A stretch of 64,000 nucleotides of DNA from an uncultured SAR86 cluster bacterium (GTDB taxonomy: Bacteria > Pseudomonadota > Gammaproteobacteria > Magnimaribacterales > D2472), in the NCBI GenBank assembly GCA_902558375.1, contig CACEDQ010000001.1:62001-126000 (forward strand), read 5' to 3'. This document shows positions 1-64,000 of the stretch, piece by piece. The position numbers and the translations under genes are program-made. Positions within the stretch are counted from its first letter, which is position 1. Each line of letters starts with the position of its first letter. A model generated the notes under the pieces. It saw only the letters and a list, made by a program, of their open reading frames with translations. It had not been told where the DNA came from and did not search any database.

Positions 1-819
1 TGTGATGGAAATTTTGGCACTTTAGACATAGATAGTAAGAGTATCAGCATAAAGGGTGTTGTAGGTGATCAGCAAGCAGCATTAGTGGGGCAAAATTGTT
101 TTAATTATGGCGATATAAAATCTACTTATGGAACGGGTTGTTTTTTAATGGTAAATACTAAAGAAAATATCATAACTTTGGAGGAGGGACTCTTAACAAC
201 AGTTGGGTATCAATTAAATAATGAAGTTAGCTATGCGATTGAAGGAAGTATTTATTCTTGTGGCAATATTATTCAATGGCTTAGAGACAAAATGAAGTTT
301 TTTGATAATGCCAAAGACAGTGAAGTTTTTTTAAATGGTGATGGTAATTCTAAAAATGTACATTTCTTGCCAGCATTTAATGGACTTGGAGCTCCATATT
401 GGAATTCAGATATTAGAGGTGGTTTTTACGGCATCACTCAAGACTCAGATAACACTGATTTAATAACGGCAGCATTTAAATCTATTTGTTACCAAACCAA
501 AGATATAACAGACTTGCTTGAGAAAAATAATATAAAAATAAATTCTTTGTTTATCGATGGCGGAATGACCGCAAATAAAACTTTTTGCCAGCTATTATCA
601 AATATTCTTCAAGTAAACATTTCTATGCCTGAAAACATTGAATCAACAGCGCTAGGAGCTTGTATTGTTTCTCAAATAGCAGAAGGATTGCCAATTGATG
701 ATCTTAAGCTAAAACTCGAGAGACTTTATAGGCCAGATACAGCATCTATAAGTTTTTACGAAAGTGATTATTTGTTGTGGAAGGAATATATAGAAAGAAC
801 TATATCTACTATTAAGTAA
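1..819 (+). CDS. glpK: Glycerol kinase, C-terminal part (truncated by left edge)
   Basis: Frame 1 is open from base 1 (…GVVGDQQAALVGQNCF…); GDQQAALVGQ and DGGMTANKTFCQLLSNIL motifs typical of GlpK. Confidence 0.93.
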   Translation, partial: CDGNFGTLDIDSKSISIKGVVGDQQAALVGQNCFNYGDIKSTYGTGCFLMVNTKENIITLEEGLLTTVGYQLNNEVSYAIEGSIYSCGNIIQWLRDKMKFFDNAKDSEVFLNGDGNSKNVHFLPAFNGLGAPYWNSDIRGGFYGITQDSDNTDLITAAFKSICYQTKDITDLLEKNNIKINSLFIDGGMTANKTFCQLLSNILQVNISMPENIESTALGACIVSQIAEGLPIDDLKLKLERLYRPDTASISFYESDYLLWKEYIERTISTIK

Positions 820-891
820 TAAATTAACTTATAAAATAAATTTTTTTTAGATATAATCCATGCGTTCTAAACACAATCAGCCTTTTAATAA

Positions 892-2067
892 ATGTTTACA
901 TATAAAATATTTAATAATATTGCTCAAGACGGCCTTGATATATTTAAGAAAAATAATTTTCACATCGATGAAATTGATCCTGATTCACTAATATTAAGAA
1001 GCCAGGTTCTTGCAGAAGCTGATTTTAATGAGTCCCTAAAATGTGTTGGTAGGGCTGGTGCTGGAACCAACAATATCCCAGTAAAACAAGCTACTGATAA
1101 AGGTATTGTTGTTTTTAACACTCCAGGAGCAAATGCTAATGCAGTAAAGGAGCTTGTTGTTTGTGGAATGCTGCTGTCTTCTAGAGGCATTATTCAAGGT
1201 AACTTGTACTCCAAGAGTCTTTCAGGTCAGGACACTGACGAGTTAAACAAGTCGATGGAGGCTCAAAAGAAAAACTTTAAAGGAAATGAATTAAAAGGAA
1301 AAACACTTGGAATTATTGGGCTTGGAGCAATAGGCTCATTGTTAGCTCAAACAGCTGAAGTTATGGGTATGAAAATTATAGGCTACGATCCATACATATC
1401 TATTGATGCTGCATGGAGGCTTCCTAAAGATGTTGAAAAAGCCGACTCTATGGAATACCTTTTAAATAATTCTGACTATATTTCTATTCATGTCCCTCTA
1501 GTAGACGAGACTAGAGATTTAATTTCAAAAGAATCTTTAAAATATTTTAAAAAAGGTTCAAAGTTAATAAATTTATCCAGAGGAGGTATTGTAAATAATG
1601 AAGATATCATTGATGCCTTAAACTCAAAAATTATTGATAAATTTGTTACTGATTTTCCAACACCTGAACTAATAACGAGATCTAGTGAGTTTCATGATGT
1701 AATTCTTTTGCCACATTTAGGTGCTAGCACAAAGGAGGCTGAAATTAATTGTGCTGTCATGGCCGCCGATCAGATATCAAATTTTTTAAAAGACGGAGTA
1801 ATTGTCAATTCTGTGAATTTTCCATCAATAAAACTAGGCAGAAAAACAGAATTCAGAATGGTTATTATCAATAAAAATGAACCTGGAATGATTGGAAAAA
1901 TTACCGATGAGATAGGCTATAAAAATATTAATATTGCAGATATGACCCATAAGAGTAGAGACTCCATTGGTATTAATTTGATAGATTTAGAAGACAAACC
2001 AACACAGGAATTGATTGATAATATAAATAACATAGATCACGTAATAAGTGTCAGGGTTTGTGATTAA
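892..2067 (+). CDS. serA: D-3-phosphoglycerate dehydrogenase-like protein
   Basis: VGRAGAGTNNIPV, LGIIGLGAIGSLLAQ NAD motif, LPHLGASTKEAE, C-terminal ACT-like region. Confidence 0.88.
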   Translation: MFTYKIFNNIAQDGLDIFKKNNFHIDEIDPDSLILRSQVLAEADFNESLKCVGRAGAGTNNIPVKQATDKGIVVFNTPGANANAVKELVVCGMLLSSRGIIQGNLYSKSLSGQDTDELNKSMEAQKKNFKGNELKGKTLGIIGLGAIGSLLAQTAEVMGMKIIGYDPYISIDAAWRLPKDVEKADSMEYLLNNSDYISIHVPLVDETRDLISKESLKYFKKGSKLINLSRGGIVNNEDIIDALNSKIIDKFVTDFPTPELITRSSEFHDVILLPHLGASTKEAEINCAVMAADQISNFLKDGVIVNSVNFPSIKLGRKTEFRMVIINKNEPGMIGKITDEIGYKNINIADMTHKSRDSIGINLIDLEDKPTQELIDNINNIDHVISVRVCD

Positions 2068-2323
2068 CTATATTAAATCTAACATTTTTAAACTAGACTT
2101 TTGCCCATTTATAAGTTTGTAAAGAATTAACATATTAAAACACTTGTCAACAAGAAAAAAAAATGATATCGCAAATAGTTTATAATTCTTGCTGGGTAAG
2201 TGTTTTCTTTTAATTTATTTACATAAACCACTGATATGCGGTGTTAAATTTAATATTTGTACAATTTTTGTTCATCTTTTAAAAAACCTTTAAATAAAAG
2301 GCTTTTATGTGATATAAATAAAG

Positions 2324-2358
2324 TTATCCATAACTTTATCCACAGTTTCTGTGGATAA
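2324..2358. promoter_or_regulatory. Cluster of DnaA-box-like sequences (TTATCCATA, TTATCCACA, inverted TGTGGATAA)
   Basis: Two exact TTATCCACA boxes in inverted orientation separated by 5 bp, plus one one-mismatch box, in AT-rich intergenic DNA. Confidence 0.6.
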
Positions 2359-2372
2359 AATTTTGACTACAA

Positions 2373-3050
2373 ATGCATAAATTAAAGACCCTACATCAAC
2401 TTCCAAATGATTGGCATAAAGTATTGAAAAAACAATGTCTTTTACCAGAACTTTCGAGTACGATTGAAAAAATTCAAAAAGATATTAAACAAAATAAAAA
2501 AATTTTTCCTGAAGTAAATAATATATATAAAGCTCTAGAATTATGTAGTTATGAAAAGACCAAAGTAGTAATTTTTGGCCAAGATCCATATCACAAAGAA
2601 GGGCAAGCTAATGGGTTGGCATTTGGTGTAAATCCTAATATTAAAATTCCTCCATCTTTGAGAAATATCTACAAAGAAATTAATGATGACATTGGTTCCT
2701 GTAAATATAATTTAGGTAATTTAGAAGGCTGGGCATCTCAAGGAGTTCTTTTACTTAATTCATCGTTAAGCGTTTGTGAGTCCAAGCCCAACTCACATAA
2801 AAATTATGGTTGGGATAAATTAATTTTCTCAATAATAAAATCTTTAAATAATAAAAGAGAAGTTATTTTTATTCTGTGGGGGAAAGATTCAATTGAAAAA
2901 GAAAATTTAATTGATTTAGATGTTAATTTTGTTTTAAAAGCTGCACACCCATCGCCCTTATCATCTTACAGAGGGTTTTTTGGCTGTAAACATTTTTCAT
3001 TAACAAATGAAATTTTAGTTTCTCTTGGAAAGAATCCTATAACTTGGTAA
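2373..3050 (+). CDS. ung: Uracil-DNA glycosylase
   Basis: VVIFGQDPYHKEGQANGLAFGV and AAHPSPLSSYRGFFGCKHFS motifs. Confidence 0.97.
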   Translation: MHKLKTLHQLPNDWHKVLKKQCLLPELSSTIEKIQKDIKQNKKIFPEVNNIYKALELCSYEKTKVVIFGQDPYHKEGQANGLAFGVNPNIKIPPSLRNIYKEINDDIGSCKYNLGNLEGWASQGVLLLNSSLSVCESKPNSHKNYGWDKLIFSIIKSLNNKREVIFILWGKDSIEKENLIDLDVNFVLKAAHPSPLSSYRGFFGCKHFSLTNEILVSLGKNPITW

Positions 3051-3840
3051 TTAAACCAGTACAACATGAGGGTTATTTTTTTGATATTCGCTCATGTAAT
3101 CATTGTTAATTGAGCAATGGTAAACATAAAAGTTTTTATATTTAAGTTTGTCACCCAATATTCTTAGCTTTTTTTCACTTAATATTTCTTTATTAGAGAT
3201 AATTGTAATGAATTTTCTTCTATCAACACCCAAATATTTCATTCTTGCAATTATTTCCTGGCCTCTGAAACAACCTTTATCAAAATCAACTCTGTATTTG
3301 TCATAATTGATTTCTAAAGGCCTATATTTTCCAATATCGTTTAAAGATAAATAAAAATTGCCTAACAACATATTGGCATAAATCCATTCTTCATTAGTTA
3401 TTGAGCTAGTAATATTCTGTGCCTCATTTTTGATACTAATAGACAGTGCTAAATCTTTGTTTTTTAAAAATACTCCTTTGGCTTTAGAGCTATTCTTTTC
3501 AACAGAAGCAAAGACCTTATCACTTGATTCTTGAAAAGTTACCCCGTAGAACTTTGCATATGGACTTAATTCATCAATAAATATATCTATAAGAGAATAA
3601 TTAATTATAATTTTGAATTTTCCTTGATTCCTGCCTATAAAAAAATCAGCCATTACAAAGGCTTTTTGATTACATACTGAAGATAGCTGAAAACCCTCGT
3701 TGGATATGGAACAAACATCAGATGTAATTTGACCTTGAAGAAAAGTTTTAATTTTTTCCTCGCTTCCAACTATTTCGACTACTTTAAAGTCATCTATAAA
3801 AAATGAGCCAAAAGTTATTAATTTATTTTGAACGTCTATT
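3051..3840 (-). CDS. ygfZ: YgfZ-like folate-binding/Fe-S assembly protein; N-terminal coding extends beyond the ORF-track ATG (3653)
   Basis: KGCFRGQEIIARMKYLGVDRRKF signature; in-frame upstream translation ...VVEIVGSEEKIKTFLQGQITSDVCSISNEGFQLSSVCNQKAFVMADFF is YgfZ-like; 5' end approximate (no canonical start found). Confidence 0.75.
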
Positions 3841-3879
3841 TTCTTGTAAAATTATTCTCTAATATTTACATTTTAACCA

Positions 3880-4137
3880 ATGAGTACAGAAATAAACAGA
3901 ATCTATTGGAAATGCAGAAGGGGAATGCGTGAAATAGATCTCCTCTTAAGAGAATTTTCATCATCAGATATTTATAATATTGATAATAAACAACTTAAGA
4001 TTTTTGATGAAATTTTAAACTATGATGATCAAAAATTATTTGACTATATTTTTAAAAATGTTGAACTGGGAAATAAAAGTCATGAAAATTTCATTAATGA
4101 GCACTTAAAAAAATTTTCTCAACAAGGAAACTTTTAA
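3880..4137 (+). CDS. sdhE: FAD assembly factor SdhE (YgfY)
   Basis: NRIYWKCRRGMREIDLLLREF motif; divergent from ygfZ as in other gammaproteobacteria. Confidence 0.9.
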   Translation: MSTEINRIYWKCRRGMREIDLLLREFSSSDIYNIDNKQLKIFDEILNYDDQKLFDYIFKNVELGNKSHENFINEHLKKFSQQGNF

Positions 4138-4175
4138 TAAGTTTGATTGTCTTAATTCAAAAGGAATTTATATAA

Positions 4176-4748
4176 ATGAAAAATAGTTCAGATAATAGCG
4201 ATTCCTTGCTTATAGAAAAGGCAAAAAATGGTAATGAAGGGGCTTTTGAATTTCTTATGACAAAATATTATCCAAGAGTATACGCATCCTTATATGCTTA
4301 TACTAAATCAATAGAAGATTCTGAAGATCTTGCTCAAAAAACATTTATAAAAGTTTGGCAACAAATACATACTTTTAGAGGAGATAGCGCTTTCTTTACC
4401 TGGGTGTATAGAATTGCAATTAATTTAGCAAAAAATCATTTTGTAAGTTCATCTTACAAAAAAGATAAATTAAATATTTCATCAGATGAATCTGAAATTG
4501 ATTTTACTTTCCATTCAAATCCAGAAACAGATCTAATGCATGATGAATCTTTAAAAAAAATTGATAAATACATTGAGACCTTACCAGAATCATTGAAAAC
4601 CGCCTTTAAGTTAAGAGAAACTCATGGTAAAACTTATGAGGAGATCTCATTAATTACAGAGACACCAGTTGGCACTGTAAGATCAAGAATTTTTAGAGCT
4701 CGTGATCAAATATTAAACTTTATAGAAAGGGAGACTAACGTTGAATGA
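4176..4748 (+). CDS. rpoE: ECF RNA polymerase sigma factor RpoE-like
   Basis: Sigma70 region 2 (YYPRVYASLYAYTKSIEDSEDLAQKTFIKVWQ) and region 4 (ETPVGTVRSRIFRARDQI). Confidence 0.92.
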   Translation: MKNSSDNSDSLLIEKAKNGNEGAFEFLMTKYYPRVYASLYAYTKSIEDSEDLAQKTFIKVWQQIHTFRGDSAFFTWVYRIAINLAKNHFVSSSYKKDKLNISSDESEIDFTFHSNPETDLMHDESLKKIDKYIETLPESLKTAFKLRETHGKTYEEISLITETPVGTVRSRIFRARDQILNFIERETNVE

Positions 4749-5418
4749 TATAGAAGAAAAATTATCTGCCTTATATGATGGTGAGCTTAGCGAGGCTGAG
4801 ATAGATGAGGTCTTATCCCTTCTTAAAGAGGATGTTGACCTAAAAAAGAAAGTATCAGGATATGCATTGATTAGTTCATCAATGAAAAAAGATAAAAATA
4901 ATATTCAGTCAATATCGTCAAAAAAAATTAATTATCAATTTTGGTTTTCAAATACAATTACAGCTGCAGCTACAGTTTTAATTACATTCTTTGCTCTTAA
5001 TCAATATGATATTAATAGAATGGGGGAAGATATATCAGCAACCAACAAACTTAATGTAGCTATTAATAGCAAAGAAGCCAAGGATTTAGTCAACAGAGTC
5101 GAAGAAAACCTTGTAGACCACGTGATGCATGTTATTAATAATCCAGGAAAAGACATTGCAACAGCTTACGATGTAGATTTAAGAAACGTTGGTTATGTGA
5201 GATCAAAATCTCAAAATAGACAATATAATAAAGGTAACAAAAATTTTATATTGCGTGTTGAAAAAAAGAATTTAGGCATTAAAAATATAAAATACTGGAA
5301 GCATGGAGAAAAGATGATATATGTCATTCCGCTATCAGAAGGAAAGGTAGCAACACTATATGGCAATATTGATTCAAAAACGGCGGTAGAAATAGCCAAC
5401 TCAATTAATATAAAATAA
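4741..5418 (+). CDS. rseA: Anti-sigma factor, RseA-like
   Basis: N-terminal EKLSALYDGELSEAEIDEVLSLL, single TM, overlaps rpoE; TTG start. Confidence 0.8.
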   Translation: MNDIEEKLSALYDGELSEAEIDEVLSLLKEDVDLKKKVSGYALISSSMKKDKNNIQSISSKKINYQFWFSNTITAAATVLITFFALNQYDINRMGEDISATNKLNVAINSKEAKDLVNRVEENLVDHVMHVINNPGKDIATAYDVDLRNVGYVRSKSQNRQYNKGNKNFILRVEKKNLGIKNIKYWKHGEKMIYVIPLSEGKVATLYGNIDSKTAVEIANSINIK

Positions 5419-5419
5419 T

Positions 5420-6820
5420 ATGAAAAATCTAAATATATCTACATTTATTATAGTTTTGGTAAGCACATTTATGCTTAATCTTGAGGCGGCCTTACCAGAT
5501 AACATTTCTGAACTTGTTGAAGAGTCGGCTCCTGCTGTAGTTAACATTACATCAAAAAAAGAAGTAACCCAAAGACAATCATATGGATTTGGAGGCATTC
5601 CAGATGAAATGTTAGAAAGATTTGGTATTCCGAGGCAGTTTCGAGAGATGCCACAAGAAAAAAGGGAAGCAACTTCTTATGGATCTGGCTTTATTTTAAA
5701 AGATAATTATATTTTAACTAATTATCACGTTGTCGAAGATTCTAATGAAGTAGTTGTGTCTTTGTCAGATAGAAGAGAGTTTATTGCAGAAGTTGTTGGT
5801 GTTGATCCTCTCTCAGATCTCGCAGTATTAAAAGTTGAAGGAGATAATTTACCCCAAGTAACAGCTGGTAACAGCGATGAACTTAAAGTTGGTGATTGGG
5901 TGATTGCAATCGGTTCTCCTTTTAGTTTTGATTTTTCAGTAACTGCAGGTATTGTAAGTGCTAAGGGTAGAAGTATTCAAAATAATAATATTGGTAATTA
6001 TGTCCCTTTCTTACAAACCGATGTTGCTATTAATCCAGGTAATTCAGGTGGACCTCTTTTTGACTTAGATGGAAAAGTAGTTGGTATAAATTCACAAATC
6101 TATTCAAGAAGTGGTGGTTATCAAGGTTTGGCTTTTGCTATACCAATAAATGTTGCTATAGATGTTGCTAAGCAAATTATTGACAAAGGCGAAGTATCAC
6201 GAGGTTATCTTGGAGTAAGAATGAGTGAGGTTGATAGTGATCTTGCTGAGGCATTGGGTATGAACAAACCATACGGGGCTTTAATTAATGATATCGAAGA
6301 AGGCGAATCTGCAGATAATGCTGGGTTAGAACCGGGAGACGTGATAGTAGAATTCAATAATAAAGAAATCAAATTTAGTTCAGATCTTCCTCATGTAGTT
6401 GGTCAAATGCAACCTGGAACAAAAGCTTATGCAAAAATAATCAGGGATGCTAAAGAAATTAAATTAAAATTTGTGCTTGGCGAACTGCCAGTGAATAAAG
6501 ATTCATTTGTGCCTGCAAAATCTCAAACTTCTTCAGATCCGATTGGAATAAAAGTAGCTGAAATTGATAGAGATAATCCTTCAATGGCTAATTTGCCTGA
6601 CGGGGTCATAGTATCAAGGGTAAATTCGGGTTCTGCTGCTTCAGGAAAAATTCAAAGAGGCGATCTGATAACTTTAATACAACATAAAGGTAAAAAATAT
6701 CAGATAATTGATGTAGATTCATATGAAGATGCATTAGAAAACTTTACCTCTGGAAATAAAATTGTTTTGCATATTAATAGAAGTGGCGGAACTATAATTA
6801 GATCAATTACTGTTAATTGA
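5420..6820 (+). CDS. mucD: Do-like periplasmic serine protease (DegP/MucD family)
   Basis: Signal peptide; GSGFILKDNYILTNYHVV, DLAVLKV, NPGNSGGPLFD catalytic motif; two PDZ domains. Confidence 0.95.
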   Translation: MKNLNISTFIIVLVSTFMLNLEAALPDNISELVEESAPAVVNITSKKEVTQRQSYGFGGIPDEMLERFGIPRQFREMPQEKREATSYGSGFILKDNYILTNYHVVEDSNEVVVSLSDRREFIAEVVGVDPLSDLAVLKVEGDNLPQVTAGNSDELKVGDWVIAIGSPFSFDFSVTAGIVSAKGRSIQNNNIGNYVPFLQTDVAINPGNSGGPLFDLDGKVVGINSQIYSRSGGYQGLAFAIPINVAIDVAKQIIDKGEVSRGYLGVRMSEVDSDLAEALGMNKPYGALINDIEEGESADNAGLEPGDVIVEFNNKEIKFSSDLPHVVGQMQPGTKAYAKIIRDAKEIKLKFVLGELPVNKDSFVPAKSQTSSDPIGIKVAEIDRDNPSMANLPDGVIVSRVNSGSAASGKIQRGDLITLIQHKGKKYQIIDVDSYEDALENFTSGNKIVLHINRSGGTIIRSITVN

Positions 6821-6882
6821 TGCTTTAAAAATCACTTGATACTCCTATATTAGTAATATTGGCTGTAAAATAGCAGCACTAT

Positions 6883-8670
6883 ATGAAAAACATTAGAAAC
6901 TTCTCCGTAATTGCCCATATTGATCATGGAAAATCTACTTTATCTGATAGATTAATTGAATATTGTGGTGGACTGTCAGCTAGAGAAATGTCAGAACAGA
7001 TTCTTGATTCAATGGATATTGAAAGAGAAAGAGGAATTACCATTAAGGCCCAAGCTGTAACCTTGGAATATAAAAAGGATAACGTAAGTTATTTATTAAA
7101 CTTTATTGATACTCCAGGCCATGTTGATTTTTCATATGAAGTATCAAGGTCATTATCGGCCTGTGAAGGTGCTTTGCTTGTTGTAGATGGATCTCAAGGA
7201 GTTGAAGCTCAAACATTAGCAAATTGCTATACAGCAGTTGATCAGGGATTAGAGGTAGTTCCTGTTATTAACAAAATAGACTTACCTCAATCAGAGCCCG
7301 AAAGAGTCAAAAAAGAAATTGAAGATATGATTGGTATTAATGCGTGCTCAGCTCCTCTTGTTAGCGCAAAAACAGGAGTAGGCATTGAAGATTTATTAGA
7401 TATGCTAGTTACAGAAATTCCTTCGCCAGATGGTAGTTCATCTGAACCATTACAAGCATTAATAGTTGACTCATGGTTTGATTCTTATTTGGGAGTTGTC
7501 TCGCTAATAAGAATCAAAAATGGCTCAATTAAGACTGGTCAAAAATTTAAAATTCATTCAACAGGACAATCTCATAATGTGGATGAATTAGGAATATTTT
7601 CACCTAAAAAAATTAAAAAAGATTTTTTATCTGCAGGTGAAGTTGGCTATTTAGTTGCTGGGATAAAAAACATTAAAGGCGCTCCTGTTGGAGATACAAT
7701 TCTAGAGGGGGGTGATGAAACTACCCAAGCTCTTCCAGGTTTCAAAAAGGTTAATCCTAAAGTTTTTGCATCAATGTTTACTGTCAATTCTGATGATTAC
7801 GAAAGGTTTAGGGATGCTCTTTCTAAGCTCATATTAAATGATTCTTCTCTTATTTACGAACCAGAAGTTTCTGATGCACTTGGATTTGGATTTAGATGTG
7901 GTTTTCTTGGAACTCTTCATATGGAGGTTATAAGAGAAAGGCTAGAAAGAGAATATGATTTAGATCTAATATCTACAGCCCCATCTGTTGAGTATGAGGT
8001 ATTAAAAACGGATGGTGAGGTTATAAAAATTGACAATCCATCTCAACTACCCGCTCCAAATGATATTGAAGAGATTAGGGAGCCAATTGTTAATACCACC
8101 ATCCTTACTCCCAATGAATATGTTGGGAACGTTATTACTCTATGCACTGGGAAAAGAGGTTTACAAAAAGATATGACCTATTTTGGAAATCAAGTTTCTA
8201 TTGTTTTTGAAATGCCTTTATCATCAGTAATTGTAGACTTCTTTGATCAAATAAAATCATCAACCAAGGGCTTTGCATCAATTGAATACTCTCTAATTGG
8301 ATTTTTTAAATCAGATTTAACCAAAATAGACATATTAATTAATAATCAAAAAATAGATGCTCTATCTATGATAGTTCATAAATCTTTTTCAACTCAAAAA
8401 GCTAGAGAAATTGCTTCTAACCTTCAAAAACTTATTCCAAGACAGATGTTTGATGTGCCAATTCAAGTAGCCCTTGGTTCTAAAATTATTTCAAGAGAAA
8501 CTGTAAAAGCCTTAAGAAAGAATGTCACAGCAAAATGTTATGGTGGTGATATTACTAGGAAAAAGAAATTGCTCGAAAAACAAAAAGATGGAAAGAAAAA
8601 AATGAAACAATTCGGCAAAGTATCAATACCTCAAGATGCTTTTTTAAATTATTTTAAATCTGGAGAATAA
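6883..8670 (+). CDS. lepA: Elongation factor 4 (LepA)
   Basis: [45 protein letters not shown]; full-length. Confidence 0.98.
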
Positions 8671-8671
8671 C

Positions 8672-9619
8672 TTGATATTAGACCCAATTTTTATAATTTC
8701 AATAATTGGAATGGCTACCGTGCTTGTTGCATGGATTATTAGTGAAACAAAAGAAGGTTACAAAGATAATTTCGTAGCAAGTAACTCATCTATGCTATCA
8801 ACAATTTTTGGTTTAATGATGCTTTATAGCATTTTCATCAATGCAGGCGATTTAAGTATTGTTCTTTTAGTGGGTTCAGTTATATCTCTTTTAGTACTTT
8901 TAGTTGGTTTTTTTCTTAAAAACAATGAAATTATTTCTTCTTCGAGAGGATATTTTATTCCTATTTTTCTCATATTTATCTTAAGAACTTTTATTTATGA
9001 GCCATACCAAATTCCCTCGGGTTCAATGATGCCCGGTCTAAAAGTAGGCGATTTTTTACTGGTCGATAAAAATTCTTATGGATATAAAATTAATAGAATA
9101 GGCAATCCACTATCATCTCAAAGCGACCCACAATATGGTGATGTTGTTGTCTTTGTTCCTCAACATAATCCAGTACCTTATGTTAAGAGGCTAATTGGTA
9201 TGCCTGGAGATAAAATTAGAATTATCAATAAACAAGTTTATGTAAATGACAAGCCAATTAAGAAAACATTTTACAAAACAAAAGAAGAGCGAATCACTAA
9301 AAAATATAGAGATCTTTCAGGAAACATTACATCAAAAGAATCCAATGTAATTGTTGATTATTATTATGAAGAACATGGAAATAGGAAGTTTTTGACTAGA
9401 AATATTCGTGGTGAAAATATTCAGTATCCATCTGAGTGGACTGTGCCTAGCGGTAATTATTTTGTGATGGGGGATAATAGAGATAATTCAAATGATAGTA
9501 CAAAAGATGTTGGGTTTGTTCCAAGAGCAAATTTCTTTGGGGAGGCTAGTTATCTTTTTATGACTTGGGAGTGTTGGACTTGCCTTCCATATTTCGCAAG
9601 AGTTGGCACAATTAATTAA
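8672..9619 (+). CDS. lepB: Signal peptidase I
   Basis: IPSGSMMPGLKVGDFLLVDK and PYVKRLIGMPGD catalytic motifs; TTG start after lepA. Confidence 0.95.
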   Translation: MILDPIFIISIIGMATVLVAWIISETKEGYKDNFVASNSSMLSTIFGLMMLYSIFINAGDLSIVLLVGSVISLLVLLVGFFLKNNEIISSSRGYFIPIFLIFILRTFIYEPYQIPSGSMMPGLKVGDFLLVDKNSYGYKINRIGNPLSSQSDPQYGDVVVFVPQHNPVPYVKRLIGMPGDKIRIINKQVYVNDKPIKKTFYKTKEERITKKYRDLSGNITSKESNVIVDYYYEEHGNRKFLTRNIRGENIQYPSEWTVPSGNYFVMGDNRDNSNDSTKDVGFVPRANFFGEASYLFMTWECWTCLPYFARVGTIN

Positions 9620-10281
9620 TGTCTTATAAAGATCTTCAAAATCGATTGGGCTATACATTTAAAGATGAGGCACTGATCGAACTTGCTTTAACACATAAAA
9701 GTTTTAGTGGCACTTCAAACAATGAAAGACTTGAGTTTTTAGGAGATTCAATTCTTAATTCCATTATTTCAGAATATCTTTTCAATAGATTTAATAATCA
9801 AAAAGAAGGCTTGTTAACGCGAATGAGGGCCTATCTTGTTAAAGCTGAAACCTTAACCATTAAAGCAGAAGAACTATCTTTAGAAAAAGTTGTAAAACTA
9901 TCTAAAGGTACTGCAAATTTATCAAAAGAACGAAAGAATTCAATTTTAGAAGGTGCATTTGAAGCAGTTATAGGGGCGATTTTTATCGATGGTGGTTGGA
10001 ATGCAGCCAAAGATATTACTTTAAAAGCTTTTAATAAAAATTTAGCAGCTTTATCTGAAGATATGACTTTTAAGGATGCAAAAACTGAATTGCAGGAATT
10101 ATTCCAATCTCTAAAAAGCGATTTACCAAAATATATTGTTGAAGAAACTGGTAAGAGTAATTTTTCATGCACAGTTAAATACAAAGATATGGCATTTGAA
10201 TCTTCAGGCTCATCAAAAAGAATAGCTGAAACAAATGTCGCGATGAAACTTTTAGCTTACATAAAACAGAATGATGTCTAA
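9619..10281 (+). CDS. rnc: Ribonuclease III
   Basis: NERLEFLGDSIL signature, C-terminal dsRBD. Confidence 0.97.
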   Translation: MSYKDLQNRLGYTFKDEALIELALTHKSFSGTSNNERLEFLGDSILNSIISEYLFNRFNNQKEGLLTRMRAYLVKAETLTIKAEELSLEKVVKLSKGTANLSKERKNSILEGAFEAVIGAIFIDGGWNAAKDITLKAFNKNLAALSEDMTFKDAKTELQELFQSLKSDLPKYIVEETGKSNFSCTVKYKDMAFESSGSSKRIAETNVAMKLLAYIKQNDV

Positions 10282-11176
10282 AAGTTACTGCGGATATATC
10301 TCCATTATTGGCAAGCCTAATGTAGGAAAGTCCACAATTCTTAATCACATATTAGGAAAAAAAATATCAATTACTTCAAGAAAATCGCAAACTACTAGAA
10401 ATAATATTTTGGGAATAAAGACCGAAGGGAATAAGCAGATGATATATGCAGATACACCAGGCATGCATATTAAATCACCCAAGGTTATGAATAAGGTATT
10501 AAATCGCTCAGCTGAAAGTTTAATGGAGGATTCAGATATTATTCTGTTTGTTACTCAGAGGTTAGTTCTTGATGAGCAAGACTTATCAGTTCTAAAAAAA
10601 CTCAAACAAATTAACTCAAAGGTGATATGTGTTGTAAATAAAGTTGATCAAGTTACAGATAAAAATAAATTACTGCCACTAATAGAGAGGCTCTCAAATG
10701 AATATAGTTTCTTAGACATCATACCAATATCAGCAATTAACAATGATGGCATTAGTGAGCTAGAAATGTTAATAAAAAAATACCTTCCAGAAAGTGAACA
10801 TTTATATGACAAAAATACAGTATCTAGCTCTCACAAAGATATGTTTATGATTTCAGAACTAATTCGTGAAAAAATAATTAGAATGCTTGGCGATGAGTTG
10901 CCTCATGATACATTTGTGCAAGTTGAATTGTTTGAAGATGAAGATACGTTAATAAAAATTCATGCAGTAATATTTGTCGCTAGAAATAGTCAAAAGCAGA
11001 TAGTTATTGGAAAAGATGGAAATACATTAAAGAAAATTGGAAAACAGGCCAGGATAGAGATCGAAGAGTACTTTAATAAAAAAGTTTTCTTAAAAACTTG
11101 GGTAAAGGTTAAAAAGAATTGGAATACAGATTCTGATTATCTTCAAAGCCTGGGAGTTGGCGGAAGCTATGACTAA
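10271..11176 (+). CDS. era: GTPase Era
   Basis: GKPNVGKSTILNHILGKKISITSRKSQTTR; C-terminal KH domain VIGKDGNTLKKIGKQAR. Confidence 0.97.
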   Translation: MMSKSYCGYISIIGKPNVGKSTILNHILGKKISITSRKSQTTRNNILGIKTEGNKQMIYADTPGMHIKSPKVMNKVLNRSAESLMEDSDIILFVTQRLVLDEQDLSVLKKLKQINSKVICVVNKVDQVTDKNKLLPLIERLSNEYSFLDIIPISAINNDGISELEMLIKKYLPESEHLYDKNTVSSSHKDMFMISELIREKIIRMLGDELPHDTFVQVELFEDEDTLIKIHAVIFVARNSQKQIVIGKDGNTLKKIGKQARIEIEEYFNKKVFLKTWVKVKKNWNTDSDYLQSLGVGGSYD

Positions 11177-11864
11177 TAGTGACTGGGATGAATGTTTTCT
11201 TTTGCACCATAGGGCGCACGGAGAGACGAGTTTAATTGCAGATGTATTTACGAAAAAAAATGGAAAAATGTCGATCATTGCTAAAGGAGCTAAAAAACCT
11301 AAATCAAAGTTTTTTGGATATTTAACTCCATTTACTAAACTTAAGATTACATATACAGGAAGGTCTGAGTTAAAAACATTAACAAATATAGATAGAGATT
11401 TTTCAGAATTAACAAACAGTCTTTCAAAAAAAAGTTATAGTCTTCTATACATTAATGAGCTGTTAACAAAACTTCTTCCAAAAGATGCAGCGCATGATGA
11501 TTTATTTTTGTTATACGAAAGTTTTTTATTAAAAATTCATTCGGGAGAAAATATCGAACTTACCCTAAGAAGCTTTGAATTAGATATGCTTGAAATGCTA
11601 GGCTATGGAATAGATTTTGAAAATGAAATAGATAAAAACCAATCAATCGACGCTAATAAGAATTATTCATTTATTCCACAAAGAGGCTTTAGAGAGTCAA
11701 GAAACTCTAATTTTTCAGGAAAAGACATTATAAATATTCGCATAAGAAACCTTTCAGAAGTATCAAAAAAACATCTCAAGCACATTACTCAAGAGACAAT
11801 ACATTTTTGTTTAGACGGAAGAGATTTATCAAGTCGAGAAATTTTTAGGAGAATCAAGCAATGA
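11157..11864 (+). CDS. recO: DNA repair protein RecO
   Basis: LLHHRAHGETSLIADVFTKKNGKMSIIAKGAKKPKS; synteny era-recO. Confidence 0.92.
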   Translation: MAEAMTNSDWDECFLLHHRAHGETSLIADVFTKKNGKMSIIAKGAKKPKSKFFGYLTPFTKLKITYTGRSELKTLTNIDRDFSELTNSLSKKSYSLLYINELLTKLLPKDAAHDDLFLLYESFLLKIHSGENIELTLRSFELDMLEMLGYGIDFENEIDKNQSIDANKNYSFIPQRGFRESRNSNFSGKDIINIRIRNLSEVSKKHLKHITQETIHFCLDGRDLSSREIFRRIKQ

Positions 11865-12238
11865 TTTTTGGTATTGGAACAGACATGGTAAAGATCTCAA
11901 GAATTAAAGAAATGAAATCTTTATCAACATTCGCAGAGAAAATACTATCACCTGAAGAGCTTAAAATAGCCTCATCTCATAAAGATGAAAAACTCATTAA
12001 ATTTCTAGCAAAACAATTTGCAGGAAAAGAAGCCATCTCAAAAGCTTTTGGAACTGGATTAAGAAAACCAATTTTATTGAAGGATATTGAAATCTTAAGA
12101 GATGAAAACGGTAAGCCATTATTTAATCCATTAGGAGGAGTAAAAAAAACTATTATTGACTTGGGTATAACTAAGTCTCATGTTAGTCTTGCAGACGAAA
12201 ATGATTACTCAATAGCGTTTGCTATATTAGAATTATGA
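11861..12238 (+). CDS. acpS: Holo-[acyl-carrier-protein] synthase
   Basis: IFGIGTDMVKISRI; FLAKQFAGKEAISKAFGTGLR. Confidence 0.96.
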   Translation: MIFGIGTDMVKISRIKEMKSLSTFAEKILSPEELKIASSHKDEKLIKFLAKQFAGKEAISKAFGTGLRKPILLKDIEILRDENGKPLFNPLGGVKKTIIDLGITKSHVSLADENDYSIAFAILEL

Positions 12239-12879
12239 AAAATATTATTTTGCTAGGCCCTCCGGGCGCAGGAAAGGGTACCCAGGCTGATTTAATTTGC
12301 GACCTATGCAATATTCCTAAAATTAGTACTGGCGATATGCTTCGAGAAGCCGTAGCGTCTGGGAGTGATTTTGGAAAAAAAGTTTCAAATATTCTTGATA
12401 CAGGAGGCCTGGTTTCAGACGAAATAATAGGCGAGTTAATTAAAAATCGTTTAACGCAATCTGATTGCATTAATGGATCTTTGTTTGATGGTGTTCCAAG
12501 AACCCTAGGTCAAGCAGCCGAGCTAAAGAATATGGGAATTGCTTTTACACATGTTATTGAGATTCAGGTAGATGATGAGGTTATTGTTAAAAGAATGTCT
12601 GGAAGAAGAGTTCATCCAGGGTCAGGTAAAAACTATCATATTGATTTTAATCCTCCTCTAATAGATGGTAAAGATGATGAATCCGGAGAACCTCTAATTC
12701 AAAGAGAGGATGATAAACCAGAAACAGTCCTTAAAAGATTGGCTGTATATCACGATCAAACAAAACCTTTATCAGACTTTTATTCTAATCAAGCTCTTCA
12801 AAGTAATTTAAAATATATTACAGTTGACGGATCAAAGTCTGTAGATGATGTTTTTAATTTGATATCTAGTCAAATATAA
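12235..12879 (+). CDS. adk: Adenylate kinase
   Basis: IILLGPPGAGKGTQADLIC; FDGVPRTLGQA; LID domain. Confidence 0.97.
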   Translation: MKNIILLGPPGAGKGTQADLICDLCNIPKISTGDMLREAVASGSDFGKKVSNILDTGGLVSDEIIGELIKNRLTQSDCINGSLFDGVPRTLGQAAELKNMGIAFTHVIEIQVDDEVIVKRMSGRRVHPGSGKNYHIDFNPPLIDGKDDESGEPLIQREDDKPETVLKRLAVYHDQTKPLSDFYSNQALQSNLKYITVDGSKSVDDVFNLISSQI

Positions 12880-12884
12880 GCTTG

Positions 12885-13316
12885 ATGAACGTTTTAGCCA
12901 TACAGAGTTCTGGAAATCAAACCTCTCTTTGTGCAATTATTAAAGATGATGTTCTCCAATACTCCATTAAACATGAAAGAAAAGATAGGCCAAATTGGTC
13001 AGAAATGCTTACAAGCATAGGGCTTGATTCTTTTTTTACTCTAGAAGAAATTGATATTTTTGCATATGCAAATAATTCAAACTCATATACAGCAACACGA
13101 AGTGTTGCAGCTTATTTAAAAGGAATTACTTCGGCTATTAGCAAACCTCTAATTGTTATCGACACAGATGATGTTGATAAGATAGACTCTGATGCTGTGG
13201 CTAAAAAGGCTTTAGACCAGTATCTTAATTCAAAGAATAATATAGACTCATTTAAGCCGGATAATGCAAATCCTATTTATTCTTCAATACCACAATATAA
13301 AAAAGTAAATGAATGA
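12885..13316 (+). CDS. Shortened TsaB-like (tRNA t6A biosynthesis) protein
   Basis: MNVLAIQSSGNQTSLCAII…HERKDRPNWSEML resembles the TsaB N-terminal ASKHA lobe; only about 143 aa. Confidence 0.6.
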   Translation: MNVLAIQSSGNQTSLCAIIKDDVLQYSIKHERKDRPNWSEMLTSIGLDSFFTLEEIDIFAYANNSNSYTATRSVAAYLKGITSAISKPLIVIDTDDVDKIDSDAVAKKALDQYLNSKNNIDSFKPDNANPIYSSIPQYKKVNE

Positions 13317-14100
13317 AGTTTTTCTTAGCTTTCTTTTAGGCTTAATACAAGGATTAACAGAATTTTTACCAATTTCAAGCTCTGCACATTTACTATTTCC
13401 AACTTTATTATTTGGAACAGACGATCTTGGATTGGCATTTGATATAGCCGTTCATGCTGGGACACTAGTTGCTGTAGTATATTTTTTTAGGTCTGAGATT
13501 AAACTTATGATTAAGTCTTTAATTTCTAGAAATAATGCTTTTAACGATAGCAGAAAACTTGCATATTTATTAATAATTGCGACTCTTCCAATTGTTATCG
13601 CAGGTCTATTTGGTACAGATTTTATAGAATCAAATAGAAATAGTATTTCTAGTATTGCATACATGAATCTTTTATTTGCAGGCTTTTTACTTTTTGCATA
13701 TAAATATAGCTCTTCATCTAAAAGCTTAATTGAATTAACAATTGCTGGTGCTATTTGTATAGGTATATTTCAGGTTTTTGCTTTATTTCCTGGAGCATCA
13801 AGATCAGGAACGGCAATTACAGCTGCCTTATTAATAGGATTAAATTTAAAAGATTCATCAAAATTCGCTTTTCTATTGGCAATACCAACTATTTTTGGAG
13901 CACTAGTTTTTTTAATTGGGGATATAGTTCTATATGAAACGCAAATTAATATTATCTCTTTAGTTATTGGTTTTTTAACTTCATGTGTTGTTGCTTTTCT
14001 GACTATAAAGTACTTTCTAATTTTTGTTGAAAAAATTGGCATGTATCCATTTGTAATTTACAGGGTTTTATTGGGAGTTTTATTACTAGTTCTCATATGA
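13309..14100 (+). CDS. uppP: Undecaprenyl-diphosphatase
   Basis: GLIQGLTEFLPISSSAHLLF; FPGASRSGTAITAALLIGL. Confidence 0.97.
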   Translation: MNEVFLSFLLGLIQGLTEFLPISSSAHLLFPTLLFGTDDLGLAFDIAVHAGTLVAVVYFFRSEIKLMIKSLISRNNAFNDSRKLAYLLIIATLPIVIAGLFGTDFIESNRNSISSIAYMNLLFAGFLLFAYKYSSSSKSLIELTIAGAICIGIFQVFALFPGASRSGTAITAALLIGLNLKDSSKFAFLLAIPTIFGALVFLIGDIVLYETQINIISLVIGFLTSCVVAFLTIKYFLIFVEKIGMYPFVIYRVLLGVLLLVLI

Positions 14101-14828
14101 ATTTCCCAATTTATATTGATAACAAAATCTATATAGATTATTTAACTAATGTATTAGGTGTTCCTGAAACAAACATAGTAAATATATATCCTAAAGAACC
14201 AACATTTTTTATATACAAAGAAAGCGGGTTACATTTTGTTATTAATTCACCACAAAAAAAGATAATTCATATAGATTTTTTAAAAGGTCAAATGGGATGG
14301 AGGCTGAGAAGGCCAGATCACGAAACTCTTTTAAAGAAAGCATTAGGTAAAAAAAAAGATAATCTAACAATACTTGATGGAACTGCAGGTTTTTTATCAG
14401 ATACTCTAATTTTTCTAGCCTTGGGGCATAAAGTAATTGCTTGTGAGCAAAGTAGAGTTTTATTTATGTTATTAAATGATGCCATTCATAGAGCAAGAGA
14501 TGAATTAATTTTTTTAACAAATTTGGATTTAGTCCATGGAAATGCTGTCGATATTTATAAAAATACTAAAAATATTGATCTAATCTATCTAGATCCAATG
14601 TATCCTGATAATAAGAAAAATAATGCTAGATCAGGCGTCATGAATGATATAAAAAATATCCTTGAAATTGAGGCAATTACAAATCTAGAAGATCAGATAT
14701 TTTTTGATTTCAAAAAACAAGAATTTAAAAAGATTGTCTTAAAAAGACCAATTAAATCAAAGATAATAGATAGAAACTTAAATTATCAAGTCAAAGGTAA
14801 ATCAACAAGATTTGATGTATATATATAA
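14097..14828 (+). CDS. rsmJ: 16S rRNA (guanine1516-N2)-methyltransferase RsmJ-like
   Basis: ILDGTAGFLSDTLIFLALGHKVIACEQS; LIYLDPMYP. Confidence 0.85.
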   Translation: MNFPIYIDNKIYIDYLTNVLGVPETNIVNIYPKEPTFFIYKESGLHFVINSPQKKIIHIDFLKGQMGWRLRRPDHETLLKKALGKKKDNLTILDGTAGFLSDTLIFLALGHKVIACEQSRVLFMLLNDAIHRARDELIFLTNLDLVHGNAVDIYKNTKNIDLIYLDPMYPDNKKNNARSGVMNDIKNILEIEAITNLEDQIFFDFKKQEFKKIVLKRPIKSKIIDRNLNYQVKGKSTRFDVYI

Positions 14829-14837
14829 GGAGACAAA

Positions 14838-15005
14838 ATGAACCCTTTTACAATGATGAAAGATGCTAAAAATATGGAAAAGATGATGAAGCCAGCTCTA
14901 GAAAAATTTATGAAGGAAGCAGGTTTTGTTAAAAAGGATGAAATTGAACCTTTAAAAAGAAGAATTGCTGAATTAGAGTCTAAGGTATCAAAATTAAAAG
15001 GTTAA
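14838..15005 (+). CDS. Small coiled-coil protein, UbiK/YqiC-like
   Basis: Read from sequence (not in ORF track): MNPFTMMKDAKNMEKMMKPALEKFMKEAGFVKKDEIEPLKRRIAELESKVSKLKG; good RBS (aaggagac). Confidence 0.6.
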   Translation: MNPFTMMKDAKNMEKMMKPALEKFMKEAGFVKKDEIEPLKRRIAELESKVSKLKG

Positions 15006-15034
15006 AAGAAGCAGATATTTCTAGGGTCATTGAA

Positions 15035-15250
15035 ATGGCATGGGAGGACAGAACTCCTTTTGATGCTATTGAGGCAGCCTATGGCCTTAATCAGAATCAA
15101 GTTGAAGATCTGATGAGAAGAAATCTAAAAAAGGGTAGCTATACTCTCTGGAGAGAGAGGGCTAGGGGTCGAAAAACAAAACATGCAGGCTTAAGAGATT
15201 TTAAAGTAGGAAGACATCATTCTTATGACCAAAACAAACTTAAAAATTAA
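15035..15250 (+). CDS. DUF2805/TIGR03643-like small protein
   Basis: WEDRTPFDAIEAAYGLNQNQVEDLMRRNLKKGSYTLWRERARGRKTKH. Confidence 0.75.
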   Translation: MAWEDRTPFDAIEAAYGLNQNQVEDLMRRNLKKGSYTLWRERARGRKTKHAGLRDFKVGRHHSYDQNKLKN

Positions 15251-15542
15251 CCGTATTAGAATAGAAAATCTATATAAATCAATGTTTGTAGAGGTAGACA
15301 ACACTTCTATCACTTGTTCAGATAGTCATATTGAAATTAAACATCATGATAATTTTAATCATGATTCTGCATCATTAGAAATCGAAGAAATAAAAGATAG
15401 CTATTTCATTGTTAGATATTGGGATGGCTATTCACTAGCAGAAATTGAAGAATCAAGTGACTTAGCCAAATCTCTAAAAATTTTTAAACGCCTAGCAAAA
15501 AAAATGGCTAAAAATCTAAGGAGATTTTCTAATAACTTCTAA
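15225..15542 (+). CDS. Hypothetical protein
   Basis: 105-aa ORF overlapping the end of the preceding gene. Confidence 0.5.
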   Translation: MTKTNLKINRIRIENLYKSMFVEVDNTSITCSDSHIEIKHHDNFNHDSASLEIEEIKDSYFIVRYWDGYSLAEIEESSDLAKSLKIFKRLAKKMAKNLRRFSNNF

Positions 15543-15805
15543 TAAATTAAATTTAGTTTAGGTTAGATCTGGGCGTCCTAGATATATAAGTTTATTAAAT
15601 GCCTTTAATAAACAAGAAATAGGCAAAGCAGATCTTATTGTATTGCCTGATATCAATTTTTGGAGAGGAGATAGTTAATATTCTAATAGGGGAGAACAAA
15701 AACTATTAAATGTAATATACAAGCAATACTTGTAGCGAATGTTATTTTATTGGATAAATATTTGTCAAATTTTTTATAAATGCCTATATATAAGCATTTA
15801 AGGGT

Positions 15806-15836
15806 GTATATTTCTGTAGTTATACTACAGATATAC
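15806..15836. terminator. Inverted repeat GTATAT-tt-CTGTAG-ttata-CTACAG-ATATAC downstream of proA
   Basis: 12 paired positions with 2-nt bulge at the 3' end of the proBA operon. Confidence 0.5.
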
Positions 15837-15843
15837 AAACTTT

Positions 15844-17103
15844 TTAATTTCTAGTATGGCCATTTCCATTAACAAGGTATTTAAAACTTGTTAATTGATC
15901 AACTCCAACAGGCCCTCTTGCATGAAATTTTCCAGTAGCTATTCCAATTTCTCCACCAAGACCAAATTCACCACCATCAGCAAATTGAGTAGAAACATTA
16001 TGCATAACTATTGCACTATCTAATTCTTTTTGAAACTTAGAAGCTCTGTTCAGATCTTCTGTAAGAATCGATTCGGTGTGTCCCGATGAGTATTGCTCAA
16101 TATGTTTAATAGCCTCATCTAAGCTATTCACTATTTTTATACTTACAATTGGAAGAAGATATTCAGTTGACCAATCTTCTTCTGATGCTTGTTTAATATT
16201 TTCATTATATTTAAATGTTTCTGAACATCCTCTAATCTCACAAGCTTGTGCTTTTAGCGCATTTATTAGAAGTGGCATAAAATCATTAGCAATTTCTGAA
16301 TGAACAAGTATTGTTTCTACTGCACCGCATATGCCAGGTCTTCGCATTTTTGCATTAATACAAACATCTAATGACTTGTTTTGATTTGCTGATTTATCTA
16401 CAAATATATGACATATACCTTCGAGATGAGCAAAGACTGGAACTCTTGCTTCTTCTTCAACCATCGATACAAGACTTTTACCACCTCTTGGAACTATTAC
16501 ATCTATAGATTGATTTATTCCGTGAAGCATTTGTTTTACAACTTCTCTATCAGTGGTTTTTATAATCTGAATAGCATTTTCATTAATTCCAGCTTCTTTT
16601 AATCCTTTCACCAGTGATTTATGGATTTCTAAACAAGAGTTAATGCCATCAGATCCACCTCTCAATATAGATGCATTACCAGCTTTTAATGATAATGCGC
16701 CAGCATCTGCAGTTACGTTCGGTCTGCTTTCAAATATTATGCCAATTACACCCAAGGGTGTTGAAACTCTTGATATGTGCATACCATTCGGTCGTTGCCA
16801 TGAATCAAGAACTTTTCCAACCGGATCATTAAATGATGCAATTTCAAGAAGGGTGTCGGATATGGACTTGACTCTTTCTCTATTAAGTTGAAGACGGTCT
16901 ATAAAAGATGCAGATAAATTTTTTGATTGACCATTTTCTATGTCAATTGCATTAGCATCTAAAATATCTTGTTGATCAGCAAGTATAAATTTTGACATTG
17001 CGTGCAGTGCATTATTTTTTTGCTCGGAGGTTGTTTTCGCAAGAATTCTTGCTGCTTCTTTAGCCCTTAAACCAATTTGAGTGATGTTAATATCTTTAGT
17101 CAT
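15844..17103 (-). CDS. proA: Glutamate-5-semialdehyde (gamma-glutamyl phosphate) reductase
   Basis: GVIGIIFESRPNVTADAGALSLKAGNASILRGG; FALGGEIGIATGKFHARGPVG-type C-terminus. Confidence 0.97.
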   Translation of the reverse strand: MTKDINITQIGLRAKEAARILAKTTSEQKNNALHAMSKFILADQQDILDANAIDIENGQSKNLSASFIDRLQLNRERVKSISDTLLEIASFNDPVGKVLDSWQRPNGMHISRVSTPLGVIGIIFESRPNVTADAGALSLKAGNASILRGGSDGINSCLEIHKSLVKGLKEAGINENAIQIIKTTDREVVKQMLHGINQSIDVIVPRGGKSLVSMVEEEARVPVFAHLEGICHIFVDKSANQNKSLDVCINAKMRRPGICGAVETILVHSEIANDFMPLLINALKAQACEIRGCSETFKYNENIKQASEEDWSTEYLLPIVSIKIVNSLDEAIKHIEQYSSGHTESILTEDLNRASKFQKELDSAIVMHNVSTQFADGGEFGLGGEIGIATGKFHARGPVGVDQLTSFKYLVNGNGHTRN

Positions 17104-17891
17104 TATGATTTTGCAATAAATTTAGTAGCCTTTGTTTTTTTATTGGAAAGGCTTCTTATTGGCTTTTCTTTTAATCCTGAGGTAATAATAACTGAGCATT
17201 TTGATTTCATACAAATTTCTGCAGCTTCAACTTTTGAAATCATTCCACCCTTACCAAGTTTGTTAGCAGTACCAGCCATATTTCTTATTTTTCTTGTTAT
17301 AGATTTCACTTCTTTAACTAAATCATCATTTTTATTATTTTTTGGCGGTTCTTTATAAAGCCCATCAACATTTGATAATAAAATTAAATAGTTAGCATCT
17401 ACTAATGATGCTAATTGTGCAGCCAGGATATCATTATCGCCAAACTTGATCTCATCAGTGGATGTGGTGTCATTTTCATTAATAATGGGTACACAATTAA
17501 AAGCTAATAAGTTTTCTATAGTTGCAATTGCATTTTTAGATGATCTTTTATTTTTGATATCCGAAGGGGATAAAAGTATTTGAGCTACTTGTTGTTTATG
17601 TTTTTTAAATTCATTCTGCCAAGCTGTCATTAATTCTATTTGACCTCTCGCTGCTACTGCCTGTGATTCGTTTAAAGTGAGATTGTCTTTTAGATTTAAT
17701 TTTCCTCTTCCTAGGGAGATAGCGCCGGATGATACAACAATAATATTTTTATTAGATTTTAGAAGCCAAACTATATCTTTTACTACATTCTTTAGGACAG
17801 TTTTGTTTACACCGCCCCTTGAGTTCGTAAGAAGAGATGACCCTATTTTAATAACTATTTTATTAGAGCTTAAGATACTGTTTTTTTGCAT
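17103..17891 (-). CDS. proB: Glutamate 5-kinase lacking C-terminal PUA domain
   Basis: VIKIGSSLLTNSRGG; INENDTTSTDEIKFGDNDILAAQLASL; ends at 262 aa just after the kinase domain. Confidence 0.93.
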   Translation of the reverse strand: MQKNSILSSNKIVIKIGSSLLTNSRGGVNKTVLKNVVKDIVWLLKSNKNIIVVSSGAISLGRGKLNLKDNLTLNESQAVAARGQIELMTAWQNEFKKHKQQVAQILLSPSDIKNKRSSKNAIATIENLLAFNCVPIINENDTTSTDEIKFGDNDILAAQLASLVDANYLILLSNVDGLYKEPPKNNKNDDLVKEVKSITRKIRNMAGTANKLGKGGMISKVEAAEICMKSKCSVIITSGLKEKPIRSLSNKKTKATKFIAKS

Positions 17892-17944
17892 TTTGCGATT
17901 ATAAGAGTATCTTGTTTTATAACAATTAATTTATACTCATTTCT

Positions 17945-19750
17945 ATGAAAAAAGTATCTATTTTATGCTTATTTTTTTTATCAGCATGTGGGGGAGGTTC
18001 TTCAAATTCACCCCCTGAAACTAATAATAATAACTTTGATATTTTTTTATCGGGACTTAATTCAAATGGTTATAGCTTTGATCAACAAAATATATCTATA
18101 AGTTCAACAGATATAAATTGCTCTTATACTTTAAATAGCAGTGACTTAATTCATTTAGAAAACGATGGTAACAATAATTTTTCATTTAAAAATCCAATAA
18201 TATATGAATCCTCTGAGGTTTTTAATTTTGTTGTCACCACTGTTCCTAAAAGTAATTGCAGAAATGCGAGCAAGACTTTTTCAATAACCGTAAATAAATT
18301 TCCAACAGAATATGAGGCTTATCCTGCAAACACACCAGATCTTGCTACAGAATTTTACCAAGTTAATGACATTGGCTTTGGTGGGATTGTTATAACAGAT
18401 AGATTTTCTGCAACAATATGCTATCCAACTCCAGACGATTGTGAAGTTTGGGAAAATGAACTTTTTGGTCAAGATGCTCATAACATGACTACCGGTGACT
18501 TTAATGGCGATGGGCATGAAGACTTTGCAGTTGCATGGACATTATTTCCTCATACCGTCAGAGAAGATCAGAAAGTTAATGCTCCAATTAATATTTATTT
18601 AAATGATGGTACTGGTAGATATAAAGAAGATATTAATCTATATCAATCAGGCGAAGCTCCAACCCATCCATTTGCTTACAGACTTGTTGCTAAAGATTTT
18701 AATAATGATGGCGTTGATGATTTATTTGCTGGCTCAATGGGTATTCAAGTTAGATATGAAGACTATTCACAGAATCATATTGATCCATATCCTCATTTAT
18801 TGTTGCTATCTGACAATAACGGAAAACTTGTTGAAAGCTCATCAAATATTACAGATGACAATGATGGAAAAGGAATGCTATGTAGTTTTGCTCATGATGC
18901 CAGCGCGGGTGATCCTGATGGTGATGGAGATATAGATATTTATGCATGTAATGTTTTATTAATTAACGATGGAATTGGAAATTTTGAAATCCATCCTTAC
19001 ATTAATTTTGACTGGTCAATTAGTAATAAATATGGCAATCCTATGAGCAGTCTTGTAGTTGATCTAAATAATGATAATTATGATGATTTAGTTTTTTGGA
19101 ATTTTGATAATAGACAGCATTGGTCAGATGCTAATGAAGGGTATATTCTTTTAAGCAATGAAACACCACATATTGAAGACTGGCAAAAAGTAATTTTGCC
19201 TACAGGACCATTTGGAGAAAATCACAATAAATATAATCATGCCGCTTCCGGTGATTTTAATAATGATGGTTATATGGATATTGTTGTTGCAGTCACTAGA
19301 GACGACCCATATTATGAAGGAGCATATATTCAAGTTCTAATTAACGATGGTTCTGGGGTATTAATTGATGAAACATCCTCCAGATTTTCTAATCAACCAA
19401 GGAAAGATTCGCATCATGGTGAGGGTAATATTTATATAAGAGATATGAATAGCGATAATTTTTTGGATATTGTTCATTCAACTCGTGATTATTCAAGCGG
19501 CTATCATGGTGCCCATGTAGCAATAAACGATGGTTATGGAAATTTTAGCTCAATAACAAATGCAGATTTACCAGATAGACCAGATAGTGGATTTAATAAT
19601 TATGATATGTTGATGAAGGGAATGCCAATAAATGCAGACAATTCATCATGTTTAGATCTTATATCTGTAACTGACACTGGTTGGGGAGATGGCAGTGAAG
19701 ATACAAGAAATTATTTATTTACCCTTATCAATTTACAGTGTTACCAATAG
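17945..19750 (+). CDS. Lipoprotein with FG-GAP/VCBS-type repeats
   Basis: Lipobox FFLSACGGGSS; repeated GDFNGDGHEDFAVAW / DFNNDGVDDLFAG / GDFNNDGYMDIVVA. Confidence 0.8.
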   Translation: MKKVSILCLFFLSACGGGSSNSPPETNNNNFDIFLSGLNSNGYSFDQQNISISSTDINCSYTLNSSDLIHLENDGNNNFSFKNPIIYESSEVFNFVVTTVPKSNCRNASKTFSITVNKFPTEYEAYPANTPDLATEFYQVNDIGFGGIVITDRFSATICYPTPDDCEVWENELFGQDAHNMTTGDFNGDGHEDFAVAWTLFPHTVREDQKVNAPINIYLNDGTGRYKEDINLYQSGEAPTHPFAYRLVAKDFNNDGVDDLFAGSMGIQVRYEDYSQNHIDPYPHLLLLSDNNGKLVESSSNITDDNDGKGMLCSFAHDASAGDPDGDGDIDIYACNVLLINDGIGNFEIHPYINFDWSISNKYGNPMSSLVVDLNNDNYDDLVFWNFDNRQHWSDANEGYILLSNETPHIEDWQKVILPTGPFGENHNKYNHAASGDFNNDGYMDIVVAVTRDDPYYEGAYIQVLINDGSGVLIDETSSRFSNQPRKDSHHGEGNIYIRDMNSDNFLDIVHSTRDYSSGYHGAHVAINDGYGNFSSITNADLPDRPDSGFNNYDMLMKGMPINADNSSCLDLISVTDTGWGDGSEDTRNYLFTLINLQCYQ

Positions 19751-19754
19751 ATGT

Positions 19755-19839
19755 TGGTGCCCCATGCCTGAGTCGAACAGGCACTCCCGAAGGAACGCGA
19801 TTTTGAATCGCGCGCGTCTACCAATTCCGCCAATAGGGC
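19755..19839 (-). tRNA. tRNA-Leu(CAA)
   Basis: Reverse strand GCCCTATTGGCGGAATTGGTAGACGCG…TTCAAAA anticodon loop…GTTCGACTC…ATGGGGCACCA; acceptor stem pairs. Confidence 0.93.
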
Positions 19840-19887
19840 ACGGTTGGCATTGTAGCTAAGTATTAACTAATTTAAAATCAGCATCTC

Positions 19888-22012
<2,125 letters not shown>

Positions 22013-22023
22013 GATTTTTTATT

Positions 22024-22317
22024 ATGGAACAGCAACCTTCACTATGGCCAACTTTTGTAATTTTTGGTGGATTATTTTTATTCATGTATTTAATGATTAT
22101 AAGGCCACAAAATAAAAGAAATGCTCAAATTAAAGATATGCTTTCAAAGCTGGAAAAAGGATCAGAGGTTATTGCTGCAAGTGGAATACTTGGAAAAGTT
22201 ATAGATATAAGCGGGGCATATGTTTCTATTGAAATCGGAGAGAATAACGTTATTAAATTACAAAAATCAGCAATTGCTAACATTCTGCCTAAAGGCACTA
22301 TAGATTCAATTAAATAA
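22024..22317 (+). CDS. yajC: Preprotein translocase subunit YajC
   Basis: FLFMYLMIIRPQNKRNAQIKDMLSKLEKGSEVI. Confidence 0.95.
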   Translation: MEQQPSLWPTFVIFGGLFLFMYLMIIRPQNKRNAQIKDMLSKLEKGSEVIAASGILGKVIDISGAYVSIEIGENNVIKLQKSAIANILPKGTIDSIK

Positions 22318-22322
22318 TTCAA

Positions 22323-24179
22323 GTGAATAAGTTCTCCATATATCAATACTTATTAATACTATTTGTATTGGTATTAGGTTTTACTTATGCACTTCCAAAC
22401 CTTTACCCAACTCAACCATCAATACAAGTTGCATATACAGATTCAGGCAAATCGGCTGATCAGATTTTATTAAATGAGTTAGAAGAAATTTTAGATAATG
22501 ACTCTATCAGCTATCAAGAAATTTTTTTAAGAGAAAATAAGATTGTTATCAAGTTCAATTCATTGGATGATCAGCTTGATTCAAAAACTATTTTGCAAAA
22601 TAAACTCTTAGATAAAGTTATTATTGCTCTAAATCTTGAACCTTCAACGCCTGATTGGCTGAAAGATATCGGAGGCCAGCCAGTAAAACTTGGTTTAGAT
22701 CTGTCTGGCGGTGTTCATTTTTTGCTTGAAGTTGATATTGATACAGCTCAACAGGGAAGATTAGAACTATTATTAGACACATATAGAAAAACTTTTAAAG
22801 AGGAGAGAATTGAATTTATAAACTCTTCAATTGATGATTTAAAATTATTTTTTGAATTTAAATCCAAAGATAGTTATAACAAAGCTTTAGCTAAATATAG
22901 AACTGATAGCCCTGGAATTAGTGGACTTCAATACATAATAACTGAAAGACCTTCAGCAAATATTCTGTTGTTAGAGTACTCTGATATAGCTCTAAGAGAA
23001 ATCAGAGATTATGCTGTCGGACAAAATTTAATGACACTAAGAAACAGAGTAAATGAGCTTGGTGTTTCTGAGCCAATTGTTCAACGTCAGGGTGCGAATA
23101 GGATTGTTGTTCAACTTCCTGGAGTTCAAGACCCCACTGCTGCAAAGAAGATTATTGGAAAAACTGCAAACTTAGAGTTCAGATTAGAAGCTAATTCTAG
23201 AACCTCTCCACTTAGAAAAGAAACATTTTCTTTTAAAGAAGACGAGTTTATGACGGCCTCTCTTGAAAAAGCTGTTGTGGTTTCTGGGGATAGAGTTACT
23301 AATGCAAGTACTGGATTTGATGAAAGCGGCTTTGCTCAGGTAAACATAACTCTTGATATGCAGGGCGGTAGAGCTATGCAAAAAGCTACTTCTGGAAATA
23401 TTGGTAGAAAGTTAGCTGTATTATTTGTTGAGCAGAAAAGTAAATCAGAACTAGTTACAAATGAGCAAGGTGAAAGCATTATTGAACAAACCACCTATAT
23501 AGAAAAAAACATAATTAGTCTTGCCACCATACAAGCTGTTTTAGGTACTAGTTTTAGAATTACTGGAGTGGGCTCACCTCAAGAAGCAAGTGAATTGGCA
23601 CTTTTATTGAGAGCTGGTGCTTTAGCTGCTCCAATGAAGTTTGTTGAAGAGAGAACAGTTGGACCAAGTTTAGGAAAAGAAAATATTGAGCTTGGAATGA
23701 AATCAATAATGATGGGCTTAGCTTTGGTTATTATTTTTATGACTGTTTATTACAGAGTTTTTGGGTTAGCAGCAAATATATCACTGTTAATTAATTTAGT
23801 TCTTATTACAGGAATTATGTCCTTGCTTGGAGCAACTTTAACATTGCCAGGAATTGCTGGTATTGTTCTTACAGTTGGTATGGCTGTTGATGCTAATGTA
23901 TTGATTTTTGCCAGAATTCGCGAGGAATTAAAAGAAAAAGATCCGCAAACAGCAATTAGAGATGGTTTCTCAAGAGCTTTTATTACAATCTTTGATGCCA
24001 ACGTAACAACATTAATTGCAGCATTAATTTTATATGTCATCGGAACTGGTCCTGTAAAAGGATTTGCGATAACACTATCTATAGGCATAGTAACCTCAAT
24101 GTTTACAGCAATAATGTGTACAAGAGCTATGGTAAATATAGTTTACGGAAATAAAAATATTAAGGTATTGAAAATATAA
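22323..24179 (+). CDS. secD: Protein translocase subunit SecD
   Basis: GLDLSGGVHFLLEVD; six-TM C-terminal domain; GTG start. Confidence 0.97.
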   Translation: MNKFSIYQYLLILFVLVLGFTYALPNLYPTQPSIQVAYTDSGKSADQILLNELEEILDNDSISYQEIFLRENKIVIKFNSLDDQLDSKTILQNKLLDKVIIALNLEPSTPDWLKDIGGQPVKLGLDLSGGVHFLLEVDIDTAQQGRLELLLDTYRKTFKEERIEFINSSIDDLKLFFEFKSKDSYNKALAKYRTDSPGISGLQYIITERPSANILLLEYSDIALREIRDYAVGQNLMTLRNRVNELGVSEPIVQRQGANRIVVQLPGVQDPTAAKKIIGKTANLEFRLEANSRTSPLRKETFSFKEDEFMTASLEKAVVVSGDRVTNASTGFDESGFAQVNITLDMQGGRAMQKATSGNIGRKLAVLFVEQKSKSELVTNEQGESIIEQTTYIEKNIISLATIQAVLGTSFRITGVGSPQEASELALLLRAGALAAPMKFVEERTVGPSLGKENIELGMKSIMMGLALVIIFMTVYYRVFGLAANISLLINLVLITGIMSLLGATLTLPGIAGIVLTVGMAVDANVLIFARIREELKEKDPQTAIRDGFSRAFITIFDANVTTLIAALILYVIGTGPVKGFAITLSIGIVTSMFTAIMCTRAMVNIVYGNKNIKVLKI

Positions 24180-25093
24180 TGAATATTAGATTTCAATTTA
24201 TGAAATATAGAAAAATCGCTGGTATAGCCTCGATTATATTATTTTCTATTTCTGTGTTCTCTCTTTCGTTTCGCGGTCTTAGTTTAGGACTAGATTTTAG
24301 TGGCGGTACATTGGTTGAAGTTACGTATGAGACGCCCGTTGAGTTAGAGTCAATTAGAAAAACACTGACAGATAATGGCTTTGAAGACTCTCAGGTAGTC
24401 AATTTTGGTACCAATTTAGATGTTCTTATTAAAGTTGCAGATCAAAATGGCAATAGCTCGATAGGTGAGGCAGTTTATAACCTTTTGAATGAGAAAGGTT
24501 ATAAAGGTGAGCTTAAAAGAGTTGAATTTGTAGGGCCTCAAGTTGGTTCTGAGCTTCGAGATCAAGGCGGCTTAGGTATGTTGGTCGCTCTTTTTATGAT
24601 TCTTATGTATGTAGCATTCAGATTTCAGTACAAGTTTGCTTTAGGAGCTGTTACAGCATTGGGTCATGATGTAGTTATTATTCTTGGCTTATTTTCTATT
24701 TTTGCATGGGATTTTGATTTGACTGTTTTAGCAGCATTGTTAGCCGTGATTGGTTATTCATTAAATGACACAATTGTTGTCTCCGATAGGATTAGAGAAA
24801 ATTTTAGAATTCAAAGAGACATGGAACCAATGCAAATGATTGATTTATCTTTAAATCAAACGCTTGGAAGAACAATTGTTACCTCTTTAACTACTTTGTT
24901 AGTGCTATTTGCTTTATTTATTTTTGGTGGAGAAATGATAAAGGGTTTCAGTTTAGCCTTAATACTGGGTGTTATGGTTGGTACCTATTCATCTATATAT
25001 GTTGTTGCAAATATGTTGATGTCATTAACGTTAATACAAGAAGATCTAGCAATACCTGAGCCTGAAGGTGCTGAGTTTGACGAATTACCTTAA
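24179..25093 (+). CDS. secF: Protein translocase subunit SecF
   Basis: GLDFSGGTLVEV; LAALLAVIGYSLNDTIVVSDRIREN. Confidence 0.97.
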   Translation: MNIRFQFMKYRKIAGIASIILFSISVFSLSFRGLSLGLDFSGGTLVEVTYETPVELESIRKTLTDNGFEDSQVVNFGTNLDVLIKVADQNGNSSIGEAVYNLLNEKGYKGELKRVEFVGPQVGSELRDQGGLGMLVALFMILMYVAFRFQYKFALGAVTALGHDVVIILGLFSIFAWDFDLTVLAALLAVIGYSLNDTIVVSDRIRENFRIQRDMEPMQMIDLSLNQTLGRTIVTSLTTLLVLFALFIFGGEMIKGFSLALILGVMVGTYSSIYVVANMLMSLTLIQEDLAIPEPEGAEFDELP

Positions 25094-25887
25094 CTATTAA
25101 AGTAGGGTTTTACAGATTTAAGTATTGATTTATATACTTTTGGTGTAGAACAAATAAAATGATCCCCGTCCAAATATTTTGGATCCCCATTGAAATTGCT
25201 TATTAATGCTCCTGACTCTTGAGCAATTAGGAGACCTGCTGCAACATCCCAAAGCTTTACCCCATACGCCCACATAGCATCTATTCTGCCAGTTGAAATA
25301 TAAGCCAAATCAAGAGCTATAGAGCCTGAGGTTCGAATAGATAAATCTTGATTAGCTATCTCTTTGTAAGTTTTATCAAAGTCATATGAGTATTCAGTTT
25401 TAGCATCACTATTTTTATAAAAAGAAACCAAGGAGTCACTTAAACCTTGTTGTTTACTAACTCTTATTTTTCCATTATTTAAATCAGCACCAGAGCCTTT
25501 GGATGCAGAAAACTCTTCTCTTCTTAAAGGGTCAACAATTACTGCTGTTGTTGGTACTTCGTCAATTAAGGAGCATAGAGATAAGGCAAAATGAGGATAA
25601 CCGTTGATGAAATTTGTTTCTCCATCGATAGCCTTTAGGACCCATGTAATATTTGAATTATTAATTTCTGAACCAGATTCAGCGCCAAGAAAGTTATCCT
25701 CTGGATAATATTTTCTTATCTCATCAATCACAATACCTTCGACTCTTCTAATAATAGCTTTAAGGTATCCATCTGGACCGCCTTTTGATGCATCTAAGTT
25801 ATGAACTTTTTTTACAGCAAACTCCAGCTCACTAGCACCTTTTCTAGCAGCAATTTGATTAACATTTAATAAAGCTTGTATCGACAT
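25090..25887 (-). CDS. suhB: Inositol monophosphatase family protein (SuhB-like)
   Basis: WVLKAIDGETNFINGYPHFALSL; WAYGVKLWDVAAGLLIAQESG. Confidence 0.9.
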   Translation of the reverse strand: MSIQALLNVNQIAARKGASELEFAVKKVHNLDASKGGPDGYLKAIIRRVEGIVIDEIRKYYPEDNFLGAESGSEINNSNITWVLKAIDGETNFINGYPHFALSLCSLIDEVPTTAVIVDPLRREEFSASKGSGADLNNGKIRVSKQQGLSDSLVSFYKNSDAKTEYSYDFDKTYKEIANQDLSIRTSGSIALDLAYISTGRIDAMWAYGVKLWDVAAGLLIAQESGALISNFNGDPKYLDGDHFICSTPKVYKSILKSVKPYFNS

Positions 25888-25922
25888 GTCGCTATTGTAA
25901 TGGAAATGGAGATAATAGGCAT

Positions 25923-26648
25923 ATGAGTTTTAAAAGTAATTTAATTAACATCGTATTAGTCGAAACTTCTCACCCAGGAAATATTGGTTCTGTTGCAAGA
26001 GCTATGAAAACAATGGGACTATCTAATCTATCTTTGGTAAATCCAAGAAAATTTCCCTCAGGAGAGGCTAATGCTTTATCTGGAAATGCTGGTGATGTAT
26101 TAGAAAATGCTCAAGTTTTTACTTCAATTGAAGAAGCCATAAAAGATAGCACTTTTGTTTATGCAACATCTTCTAGAAGCAGAACTATTCAATGGCCAAC
26201 AGTTCATGCTGAAGAGGGCGCTTCACTTATTAATAATCAGGTTACATCAGATAAAAAAATTTCTATTTTATTTGGTAGAGAAGACAGAGGTCTTACTAAT
26301 GAAGAGCTTCAGCTTGCAAATACTCATATTGAGATCCCAGCAAATCCTGAATACCCAGTATTAAATTTAGCAATGTCAGCTCAAATAGTATGTTATGAAA
26401 TATTTAAATCTCATTTTGAGCAAAAGCCTAGAGATTGGCATGACTATCCAGAAGTGGACTCAGAAAACCTACAAATGTTGATAGATCATTTTATTGAAAC
26501 AGCTATAAATATAGATGTAATACATCCTGATAATCCAAAAAAGATTATTTCAAGAATAAAACGAATGTTCTCAAGGCTTCATCCTGATGAAATGGAAACA
26601 AGCTTTATGAGAGGTTTTTTAGCTGCTATAAATAAGAAGGTAAAATAG
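25923..26648 (+). CDS. trmJ: tRNA (cytidine/uridine-2'-O)-methyltransferase TrmJ
   Basis: VLVETSHPGNIGSVARAMKTMGLSNLSLVNP; FGREDRGLTNEEL. Confidence 0.94.
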   Translation: MSFKSNLINIVLVETSHPGNIGSVARAMKTMGLSNLSLVNPRKFPSGEANALSGNAGDVLENAQVFTSIEEAIKDSTFVYATSSRSRTIQWPTVHAEEGASLINNQVTSDKKISILFGREDRGLTNEELQLANTHIEIPANPEYPVLNLAMSAQIVCYEIFKSHFEQKPRDWHDYPEVDSENLQMLIDHFIETAINIDVIHPDNPKKIISRIKRMFSRLHPDEMETSFMRGFLAAINKKVK

Positions 26649-26702
26649 TCACTAATTACTTTGCTAATTGCCTCTGATTCCATATAATACGTCTCGCATC
26701 AC

Positions 26703-26778
26703 GTCCCGTTCGTCTAGAGGCCTAGGACACCGGGTTTTCATCTCGGCAACAGGGGTTCGACTCCCCTACGGGATGCCA
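26703..26778 (+). tRNA. tRNA-Glu(TTC)
   Basis: GTCCCGTTCGTCTAGAGGCCTAGGACACCGGGTTTTCATCTCGG…GGTTCGACTCCCCTACGGGATGCCA; cloverleaf pairs. Confidence 0.96.
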
Positions 26779-26787
26779 ATTTACCAA

Positions 26788-26813
26788 GAAGCCCACAATA
26801 GTGGGCTTTTTTT
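26788..26813 (+). terminator. Rho-independent terminator after tRNA-Glu
   Basis: AAGCCCACaatAGTGGGCTTTTTTT-type hairpin + T run. Confidence 0.85.
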
Positions 26814-26829
26814 ATGATTTATATTTTTC

Positions 26830-27000
26830 CTAGGGTTTTAATTTGTATGCTAAATACCCCAAAAAGATGCATACAAATAAGGATAAAACTGGTGGAATTA
26901 CGTATCCCCAAATAGACATCTGACCAGCAAATAAGAAATTTAGAAAGTGAACTAGGGCTGCTACAGAAAGGAATATCTTGGCAATTTTATTTTGATTCAT
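26830..27000 (-). CDS. Small membrane protein (56 aa)
   Basis: MNQNKIAKIFLSVAALVHFLNFLFAGQMSIWGYVIPPVLSLFVCIFLGYLAYKLKP read from reverse strand; ATGA overlap with the upstream gene. Confidence 0.6.
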   Translation of the reverse strand: MNQNKIAKIFLSVAALVHFLNFLFAGQMSIWGYVIPPVLSLFVCIFLGYLAYKLKP

Positions 27001-27443
27001 AGCCACATTCGAACATTTTGTTTATATTGTAAGAAATCTTCTCCAAACAATCTTTCCATAACTTCTTCTTCGGGCTTAATTTGAAATTTAGTTATGTAGA
27101 TAGTAAATAGAAGAGTGAAAAGGGTGCCAGCAACCAAATTAAACATTAATGCTAAACCTAATAAAATTAAAGCCATACCTAAATACATTGGATTTCTTGA
27201 ATATTTAAAAACACCAGAGGTGACTATAGAAGAAGCATTTTCAATTGTTATAGGATTGACGGTTGTATTTTGCTTTTTGAATAAGCTTACAGCTAATACA
27301 AGAATTGATAACCCAGCAAAGTAAAAGATATAACTTAATATAGTTAAAAATTCTAAATTAGATTCTGGGAAGTATTCTTGTGAAAAATATATACATAACC
27401 CAAAGAACAAAGTAACAATTGGAGGTGGTATTTTATTTCTCAT
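26997..27443 (-). CDS. Isoprenylcysteine carboxyl methyltransferase (ICMT/PEMT)-like membrane methyltransferase
   Basis: GVFKYSRNPMYLGMALILLGLALM; KPEEEVMERLFGEDFLQYK. Confidence 0.85.
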   Translation of the reverse strand: MRNKIPPPIVTLFFGLCIYFSQEYFPESNLEFLTILSYIFYFAGLSILVLAVSLFKKQNTTVNPITIENASSIVTSGVFKYSRNPMYLGMALILLGLALMFNLVAGTLFTLLFTIYITKFQIKPEEEVMERLFGEDFLQYKQNVRMWL

Positions 27444-27500
27444 GATTTAATCCTAAACAATGCGTTTTATATTAACAAATTGTTATGGCATTATTGAGAA

Positions 27501-27797
27501 ATGAAAAAACTAATAGCTCTATTACTTCTATTACCTTTACTGATATTACTTCTATCACCTTTACTGATTAGTGAAGAAAAACAAGAAGAGAGATTGGTTT
27601 CAGAACTTACAGTTGATGAGCTCAAAGAGGTTGTTAAAGAAATTGTTGAAGAAACAATAGAACAATGTGTAGTTATTGGCACTATGGAGGGAAGAGCTAA
27701 AGTTAACTTAAAAGTTGAAGGTGAAGTTGTAGCAAAAATGGAATGCGAACTGAATAAAACAAAAATTAATGACTCTATCAAAAACAAAAATCTTTAG
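27501..27797 (+). CDS. Small hypothetical protein with N-terminal hydrophobic segment
   Basis: 98-aa ORF, MKKLIALLLLLPLLILLLSPLLISEEK signal/anchor. Confidence 0.5.
   Translation: MKKLIALLLLLPLLILLLSPLLISEEKQEERLVSELTVDELKEVVKEIVEETIEQCVVIGTMEGRAKVNLKVEGEVVAKMECELNKTKINDSIKNKNL
27522..27569 (+). repeat. 24-bp tandem duplication (x2)
   Basis: TTACTTCTATTACCTTTACTGATA followed by TTACTTCTATCACCTTTACTGATT. Confidence 0.9.
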
Positions 27798-28131
27798 TTT
27801 AATTGGTGCTTTATTTACATTGCCTTTAATTGCTTCAGAAGCTGAAATAAATAAAATTTGGTGTGATTCTCAAAATGGTTTGGCAGAGATACAAACAAAA
27901 GATAAAACCTTTGTTGATTGTCTAACAAGCATTTATTCAGTTGAAGCAGAATATGATTACAACTGGAAAGAGGCTATTGGTCAGTCACTACATTATGCAG
28001 AAACTACCGGAAAAGAAGCAGCTATATTGCTCATAATAAGAAAAAAATCTAATAAAAATTATTTAAATGAACTCACACGAGTAATTGAAAGATTTGATCT
28101 GCCTATAACAGTTTTTACTATTGCGGAATGA
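27769..28131 (+). CDS. Hypothetical secreted protein
   Basis: 120-aa ORF with N-terminal signal-like segment; overlaps neighbours by start/stop. Confidence 0.6.
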   Translation: MTLSKTKIFSLIGALFTLPLIASEAEINKIWCDSQNGLAEIQTKDKTFVDCLTSIYSVEAEYDYNWKEAIGQSLHYAETTGKEAAILLIIRKKSNKNYLNELTRVIERFDLPITVFTIAE

Positions 28132-29546
28132 AACCCTTTTTTATAACTTTGATTACATCAGTACTCGTCAGCTGCGGGAGTAGTTCCTCATCCAATCCTA
28201 CTCCTGAGGTAGTGCCAATAGATGAAATTATCGAGCTTTTTAATAGTACGCCAATAGTTTTAAGCGACAGCGTTAGCTATTATTCACATGCATGTAATAG
28301 CCCATCTTTTCAATTTTTAATACCAGTAGATATTAATAATGATTCTTTTATAGATTTTATAGCTCATTTTTGGTGTGATTCTGAAACCCCAGCAGAGATT
28401 GACACTAAAGATGTTCCAGATGCCTTGGTGGCATATTTAAGTGATGGATACGGAAATTACTCAGTTGATAATATTGCAGTTTTTGGTGAGATGTACCCAA
28501 AGCTTGGTGGAGCAAGTAGGAAATATGCAAGAGGTGATATTAATGATGACGGCAAAGATGACTTTGCATTTGCGATGAATGCAGAAGATGGAAGAGCTGC
28601 ATATGACTATGAAACAACGATAATGAATTATGCATATCCCGCTATTTTATTAAGTAGTTCAACAGGTTTTGAAGTTGTAAATCTTGGAGAAAAGGATTGG
28701 GGTCATTCTGTACAAATAAAAAATAATGAAGCCTTGTTTGGAGGTCATAACGCTCAAGCATTTAAATATGAAGACAATCAGTGGGTTGATATTTCAGATC
28801 AATATGATGAATTAAGTTTCGCCAGTTTCTTGGTTTTTGATGAATACATTATTAATAGTGTTCGTAAGAATGAGCAGCAAGGTCTTGAGCTCGTTATCAA
28901 TAATGAAGTTATTTCCTCCATTATGCATGATGAAGTTTTTAAGGTGTATTTTGAGGCTTGGAACAATACTGGTACAGGCAACTATGAGCAAATTGGCGTC
29001 TATGAATATAGGGGTGAATATTATTTCCATGGAATGACCACTGAAATGTGTAGAAAAGATGATTTAATCGTTGCAACTATTAATGCGAGCAAACCGATTG
29101 ATAGAGAAATTATTGAGAATGAATATTATTCTCAAAATGAAACATCTCCAGTTGTATTGCTTTCTTTTTATGAGATAAATGATGGGGTGCTAATAGAAAG
29201 AGATATTCAGGTTACTGGGGAAGAAATAAATCATAACTATAATTTTTTTGATTGTAAGGATATTAATCAGGACAACAAGAAAGATATTGTAGCCCAGGTT
29301 TTTAGTCAATCTTGGGACACTCTACCAGATAATAAAGGTGTTCCTGAGATTTATGTTAATTCTTCAAATGAATACTTTAATCTAGATACTTCGTCTTGGC
29401 CTGTCTATAGTATTCAAGATGACTCTCAGGGTTATATGTTCGATATTGATCAAAGTGGTACTCATGATTTAATAATGTATCCACTTAAAGCAAATATATC
29501 TGCTGAAGTTGAAATTTATCTTACAAATAAGAATCTAACCGATTAA
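28128..29546 (+). CDS. Lipoprotein with VCBS/FG-GAP-like repeats
   Basis: Lipobox VLVSCGSSSSS; YARGDINDDGKDDFAFAMN, DCKDINQDNKKDIVAQ, DIDQSGTHDLI. Confidence 0.7.
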   Translation: MKPFFITLITSVLVSCGSSSSSNPTPEVVPIDEIIELFNSTPIVLSDSVSYYSHACNSPSFQFLIPVDINNDSFIDFIAHFWCDSETPAEIDTKDVPDALVAYLSDGYGNYSVDNIAVFGEMYPKLGGASRKYARGDINDDGKDDFAFAMNAEDGRAAYDYETTIMNYAYPAILLSSSTGFEVVNLGEKDWGHSVQIKNNEALFGGHNAQAFKYEDNQWVDISDQYDELSFASFLVFDEYIINSVRKNEQQGLELVINNEVISSIMHDEVFKVYFEAWNNTGTGNYEQIGVYEYRGEYYFHGMTTEMCRKDDLIVATINASKPIDREIIENEYYSQNETSPVVLLSFYEINDGVLIERDIQVTGEEINHNYNFFDCKDINQDNKKDIVAQVFSQSWDTLPDNKGVPEIYVNSSNEYFNLDTSSWPVYSIQDDSQGYMFDIDQSGTHDLIMYPLKANISAEVEIYLTNKNLTD

Positions 29547-29600
29547 ATAAATTTTTATATATAAATTGTATATATAATTTTTATTTGATAGTATTTATAA

Positions 29601-29649
29601 ATCGTTCATCCCTAGGGGACGGAAGTAGTCGCAAGACGAAGGAACGCAT
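29601..29649 (+). promoter_or_regulatory. glnA/glutamine-riboswitch-like aptamer, copy 1
   Basis: ATCGTTCATC-CCTAGGG-GACGGAAGTA-GTC-GCAA-GAC-GAAGGAACGCAT: CGTTC/GAACG closing stem and conserved GACGGAAGTA…GAAGGAACGC core. Confidence 0.85.
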
Positions 29650-29653
29650 TATC

Positions 29654-29705
29654 ATCGTTCATCTCGTAAGAGACGGAAGTAGGTAATGATACCGAAGGAA
29701 CGCAT
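29654..29705 (+). promoter_or_regulatory. glnA/glutamine-riboswitch-like aptamer, copy 2 (tandem)
   Basis: ATCGTTCATC-TC-GTAA-GA-GACGGAAGTA-GGTA-ATGA-TACC-GAAGGAACGCAT: same core, both internal stems changed with compensation. Confidence 0.87.
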
Positions 29706-29724
29706 CTTTTTAAAAGGAGATGTT

Positions 29725-29889
29725 ATGAATGCTTTAAACATTCAAAAAAAACAATACACACCTAAGTTAGGAAGCAATATTATGTTGCAAATTGCAATTA
29801 ATAAGCTTAACTACAACTTACGCTCACAAAATAAAACTGAGCATAAGTCAAAGCCTAAAAAGGATGTATTTTTCCCTTACTATTTGTAA
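29725..29889 (+). CDS. Riboswitch-associated small basic protein (54 aa)
   Basis: MNALNIQKKQYTPKLGSNIMLQIAINKLNYNLRSQNKTEHKSKPKKDVFFPYYL; strong RBS AAGGAGATGTT; ORF-track start at 29686 lies inside aptamer 2. Confidence 0.8.
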   Translation: MNALNIQKKQYTPKLGSNIMLQIAINKLNYNLRSQNKTEHKSKPKKDVFFPYYL

Positions 29890-29896
29890 GGTATAA

Positions 29897-29930
29897 ATTA
29901 AAAAAGAGAGCAGCTTGCTCTCTTTTTTTT
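29897..29930 (+). terminator. Rho-independent terminator
   Basis: AAAAAAGAGAGCAGCTTGCTCTCTTTTTTTT. Confidence 0.9.
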
Positions 29931-30031
29931 ATGCACTAAGAAAAATTTATACATATTATCTGTACCTAATTAATATTTGACTATATAGCTCATAGTGCGA
30001 GAATGAAAAATATTAAATTTAAGGGAGAGTT

Positions 30032-30844
30032 ATGAAATATATACCTACATTTTTTGTTTCAATATTTTTTATTGCAAGCTGTTCAATGGAACAGGCGTCT
30101 GAACAAGAATCGGATCCATTAGATTATCAGTCTTTTACTGAGTTTATGCCATGCAATGCAGGGCCAGATTTTAATTCTGAAAATATGACTGCAATGATTT
30201 CAGAATGGCAGAAATTATTATCAGCTGAAGATTTGCGTGGTGTTTGGGGGTATGCTCCTGCAGTTGATACAAATTCAGTTGGTAATACTGGTTGGTGGGA
30301 GCTTGAATGGACTTCTATGGACGCTGCAGATGCTGCCTGGGAACAATGGGTTAAAAATGAAAAAGCTATCGCGTGGCAAGAAAAGTATGAGTCTGTTCTT
30401 CAATGTGACGGTGAAGCAAGAAATTCTTTTGATTCTGTGTTACCAATAATTCCAACAACTTATGGTGAAACAAATGATTCAGGATATTTTTATTCAGAAG
30501 TATATATATGTGAATTTAATGAAGGTTATTCCAAGGATGATGCTATTAAATTTTTATATGGCTTTAGAGATGCAGTAGACAATGCTGATTACGCAGATAC
30601 TACTTATCATTTACTTAATTACTTTTTTCAAGATGACCCTTCAAGATTTCTATGGGCAAATTTTACTAATAGTAAAGAATCAATGGACAAAGCTAATGCT
30701 TCATTTGAAGCAAGCGTAAGAGATAAAATGTTCCCATTATTTAGTGAGTTTGCATCATGCGGCGAAAAGCCTGATTTATATAATGGATTCACATTATATT
30801 GGTCTAAGAAAAAAGACTTTATGCCGACTTTTCCAAAACAATAA
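30032..30844 (+). CDS. Hypothetical lipoprotein/secreted protein
   Basis: FFIASCSMEQ lipobox; tandem alpha/beta domains with W-x-x-W patterns. Confidence 0.6.
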   Translation: MKYIPTFFVSIFFIASCSMEQASEQESDPLDYQSFTEFMPCNAGPDFNSENMTAMISEWQKLLSAEDLRGVWGYAPAVDTNSVGNTGWWELEWTSMDAADAAWEQWVKNEKAIAWQEKYESVLQCDGEARNSFDSVLPIIPTTYGETNDSGYFYSEVYICEFNEGYSKDDAIKFLYGFRDAVDNADYADTTYHLLNYFFQDDPSRFLWANFTNSKESMDKANASFEASVRDKMFPLFSEFASCGEKPDLYNGFTLYWSKKKDFMPTFPKQ

Positions 30845-30857
30845 AGGAGTTAACATT

Positions 30858-31166
30858 ATGGAATATCTTGTATTAGCGGATTTTAAAACAAAGCAAGGAA
30901 TGGCCAATGATATGGCTGCAATCTTTAAGGAAGCTTTAGTTGAAACTAGAGCATTTGAAGGTTGTAATGCAATTGACGTTTATTTTGAAGAAAAAACAAG
31001 CACATTTACGTTGGTTGAGGATTGGAAATCACTTGAGCATTATGAAAAATACCTACAGTGGAGAATTGATGGCGGTATCGCTGACTTGCTTGATCCAGTT
31101 CTTGAAGGTGGTTGGCAAAGTGTTCTTGATAGTGTGAAAAGACTTGGAAGTACTCAAGATATATAA
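30858..31166 (+). CDS. Antibiotic biosynthesis monooxygenase (ABM)-like dimeric alpha/beta barrel protein
   Basis: LVLADFKTKQGMANDMAAIFKEALVETRAFEGCNAIDVY…FTLVEDWKSLEHYEKYLQWR; RBS before internal ATG. Confidence 0.75.
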   Translation: MEYLVLADFKTKQGMANDMAAIFKEALVETRAFEGCNAIDVYFEEKTSTFTLVEDWKSLEHYEKYLQWRIDGGIADLLDPVLEGGWQSVLDSVKRLGSTQDI

Positions 31167-31234
31167 AATATTTTAATTTTAGAAATTTTTAATAGTATAT
31201 ACTCTTCATATAGTTTATATATGGGGAGTATTAT

Positions 31235-32239
31235 ATGGAAAAAGTTCTAGTCACTGGCGCTACAGGTTATATAGGCCTTCACTGTATTCACCAACTACTA
31301 AACAAAGGTTACGCTGTAAATGGCTCTGTAAGATCGCCTGAGAGAAAAGATGAAATAATCCAAGCTCTTAAAAGTCATAACACTCCCACAGAGCATCTCA
31401 ACTTATTTACATTTAATCTTACAGAAGATGCTGGTTGGGAAGAAGGTATGGCAGGCTGTGATTATTTACTTCATGTCGCATCTCCTATATCACTAGAAAG
31501 AACAGATGAAGATTATTTTGTAAAACCTGCTATTGATGGGGTTAATAGAGCATTAACATTTGCAAAAAAACATAATGTTAAAAAGGTGGTATTAACATCA
31601 TCTGTTGCAGCAATTTTCGACACCATGGAAAAAAAAGATATTTATGATGAATCTGATTGGTCGGATCCTGACAACCCAGCAATAAGTGCTTATTCAAAAA
31701 GTAAAACTCTGGCCGAAAGAGCTGCTTGGGAGTTTGTAAAAAATGAAGGTCATCCCTTTGAGCTTGCAGTAATAAATCCAGCCTTAGTTGTTGGTGCTTC
31801 AATTTCTGGTGATATTGGTGAATCAAATAAAGCTGTTGAGATGGTGGCCAGCGGCAGAATGCCTGTAGCTGTTCCTTTGATGTTTGGATATGTAGATGTG
31901 AGGGATGTTGCTGCTGCACATATTCTTGCCATGCAAACTCCAGCATCTAACGGTGAAAGATTTGCATTAGTTGAAAAAGATTTATGGTACAAAGATGTTG
32001 CAAAAATTCTTAGAGAAAATGGATTTGATAAAGCGCCAACATTAGGTATTCCTGTTTGGCTTGCAAAAATTCTAGCCAATTTTAATAAGGAGTTAAAACT
32101 AACACTCCCATATTTAGGAAGAAAAAGAAGCATAAGTAATACAAAAGCGAAAGAAATATTAGGATGGAATCCAAGGCCTGCAGAAGAATCTATATTAGAT
32201 ATTGCAAATCAAATGAAAGATTTAGGAATGCTTAAATAA
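31235..32239 (+). CDS. NAD(P)-dependent epimerase/dihydroflavonol-4-reductase-like extended SDR
   Basis: VLVTGATGYIGLHCIHQLLNKGYAVNGSVRSP; VLTSSVAAIF; YSKSKTLAERAAWEF. Confidence 0.88.
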   Translation: MEKVLVTGATGYIGLHCIHQLLNKGYAVNGSVRSPERKDEIIQALKSHNTPTEHLNLFTFNLTEDAGWEEGMAGCDYLLHVASPISLERTDEDYFVKPAIDGVNRALTFAKKHNVKKVVLTSSVAAIFDTMEKKDIYDESDWSDPDNPAISAYSKSKTLAERAAWEFVKNEGHPFELAVINPALVVGASISGDIGESNKAVEMVASGRMPVAVPLMFGYVDVRDVAAAHILAMQTPASNGERFALVEKDLWYKDVAKILRENGFDKAPTLGIPVWLAKILANFNKELKLTLPYLGRKRSISNTKAKEILGWNPRPAEESILDIANQMKDLGMLK

Positions 32240-32981
32240 TTCCAGGAATGATAGCTTTTCTATTTTTAGGGTAATCATTAAACTTTTCTTTGTACCACCT
32301 GTGATGGGCTAGTGCTCGCGGAAATAAGTTTGCAATTGTCCAAAGTGCAAATACTAATCCAGAAATACTCCAGGTTAAAATAGCCCATCCTATCCATTCA
32401 ACCATTTCACCAAAATAGTTTGGTGCTGAAATGTATTTATGCATAAATTTATTAGGGATATGGTATCCAGGGCCATTATTTTTTCTTAACGAGACAATCA
32501 AATAGTCAGATCTAATATTGATAAACATTCCTACAAAAAAAGTTAATACACCAAAGTAGAATAGAGGCATACTAAGCCAATCTTGCATATAATCTGTAAA
32601 GTAAAATATTCCAAAAGCTTGAATATTAACGTTCACGATATTAAAGAAAAATGCAGATATAGCAATGCTTATCGGCATTTTTGGATTTGTCATATCTATT
32701 ACAAATGGATAAATAAAGGATCTGTGAACATAATGAATTAACCACAATGTAAGAAATACTAGGTGTAAATCTTGTAATTGGTCTTTGACAATCCATGCAT
32801 AAACAATCATCAAGATTACACAAGGTGACTCCATAATGACCCAGCCAGCCCTTGCTGAAATATTTTTCCCCCAACCATTTCTTATATGCCTGCCGTAGGG
32901 AGCATCTACATAAAAGAGGTATACAAATGTTATTAAGGCAATCAGGACCCAAAAAACAATAAAACTACTAAAATAATTCAT
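32232..32981 (-). CDS. Steroid 5-alpha-reductase-like (3-oxo-5-alpha-steroid 4-dehydrogenase family) membrane protein
   Basis: YHIPNKFMHKYISAPNYFGEMVEWIGWAILTWS…FPRALAHHRWYKEKFNDYPKNRKAIIP. Confidence 0.85.
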   Translation of the reverse strand: MNYFSSFIVFWVLIALITFVYLFYVDAPYGRHIRNGWGKNISARAGWVIMESPCVILMIVYAWIVKDQLQDLHLVFLTLWLIHYVHRSFIYPFVIDMTNPKMPISIAISAFFFNIVNVNIQAFGIFYFTDYMQDWLSMPLFYFGVLTFFVGMFINIRSDYLIVSLRKNNGPGYHIPNKFMHKYISAPNYFGEMVEWIGWAILTWSISGLVFALWTIANLFPRALAHHRWYKEKFNDYPKNRKAIIPGII

Positions 32982-33075
32982 AACAATCTAATTGAACATG
33001 ATATGCAAATTTTTAAACATATAAAAGTTTACAGTTTAACTATGAAGACCTAAACTTTAGAGGGGAGACTTTATA

Positions 33076-34761
33076 ATGGAAACTAAAAGTTACGATTTTG
33101 TAATTCTGGGTGCTGGCTCAGCAGGATGTGTTTTGGCTAATAGGTTAAGCTCAAATCCAAATTTTAATGTTTGTTTAATAGAAGCAGGATCAAAAGATAA
33201 AGACGTGAGATTACATGTTCCACTCGGCTTCGCTTTTTTAGGTGATAAAAGTAAATATAGTTGGAATTACGATACCGTACCCCAAAAAGAATTTGAAAAA
33301 GTATCAGTAACAGAGCCTGCATCTTCAGTTGTAGATTCAGCTGGAGGTGTTCATGAGGTTGAAAACCAGATAATGGAACATAGAAAAGGGTTTCAGCCTA
33401 GAGGCAAGACTCTAGGAGGCTCTAGCTCAATTAATGCAATGTTATATGTTAGAGGTCATGCTTGGGATTATGATCATTGGGCAGAGTTAGGCAATGATGG
33501 TTGGTCGTACAAGGATGTACTACCTTACTTTAAAAAATGTGAGCATAATGAAGTTTTTAATGATGAATACCATGGTCAAAATGGCCCTCTAAATGTATCA
33601 AAGATTAGACATAAAAATAAATCTGTAGATGATTTTGTTAAAACGGGATCATCTATTTTTGGATATAACGACGATTTTAATGGAGAAAATCAAGAGGGTA
33701 TTGGTTACTATCAAACAACCCAAAAAAATGGGAAAAGATGCAGTGCTGCTAAAGCTTATCTTGTTCCAGCATTAGATAGAGAAAACTTAACTATCTTAAC
33801 TGATACTAATGTCAACAAGATTAATATTTCTAAAGGTGTGGCAACAGGTGTTCATTGCATTGATGAAAATGGCAATGGGTTTGATGTGCAAGCTTCAAAA
33901 GAAGTTTTATTATCTTCAGGTGCATTTGGTTCGCCACAGATTTTACTAAGATCTGGTATTGGTCCTTCTGAAGAAATTACTAAACATGGAATTGAACATG
34001 AAATAGATTTACCCGGAGTGGGTAAAAATCTTCAAGATCATATTGATTTCATAACTGTTCACAGACATAAATCAATAAATCTTTTAGGTTTTTCTATAGG
34101 AACTTTATTATTTAAATATCCGTATGAAATTCTTAAGTACATACTTGCTAAAACTGGTATGTTCACATCAACTGTAGCTGAAGCAGGTGGGTTTATTAGG
34201 TCTAGGAATGATATTGATATTCCAGATATTCAATTACATTTTGCACCTGGAATGATTGTTGATCATGGAAGAGAGACATTATGGGGAACCGGTATAAGCT
34301 GTCATTCTTGTTTATTACGTCCAAAATCAAGAGGAGAGGTTACATTAAATTCAGTTGATCCAGAAGATGACCCTGTAATAGATCCAAAGTTTTTATCACA
34401 CCCAGATGATGTTAGAGATATGGTGGCTGGTTATAAAAAGATGATGAAAATTATGAACAAAGAACCTATATCTAAATATACCAGCAAACATGTTATGAGG
34501 CCGATTGATCTTGATGATGATGAAGATATAGAAAAAGCCATAAGAGAATCAGCTGACACAGTCTATCACCCTGTTGGGACATGCAAGATGGGTAATGATG
34601 ATATGGCAGTTGTTGATAGCAATCTAAAAGTTCATAAAGTTAAAGGCTTAAGAGTTGTGGATGCTTCGATAATGCCTACGTTAGTAGGCGGAAACACTAA
34701 TGCACCAACTATTATGATAGGAGAAAAAGCATCTGACATAATTCTTAAAGATTGGTCTTAA
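33076..34761 (+). CDS. GMC family oxidoreductase (choline dehydrogenase-like)
   Basis: DFVILGAGSAGCVLANRLS; RGKTLGGSSSINAMLYVRGH; VVDASIMPTLVGGNTNAPTIMIGEKASD. Confidence 0.95.
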   Translation: METKSYDFVILGAGSAGCVLANRLSSNPNFNVCLIEAGSKDKDVRLHVPLGFAFLGDKSKYSWNYDTVPQKEFEKVSVTEPASSVVDSAGGVHEVENQIMEHRKGFQPRGKTLGGSSSINAMLYVRGHAWDYDHWAELGNDGWSYKDVLPYFKKCEHNEVFNDEYHGQNGPLNVSKIRHKNKSVDDFVKTGSSIFGYNDDFNGENQEGIGYYQTTQKNGKRCSAAKAYLVPALDRENLTILTDTNVNKINISKGVATGVHCIDENGNGFDVQASKEVLLSSGAFGSPQILLRSGIGPSEEITKHGIEHEIDLPGVGKNLQDHIDFITVHRHKSINLLGFSIGTLLFKYPYEILKYILAKTGMFTSTVAEAGGFIRSRNDIDIPDIQLHFAPGMIVDHGRETLWGTGISCHSCLLRPKSRGEVTLNSVDPEDDPVIDPKFLSHPDDVRDMVAGYKKMMKIMNKEPISKYTSKHVMRPIDLDDDEDIEKAIRESADTVYHPVGTCKMGNDDMAVVDSNLKVHKVKGLRVVDASIMPTLVGGNTNAPTIMIGEKASDIILKDWS

Positions 34762-35070
34762 ATGAAATTGAGATTGATTTTTTTATTAATATTTTCATTA
34801 AAGTCTATTTCAATGACAGTTATTGATGTTAGAACAGAGGCTGAATGGAATTCAGGTCATTTAGAAGGAGCAGTCCTTATAGAGTGGCAAAATATTCTTC
34901 AGTTATCATCAGATATTTCAAAAGATGAAGAAATCTTTCTTTACTGCAGAAGCGGTAACAGATCTGGAAAGGCAACTAAGATTCTTTTAGATGCCGGTTA
35001 CTTAAAGGCTAAAAATGCTGGCAGCATATCTGAAGCAAGCAAACTATTAGGCATAAAAATTATAGATTAA
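34762..35070 (+). CDS. Secreted rhodanese-like domain protein
   Basis: VIDVRTEAEWNSGHLEGAVLI…FLYCRSGNRSGKA. Confidence 0.9.
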   Translation: MKLRLIFLLIFSLKSISMTVIDVRTEAEWNSGHLEGAVLIEWQNILQLSSDISKDEEIFLYCRSGNRSGKATKILLDAGYLKAKNAGSISEASKLLGIKIID

Positions 35071-35096
35071 TTTTATACATTGTTTTCATCTTTAAA

Positions 35097-35156
35097 TGTA
35101 TACAGTGCAAACATATAAATGTAATATGGACCCTAAGTATGTTTACAGTGTAAACA
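35097..35156. promoter_or_regulatory. Two palindromic operator-like sites TGTATACAGTGCAAACA (35097) and TGTTTACAGTGTAAACA (35140)
   Basis: Second copy is a perfect 8-1-8 palindrome; first copy shares 14 of 17 positions. Confidence 0.65.
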
Positions 35157-35192
35157 TTAATATTAACACCCCCCTATAAAAGGTACAAAATA

Positions 35193-35474
35193 ATGAAAAT
35201 TTCTAAATTAACTGTTCTTGGAACAATTCTGTTTGCTTTTCCAGCCTACTCAGCTGATATGGTTTTTGAGAAAAAAGAAAATATATTACTTAAAGGCAAA
35301 ATAGCTACAGTCAAATCATCTAAAAAATACAGAAATCTTGATGCTTGTCAGTCTTTATGTGAATCTAGAAGTTCATGTGCAGCCTATACTTTAGATTTAA
35401 AAAAAGGTAGTTGCATGATTCTAAAAAAATGTTTCCAAGGAAGTTTCAAGCCCTGGTTCAACATCAGGAGTTAA
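35193..35474 (+). CDS. Small secreted PAN/Apple-domain-like protein
   Basis: Signal peptide; RNLDACQSLCESRSSCAAYTLDLKKGSCMILKKC cysteine pattern. Confidence 0.65.
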   Translation: MKISKLTVLGTILFAFPAYSADMVFEKKENILLKGKIATVKSSKKYRNLDACQSLCESRSSCAAYTLDLKKGSCMILKKCFQGSFKPWFNIRS

Positions 35475-35495
35475 AAAATAGTTTTTATGAAAAAC

Positions 35496-35525
35496 TAAAA
35501 AAAGGGGTTTAATACCCCTTTTTTT
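35496..35525 (+). terminator. Rho-independent terminator
   Basis: AAAAAAAGGGGTTTAATACCCCTTTTTTT. Confidence 0.85.
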
Positions 35526-35559
35526 ATGTACTTTTTTTCTTAAAGAGTACAATTAAAAT

Positions 35560-36489
35560 ATGCAAATCTTCTCAAATATCTTTAATAAAAAAAAAGAGAG
35601 ACCAAAAAAAATATTATGTTTTGATGGAGGAGGAGTTAGAGTCATTGCTGGAATTGTTTTTCTAAAAAAATTAGAGGTCCAAACTGGAAGAAAAATAGTT
35701 GATACATTTGATATGTTTGTTGGAACTAGTGCTGGAGCTTTCAATGCGTCTTGTCTTGCTTTTGATGAAATGAGTGCAGGTGAGTTAAAAAAGTATTGGA
35801 CAAAAGATTATTTAGATACAATTATGGAGACTTCATTTTTCTGGGATCAGGCATCTCTCATTCAAGCAAGACCAAGATATGAAACCAAAGGAAGAGTTAA
35901 AGTTTTAAAAGAGATTTTTGGTAATAGAACTCTGGGTGACTCAAGAAAGCCAATTGTCACTCTTTGTTATGACATAGAAAAAAGAAAACATATAATTCAC
36001 TCAACTAACTTAACCCCTGAAATAAGCTTCATTGATGCTGTTTGCGCATCAAGTGCTGCCCCAATGTATTTCCCAACATATCAGATTGAAGATGGTTCCT
36101 GGATGATAGACGGTGGTGTTGTAACGAATAACCCAACTATGATTGGCTTTAATCATGCAAAAAATTTTTTTAAGACAGATAATTTAAAGATCTTAAGTAT
36201 CGGTGCGGGGCTAAATAAGAAAAAAATTTCAGGAGAAACATCATCAAAATGGGGTGGTGTTGGCTGGTTAAGAAATGACATCATGGGCATGATGCTGGAT
36301 TCAGAAATTCACAATGATATTGCTAAGGACATTATTGGTAGTGATTATTTAAGAATTAACTCTCCACTTGGAAGGATTAATAAAATGTTAGATGACGATT
36401 CGGATGAAAATTTAGAAAAAATTCACCTCATGGGTCTAGATTGGTGGTCTAAATTTGGAGAAGAAGTAATTAAATTTATAGAAGATTAA
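35560..36489 (+). CDS. Patatin-like phospholipase
   Basis: FDGGGVRVIAGIVFL; GTSAGAF; DGGVVTNNP. Confidence 0.93.
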   Translation: MQIFSNIFNKKKERPKKILCFDGGGVRVIAGIVFLKKLEVQTGRKIVDTFDMFVGTSAGAFNASCLAFDEMSAGELKKYWTKDYLDTIMETSFFWDQASLIQARPRYETKGRVKVLKEIFGNRTLGDSRKPIVTLCYDIEKRKHIIHSTNLTPEISFIDAVCASSAAPMYFPTYQIEDGSWMIDGGVVTNNPTMIGFNHAKNFFKTDNLKILSIGAGLNKKKISGETSSKWGGVGWLRNDIMGMMLDSEIHNDIAKDIIGSDYLRINSPLGRINKMLDDDSDENLEKIHLMGLDWWSKFGEEVIKFIED

Positions 36490-36550
36490 CTTTTTCTACT
36501 ATTCACAAAGTTTTTACTGTAAGATACACCTTTTTCAATAATAGGATACT

Positions 36551-36796
36551 ATGAATATATACGTCGGAAACCTGTCTTGGGGGATGAATGACCAAGATCT
36601 TGAAAACCTTTTTGCAGAACATGGAACTGTTACTTCAGCAAAAATCATAACTGATAGAATGACAAATCGATCAAGAGGATTTGGTTTTGTTGAAATGAGT
36701 GATGGTGCAGAGGCTGCAATTGAAGCTTTAAACGAAACTGAGGTTGAGGGAAGAAAGTTAGTTGTAAATGAATCTAGACCAAAAGAATCTAGATAA
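36551..36796 (+). CDS. RRM-domain RNA-binding protein
   Basis: MNIYVGNLSWGMNDQDLENLFAEHGTV…SRGFGFVEM (RNP motifs). Confidence 0.95.
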   Translation: MNIYVGNLSWGMNDQDLENLFAEHGTVTSAKIITDRMTNRSRGFGFVEMSDGAEAAIEALNETEVEGRKLVVNESRPKESR

Positions 36797-36833
36797 GTAT
36801 CCTTAAATAACTTAGTTAAATACAACAAAATCT

Positions 36834-36868
36834 AAAAAGCTGGTTTAAGACTAAAACCAGCTTTTTTA
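36834..36868 (+). terminator. Rho-independent terminator
   Basis: AAAAAGCTGGTTTaagactAAAACCAGCTTTTTT. Confidence 0.88.
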
Positions 36869-36879
36869 TTGCTTATAAA

Positions 36880-36894
36880 TGTAAATTTTTTACA
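36880..36894. promoter_or_regulatory. HexR-like palindrome TGTAAATTTTTTACA upstream of TonB-dependent receptor
   Basis: TGTAA-N5-TTACA; followed by TTGACA-17-TTAAAT promoter. Confidence 0.6.
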
Positions 36895-36982
36895 TTTTTT
36901 ATCTTTTTTACATAATTCTTGACATAAGGCTCTCAAGAGGGTTAAATGCGTCTAATTTCGTTAATTTTTTAAGGGGAAATCC

Positions 36983-39900
36983 GTGTTTAAAAATAAATTT
37001 TTATTATCATTAATGGTTATTTTACCATTTTCAACATTCACTTTTGCTCAAGATTCTGAAGAATCTGAAGCATCAGAGGTTGAAGAAGTTGTCACAACTG
37101 GTATTAGATCAAGTTTGATTGATGCTATCTCTATAAAGAGAGAAAATGTTGGTGTTGTAGATGCAATAACATCCGAAGATATTGGTAAATTTGCAGATAG
37201 AAATATTGCTGAAGCTTTATCTAGATTGGTTGGTGTTACAACTAACAGAGACAATGGTGAGAGTACTTCGGTAACAATTAGAGGTCTTGGTCCAGAATTT
37301 AACCTTGTAACTCTTAATGGTAGATCTATGCCAACTGTTCCGCCATTATGGGTTGGTGGAAGATCTTTTGATTTCGGTGATGTTTCATCTTCTGGAGTTG
37401 CAGCTGTTGAAGTTTATAAATCAGCTAATGCAATCCTTCCAACTGGTGGTCTGGGAGCTACTATTAACATGGTCACAACTAAGCCAATTGATGGCAAAAA
37501 TGGTGGCGGTGTTTCTGTTAGACTAATGAATCATTCATCAGTTGAAAAAGGTGATTCAACAACACCTGAAGTTGATGTGGTTTTTTTAAGAAATGGTGAA
37601 GTAGGTGATGCAAAGTGGGGTTTCTCAGTATCAGGTTCACACCATGTCATGCATAACAGAGAATCAGGAACTAATGAAATAACATGGCTTCCAAGTCCTA
37701 TTATTAATAATGTACCAGGTAATGCTGTTGTTACTAACAACAACACTAGAGCAGATGGTGCATTCTTTTATCCAAGCGGTCTTTTATATAAGAACATGGA
37801 TAATGAAAGAACAAGAGAGAACTTACAAACAACTCTTCAATGGGAGCAAGGTATAGTAACAGCGACTCTTGATTATACGATTTCATCTGTTAATGCTGAA
37901 CAATATGGTGTTGAAGCAGGTACATGGTTATCTGGTTGGGACACAACAGCAATGACTATTAATGAAAATGGTGCAGTAACCAGTGCATTTGTTAATGGCA
38001 CATATTTTAATGGTGGTATCTTTAACAATAACTTTAAATGGGCTAATGATGATACTAACAATAAGTCAATTGGTTTAAATCTTGAATTAAGATTAACTGA
38101 TAATTTTACATTGACTGCTGACTATCATGATTCATCAGCTGGCTATAAAGGTAATCCTGGTGGTAGTGCAACAAGTAGTGCAACATTTGGTAATGGGTGT
38201 TGGGCAGCTTGGGGTTGGTATCCTGTAAATGAGGCATCAGCTTGTTTTAGAAACAGATCATTTGATTTTGCTCAATCTGTTAATGGTAACCTTCAATGGG
38301 AAGTTGACAAAAACTTTCAAGGCGCTGATTTAGGAGCTACTGAATTTGATGCAAGTGACATGGGTCCAAGAGAGGCATATGTTAATTATCAAGAAAGAAA
38401 AAGTAATTTAGATCAATTCCAATTAATAGGAACTTGGGATAACAATGACGGTTTAATCATGGATGCACTAACATCTATTGATTTTGGTTATTCAACTCAA
38501 GAAACTGTGTTCAACAGTCAAAAATGGTTTAATTATGTCAGAACTGGACATATTGCAGACGGTGACCCGGTCAATATGACATATGCAATGATGCCTGATG
38601 ATGTTTTTACTAAAATATCAATTCCAGGTTTCTTAGGTTCTGCTGGAAATTTCTATTACTTTGATATGAGTCAAGAAGACCTTTTCTATTGGTTCGGTAG
38701 AGCTGGCTTTATGGGTGACTTAAATACTGGTGATGGCACATGGTGGAATGCCTATGGTCCTGCATCTGATTGGCCTGCATCATGTTACAGAAATGATGCA
38801 TTTGATGCAGACGGTAACCCAAATGGATTAAGGTCTGTCAGTATGTATGACGCACCAACTTCAAACTGGGGTCAATTAGAAGGCTGTTACGGTGACAGAG
38901 ATTCACGTTCAGTTATAAAAGAAGAATTAGAAGCTTTCTTTGTAAACTTCAACTTCGAAACTGTTACATCTAGCGGACAAGAATTAAGAGCTCAACTCGG
39001 TATTAGATATGAAGATGAAGATAGAACATCTACTTCAGATACAACTGTACCTACAAACACTGTTTGGAGTTTAGGCGCTTTCTCATACGGAGATAAAGTA
39101 GGCTTAATGACTGGTCCTGCTACTTACACAGGAACTGGTTCAAATGATTATATTTTACCAAGCTTGAATGTTACTTTTGAGCATGCAGAAAATAGAGTAA
39201 TCAAATTAGCTGCAAGTAAAACTATTGCAAGACCAGCTCTTGAGCAAATGGATGTTGCTGTATCAACACCATCATCATTTAGTTGGATGTATCCAGCTAC
39301 TTTAGGAACTGGTAATCCAGCATTAGAGCCATATGAGTCAACTAACTTTGACTTAGCTTATGAGTATTACTACAAAGAAGGCAGTTATGTAGCTGTTAAT
39401 GTTTTTGTAAAAGAAATTGAAGGCTATCATGGCTCAGGTTTCCAACAAGGTTCATTTAATGGTGTTACAGATATCACAAGAGGACCTAGAGCAGCTTTAG
39501 CTACTGACGATAATGCAGATGCATTATGTCAATGGACTGCTCCTCAGGGATATTGGGCTTGTGGTTGGTCTAACCAATTTGACTGGGCTTGGTTAAACAA
39601 TACTGGTTTCACATTTGGATGTAACGGAGCTACAGACTGTTTTGCTGATCCTGGAAATGGTAATGCTGTATTCCAGAGTAATGGAGATGATCCGCTTTAT
39701 ATCTTCAATTTAGCTCAACCAATTAATCAATATGATGGAACGCTTGAGGGTGTTGAACTTGCTGTTCAGCATTTATTTGATAATGACTTTGGTGTTGTTG
39801 CTAACGTTACATTAATTGATGGTGATACTGATGTTGATCCTTATCCTGCAGCTGATGCATCAGAGCAGTTTGCTTTACCAGGATTTGGTGATGCGGCAAA

Positions 39901-40186
39901 CCTTGCTGTTTTCTATGAAAACGAAAAAATATCAGCTAGAGTTGCTTACAACGTAACAGGTGAATATTTCACAGGTTATGATCAATACAATCCATTATTT
40001 GTTACTGAAAGAAGTACAGTAGACTTTAACGCTACATACAACTTAACAGATAATGCTGCAGTATTTGTTGAAGGAATTAATGTCACCGATGAAGATGTTC
40101 ATTTATATTCAAGATATGAAGAAATGACATTCTTATATCAAGACCATGGACCTATATATAAAGTAGGTTTCAGAGTGAATTTCTAG
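36983..40186 (+). CDS. TonB-dependent receptor (large, Xanthomonas/Caulobacter-type)
   Basis: Signal peptide, VVTTGIRSSLIDAI, plug domain ITSEDIGKFADRNIAEALSRLVGV…VTIRGLGPEFN, C-terminal beta-barrel ending in aromatic F. Confidence 0.95.
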   Translation: MFKNKFLLSLMVILPFSTFTFAQDSEESEASEVEEVVTTGIRSSLIDAISIKRENVGVVDAITSEDIGKFADRNIAEALSRLVGVTTNRDNGESTSVTIRGLGPEFNLVTLNGRSMPTVPPLWVGGRSFDFGDVSSSGVAAVEVYKSANAILPTGGLGATINMVTTKPIDGKNGGGVSVRLMNHSSVEKGDSTTPEVDVVFLRNGEVGDAKWGFSVSGSHHVMHNRESGTNEITWLPSPIINNVPGNAVVTNNNTRADGAFFYPSGLLYKNMDNERTRENLQTTLQWEQGIVTATLDYTISSVNAEQYGVEAGTWLSGWDTTAMTINENGAVTSAFVNGTYFNGGIFNNNFKWANDDTNNKSIGLNLELRLTDNFTLTADYHDSSAGYKGNPGGSATSSATFGNGCWAAWGWYPVNEASACFRNRSFDFAQSVNGNLQWEVDKNFQGADLGATEFDASDMGPREAYVNYQERKSNLDQFQLIGTWDNNDGLIMDALTSIDFGYSTQETVFNSQKWFNYVRTGHIADGDPVNMTYAMMPDDVFTKISIPGFLGSAGNFYYFDMSQEDLFYWFGRAGFMGDLNTGDGTWWNAYGPASDWPASCYRNDAFDADGNPNGLRSVSMYDAPTSNWGQLEGCYGDRDSRSVIKEELEAFFVNFNFETVTSSGQELRAQLGIRYEDEDRTSTSDTTVPTNTVWSLGAFSYGDKVGLMTGPATYTGTGSNDYILPSLNVTFEHAENRVIKLAASKTIARPALEQMDVAVSTPSSFSWMYPATLGTGNPALEPYESTNFDLAYEYYYKEGSYVAVNVFVKEIEGYHGSGFQQGSFNGVTDITRGPRAALATDDNADALCQWTAPQGYWACGWSNQFDWAWLNNTGFTFGCNGATDCFADPGNGNAVFQSNGDDPLYIFNLAQPINQYDGTLEGVELAVQHLFDNDFGVVANVTLIDGDTDVDPYPAADASEQFALPGFGDAANLAVFYENEKISARVAYNVTGEYFTGYDQYNPLFVTERSTVDFNATYNLTDNAAVFVEGINVTDEDVHLYSRYEEMTFLYQDHGPIYKVGFRVNF

Positions 40187-40206
40187 TTAGAAATAACACA
40201 TATTTA

Positions 40207-40235
40207 AAAGAGGGCTTTTAGCCCTCTTTTTTTTT
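40207..40235 (+). terminator. Rho-independent terminator
   Basis: AAAAGAGGGCTTTTAGCCCTCTTTTTTTT. Confidence 0.9.
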
Positions 40236-40255
40236 ACAACTGATATACTTTTTAC

Positions 40256-42358
40256 ATGAAAAAGTTATATTTATTAGTTATATTTTTTATCATATCCTCA
40301 TGTGGCGGCGGAGGTGGAGGAAGCTCAGAACCAACTCCGGCACCAACACCATTTTCATTAACAATTGGTTTAACATCTTTTTCAACAGATGAAGATACAA
40401 GTTATTCGGGATCACTTAATGCAACAGCTAATGAAACAGTTACATTAAATTACGAGATCACCTCTTCAACTTCAAATGGAACACTTACCTTGTCTACTAA
40501 TGGTGGAATCACATACAATCCAAATACAAATTTCTTTGGCTCTGATGAGTTTCAATATTCCGTAACAGCAGTTGAAAAAAATGTTACTAAAAGCGCCACA
40601 GTTAATATAACTGTTAATTCAGTAAATGATGAACCTGAAATAATGTTTACAACATTTACTGATTATTCCAAAGATACTTTAGTACATGAGCCTACTCAGA
40701 CCTTTAAGATAAGAGTTTCAGATGAAGATAATCAATTAGAAGAATTAACTTTTGAAATAGTAATAGGATCAGAATCTATTCCAGGTACTTTTGTTTTAGA
40801 TGATTCAACAACTATTGAAGGAGATGGTGATGTAACTTTTGATATATCAACCTTACAAAATGGCGGTCTATACACTGCTGAAATAAGAGCATCAGACGGC
40901 ATAGATTTTAGCGCTATCTCTTTTGAGTCATGGTTTGCAGGTAACAGAAGGACGATAACAATTCAACAAGATGATGATCCTGAAGATGGTTTTGATGGTG
41001 GAGATAAAACACCTAAGGATTATGAAATATATTACTTATCAGGCGGGTCTAACTCGTTAGCTGGAACTACCTATTTATTTGTTGGTGATTCCTTAAACGG
41101 TGAGACAGATATAGATTTATATAGAAGAGCATTAATAGCTTCTGTTAATAAATTAAATGACTCTGATGCTGCAGAATTTTTTAATCCTGATTACTTTACA
41201 ATTCTCTCTGCTGAACCGGTTGACCCAGATGGCACTTCACCATTTGGAGTCAGAACAGGTTGTTATGACTGGGATGAAGATATTTATTGTATTGGTGATA
41301 TGGATACTGGCTTATTTTCTGACTTTTTACCAGGATACCGTTATCGCGATCATTTAGTCTCCACTCTTACAAAAATTGATGGCAGAGGCGTAAATCTGGG
41401 TAATAGAAATATCCAACCAATAAGAGAGAATAATCCAGAAAGAACAAGCACAACTCTTATGCATGAACTCGGTCATGCGCATGGCGAAATGGGTGATGAG
41501 TATAGAACAGATGATGACAGAGATGTCAGTGCGTATGCTGATTACAATGTAAATACAACAACAGAATCTACAGTTTCTTTAGTTAAATGGAATCACCATA
41601 TCGAAGATTTCTTAAATGTCTTAGGTAGAGATGTGAAGGTTTGTTACAACACTAGTGATGGCAGAATTTATGATAGAGATGCAGATGAGTATGTTGATGG
41701 TCTTGACTGTGATTGTCTTGCTAATGTTTGGGATGCTGAAGGTAACTTTATTCGTAAAAATCCTGCATGCGCTAAGGTTGGGATGTTTGAAGGGAACTAC
41801 TATGGTGAATTTGATAACTATAGACCAACATTTTGTTCAATTATGGATTCTTGTAGTAGCGGTGGCTATGGCCCTGTAAATGTTGAAGGATTTGCAATTG
41901 GCTCTATTCAGAATCAAGGGTTTTATGATGCCTTTGATGATGTAGACATCGGTTTCACTGCAAATAATGCTGCTTGGCAAATGACTATTTTAGCAGATTA
42001 CGACACTTCAAAAATTACGCTGAAGTGGTATGTTAATGGAGAAGAACAAACGTCATTGCAAAATCAAAAAACAGTAACATTTAACAGACCATCAAACAAT
42101 GAAGTACAAATTTATACTGCAAAAGCTATAGATTTAACTGGAACAGTAATAGCCTCAGATGATGTTTTAGATAATACTGATTTCTATGAAGGTCTATTCC
42201 AGTCATATTTTATATGGTGCGCCGACTATGACCAGTCAGCTAATACTTGTAATGATTTTCGAACAGAACCAAACTCATCAGAATATAGTCAATTTGATTA
42301 CGGATATATGGATGGGCCGTTAGGTTTTTCATGGGGGATAAATTGGGCAAAATGGTAA
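40256..42358 (+). CDS. Lipoprotein with cadherin-like/Ig-like N-terminus and M64-type metallopeptidase domain
   Basis: IISSCGGGGGGSSEPTPAP lipobox; STTLMHELGHAHGEMGDEYRTDDD zinc-site motif. Confidence 0.8.
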   Translation: MKKLYLLVIFFIISSCGGGGGGSSEPTPAPTPFSLTIGLTSFSTDEDTSYSGSLNATANETVTLNYEITSSTSNGTLTLSTNGGITYNPNTNFFGSDEFQYSVTAVEKNVTKSATVNITVNSVNDEPEIMFTTFTDYSKDTLVHEPTQTFKIRVSDEDNQLEELTFEIVIGSESIPGTFVLDDSTTIEGDGDVTFDISTLQNGGLYTAEIRASDGIDFSAISFESWFAGNRRTITIQQDDDPEDGFDGGDKTPKDYEIYYLSGGSNSLAGTTYLFVGDSLNGETDIDLYRRALIASVNKLNDSDAAEFFNPDYFTILSAEPVDPDGTSPFGVRTGCYDWDEDIYCIGDMDTGLFSDFLPGYRYRDHLVSTLTKIDGRGVNLGNRNIQPIRENNPERTSTTLMHELGHAHGEMGDEYRTDDDRDVSAYADYNVNTTTESTVSLVKWNHHIEDFLNVLGRDVKVCYNTSDGRIYDRDADEYVDGLDCDCLANVWDAEGNFIRKNPACAKVGMFEGNYYGEFDNYRPTFCSIMDSCSSGGYGPVNVEGFAIGSIQNQGFYDAFDDVDIGFTANNAAWQMTILADYDTSKITLKWYVNGEEQTSLQNQKTVTFNRPSNNEVQIYTAKAIDLTGTVIASDDVLDNTDFYEGLFQSYFIWCADYDQSANTCNDFRTEPNSSEYSQFDYGYMDGPLGFSWGINWAKW

Positions 42359-42816
42359 AAATAAAATACATAATATTATCTATATTTTTTTTAAACTTAA
42401 GCGCTGACTTAGAAAGAAGTTCTACTAAGCTTATTTCAGCTGAGTATATGTCATCCAATAAAGATGCAAGAATATTTGAGGTTTCAGCTAGCTTTAATAA
42501 AATGATTTTAAAATCTACAAAGATTGGGAAACCTTCAAATAAATCCTTACAAAAATTTAGCACTATCTCTAAAAAAGATAGATACGCAATTCAAGTACTT
42601 AATGAAAAGGGTAATCAGGTACTAATTTTTGGGCTCGGAAATCCTTTTTATATACATGCTGATCATATTGGTTATGAGCATAGTCATGATTTTGGGGGCA
42701 ATATTGAACAAAATCTTGAAATTGCAGTCCCGCTTAATATCAATGCATCTAACTTATTGTTACTTTCTCAAAATGAATTTGGCTTTAAAGAGGTTGCCAG
42801 AATTAAGATAAATTAA
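42352..42816 (+). CDS. Hypothetical secreted protein
   Basis: ORF with signal-like N-terminus overlapping the previous stop (ATGGTAA). Confidence 0.6.
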   Translation: MVKIKYIILSIFFLNLSADLERSSTKLISAEYMSSNKDARIFEVSASFNKMILKSTKIGKPSNKSLQKFSTISKKDRYAIQVLNEKGNQVLIFGLGNPFYIHADHIGYEHSHDFGGNIEQNLEIAVPLNINASNLLLLSQNEFGFKEVARIKIN

Positions 42817-42904
42817 TATTTTTTAAAACTTATTCTACTAATTTTTAATATACAAATTCAGTGCTTGAAAGCATTCTACTAAGAGGTTATATTACCCATC
42901 CAAT

Positions 42905-42980
42905 GCGGTACTAGCTCAGTTGGTAGAGCGTCTGCTTGCCAAGCAGAAGGCCGCCGGTTCGAGACCGGCGTACCGCACCA
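42905..42980 (+). tRNA. tRNA-Gly(GCC)
   Basis: GCGGTACTAGCTCAGTTGGTAGAGC…TTGCCAA loop…GGTTCGAGACC…GTACCGCACCA. Confidence 0.97.
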
Positions 42981-43049
42981 ATCTTTATCATTTCCTATAT
43001 ACTATTAATAATAAATATAACTTTTTGAGTAGTTTCTTCAATTTAATTT

Positions 43050-44018
43050 ATGTTAAGAATAATTGCATTATTAGTTTTATTATCATCTTGTGGCGGAGGG
43101 GGTGGTAGTAGCTCACCAGTAAATACTGAAGGCACATCAGGTAATAACCAAAATACAATTGATGAACAGTGTTATCAATATGAAACAAGAGTTTTTAGAT
43201 GCGAATTTACTCATGGAAATTTATTAAGGTATTACTATATTCATCAACCACATCCAGAAGCTCAAGGCTCCAGTTCTGTATTGTTTAATTTGCATGGGTA
43301 TGGAAGTAATGCACTCGCTCAAATGCAATACGGAGATTTTAGAGACCTTGCAGATAATAAAGAAAGTAATTTCATATTAATCCATCCGCAAGGAGCACCC
43401 TTAAATACAGCTCTGACTTCTAGTGCGTCTCACTGGAATTCAGGAGGTTGGACTATAGGAAGTACGGTAGATGATGTAGATTTTATAGATACGATTATTA
43501 ACTTTATTTCTCAAAAATACGACATTAATGCAAACAGAATATATTCTACTGGAATGTCTAATGGTGGATTTATGAGCTATCACTTAGCTTGTAATCTAAG
43601 TTCAAAAATTGCAGCAGTGGCCTCTGTAACAGGTTCGATGAGTGTTCAAACATATGACAGTTGTGACCCATCTCGCCCAATAGCAGTAATGCAAATTCAT
43701 GGGTTGTTAGATGGTGTAGTTCCGTTTGAAGGTAAAACAGAACTAGGAATGAAAAGTATTGAAGATGTTATTGAATATTGGAGTTCGTTCAACTCGTGTA
43801 CACCAGAACCAATTATAGATTTATCTGAATATATTGATCCAAATGAGATAATTGAACACATTAAGTACATCAATTGCCTGAATAATGTTCAGGTAGAACT
43901 ATATAAAATCGAATCTATGGGCCATGTTTGGCCAAACGAAAACCAATACCGCATTAGTGCTTCTAAAACAATTTGGGATTTTATTAATACTTATGATTTA
44001 AATGGAAAAATTAATTAA
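43050..44018 (+). CDS. Lipoprotein esterase, polyhydroxybutyrate depolymerase/LpqC-like
   Basis: LLSSCGGGGGSSS lipobox; VLFNLHGYGSNA; STGMSNGGFMSYHLAC (GxSxG); GHVWP. Confidence 0.88.
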   Translation: MLRIIALLVLLSSCGGGGGSSSPVNTEGTSGNNQNTIDEQCYQYETRVFRCEFTHGNLLRYYYIHQPHPEAQGSSSVLFNLHGYGSNALAQMQYGDFRDLADNKESNFILIHPQGAPLNTALTSSASHWNSGGWTIGSTVDDVDFIDTIINFISQKYDINANRIYSTGMSNGGFMSYHLACNLSSKIAAVASVTGSMSVQTYDSCDPSRPIAVMQIHGLLDGVVPFEGKTELGMKSIEDVIEYWSSFNSCTPEPIIDLSEYIDPNEIIEHIKYINCLNNVQVELYKIESMGHVWPNENQYRISASKTIWDFINTYDLNGKIN

Positions 44019-44021
44019 GTA

Positions 44022-44036
44022 TAAATTTTTTACATA
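44022..44036. promoter_or_regulatory. Degenerate HexR-like site TATAAATTTTTTACA
   Basis: One base from TGTAAATTTTTTACA; upstream of 44103 gene. Confidence 0.3.
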
Positions 44037-44102
44037 ATTATTATCAATTAAATCATTTATTAATATAGTATTGAGTAATATAAATTTTTTTAGGAGAGGA
44101 AA

Positions 44103-44864
44103 ATGAGATATTTATTATCACTTGCATTAACAATGTCATTTCTTGTTGTTGCTCAAGAAGATGAAGCTTCATATAAATATGAGCCACAGATAAATAAAGC
44201 AGAATACTATATTGGTAAATTCAATAAAGGAAAAGATGTTAATGATTTAGCTGAATGGTATGGCAAGTTTGCCAAATGGGCTGAAGGTAAAGATGGTGTT
44301 TACGATAAAATGACAGTTGCTATATTACAACCATATTTTCATTCAGATATGGGATCAGTGGATGCTATGTGGGTCAATACATGGCCAACACCTACGGAGC
44401 AATATAAAGCACTTGAAACATGGGTTACCGGAGGAGGTGCTAAGTTATTAGAATCCTTGCCTGTAACAAATTCTATGCAAGTTGATACTGTGCAATGGGC
44501 TATTTCGGAACCAGCTTCAATGAAGCCAGGAAATATAATGTTTGCAACATATTCTGAATGTAGTCTTGAAGAGGACTATGACGCAAGACAGGTATATGAT
44601 TTGTACAAAGATTTTGCAGATTATGCAAAATCAGTTGGTGATACCCTTGGTAGAAAGATGATTGTACCTGTATCCGGATATCAACTACCAGAAGGCGTTG
44701 ATTTTATTAGACTTATGTATACATCCTCTATTTCTGAGGCAGGGACTAATGCAGACCTATTTTGGGATAAAATTGCAGAATCTGAAGCCAATGCAAATCT
44801 GAAGGGTTTTTCATGTACTAATGCCGAATCATATTTTGGTTCTGCAATGAGAACAGCTCAATAA
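44103..44864 (+). CDS. Hypothetical periplasmic protein
   Basis: Signal peptide; W-rich alpha/beta pattern similar to the 30032 gene. Confidence 0.65.
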   Translation: MRYLLSLALTMSFLVVAQEDEASYKYEPQINKAEYYIGKFNKGKDVNDLAEWYGKFAKWAEGKDGVYDKMTVAILQPYFHSDMGSVDAMWVNTWPTPTEQYKALETWVTGGGAKLLESLPVTNSMQVDTVQWAISEPASMKPGNIMFATYSECSLEEDYDARQVYDLYKDFADYAKSVGDTLGRKMIVPVSGYQLPEGVDFIRLMYTSSISEAGTNADLFWDKIAESEANANLKGFSCTNAESYFGSAMRTAQ

Positions 44865-44879
44865 TTTATAATTAAATTG

Positions 44880-44912
44880 AAAAATGGGAGCTTAAGCTCC
44901 CATTTTTTTTAT
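44880..44912 (+). terminator. Rho-independent terminator
   Basis: AAAATGGGAGCTTAAGCTCCCATTTTTTTT. Confidence 0.9.
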
Positions 44913-44915
44913 TTA

Positions 44916-46070
44916 ATGCATAATATCTTTGTGAATGACTTTTCAAATCATATTGCAATTATTGGTGCAGGTATATCTGGCCTTGCTCTTGGTTGCATTT
45001 TAAAAGCTGCGGGCTTTAGAGTTGTCATTTTTGAGAAAGCAAAAGATATTAGTGAAGAAGGCGCAGGAATATCCATATCTCCGAACGGTACAAATATTCT
45101 TAAGTTAATAGGTATATATGACGAACTAAAATATAGATCCTCAAACCCGTTAAAAGCCCTACATTATGATAATCATAATAATATTATTTCTTCTTTCACA
45201 GTTGATGTTTTAACAACCTCAAGGCAAACCCTCTACAAGGTTCTTCTTGAACAATATCTTTCCAACAATGGTGATATCTATTTTGAACATGAGCTTATTG
45301 AAATTGATGAGAGCTGTTGTGAACTTAAGTTTTTAAATAATGATACATATAAAGTGCTTCATGTTGCAGCATGCGACGGTATAAATTCTTTTTGCAGAAA
45401 AAAAATACTTCCAAATGATAATCCTATTTATAGTGGGTACTCAGTTTGGAGAACAATTTTAAATATGCGCTCAGAGGAAATAAAAACATTCCTAGGACCA
45501 AAACATCATATTGTTGCTTATCCAATTAATGAAGCACAAACCAGTCTTGTTGCTGCAATTAAGACCGACAAAAAGTACAAGGAATCTTGGAGAACAAAAG
45601 GAACGCTTGATGAGTTAAAAAAAGATCTTGTAATATCTAAATCTGATTTGATTCTTAAATTAGATGATTCAACAGACTTTTATAAATGGGGTGTGTATAC
45701 CAGACCATCTTTAAAAACTCTTTACAGCAAAAATATAACTTTGTTAGGTGATGCTGCGCATCCAATAGTGCCATTTATTGGTCAAGGTGGTTGTCTTGCA
45801 CTAGAAGATGCATATTTGTTTGGAAAGTTAATAATTTCATCTGATATGGAATTTTCCATTGCACAAAAAAATTATCAAAAAATTAGGATGCCTAGAATCA
45901 AAAAAATCAAAGCTTTATCTGAGCGTCAAGGACACTTAAACCATATATCAAATAAATTAATTAGTTTGACCAGAAATTTTATTATGCGTCACATGCAGTT
46001 TATTGCTATGAGAGATATTAAAAAGGTATGGGAATATGACATTGATAATGAAATATATAAAATCAAATGA
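44916..46070 (+). CDS. FAD-dependent monooxygenase (salicylate hydroxylase/UbiH-like)
   Basis: IAIIGAGISGLALGCILKAAGFRVVIFEKA; LLGDAAHPIVPFIGQGGCLALEDAYLF; ORF-track start lies inside the terminator. Confidence 0.92.
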   Translation: MHNIFVNDFSNHIAIIGAGISGLALGCILKAAGFRVVIFEKAKDISEEGAGISISPNGTNILKLIGIYDELKYRSSNPLKALHYDNHNNIISSFTVDVLTTSRQTLYKVLLEQYLSNNGDIYFEHELIEIDESCCELKFLNNDTYKVLHVAACDGINSFCRKKILPNDNPIYSGYSVWRTILNMRSEEIKTFLGPKHHIVAYPINEAQTSLVAAIKTDKKYKESWRTKGTLDELKKDLVISKSDLILKLDDSTDFYKWGVYTRPSLKTLYSKNITLLGDAAHPIVPFIGQGGCLALEDAYLFGKLIISSDMEFSIAQKNYQKIRMPRIKKIKALSERQGHLNHISNKLISLTRNFIMRHMQFIAMRDIKKVWEYDIDNEIYKIK

Positions 46071-46121
46071 CCTTTGATTAATTATATCTATTGGTAAATC
46101 TTTTTAAGTTGATATAATTTT

Positions 46122-48332
46122 GTGATGAATATCTTTAATAAACTTACATCACTTTTTTCAACCAATAAATCTCCAAATAATACTCATGAGTTGGGTTTAA
46201 ATATTTCTTCTAACCTAAAACAATTTCTAGAAAATGAAGTATTGCCAGGATTAGGAATCAATGCAGACTCATACTGGCAAGCATTTGAGCAAATTATTGA
46301 TGAGTTTTCTCCAAGAAATAAGAAGCTTTTAAATATAAGAGAGGAAATCCAAGAAAAAATTGATAACTGGCATTTAGAAAGAAAGGGCTCTGAGCATAAT
46401 CACGAGGAATATAAAAAGTTTTTAGAAGAAATTGGATACATTGTCCCAAGAAGTTCTAAATTTTCAATAACAACTGATAATGTTGATCCAGAAATAAAAA
46501 CCATCGCTGGGCCTCAACTTGTTGTACCTGTTATGAATGCTAGATTTGCTTTAAATGCTGCCAATGCCAGATGGGGAAGCCTTTATGATGCTTTATATGG
46601 AACAGATGTTATTGATGAACAAGACGGGGCAACAAGAGAGGGAGGATATAACCCTATTAGAGGTGATAAGGTAATTTCATTTGCTAAAAATTTTTTAGAC
46701 GAAACAATACCTCTTGAAGAAGGAAGTTATCAAGATGTTTTAGGCTTTGATTTCTCAAATAATGAAATACTTGCAATTCTCTCTTACGGAAAATCAAAAT
46801 TAAAAGATTCTGATCAATATGTTGGTTATTGTGATTATGGTAACAGTGCATACGGATTGTTATATAAAAACAACAATCTTCATTTTGAGATACAAATTGA
46901 TAGCAATCACCCAATAGGCCAAACAGACAAAGCAGGCATTAAAGATATATTAATGGAATCAGCTATAACAACCATCCAAGATTGTGAGGATTCTGTTGCC
47001 GCTGTTGATGGTGAAGATAAAACTGCTGTTTATCGTAACTGGTTAGGACTAATGAAAGGAGATTTAAAAGAATCCTTTGATAAGAATGGAACCTTGATTT
47101 CTAGAGAGCTTAACGGGGATAGAAAATATGTAACCAAAAATGGGGATGAGCTAATTCTACCAGGCAGAAGCTTAATGCTTGTTCGTAATGTCGGTCATTT
47201 AATGACAAACCCAGGTGTTATAGACTCAAATGGCAATGAAGTGCCTGAGGGAATTATCGATGCGATGTTCACTATTTGTATAGCAATGCATGATTTAAAT
47301 AAAAATGGTGTCTATGAAAACTCAAAATCCGGAAGCATATATATTGTTAAACCTAAAATGCATGGACCTGAAGAGGTTCAGTTTACATGCGATCTCTTTT
47401 CTGCTGTTGAAAAAGCTCTTGGATTACCACAACTTACTGTAAAAGTAGGAATCATGGATGAGGAAAGAAGAACTACAGTTAATCTTAAAGAATGTATTGA
47501 AGTTGCTAAAGATAGAGTTATTTTTATTAATACTGGTTTTCTAGACAGAACCGGTGATGAAATTCATACAAGCATGGAAGCTGGACCAATGATAACTAAG
47601 GCAGATATGAAACTTCATCAATGGATAGCACAGTACGAAAACTGGAATGTTGATATAGGGCTTGAGACTGGATTTAAAGGCAAGGCGCAAATAGGTAAAG
47701 GCATGTGGCCAATGCCTGATGAAATGCTTGGAATGTACAATACCAAAACTATGCATCCTAAAGCGGGGGCTAACTGTGCATGGGTACCATCACCAACAGC
47801 TGCAACTCTTCACGCTATTCATTATCATCAAATTTTAGTAAGCGATGAACAGAATTCTATTATGCAAAGAGACAAAGCAAGCTTAGATGCTATTTTAGAT
47901 ATACCTGTTCATAAGAATCCATCTGCAATAACTGCTGATGAAATTCAAGCTGAGCTTGAAAATAATTGTCAGGGAATTTTAGGTTATGTCGTGCGTTGGG
48001 TAGACCAAGGTGTTGGTTGTTCAAAAGTACCAGACATTAATAATGTTGGTCTGATGGAAGATAGGGCAACATGCAGGATATCAAGTCAACATATAGCTAA
48101 CTGGCTTCACCATAATCTTATATCTCATGATCAAGTAATTGAAGCTATGAAAAAAATGGCTGTAGTTGTTGATCAGCAGAATTCATCGGATCCAATTTAT
48201 AAAAACATGTCACCGTCATATGATGGTTTGGCTTTTAAAGCAGCATGCGACCTTGCTACCAAGGGAAGAGTACAGCCAAGCGGTTACACTGAGCCAATTC
48301 TTCATGAGACAAGACTTAAATTTAAGTCTTAA
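46122..48332 (+). CDS. glcB: Malate synthase G
   Basis: [72 protein letters not shown]. Confidence 0.97.
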
Positions 48333-48619
48333 TGAAAGCATATTGGGTTGTAAGAGGACATATTCTAGATATCGAGGAATACTCTAAATATATTGAACTT
48401 GCTGGACCTATTATAAAAAAATACCAAGGTATATTTTTGGCTAGAGGTGGTCGACAAGTTGAGTTAGAGGGTTCCGGTTATGACAGAACTGTTCTTATAG
48501 AATTTAAAAGTTATGAACAGGCTTTGCTTTGTTATCAATCTGATGATTACAAACAGGCGTTAATACATGTTTCAAAATCTGCAAATAGATTAGTTGCTAT
48601 TGTCGAAGGCGTAGAATAA
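48332..48619 (+). CDS. DUF1330 family protein
   Basis: AYWVVRGHILDIEEYSKYIELAGPIIKKYQGIFLARGG. Confidence 0.9.
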   Translation: MKAYWVVRGHILDIEEYSKYIELAGPIIKKYQGIFLARGGRQVELEGSGYDRTVLIEFKSYEQALLCYQSDDYKQALIHVSKSANRLVAIVEGVE

Positions 48620-48659
48620 TTTATTTAATACCACGAGACATCAATGATAAAATTTTTCT

Positions 48660-49763
48660 ATGAAAATAATTCAGTTTCTTCCAACACTTGAAAGCGGAGG
48701 GGTTGAACAGGGTGTTTTAGAGATTTCTAAAGCCCTGGTTCAAGCAAATCATCAATCGCATGTAGTTTCAGCAGGTGGAAGGCTGGTTAATGATTTAATT
48801 AATGATGGAGCGCAGCACCATGTTTGGCCACTACATAAGAAAAATCTCTTAACATTTAGATATATCAGTGTATTAAGGAAGTGGTTAATTTCAATGAAAC
48901 CAGATATTGTTCATGTCAGGTCAAGAATGCCAGCTTGGATTGTATGGAGAGCAGTTCAAGGTATGCCTGAAAAAAATAAGCCAAAGCTTATCTCAACCAT
49001 ACACGGTCTATATTCAGTAAATTTTTATAGCGCGGTAATGACCAAGCCAGAAAATATTATTGTAGTCTCACAATCAGCAAAAGATTATGTTATTAATAAT
49101 TATAAAAATACATCTACTAAAAATATAAAGTTAATATTTAGAGGAGTAGATAACAAAGATTTTTATCATGGATATAAAGCAGATGATGAATGGTTAAGTG
49201 ATTGGTATGATCAATATCCAGAAACCAAGTCTTCAAAACTCTTAACGATTGCTGGAAGAATATCTCCACTTAAAGATTTTGAGAAAATTATTTTGCTAGC
49301 AAAAGATTTAAAGAAAGCCGAGCATAATATCAAAGTACTCATAGCAGGTGAAGTAAAAGATAGACACCAAAAGTATCTCTCACAATTACAAAGTATGATT
49401 AAAAGTAATAATCTTGAAAAAGATATTTTGTTTTTAAATTATAGAAAAGATATAAAAAATATTTATTCAATCTCATCAATTGTTTTTAATACATCAAACA
49501 AACCAGAGTCTTTTGGTAGAAGTATTTTAGAGCCTCTAGCCCTTGGAATTCCTTCTATTGGATACAGCAGAGGGGGTGTAAAAGAAATTTTAGATGAGTT
49601 ATATCCTTTCGGATTAGTTGAAGCTGGCAATACAGAGATGATGTACAACAAATCTGTTTCAATCCTGAATGGCGAAAATCAAGACATCAAAGAGAACTCA
49701 AAATTTTTAAAATCAAAAATGTGTAATGAGACATTAAAATTTTATGAAGAGGTTATATCATGA
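48660..49763 (+). CDS. Glycosyltransferase family 4 protein
   Basis: FLPTLESGGVEQGVLEISKAL; FNTSNKPESFGRSILEPLALGIPSIGYSRGGVKEI. Confidence 0.93.
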   Translation: MKIIQFLPTLESGGVEQGVLEISKALVQANHQSHVVSAGGRLVNDLINDGAQHHVWPLHKKNLLTFRYISVLRKWLISMKPDIVHVRSRMPAWIVWRAVQGMPEKNKPKLISTIHGLYSVNFYSAVMTKPENIIVVSQSAKDYVINNYKNTSTKNIKLIFRGVDNKDFYHGYKADDEWLSDWYDQYPETKSSKLLTIAGRISPLKDFEKIILLAKDLKKAEHNIKVLIAGEVKDRHQKYLSQLQSMIKSNNLEKDILFLNYRKDIKNIYSISSIVFNTSNKPESFGRSILEPLALGIPSIGYSRGGVKEILDELYPFGLVEAGNTEMMYNKSVSILNGENQDIKENSKFLKSKMCNETLKFYEEVIS

Positions 49764-50563
49764 TAATAATTGCAATTATTCTTGATATTTTTATCATTTT
49801 ATTTTCTCTAAAGTATGCTTGGTGGTACCCAAACCTAAATAAGAATAAGACAAGAATCATGATGTATCACATGGTTTCTGATCAACTTGATGGTAAAAAG
49901 AAATCTGGTTTAAGAGTTTCCCCTGAAATGTTTGAGAAACACCTAAAGTATTTTTCAGATAACGGTTGGAAGTTCATAAAAATGTCTGAATTAAAAGATT
50001 ATGCCAATGTTCCAAAAGTCGTTGCTATAACTTTTGATGATGGATATCTTGATAACTACACTCATGCAATGCCTCTCTTAAAAAAATATAATGCATGTGC
50101 AACGCTTTATTTGGTTATAGATAGGCACAACAATGACTGGTCTGTGAAAAAAAATCCTAAACATAACTCTGGAGTTTTGGCTGAAGAAAAAAAATTATCT
50201 GATAGCAATATTCAAGAAATGCTTGATTCAGGTTTATTTGAATTAGGTGGTCACACGATTACACATCCATATCTTCCAAATACCTCACTTAAAGATAAAG
50301 AATTTGAAATGCTTGAGTGTAAAAAAATCTTAGAAGAAACATTTAACACAAAAGTTGAAAGTTTTGCCTATCCTTTTGGTATATACAATAAAGAGGATGT
50401 AGATATTATTCGAAATAGTAGCTATGATTCAGCGGTAACTACAAGAGAAGGTACTTCAGACCTTAAGTCAAAGTATGAGCTTAAACGCATAAAGGCATCA
50501 GGAAAAGACAATTTTTTTGCATTTAAATTAAGAGTTCAAAAGGGCTTTAGAGGTTTTATATAA
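49760..50563 (+). CDS. Polysaccharide deacetylase family protein
   Basis: VAITFDDGYLDNYTHAMPLLKKY; LGGHTITHPYL; ESFAYPFG. Confidence 0.93.
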   Translation: MIIIAIILDIFIILFSLKYAWWYPNLNKNKTRIMMYHMVSDQLDGKKKSGLRVSPEMFEKHLKYFSDNGWKFIKMSELKDYANVPKVVAITFDDGYLDNYTHAMPLLKKYNACATLYLVIDRHNNDWSVKKNPKHNSGVLAEEKKLSDSNIQEMLDSGLFELGGHTITHPYLPNTSLKDKEFEMLECKKILEETFNTKVESFAYPFGIYNKEDVDIIRNSSYDSAVTTREGTSDLKSKYELKRIKASGKDNFFAFKLRVQKGFRGFI

Positions 50564-50567
50564 ACTC

Positions 50568-51536
50568 ATGCAAAATTTTTTATTAATTCCACTACTTGTT
50601 TTATCGCTATTTATGAGCGCGGAGTATAAAAATACTAATGGCGTTGCATCAGATAAAACATTTTCGGATATGCTCAAGTGGATTAGGTCTGATGTAGAAC
50701 CTAAGATTAGTTATATTGATATTTCTACTGAGTGGAAAAATTTAGATCTTAAGAATGATGATAATTATGCAGTATGGATAGGACACTCAACTTTTTTAAT
50801 AAAGAAAAATGGTATTACCATTCTTACAGATCCTATATTTTCAAAAAGAGCATCACCTTTAAAAAATCTAGGTCCTAAGAGATTGATAGCACCCTCAATC
50901 CCGCTGGAGGCTATTCCACAAATTGATTATGTAACAGTCAGTCATAATCATTATGACCACCTAGACATTCATTCGCTTAAAAAAATATCTAAACTTCATC
51001 CTGAAGCTATTTTTTTAGTTCCAGCTGGCGATCTAAAATTGCTAAAAAGAAAAAATATTTCTAATGCATTTGAATTCCAATGGTGGGAATCATTCAAAAA
51101 ACAAAATATTGAATTTACATTCACACCGGTACAGCATTGGTCCAAAAGATCTTTATTTGATAGAAATAAAAGTCTTTGGGGTGGTTGGCACATAAAATTT
51201 AATGATTATGCTCTTTACCATGCTGGTGATACAGGTTATTCCAATGATTTTGTTGATACTAAGAAAAAACTTGGCTCGCCAAAATATGCCTTTATACCAA
51301 TTGGTGCATATGATCCTGAGTGGTTTATGTCTGAAAGTCATGTAAATCCAGAGGAGGCTGTTCAAATAATGATAGACCTTGGAGCAAAAAAAGCTTTTGG
51401 AATGCATTGGGCTACTTTTGTGCTAACTGATGAAGATACTATTGAGCCAAAAATAAGGCTTCAAGAAGCTGTAAAGAGATATAAAAATCTTGATTTCATC
51501 TCTGTTACTCCTGGCAGCATTATAAACATCGATTAA
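50568..51536 (+). CDS. NAPE-PLD/UlaG-like metallo-beta-lactamase fold hydrolase
   Basis: WIGHSTFLIKKNGITILTDPIFSKRASP; VSHNHYDHLDI; YHAGDTGYSNDF; FGMHWATF. Confidence 0.92.
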   Translation: MQNFLLIPLLVLSLFMSAEYKNTNGVASDKTFSDMLKWIRSDVEPKISYIDISTEWKNLDLKNDDNYAVWIGHSTFLIKKNGITILTDPIFSKRASPLKNLGPKRLIAPSIPLEAIPQIDYVTVSHNHYDHLDIHSLKKISKLHPEAIFLVPAGDLKLLKRKNISNAFEFQWWESFKKQNIEFTFTPVQHWSKRSLFDRNKSLWGGWHIKFNDYALYHAGDTGYSNDFVDTKKKLGSPKYAFIPIGAYDPEWFMSESHVNPEEAVQIMIDLGAKKAFGMHWATFVLTDEDTIEPKIRLQEAVKRYKNLDFISVTPGSIINID

Positions 51537-51560
51537 TTTAAAAATTTTTAAAAAAAAGTG

Positions 51561-51588
51561 TTGACATAAAATTTCAAAAGCGTATATT
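51561..51588 (+). promoter_or_regulatory. Sigma70 promoter for ncRNA
   Basis: TTGACA (51561) - 16 bp - TATATT (51583). Confidence 0.75.
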
Positions 51589-51594
51589 TAATAG

Positions 51595-51816
51595 ACCAAC
51601 TTGATTCCGACTAACAATCAACTGCAGACGGGAGTTAGAGAGGTCAAGAAGGAAGAGCCCATAGGGTGAAAGCGTTTGTAAGAGTCGATGATAAAAAATA
51701 GCTTACAGACCCACCAAGAGTTCAGGAGAAAGAACTCGAGGAGCCAGAGAAAATCTCACTTTGGACCCCTAAGGAACTCGAACTTAAAGAAACAGAGCTA
51801 GTCTCTGTTTTTTTTC
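51595..51816 (+). ncRNA. Putative structured non-coding RNA (about 220 nt) ending in Rho-independent terminator
   Basis: Own promoter; hairpins CTTGA…CTAAC/GTTAG…TCAAG, GTTTGTAAG/CTTACAGAC, GAGTTC/GAACTC, GAGA/TCTC; terminator AACAGAGctaGTCTCTGTTTTTTTT; no plausible ORF. Confidence 0.75.
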
Positions 51817-51824
51817 GTCTGAAA

Positions 51825-53111
51825 TTAGCCTAAGTATTTAATCATCACACCTGCTGCAACCGCAGAGCCTATAACACCTGCTATATTAGGACCCATAGCA
51901 TGCATTAATAGATGATTTTGTGAGTTGTATTCTAATCCAACTTTGTTTACAACTCGAGCTGCCATAGGTACGGCAGAGACTCCTGCTGCACCAATCAATG
52001 GATTGATTTTAGTTTTACTAAATATATTTATTAGCTTTGCAACTAAAACTCCAGCAGCAGTCCCAATGGCAAATGCAACCATGCCTAAAATTAATATACC
52101 TAAGGTTTCAGGTGATAAAAATTTATCTGCTGCCAGTTTTGATCCAACTGATAATCCCAAAAAAATTGTAACTATATTAATTAATGAGTTTTGAGCAACA
52201 TCACTTAGTCTATCGACCACTAAAGACTCTTTCATTAAATTCCCTAGACATAGCATACCTAATAGAGGTGCTGCACTTGGCAGCAATAATCCAACAAGCA
52301 AAAAAAGCATAATTGGAAATACTATTTTTTCTTTTTGAGACACACTCCTTAGTTGAACCATAGATATAGTTCTTTCATTTTCTGTTGTTAAAGCTCTCAT
52401 TATTGGTGGCTGGATCAATGGGACTAAAGCCATATATGAGTATGCTGCTACAGCAATTGGGCCCAGCAACTCAGGCGCAAGTATTGATGAGACATATATA
52501 GCAGTTGGACCATCTGCACCGCCAATTATGCCAGTTGCAGCTGCTTGTTTTAGAGTGAACTCTATCAAACCATAATAATCTAGTAGAAGAGCACCCATAA
52601 CTGTAGCAAAAATACCAAACTGAGCAGCAGCTCCTAATATTAACGTCTTTGGGTTTGCTAGAAGTGGGCCAAAATCTGTCATGGCACCAACACCCATGAA
52701 AATTAGTAAGGGAGCTATACCTGATCCAATAGCAGTCTCATAAAATATATATAATATTCCAGGACTATAACCTAGATTTTGTGCAGCAATATTTAGCGAT
52801 TGAAGGTCACTAAAAGATGCATTCTTAACAAATTCAGAAAGATTAAATTCAGAAATAGATAACTCTTTAACAATAATGCTTATTTCAACTGGATTATTAA
52901 CATAAATAAGTTTCTCTATAGGACTCATAGATAAACCAATTTCAGGAATATTTGTTAATAAAGCACCAAATCCAATGGGTAATAATAGGAGTGGCTCAAA
53001 TTTCTTGTTAATTGCTAGATATATTAAAAGCAATCCAACAAGAATCATTACAGATTGTCCTATTGTTAGACTGAAAATTCCTAGTGTTGAAAAAAACTCG
53101 ATTAAGTTCAT
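51825..53111 (-). CDS. oadB: Na+-translocating oxaloacetate decarboxylase beta subunit
   Basis: [67 protein letters not shown]. Confidence 0.96.
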
Positions 53112-54868
53112 TACACTACCTCAAATAAAGGATCGCCTGATTTGACTTTGTCACCATTCTTGGTAAATATTTGTTTAATTTTTCCACTAATAGGTGTTTT
53201 AATTGTTGTTTCCATTTTCATTGCTTCCAAAACTATTATAGTTTCATCTTCGTTAACAGAGTCACCAACATTTTTTTCAATTCTAAAAATATTTCCTGCT
53301 AGTGGAGCATTTACAACCATACCAGTTTTATCTGATACAGACCGATTATTATTTGATTGAAGCTCTGAAGTTGAATTACCAACTATTATTTCTGGTTCAT
53401 CAGTTTGAGAGTACTTCACTAGATAATCTTTTTCATCTATTACAACTTTATAATATCCATTTTTTTCTTCATTTAACTGAGTTGGAGATTTTTCAAAATA
53501 ATCTTTATTTTCTTTATTTTCTAGGAACTTTAATCCTATTTCAGGAAAGAGGGTATAAATAAGAATGTTTTCTTCGGTATCATCAACGTCAATATCATTA
53601 TCTTCTAATAATTTTAAATACTTCTTTTTGGTGTGTTTATATTCATTTTTATCAATAAGATCTGCTGGACGACATGTTATTGGATTTTTATCTCCAAGAA
53701 CTTTACCCTGTAATTTTTTGTCAACATCTGCAGGAGTTTTTCCATATTCTCCTTTTAGTATTGCTTGAGTTTCCTTTGTTACTACTTTGTACCTTTCATT
53801 ATTAAGTACATTTATTACTGCCTGAGTTCCTACAATTTGTGATGTAGGAGTTACAAGCGGTATATATCCTAAATCTGAGCGAACATTCGGAATTTCGTCT
53901 ATTACTTCATCAAATTTATCAATTGCATTTTGTTCTTTAAGCTGACTTTCAAGGTTTGTAAGCATTCCTCCTGGAACTTGAGAGGTAATTATTCTTGCAT
54001 CAACACCTTTGAGAGAACCTTCAAAATCAATATATTTTTTTCTAACCTCTCTAAAATGCTTTGCGATTGGAGCTAGGTTATCTATCTTAATATCTGTTTC
54101 ATATTTTGTATCTTTTAATATACCAACTATAGTCTCAGTTGCTGAGTGCCCGTATGTCATACTCATTGATGATATTGAACTATCAACATTATCTAGTCCT
54201 GCTTCAATACACTTGATTGCTGTTGTTGTAGACATTCCTGTAGTTGCATGGCTATGAAGATGAATAGGGATCTCAATTCTTTCTTTAAGCTTAGATACAA
54301 GCTCATACCCAACATATGGATCTAGTAATCCAGCCATATCTTTTATTGCAAGTGTGTGACACCCAAGATCTTGAAGTTTTAAAGCCAAATCTAGCCAAGT
54401 TTGCATATTATGAACTGGACTTGTTGTATAAGACATAGTGCCTTGAGCATGTCCATCGAAATCAATGGTAGCCTTTATAGCAGTTTCCATATTTCTTGTA
54501 TCATTTAGGGCATCAAAAATTCTAAAAACATCAACACCGTTTTCTTTAGATTTTTCAATAAATTTAAATACAATCTCATCGGAGTAATGTTTATACCCAA
54601 GAAGATTTTGGCCTCTTAACAACATTTGCTGAGGTGTATTAGGCATTTTTGACTTTATATTTCTAATTCTATCCCATGGATCTTCACCAAGATATCTTAT
54701 ACATGAATCAAATATTGCTCCTCCCCATGATTCAATAGACCAAAACCCTATGGAGTCCATATGAGCAAGAATAGCTTCCATATCTTCATATCTAAGTCTT
54801 GTAGCTAATAAAGATTGATGACCGTCTCTTAGTACTACCTCTGTAACACCTATTTTTTTCTTATCCAT
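53111..54868 (-). CDS. oadA: Oxaloacetate decarboxylase alpha subunit with biotinyl domain
   Basis: [34 protein letters not shown] biotin motif. Confidence 0.97.
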
Positions 54869-55139
54869 TAAAAATTCTCTTATTAATTAGATTTATTATT
54901 TTTAAATGCTCTTTAGGTATTTCATTAGATTTTTTACTTAAAGGCGTATTTGAATTTGACCCTTGAACTTGAATATTATCTTTAAAGAGTAGAGCTGATA
55001 TATTAATTAATATTATCAATACAGCCAAGAAAATAAATACAGTAATCATGCCAGTAAGCATTAGATTTATTCCTGAAGAAATTAATTCGCTCATAAAGAC
55101 TATTTTGTATATTAATGAAAATATTATACAATATATCAT
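54861..55139 (-). CDS. oadG: Oxaloacetate decarboxylase gamma subunit
   Basis: SELISSGINLMLTGMITVFIFLAVLIILINISALLF; position in oadGAB. Confidence 0.85.
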   Translation of the reverse strand: MIYCIIFSLIYKIVFMSELISSGINLMLTGMITVFIFLAVLIILINISALLFKDNIQVQGSNSNTPLSKKSNEIPKEHLKIINLINKRIFNG

Positions 55140-55154
55140 ATTAATTTAAAATAT

Positions 55155-55169
55155 TGTAAATAATTTACA
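55155..55169. promoter_or_regulatory. HexR-like palindrome TGTAAATAATTTACA between divergent oadG and gapA
   Basis: Near match to HexR consensus TGTARTWWWAYTACA. Confidence 0.65.
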
Positions 55170-55195
55170 TTTATAAAATAACTATTAATTTAATT

Positions 55196-56233
55196 ATGAA
55201 AATTGCAATTAACGGATTTGGAAGAATAGGTAAAAATATTACCAGGCATTTAATTGAAGCAGGGTATCTTTCACAGCAAGGTGGTGAATTGGAGTTAGTA
55301 GCCATAAATGATTTAGGAAAAATAGAATCAAATGCTCATCTACTAAAATATGATTCTATTCATGGATCGATTAGCAATGAGATCAAAACTGAGAATAATG
55401 AAATAATAATAGATCAATCATCTATTAAGTATTTCTCGGAAAGAAATCCAGCAGATTTACCATGGCATGAGCTTGATATAGATATAGTTTTTGAATGCAC
55501 TGGAATATTTACATCTAAAGAAGCTGCTTCAAGTCATATTGAGGCTGGAGCGAAGAAAGTATTAATCTCAGCTCCTGCACAAAGCCCAGATAAAACAATT
55601 GTATTTGGTGTTAATCATCGTGAATTATCAGACGACGACTTAATTATTTCTAACGCTTCATGTACAACAAACTGTTTAGCACCACTTGCTAAGATTATTC
55701 ATGAAAATTTCATAATAAAAAGTGGTCTTGTTAATACAGTTCATGCAAGTACAAACGATCAAAGCTTATTAGACGTAGCTCATTCTGATTTATATAGAGC
55801 AAGAGCAGCTTCAGCATCAATAATTCCATCTAAAACAGGCGCAGCAAAAGCAATTGGTCTAGTAATTCCTGAGCTTGATGGAAAACTTAATGGTATGGCC
55901 ACAAGAGTGCCTACATTAAATGTTTCTATGTTAGATTTCACCTTTGAAGCAGAACAGTCATTCAGTCTTGTTGAGTTAGTTAAAGTAATTAGAGATGCCG
56001 CAAATGGTGAATATAAAGGAATTCTTTCAGTTTGCGATTTACCTCTTGTAAGCACTGATTTCAATCACAACCCTTCATCATCTATTTTTGATAGTAATCA
56101 TCTTTATCAAATAGGAAATCAAACTAAAATTTTAGCTTGGTATGATAATGAATGGGGTTTTTCAAAGAGAATGATAGAATTATCTCTATATATTAAAGAA
56201 ATTTCTGCTATTTCTCTTAAAGAAACAGCATAA
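55196..56233 (+). CDS. gap: Glyceraldehyde-3-phosphate dehydrogenase
   Basis: INGFGRIGKNITRHL; SNASCTTNCLAPLAKIIHENF; WYDNEWGFSKRM. Confidence 0.97.
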   Translation: MKIAINGFGRIGKNITRHLIEAGYLSQQGGELELVAINDLGKIESNAHLLKYDSIHGSISNEIKTENNEIIIDQSSIKYFSERNPADLPWHELDIDIVFECTGIFTSKEAASSHIEAGAKKVLISAPAQSPDKTIVFGVNHRELSDDDLIISNASCTTNCLAPLAKIIHENFIIKSGLVNTVHASTNDQSLLDVAHSDLYRARAASASIIPSKTGAAKAIGLVIPELDGKLNGMATRVPTLNVSMLDFTFEAEQSFSLVELVKVIRDAANGEYKGILSVCDLPLVSTDFNHNPSSSIFDSNHLYQIGNQTKILAWYDNEWGFSKRMIELSLYIKEISAISLKETA

Positions 56234-56275
56234 AATTTCTTTAAAGGTATATACTTCCTGCTTTAAAGAGCTGTT

Positions 56276-57685
56276 ATGAAATTTACAAGAACAAAAATTA
56301 TTTGCACAATCGGTCCTGCAACTGAAAGTCTTGCTGCACTCAGAAAACTTCACAATAATGGCATGAATGTAGCAAGAATAAATATGTCTCATGCAACTCA
56401 CAAATCAGCTCAATTAATAATTGATCGCATTAATAAAATAAATAAAGAATCAAAATTAAATTCAGGAAAAATTGGTATTCTGCTAGACACCCAAGGCCCA
56501 GAGATTAGAACAGGTGATACAGAGCTACCTTTAGAGTTAAACGTTGGCGATGAGGTTACTCTCACAGTTCGTGATGAAATAGATGTTGAGACTTCATCTA
56601 TAAAAATTAATTATAAAGACTTAATACATAGTGTTAGCAAAGGGTCTAGAATCTCTGTAGATAATGGACTTATAAACTTTAAGGTGTTATCAAAAGACGA
56701 AGAAACACTTCGTTGCAAGGTCTTAGATGGAGGAAGACTTGGTTCAAAAAGACATGTAAATTTACCTGGAGTTAGAGTTAATCTCCCGTCATTAACATCA
56801 AAAGATCTTGATGATATTTCCTTTGGCATAAAAAATAAAGTTGATTTTATTGCCTTATCCTTTGTTAGAAATACTGAAGATCTAGAAAAACTTCAAGAAA
56901 TTCTCGACAAACACAAATCAAAAGCAAAAATTATAGCCAAGATAGAAAATCAAGAAGGATTAGATAACATTCATGATATAAGTAGGGCATCTTGGGGTGT
57001 AATGGTTGCAAGAGGAGATCTGGGTATAGAAACAAGTTTAGTTGATTTACCTAATATACAAAGAAGAATCATGTATGCATGTGCAAAGTGGGGAAGAAGA
57101 TCAATTGTGGCCACGCATTTGCTTGAATCAATGATTGAAAATCCAACTCCAACTCGCGCAGAAGTTACAGATATAGCAAACGCAATCTATGAAGGTGCTG
57201 ATGCAATAATGCTATCAGGAGAAACAAGTATTGGTAAATATCCATCAGAGTGTGTAAATCTCCTCAAGTCTATTGCTGAAAAGACAGAAAAATTTAGAAC
57301 TTTAGGCTATGAAAACAATTTTACGCCAAACTCAGACTGGCAACATATTGGGGTGGCTGCAAAAAGTTTAGCTGAATCTATTAATGCTGATGGCATAATT
57401 GCAATAACCAGGACTGGTAAAACAGCAAACTATATTTCAAATTCTAAACCTCATGGAATTCCAATATTTACCTTTACAGGAAATAAGAAAACACTTAGCC
57501 AATTATCATTAGTAGGATCTACCATTCCATTTTATCTATCTAATCTTAATGATCATGATGGAACACTAATAAAAGTCTCCAAGATATTAAAACAATACTA
57601 TGGCAGAGATCGTCTCAAATTTATTATGGTTTCTAGTATTTTTTCTGAAGAGCACTCTGAAGCAATTCAAATTATTAATATATAG
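56276..57685 (+). CDS. pyk: Pyruvate kinase
   Basis: TKIICTIGPATES; MNVARINMSHATH; DAIMLSGETSIGKYP. Confidence 0.97.
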   Translation: MKFTRTKIICTIGPATESLAALRKLHNNGMNVARINMSHATHKSAQLIIDRINKINKESKLNSGKIGILLDTQGPEIRTGDTELPLELNVGDEVTLTVRDEIDVETSSIKINYKDLIHSVSKGSRISVDNGLINFKVLSKDEETLRCKVLDGGRLGSKRHVNLPGVRVNLPSLTSKDLDDISFGIKNKVDFIALSFVRNTEDLEKLQEILDKHKSKAKIIAKIENQEGLDNIHDISRASWGVMVARGDLGIETSLVDLPNIQRRIMYACAKWGRRSIVATHLLESMIENPTPTRAEVTDIANAIYEGADAIMLSGETSIGKYPSECVNLLKSIAEKTEKFRTLGYENNFTPNSDWQHIGVAAKSLAESINADGIIAITRTGKTANYISNSKPHGIPIFTFTGNKKTLSQLSLVGSTIPFYLSNLNDHDGTLIKVSKILKQYYGRDRLKFIMVSSIFSEEHSEAIQIINI

Positions 57686-57688
57686 AAT

Positions 57689-58309
57689 ATGAAATATACA
57701 AGTGAGACTATAGCTAATATATTAGATAAAGAAATAGAACTTAATGATTGTTCAAGCTTTATAGTAAGCGGGGGCTCTAGCCCAGTCGAAATTTTTAGAG
57801 ATTTATCAAAAATAAACATTAACTGGTCACATGTAACCATTTCTTTAGTAGATGATAGGGTTGTTGATAAGTCACATCAAGATTCAAATGAAAAATTGGT
57901 TAATGATTTGTTGATGGTTTCTGAAGCAAAAAGTGCAAAATTTATTTCTATATGCAATGAATCAAAACAGTTATTAAATATAAATAGACCATATTCCGTT
58001 ATGCTTCTTGGAATGGGAGAGGATGGTCATTTTGCATCATTATTTCCTCAGCTAATTCAATCAAATCCAGAATATTTTGATTTATCATCAGATCCCGAAA
58101 TTTTCTTGACTAAGCCAATGGGTAACCCTTGTCACGAGAGGGCAAGTATGAACCTTTCAATGATACTCGAATCAAAAAATATATTTTTACTTGTTTCTAG
58201 TAAAAATAAAATGGATATTTTAAATCAAGCAAAGCATGATAATTCATTACCTTTATATTATTTATTAAACCAAGATAAGACTAATATAGTGATAATTAAG
58301 GACTTCTAA
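57689..58309 (+). CDS. pgl: 6-phosphogluconolactonase
   Basis: IVSGGSSPVEIFRDLS; VSLVDDRVV; MLLGMGEDGHFASLFP. Confidence 0.94.
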   Translation: MKYTSETIANILDKEIELNDCSSFIVSGGSSPVEIFRDLSKININWSHVTISLVDDRVVDKSHQDSNEKLVNDLLMVSEAKSAKFISICNESKQLLNINRPYSVMLLGMGEDGHFASLFPQLIQSNPEYFDLSSDPEIFLTKPMGNPCHERASMNLSMILESKNIFLLVSSKNKMDILNQAKHDNSLPLYYLLNQDKTNIVIIKDF

Positions 58310-58393
58310 TTTAAAATACGTTTTTCTAATTAGTAAATTTCATACGTTTTAATACATTAATACATCGATTTTCTTTATCTATAATTATAAAAA

Positions 58394-58408
58394 TGTAACT
58401 TTTTTACA
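58394..58408. promoter_or_regulatory. HexR-like palindrome TGTAACTTTTTTACA upstream of TonB-dependent receptor
   Basis: TGTAA-N5-TTACA; followed by TTGCAT-16-TATTTT promoter-like sequence. Confidence 0.6.
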
Positions 58409-58524
58409 TTTTTATATATTTTTTATAAAAAACTTGCATTAATTTACACATGATGTATTTTTGTAATCAATATATTTAGAGGTTCTAAATATATACTTCA
58501 ATTAAATATATATGGGGGAAACAT

Positions 58525-61512
58525 ATGTACACTAATAAAATAGGCTCAAGGAGAGATGTAGTCCTATCTGGATTAGCTCTGTCTTTAGCTTCAATACCAA
58601 CAATGGCTCAATCAACAGGTGATGAATCTGTTGAGGAAGTTGTTGTTCTGGGTTCTTATGCGCAAAGTTTAAAAAATGCGATCGATAAGAAAAGAAATGC
58701 TGATGGTGTTGTAGACGCTATTACAGCTGAGGATATTGGTAAATACCCTGATACAAACCTTGCTGAGTCATTGGCTAGGATTACAGGTGTATCTATTGAT
58801 AGATTCAATGGAGAAGGTTCAAGAGTTACGGTTCGTGGCTTAGGTCCTGATTTTAATCTTGTTACTTTAAACGGAAGAAGTATGCCAACAGTTGGAGGCA
58901 GATCGTTTGATTTTGCTGACATCTCACCTCATGGTATAGCTGCTGTTGAAGTATACAAAACAGGTAATGCTGCTATTCCTACTGGTGGAATAGGCGCAAC
59001 TATTAACATGGTAACAACTAAACCACTAGATGCTCCTGGCTTTGTTGGTGTGGTTGAGGCTTCAGCTTTAGATGCATACAGCGTAAATGGAGATGACTAT
59101 ACACCTCAAATTATGGGTATATTCTCGAATACATTTGCTGATGACACTATTGGTGTATCTCTATCAGCTTCTCATCAAGTTAGACATAACAGAGAAGAGC
59201 AAGCTAAAGTTGACAACTGGAGACCAAATGTTAACCCTACAGATCCTAACGCTGTTTGGGAAAATAATAACAAAAGAGCTGATGGTACGACTTGGTATCC
59301 ACAGAATGCTGGTTATAACATTGCTGATAATGAAACTGAAAGAACTAACCTTCAGTTTACTCTTCAATGGCAGCCTTCTGATGATGTAAGAGCTACCTTA
59401 GACTATACGCATTCAGATTATGAGTTTTTCGGTGAAAGAAGAGGACTTGGAATCTGGTTTAATGGTTTTGGTTCAACGACTCAAGCTGTAACCAACGAAA
59501 GAGGAACATATACTTTTGTTGAAGAGGCTGGTGGTGATTATGCTGTTAATATTGGTGCTGGTGGTAAATACAATGAAAACAATTCAGTTGGTTTTAATCT
59601 TGAATGGAATGCATCTGACAGTTTGACTGTTACTTTTGATGCGCATGATTCAGACGCTGAAGGAAAAGGTGATCCTAAATGGGGTAGTGATACTTACATG
59701 ATTACTGGTAACACTTCATATTGGGGCGATGCTATGGGTGACCCAACTGCTACTATCAACAGAAAATCTGCAAACTACTATTCAACTGGTATTCACAGAT
59801 GGACTTTTGATTTAGCTGGTGGACAAGAAGCCTTATTACCATCTGACCTTGGTACATTATTCCTTGGTGCTTCAGATTACTACTCATCAAACGATATGTC
59901 TCAATATCAATTATCTGCATTATGGGAAAATCAGGATGATAGCGCGCTAAGAAGTATTAAATTTGGTGTTTCTAAATCTGAACAGGATTGGATAAATCAG
60001 AATATGTATTCTGGACAGCTTCCTGCTGGTTGGTGGGGATACTCTGAGTCATATGTTCCTGATGATGCATGGGTAGCTAACAGCTTAGCTGGATGGTTAT
60101 CAGATGCAGCAAATAGTGGAAACTATGGGGTTACATATTACTGGGATATGCCATTAGATCTTATTGCTTATTACTATGAGACAATGGGTTTTGCAGATTC
60201 TGAAGGCGTTTCTAGAACTTATGATGGACCTGGTGGTGGACCTATCGCTGGTTGGTATTGCTGTTATGCTGGTGAATGGGGCCCTGACTACAGAGATGAT
60301 GAAGGTTATGGTCACATTAATGCTGGTCCAATAGATTCTGATGCTAGAGTGAGAGAAGAAAACACTTCATTTTATGTTCAAGCTGATTTTGAAACAGAAT
60401 TTAACGGAATGCCTGTTGATGTTGTTACAGGATTAAGATATGAAACATCTGATGTTACTGCAGCTGGTCTTGAAACACCTATTGTTAACATCGCATGGGT
60501 TGGTGGTAATGAATTTGCATATGTTGAAGGTGAAAAAGGTTTCACTTCTGGAACAGGCGATAATAAATTCTTCTTACCAAGCATTGATGCCAAAATTGGT
60601 ATATCAGATGACGAGATTGTTAGATTCTCATACAGTAGAACAATAACAAGACCCGGTATTGGCTCATTAAGATCAACAACAGATTTCCCAGGAAATCCTA
60701 AAATTGGTCAAAGGAAAGCTAATGTAGGTAATCCTAAGTTATTGCCTTATGTCTCAGATAACATTGATTTAACTTATGAGAATTACTATGCAGATGGTAG
60801 TTATTTCGCAATAAGTTATTGGAGAAAAATTGTTGATAACTTCTTACAATCAAGAACTACACAAGAGTCTGTAAATGGCATAAGAGATGTATATTTCGGT
60901 CAAGCAGCAGATGCATGTAGAGCTAGCATTCAAGCTGGTGGCGGTGTTGCTACTGATATGGATGTGTTTGCATGTTTAACTGGTTCTGTAGGTGGAACAC
61001 AACTATTGCCTGATGGAGATGATCCTCTTGCATTATTTGATGTAACAAGAGAAGTTAACGAAGAAACTGGAACTTTGTATGGTTTCGAGGTAGCTGCTCA
61101 ACACCTATTTGAAGGTGGTTATGGTCTAACAGCTAACTATACTTCTGTTAATGGTGATGTTGAAGCTGATAGAGATGCTATTGGTTATCAATTTGCTTTA
61201 ACTGGAATGAGTGATAGTGCAAACCTATCTGGTTTTTATGAAACTGATAAATATTCTGTCAGACTTTCATGGAACTGGAGAGATGAGTTCCTAGGTGGAT
61301 TCGACCAACATTCATCTCCTGTATTTACAGAAGAGTATGAGCAATGGGACTTAAATGCTACTTATAGTGTTAATGATCAAGTTGAAGTATTTGTTCAAGG
61401 TTTAAACCTTACAGAGGAAGTTGTAAGAACTTATGTAAGATATCCTGAGCAATTATTAGCTCTTGGTCAATATGGAACTACCTGGATTATAGGGGGTAGA
61501 TATAGATTCTAA
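58525..61512 (+). CDS. TonB-dependent receptor (large, paralogue of 36983..40186)
   Basis: VEEVVVLGSYAQSLKNAIDKKRNADGVVDAITAEDIGKYPDTNLAESLARITGV; beta-barrel C-terminus GGRYRF. Confidence 0.95.
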   Translation: MYTNKIGSRRDVVLSGLALSLASIPTMAQSTGDESVEEVVVLGSYAQSLKNAIDKKRNADGVVDAITAEDIGKYPDTNLAESLARITGVSIDRFNGEGSRVTVRGLGPDFNLVTLNGRSMPTVGGRSFDFADISPHGIAAVEVYKTGNAAIPTGGIGATINMVTTKPLDAPGFVGVVEASALDAYSVNGDDYTPQIMGIFSNTFADDTIGVSLSASHQVRHNREEQAKVDNWRPNVNPTDPNAVWENNNKRADGTTWYPQNAGYNIADNETERTNLQFTLQWQPSDDVRATLDYTHSDYEFFGERRGLGIWFNGFGSTTQAVTNERGTYTFVEEAGGDYAVNIGAGGKYNENNSVGFNLEWNASDSLTVTFDAHDSDAEGKGDPKWGSDTYMITGNTSYWGDAMGDPTATINRKSANYYSTGIHRWTFDLAGGQEALLPSDLGTLFLGASDYYSSNDMSQYQLSALWENQDDSALRSIKFGVSKSEQDWINQNMYSGQLPAGWWGYSESYVPDDAWVANSLAGWLSDAANSGNYGVTYYWDMPLDLIAYYYETMGFADSEGVSRTYDGPGGGPIAGWYCCYAGEWGPDYRDDEGYGHINAGPIDSDARVREENTSFYVQADFETEFNGMPVDVVTGLRYETSDVTAAGLETPIVNIAWVGGNEFAYVEGEKGFTSGTGDNKFFLPSIDAKIGISDDEIVRFSYSRTITRPGIGSLRSTTDFPGNPKIGQRKANVGNPKLLPYVSDNIDLTYENYYADGSYFAISYWRKIVDNFLQSRTTQESVNGIRDVYFGQAADACRASIQAGGGVATDMDVFACLTGSVGGTQLLPDGDDPLALFDVTREVNEETGTLYGFEVAAQHLFEGGYGLTANYTSVNGDVEADRDAIGYQFALTGMSDSANLSGFYETDKYSVRLSWNWRDEFLGGFDQHSSPVFTEEYEQWDLNATYSVNDQVEVFVQGLNLTEEVVRTYVRYPEQLLALGQYGTTWIIGGRYRF

Positions 61513-61582
61513 TTAAACTCTCCCCAGTTTAATTAGTTGATTACTATTAAAAAAACCTCCCCGTTTTTTTAATGTAAATTTA

Positions 61583-61614
61583 AAAAGGCTACTTGTAAAA
61601 AGTAGCCTTTTTTC
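61583..61614 (+). terminator. Rho-independent terminator
   Basis: AAAAAGGCTACTTgtaaaAAGTAGCCTTTTTTCTTT. Confidence 0.88.
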
Positions 61615-61629
61615 TTTGTATAATAAGTT

Positions 61630-62355
61630 ATGAAACATGAAGTTTTAAATAATGTAGATCATGCAAATTTATATATAAATAGTCAGTTTAAACCTGGCTG
61701 TGGTTATGATTTTAATCTAACAAGCGTCTTCCCAGTTGAATATATAAGGTTACAGACTCATTACCCAATATTTTTTACTCATGACAAGGAGAATAATTTT
61801 TATCAAAGTGTAGCTATGCTAGGATTTGAAAAAGATGAAAATCTTTTTTTAGAATCAAAAGGGCTTATAACTGCACTGCCATTAAGCATTCAGAGGATAC
61901 CTTTTTATATTGGTAAAAGAACCAAAATAGAAAACGGAATACCTGTAGATGAGAAAAATTTAACAATTGATGTTAGTCACCCTTCAGTTAATCAAGAACA
62001 TGGAAATAGAATTTTTCTAGAGCATGGTGGTAATAGTGATTATTTAAATCATATAAATAGAGTTCTGGTTACAATTGATGAAAATATTAATGAATTAAAA
62101 GAGTTTTCTAAGCTATTATCATCATTTGATTTATTTGAGCCATTAAATTTATCTGTTGACTTGGGCAAAAATAATGAAAATTTTTCTGTCAAAGGTTTGT
62201 GGACAATAAATGAAACAAAATTAAAACATTTAGAAGAAAATTCAATATCCAAGCTTCACAAGAAAGGCTTTCTTCAACATATATATATGATTGCTGCTTC
62301 TATACCAAATATGAATAATTTAATTCATTTAAAAAAAATTAAGGATTTAACTTAA
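61630..62355 (+). CDS. SapC family protein
   Basis: PVEYIRLQTHYPIFFTHDKENNFYQSVAMLGFEKDENLFL. Confidence 0.85.
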   Translation: MKHEVLNNVDHANLYINSQFKPGCGYDFNLTSVFPVEYIRLQTHYPIFFTHDKENNFYQSVAMLGFEKDENLFLESKGLITALPLSIQRIPFYIGKRTKIENGIPVDEKNLTIDVSHPSVNQEHGNRIFLEHGGNSDYLNHINRVLVTIDENINELKEFSKLLSSFDLFEPLNLSVDLGKNNENFSVKGLWTINETKLKHLEENSISKLHKKGFLQHIYMIAASIPNMNNLIHLKKIKDLT

Positions 62356-62357
62356 AT

Positions 62358-63362
62358 ATGCCTATTCAATATACGCCAATTTCTGAAATCCAAAGATCTG
62401 ATTTTAATTTTGATCTTTTTAATACAAATCACCCAGTAGTTATAAGAGGTTTGGTAGATGATTGGCCTTTGGTAAAAGCATCATCCTCAAGTATTGAAGA
62501 TCTTGTTTCTCATATTCTTTGTTATTATGAAGGAGATAGGGTGTTAGCATTTGCAAGTTCTGCAGAATCAGGTAATAAATTTACATACGCGAATTCAGAT
62601 ACAAGAAAAAGTTTTTCTGAAATGGAGACTACACTTGATTTATTAATGGAAACCATTGTTGAGCTTAAAGATAAGGAAAATCCTTCAACGGCATATATGG
62701 GGTCAACATCAATTGATTATGTATTACCAGGGTTATCTAAAGATAATAACTTTAATATAAATAATGAATCACCAATAAAAAGTATATGGATTGGTAATAG
62801 TTCAATTGTTCCACCACATTTTGATGTTCCGGATAATATTGCTTTTGTTTGTTCGGGTAAAAGGAGATTTACTCTATTTCCTCCAAATCAAGTTAAAAAT
62901 TTATATGTTGGTCCTCTTGAATTTACTCCGGCAGGACAGCCTATTTCGCTTGTCGATATATATGAACCTGACTTAAATAAATTTCCTAAATTTGAAGAAG
63001 CTAAAAGTCATGGTCAATCCTCAGAATTATTACCAGGAGATGCAATTTTCATACCTAGCTTATGGTGGCATCAGGTAGAAAGTTTTGGCCCCTTGAATGT
63101 TTTAATTAATTATTGGTGGAGAAATGTACCAAGTTTTATGGGAAATCCCATGGATGCACTTATGCATTCAATTTTATCAGTGAGAGATTTACCTGATCAC
63201 CAAAAAGAAAATTGGATTAATATGTTCAAGCACTATGTATTTGATTATGAGAATAATAATTTTGATCATATTCCAAAAGATATTCATGGCGCGGTTGGAA
63301 ATATAGATGACAATTTAGCTAAAAAAATTAGAGCTTTGCTGCTCAATAATCTTAATAGATAA
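62358..63362 (+). CDS. Cupin-like (JmjC-type) domain protein
   Basis: HPVVIRGLVDDWPLV; PPHFDVPDNIAFVCSGKRRFTLFPPNQVKNLYVGP; PGDAIFIPSLWWHQVESFGPLNVLINYWW. Confidence 0.9.
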   Translation: MPIQYTPISEIQRSDFNFDLFNTNHPVVIRGLVDDWPLVKASSSSIEDLVSHILCYYEGDRVLAFASSAESGNKFTYANSDTRKSFSEMETTLDLLMETIVELKDKENPSTAYMGSTSIDYVLPGLSKDNNFNINNESPIKSIWIGNSSIVPPHFDVPDNIAFVCSGKRRFTLFPPNQVKNLYVGPLEFTPAGQPISLVDIYEPDLNKFPKFEEAKSHGQSSELLPGDAIFIPSLWWHQVESFGPLNVLINYWWRNVPSFMGNPMDALMHSILSVRDLPDHQKENWINMFKHYVFDYENNNFDHIPKDIHGAVGNIDDNLAKKIRALLLNNLNR

Positions 63363-63375
63363 AAAGTAGAAAAAA

Positions 63376-64000
63376 TTAAACTCTTGTTTTTTCTATATTT
63401 TTTATGACTTCATCTTTTCTATTATCAAATACTTTACCAAATCGAGCTTGTACTGTAGCGGATAAAATATCAATAATTGCTAGGTGTGCCAATCTGGAAG
63501 TCATTGGTATGTGAAGATTATTTTCAAGATGAGTATGTATATGAAGGACAACATCTGAAAGTCTTGCTAAGGGAGAGTCTTCTGATGTCAAAGCAATAGT
63601 CTTAACTCCATTTTTTTTAGCTATCTTGGCAGTTTCAACTATTTCAGCAGTTCTTCCAGTAAAAGATATGGATACTAATAAATCTCCTTCTTTCATCATT
63701 GACACTATCATTCTTTGATTAATGTAATCAGTGTGGGCAACTACAGGGACACCAAATCTAAAGAATTTATGCTGAGCATCAAGAGCAACAGGCCCAGACC
63801 CACCCAAACCAAAAAATGTAATACTTTTTGCATTAGCTAATAAATCTGTTGCTTTGTCTATTGATTCTGGATTTAAATTTTGTCCTACATTAACAATAGT
63901 TGATTGAATATCACTCATGACTCTTTTTACAACTTCAGGAGTGTCTTTATCAACATTAAATCTATCAAGTAGCTCATTAGTGTTAGTAATTTCTTGAGCA
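63376..64000 (-). CDS. RpiR/HexR-family transcriptional regulator (SIS domain; N-terminus beyond right edge)
   Basis: Frame remains open to base 64000 (…AQEITNTNELLDRFNVDKDTPEVVKRVMSDIQSTIVNVGQNL…); SIS motif ITFFGLGGSGPVALDAQHKFFRFGVPVVAHTDYINQRM. Confidence 0.88.
   Translation of the reverse strand, partial: AQEITNTNELLDRFNVDKDTPEVVKRVMSDIQSTIVNVGQNLNPESIDKATDLLANAKSITFFGLGGSGPVALDAQHKFFRFGVPVVAHTDYINQRMIVSMMKEGDLLVSISFTGRTAEIVETAKIAKKNGVKTIALTSEDSPLARLSDVVLHIHTHLENNLHIPMTSRLAHLAIIDILSATVQARFGKVFDNRKDEVIKNIEKTRV

Follow-up and report, generated by a model that had tools for sequence, protein, structure and literature searches.

Organisation of the locus

The window, the whole 64,000-nucleotide stretch of SAR86 DNA analysed here, carries two aptamers, a ribosome-binding site (RBS), the gene of a 54-residue basic protein and a terminator-like hairpin in succession, in agreement with the dedicated mini-operon proposed in a preliminary description of the sequence. 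The features are as follows.

29601 to 29650, + strand: glutamine riboswitch aptamer 1 (RF01739), cmscan 61.7 bits, full length (1-53/53)
29654 to 29706, + strand: glutamine riboswitch aptamer 2 (RF01739), cmscan 63.6 bits, full length (1-53/53)
29702 to 29723, + strand: predicted expression platform hairpin masking the RBS, in which the five 3'-terminal bases of aptamer 2 and the UUUU after them (29702-29710) pair with AGGAGAUGU (29715-29723); -7.3 kcal/mol, z -4.8, equivalents in four other genera
29714 to 29719, + strand: ribosome-binding site AAGGAG, from sequence, mostly paired in the unliganded fold
29725 to 29889, + strand: gene of the 54-residue basic protein, a new SAR86 family with an invariant C-terminal FFPYYL; 11 genomes, dN/dS 0.03-0.19, no Pfam or NCBIfam match
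29900 to 29928, + strand: intrinsic-terminator-like hairpin, 13 bp with a U tract; -15.2 kcal/mol, z -4.6

The tandem glnA-type aptamers claimed previously are borne out by cmscan of the 64-kb window, in which both RF01739 matches are untruncated, have E-values of ~1e-11 and lie far over the gathering score of 35 bits. The closing stem and core of both conform to the consensus at all positions and P2 and P3 are paired by different bases, so that the identical core and compensated helices described earlier match the RF01739 alignment; the two consecutive modules likewise stand, but the Rfam boundaries leave 3 nt between them, not the 4-nt spacer first given. By score, core and P1-P2-P3 architecture we assign the two aptamers to the type-1 glutamine riboswitch (glnA, RF01739), and they are placed as a leader, the gene starting 19 nt past aptamer 2 with a plausible platform hairpin in between. 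No match to the type-2 Downstream-peptide model (RF01704) was found in the window, for which cmscan gave, of the two models, RF01739 only (its overlap filter acts within a clan, and none is listed). The tandem pair holds the only RF01739 sites in the window genome (1.0-Mb assembly, 72% complete). Elsewhere in the window, at 51600-51792, there is a strong match (196.7 bits) to IMES-1 RNA (RF02034), a marine structured RNA whose function is not established.

The composition claimed for the 54-residue protein, nine lysines, one arginine and two acidic residues, is confirmed from sequence. Because dN/dS is this low in 21/21 pairs within the genus and the protein is conserved in 10 other public genomes, the frame is, as judged by comparative sequence analysis, a real gene under purifying selection. 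Within the P3 loop of aptamer 2 a further in-frame ATG (29686) would extend the protein to 67 residues; that ATG has no ribosome site and the 54-residue start is preferred. The strong terminator described at the gene's end corresponds to the U-tailed hairpin at 29900-29928, which a simple terminator scan did not list, probably as its T tract is taken up by the hairpin stem.

Co-inheritance of riboswitch and gene

Relatives of the protein occur in 10 other public GTDB genomes, eight from SAR86, one a gammaproteobacterial single cell and one a gammaproteobacterial metagenome-assembled genome, which fits the gammaproteobacterium-like host suggested beforehand. Among 108 genomes of the family 11 encode it, seven in the genus of the window genome, one in genus g2 and three in g7, and in 11/11 the gene starts 16-19 nt past tandem aptamers; the homologue and synteny search that had been advised thus finds the reading frame conserved wherever the tandem RNA occurs at the locus. 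Identity drops across genera to ~40-46%, with KK and the C-terminal FFPYYL invariant. An epimerase gene lies downstream in five relatives of the same genus (G090, G094, G095, G096 and G099) and in g2, and the trmJ-side flank is also common to several of these. Two further genomes of the genus (G097 and G093) keep both the trmJ and epimerase flanks and are missing both the aptamer motifs and the reading frame. Present together and absent together, the riboswitch and its gene thus behave as a single unit. RF01739 is common in the family (51/108 genomes), and on this sequence evidence we conclude that its presence in the window genome is not an isolated acquisition.

A predicted translational switch

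The platform hairpin comprises 9 bp, with GCAUC at the 3' end of aptamer 2 pairing with the GAUG that follows GGA of the RBS, and 0/200 shuffles are as stable. Equivalent hairpins are found in genera g1, g2, g4, g5 and g7, the upper stem being varied yet paired (UUUU/AGGA, UUGC/GCAG and UGCC/GGCA), and GCAUC...GGAGAUG is kept in the g2, g4, g5 and g7 relatives, the exception being G047 in which GCAUC has become GCUUC. As the CAUC/GAUG base of the hairpin is invariant in most sequences, there is no covariation at that position. When the middle bases are shuffled, 4-23 of 300 shuffles are as stable for g1, g2, g4 and g5; in g7, where the hairpin is short, 64-65 of 300 are, i.e. it is no better than shuffles. 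The g4 and g5 hairpins have unusual stability, yet by prediction they leave the RBS no less accessible than it is in shuffles.

With P1 of aptamer 2 forced to close in an extended form, two A-U pairs longer, the RBS becomes more accessible, its mean unpaired probability going from 0.22 to 0.47; with the five-pair P1 forced alone, the RBS hairpin stays almost intact. Switching would therefore hinge on the proposed P1 extension and on whether the ligand-bound fold holds the conserved C that follows P1. In the glutamine aptamer structure this C is engaged in the ligand-bound fold, and it is the same base that the RBS hairpin needs. No terminator is present between aptamer 2 and the gene. An alternative pairing of P2 of aptamer 2 (CAUCUC) with GAGAUG is not kept in g7, which has CAUCCUC with the same GGAGAUG, and the hairpin of the 3' tail is preferred; coupling of the two aptamers by pairing between their P1 strands has a predicted probability of 0.03.

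The switch model is well supported at the level of sequence. Alongside the complementarity and co-inheritance observed, we infer glutamine binding and the direction of switching. When glutamine is absent, aptamer 2 would use its GCAUC tail to pair with AGGAGAUG and mask the RBS; with glutamine the aptamer would close the P1 region and keep the conserved GC-AU at its tail, leaving the hairpin incomplete and allowing the 54-residue protein to be made. Two serial aptamers would be expected to sharpen this response.

Other genes behind the same aptamers

In g5, g7, g8 and g9 these aptamers stand before genes of DUF4278 proteins that score above the cut-off or close to it; in another family of the order RF01739 precedes a comparable small YRG protein. 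Cargo differs even within a genus: in g7 the gene behind the tandem aptamers encodes the 54-residue protein in three genomes and a DUF4278-like protein in a fourth (G050), and in g5 the protein is DUF4177-like or DUF4278 depending on the genome. By gene position the 54-residue protein is thus assigned to a small-protein slot under glutamine control that takes several different cargoes. Before DUF4278-like YRG proteins in g8, g9 and the second family of the order, RF01739 carries an insertion of ~80-100 nt, mostly in P3 (L091:1722-1875, L094:1712-1855 and L097:1501-1637).

Larger genes are also preceded by these RNAs. A single glutamine aptamer stands before a ~480-residue protein with a MGVTFRVYDNNKLIDREWPLDL motif (L012-L014, L016, L017, L029, L030 and relatives), which we take to be possibly a circularly permuted ATP-grasp enzyme; its 90-residue N-terminal piece has no significant Pfam match. 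In another small gammaproteobacterial genome (G393, L096:1501-1552) a glutamine aptamer precedes a gene that by eye is glutamate-synthase-like, and in G138 tandem aptamers (L098:1501-1623) precede a 468-residue GS-I-like gene. In genus g3 (G002-G011; L003-L011 and L043-L054) genes for glutamine synthetase (GS), TonB-receptor-like and Gcw_chp proteins lie behind one to three aptamers, and leaders of these unrelated genes (L015, L045, L048-L053, L005 and L010) share a second hairpin, GUUAAAC...GUUUAAC, and a conserved UCCUGCAG, which may form a common expression platform. G138 has an element similar to this hairpin and UCCUGCAG.

Nitrogen-control genes of the family

GlnE was found in 0/108 genomes of the family, whereas PII is present in 98/108 and GlnD in 88/108. 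Where found, GS is a single gene, mostly an open frame of ~320-365 residues, a length that would be typical of GSII, and the g3 copy matches Gln-synt_N. GlnD and PII are kept in the genomes that encode the 54-residue protein, so glutamine sensing is not vacant there, which counts against our main model. All these absence calls come from incomplete genomes, but a pattern across a whole genus is unlikely to be chance: in g3 GlnD is missing from 10/10 genomes and PII from 8/10, and one or two glutamine aptamers precede GS in 8/8 genomes where the gene is visible. Because of this combination the riboswitch may have taken over protein-based glutamine sensing in g3.

The 54-residue protein and its possible target

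The protein has no Pfam match (E up to 1) and no NCBIfam match, and the best hit of a PDB profile search has an E-value of 0.79. PHROGs and PADLOC gave weak scattered matches that are not common to most family members, and a phage origin was set aside as the protein has no relative in IMG/VR contigs. Structure prediction from the 11-member alignment gives a central helix (residues 15-41) of good confidence with loose ends (mean pLDDT 71, pTM 0.35), a model too weak for a fold search. DUF4278 (PF14105), which forms the N-terminal domain of IF17, is matched neither in the protein (Pfam, E up to 1) nor elsewhere in the genome.

In cyanobacteria glutamine aptamers mainly precede DUF4278 genes, including that of the GS inhibitor IF17, and three conserved arginines of IF7/IF17 are needed for GS inhibition (PMC6316151). 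These arginines are absent here, the window protein having one arginine and the conserved basic residues of its family being lysines, and the Pfam and NCBIfam searches, without a match to inactivating-factor families, uphold the earlier view that the protein does not resemble IF7/IF17. The glutamine-sensing circuit with a small basic protein, also proposed earlier, gains support, as the same aptamers in relatives drive DUF4278 proteins, the cyanobacterial IF17-type partner.

A nitrogen-regulatory role is suggested by the genomic position behind glutamine aptamers. Under nitrogen plenty the basic helix with its hydrophobic C-terminal tail would probably bind and tune some component of nitrogen assimilation, a role modelled on the DUF4278/IF17-type proteins found under this riboswitch in cyanobacteria and in relatives, and by this analogy GS or the PII network would be the candidate target. 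In a narrower form of this proposal, the protein would be a tuner or inhibitor of nitrogen assimilation that evolved independently and docks its FFPYYL tail on a SAR86 GSII-type GS or PII partner, achieving by protein-protein contact what GlnE achieves in other gammaproteobacteria, as a non-homologous counterpart of cyanobacterial IF17 under the same RNA sensor; we regard this form as rather unlikely.

Alternative explanations

Our overall reading, on balance the probable one from the sequence comparisons, is of a tandem type-1 glutamine riboswitch that switches on, at the level of translation, a small regulatory protein, which in turn probably tunes nitrogen assimilation under plenty. The ON switch could be real and its protein still have no nitrogen-assimilation target, acting instead on ribosomes, RNA or the membrane depending on nitrogen supply. 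A lysine-rich basic helix without a family match would suit RNA or membrane binding, and in other SAR86 genera the aptamers precede TonB-receptor-like (by eye) and Gcw_chp genes for which a nitrogen role is not obvious; however, the small proteins behind the cyanobacterial riboswitch include an established GS inhibitor (PMC6316151), and an invariant FFPYYL suggests a specific partner, not bulk charge. We regard this alternative as rather doubtful, though the most serious of those considered.

An OFF switch, or transcriptional action, by which the protein would be made under glutamine scarcity and aid scavenging, is improbable at this locus: the 3' end of the aptamer itself forms part of the RBS hairpin, which aptamer closure therefore opposes, and a terminator is lacking between aptamer and gene. 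The GS genes behind the same aptamers in g3, and the GS-I gene in G138, are where repression by glutamine would be expected, and because of this both switch directions probably exist in this group; the g3 GS leaders, though, bear a different hairpin after the aptamer. That the aptamers have lost glutamine binding or sense another ligand, leaving the leader as a conserved structured 5' UTR only, is very improbable: the two copies agree with the consensus core at practically all conserved positions, their P2 and P3 stems pair through differing bases, and the aptamers are maintained across genera.

Relation to known glutamine riboswitches

The riboswitch class is already known. The glnA motif is on record from marine samples and cyanobacteria, in some cases as tandem copies, before PII, GS, glutamate synthase and ammonium transporter genes (PMC2864571); a 2018 review held glutamine riboswitches to be restricted to cyanobacteria (PMC6316151), and marine phages carry them (PMC9004378). 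Our literature search found no paper linking SAR86 to a glutamine riboswitch, and the host lineage, the 54-residue protein family and the SAR86 regulon appear undescribed in the literature searched.

Glutamine activates expression through both the gifB type-1 riboswitch of Synechocystis PCC 6803 and a Prochlorococcus type-2 riboswitch (PMC6316151). The gifB (IF17) system resembles the SAR86 locus in its RF01739 aptamer, the small basic protein downstream and glutamine activation, shown there and predicted here; it differs in that SAR86 is a heterotrophic gammaproteobacterial host with tandem aptamers and a protein that has neither DUF4278 nor detectable sequence relation. The type-2 RNAs (RF01704) of marine picocyanobacteria likewise place a glutamine aptamer before a tiny reading frame in a streamlined marine bacterium, but the window RNA is RF01739 and the picocyanobacterial peptides are DUF4278 proteins. 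Closest to home, the DUF4278-like YRG genes of the same family or order (G030, G031, G036, G050, G054, G057 and G064; G283) share RF01739 and a similar gene size and position, yet have another protein family and another leader hairpin, several with the long aptamer insertion. The OM43 phage Melnitz (PMC9004378) offers another non-cyanobacterial example of this aptamer class in a marine gammaproteobacterial setting, but there it is phage-borne and adjoins ssrA, whereas the SAR86 54-residue protein has no viral-contig relative.

Significance

The 54-residue protein fills a known slot for glutamine-induced small proteins with a new cargo. Glutamine riboswitches form a regulon in SAR86, among the most abundant heterotroph groups of the surface ocean, with outputs that vary by genus: the 54-residue family, DUF4278 and DUF4177-like proteins, glutamine synthetase and outer-membrane-type proteins. 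Within a genus, unrelated small proteins have been swapped behind a single RNA sensor, a natural experiment in the evolution of riboswitch targets. If our reading is true, a glutamine-induced small protein would be a direct answer to how SAR86, with GlnE absent from the genomes examined, achieves fast restraint of glutamine synthetase.
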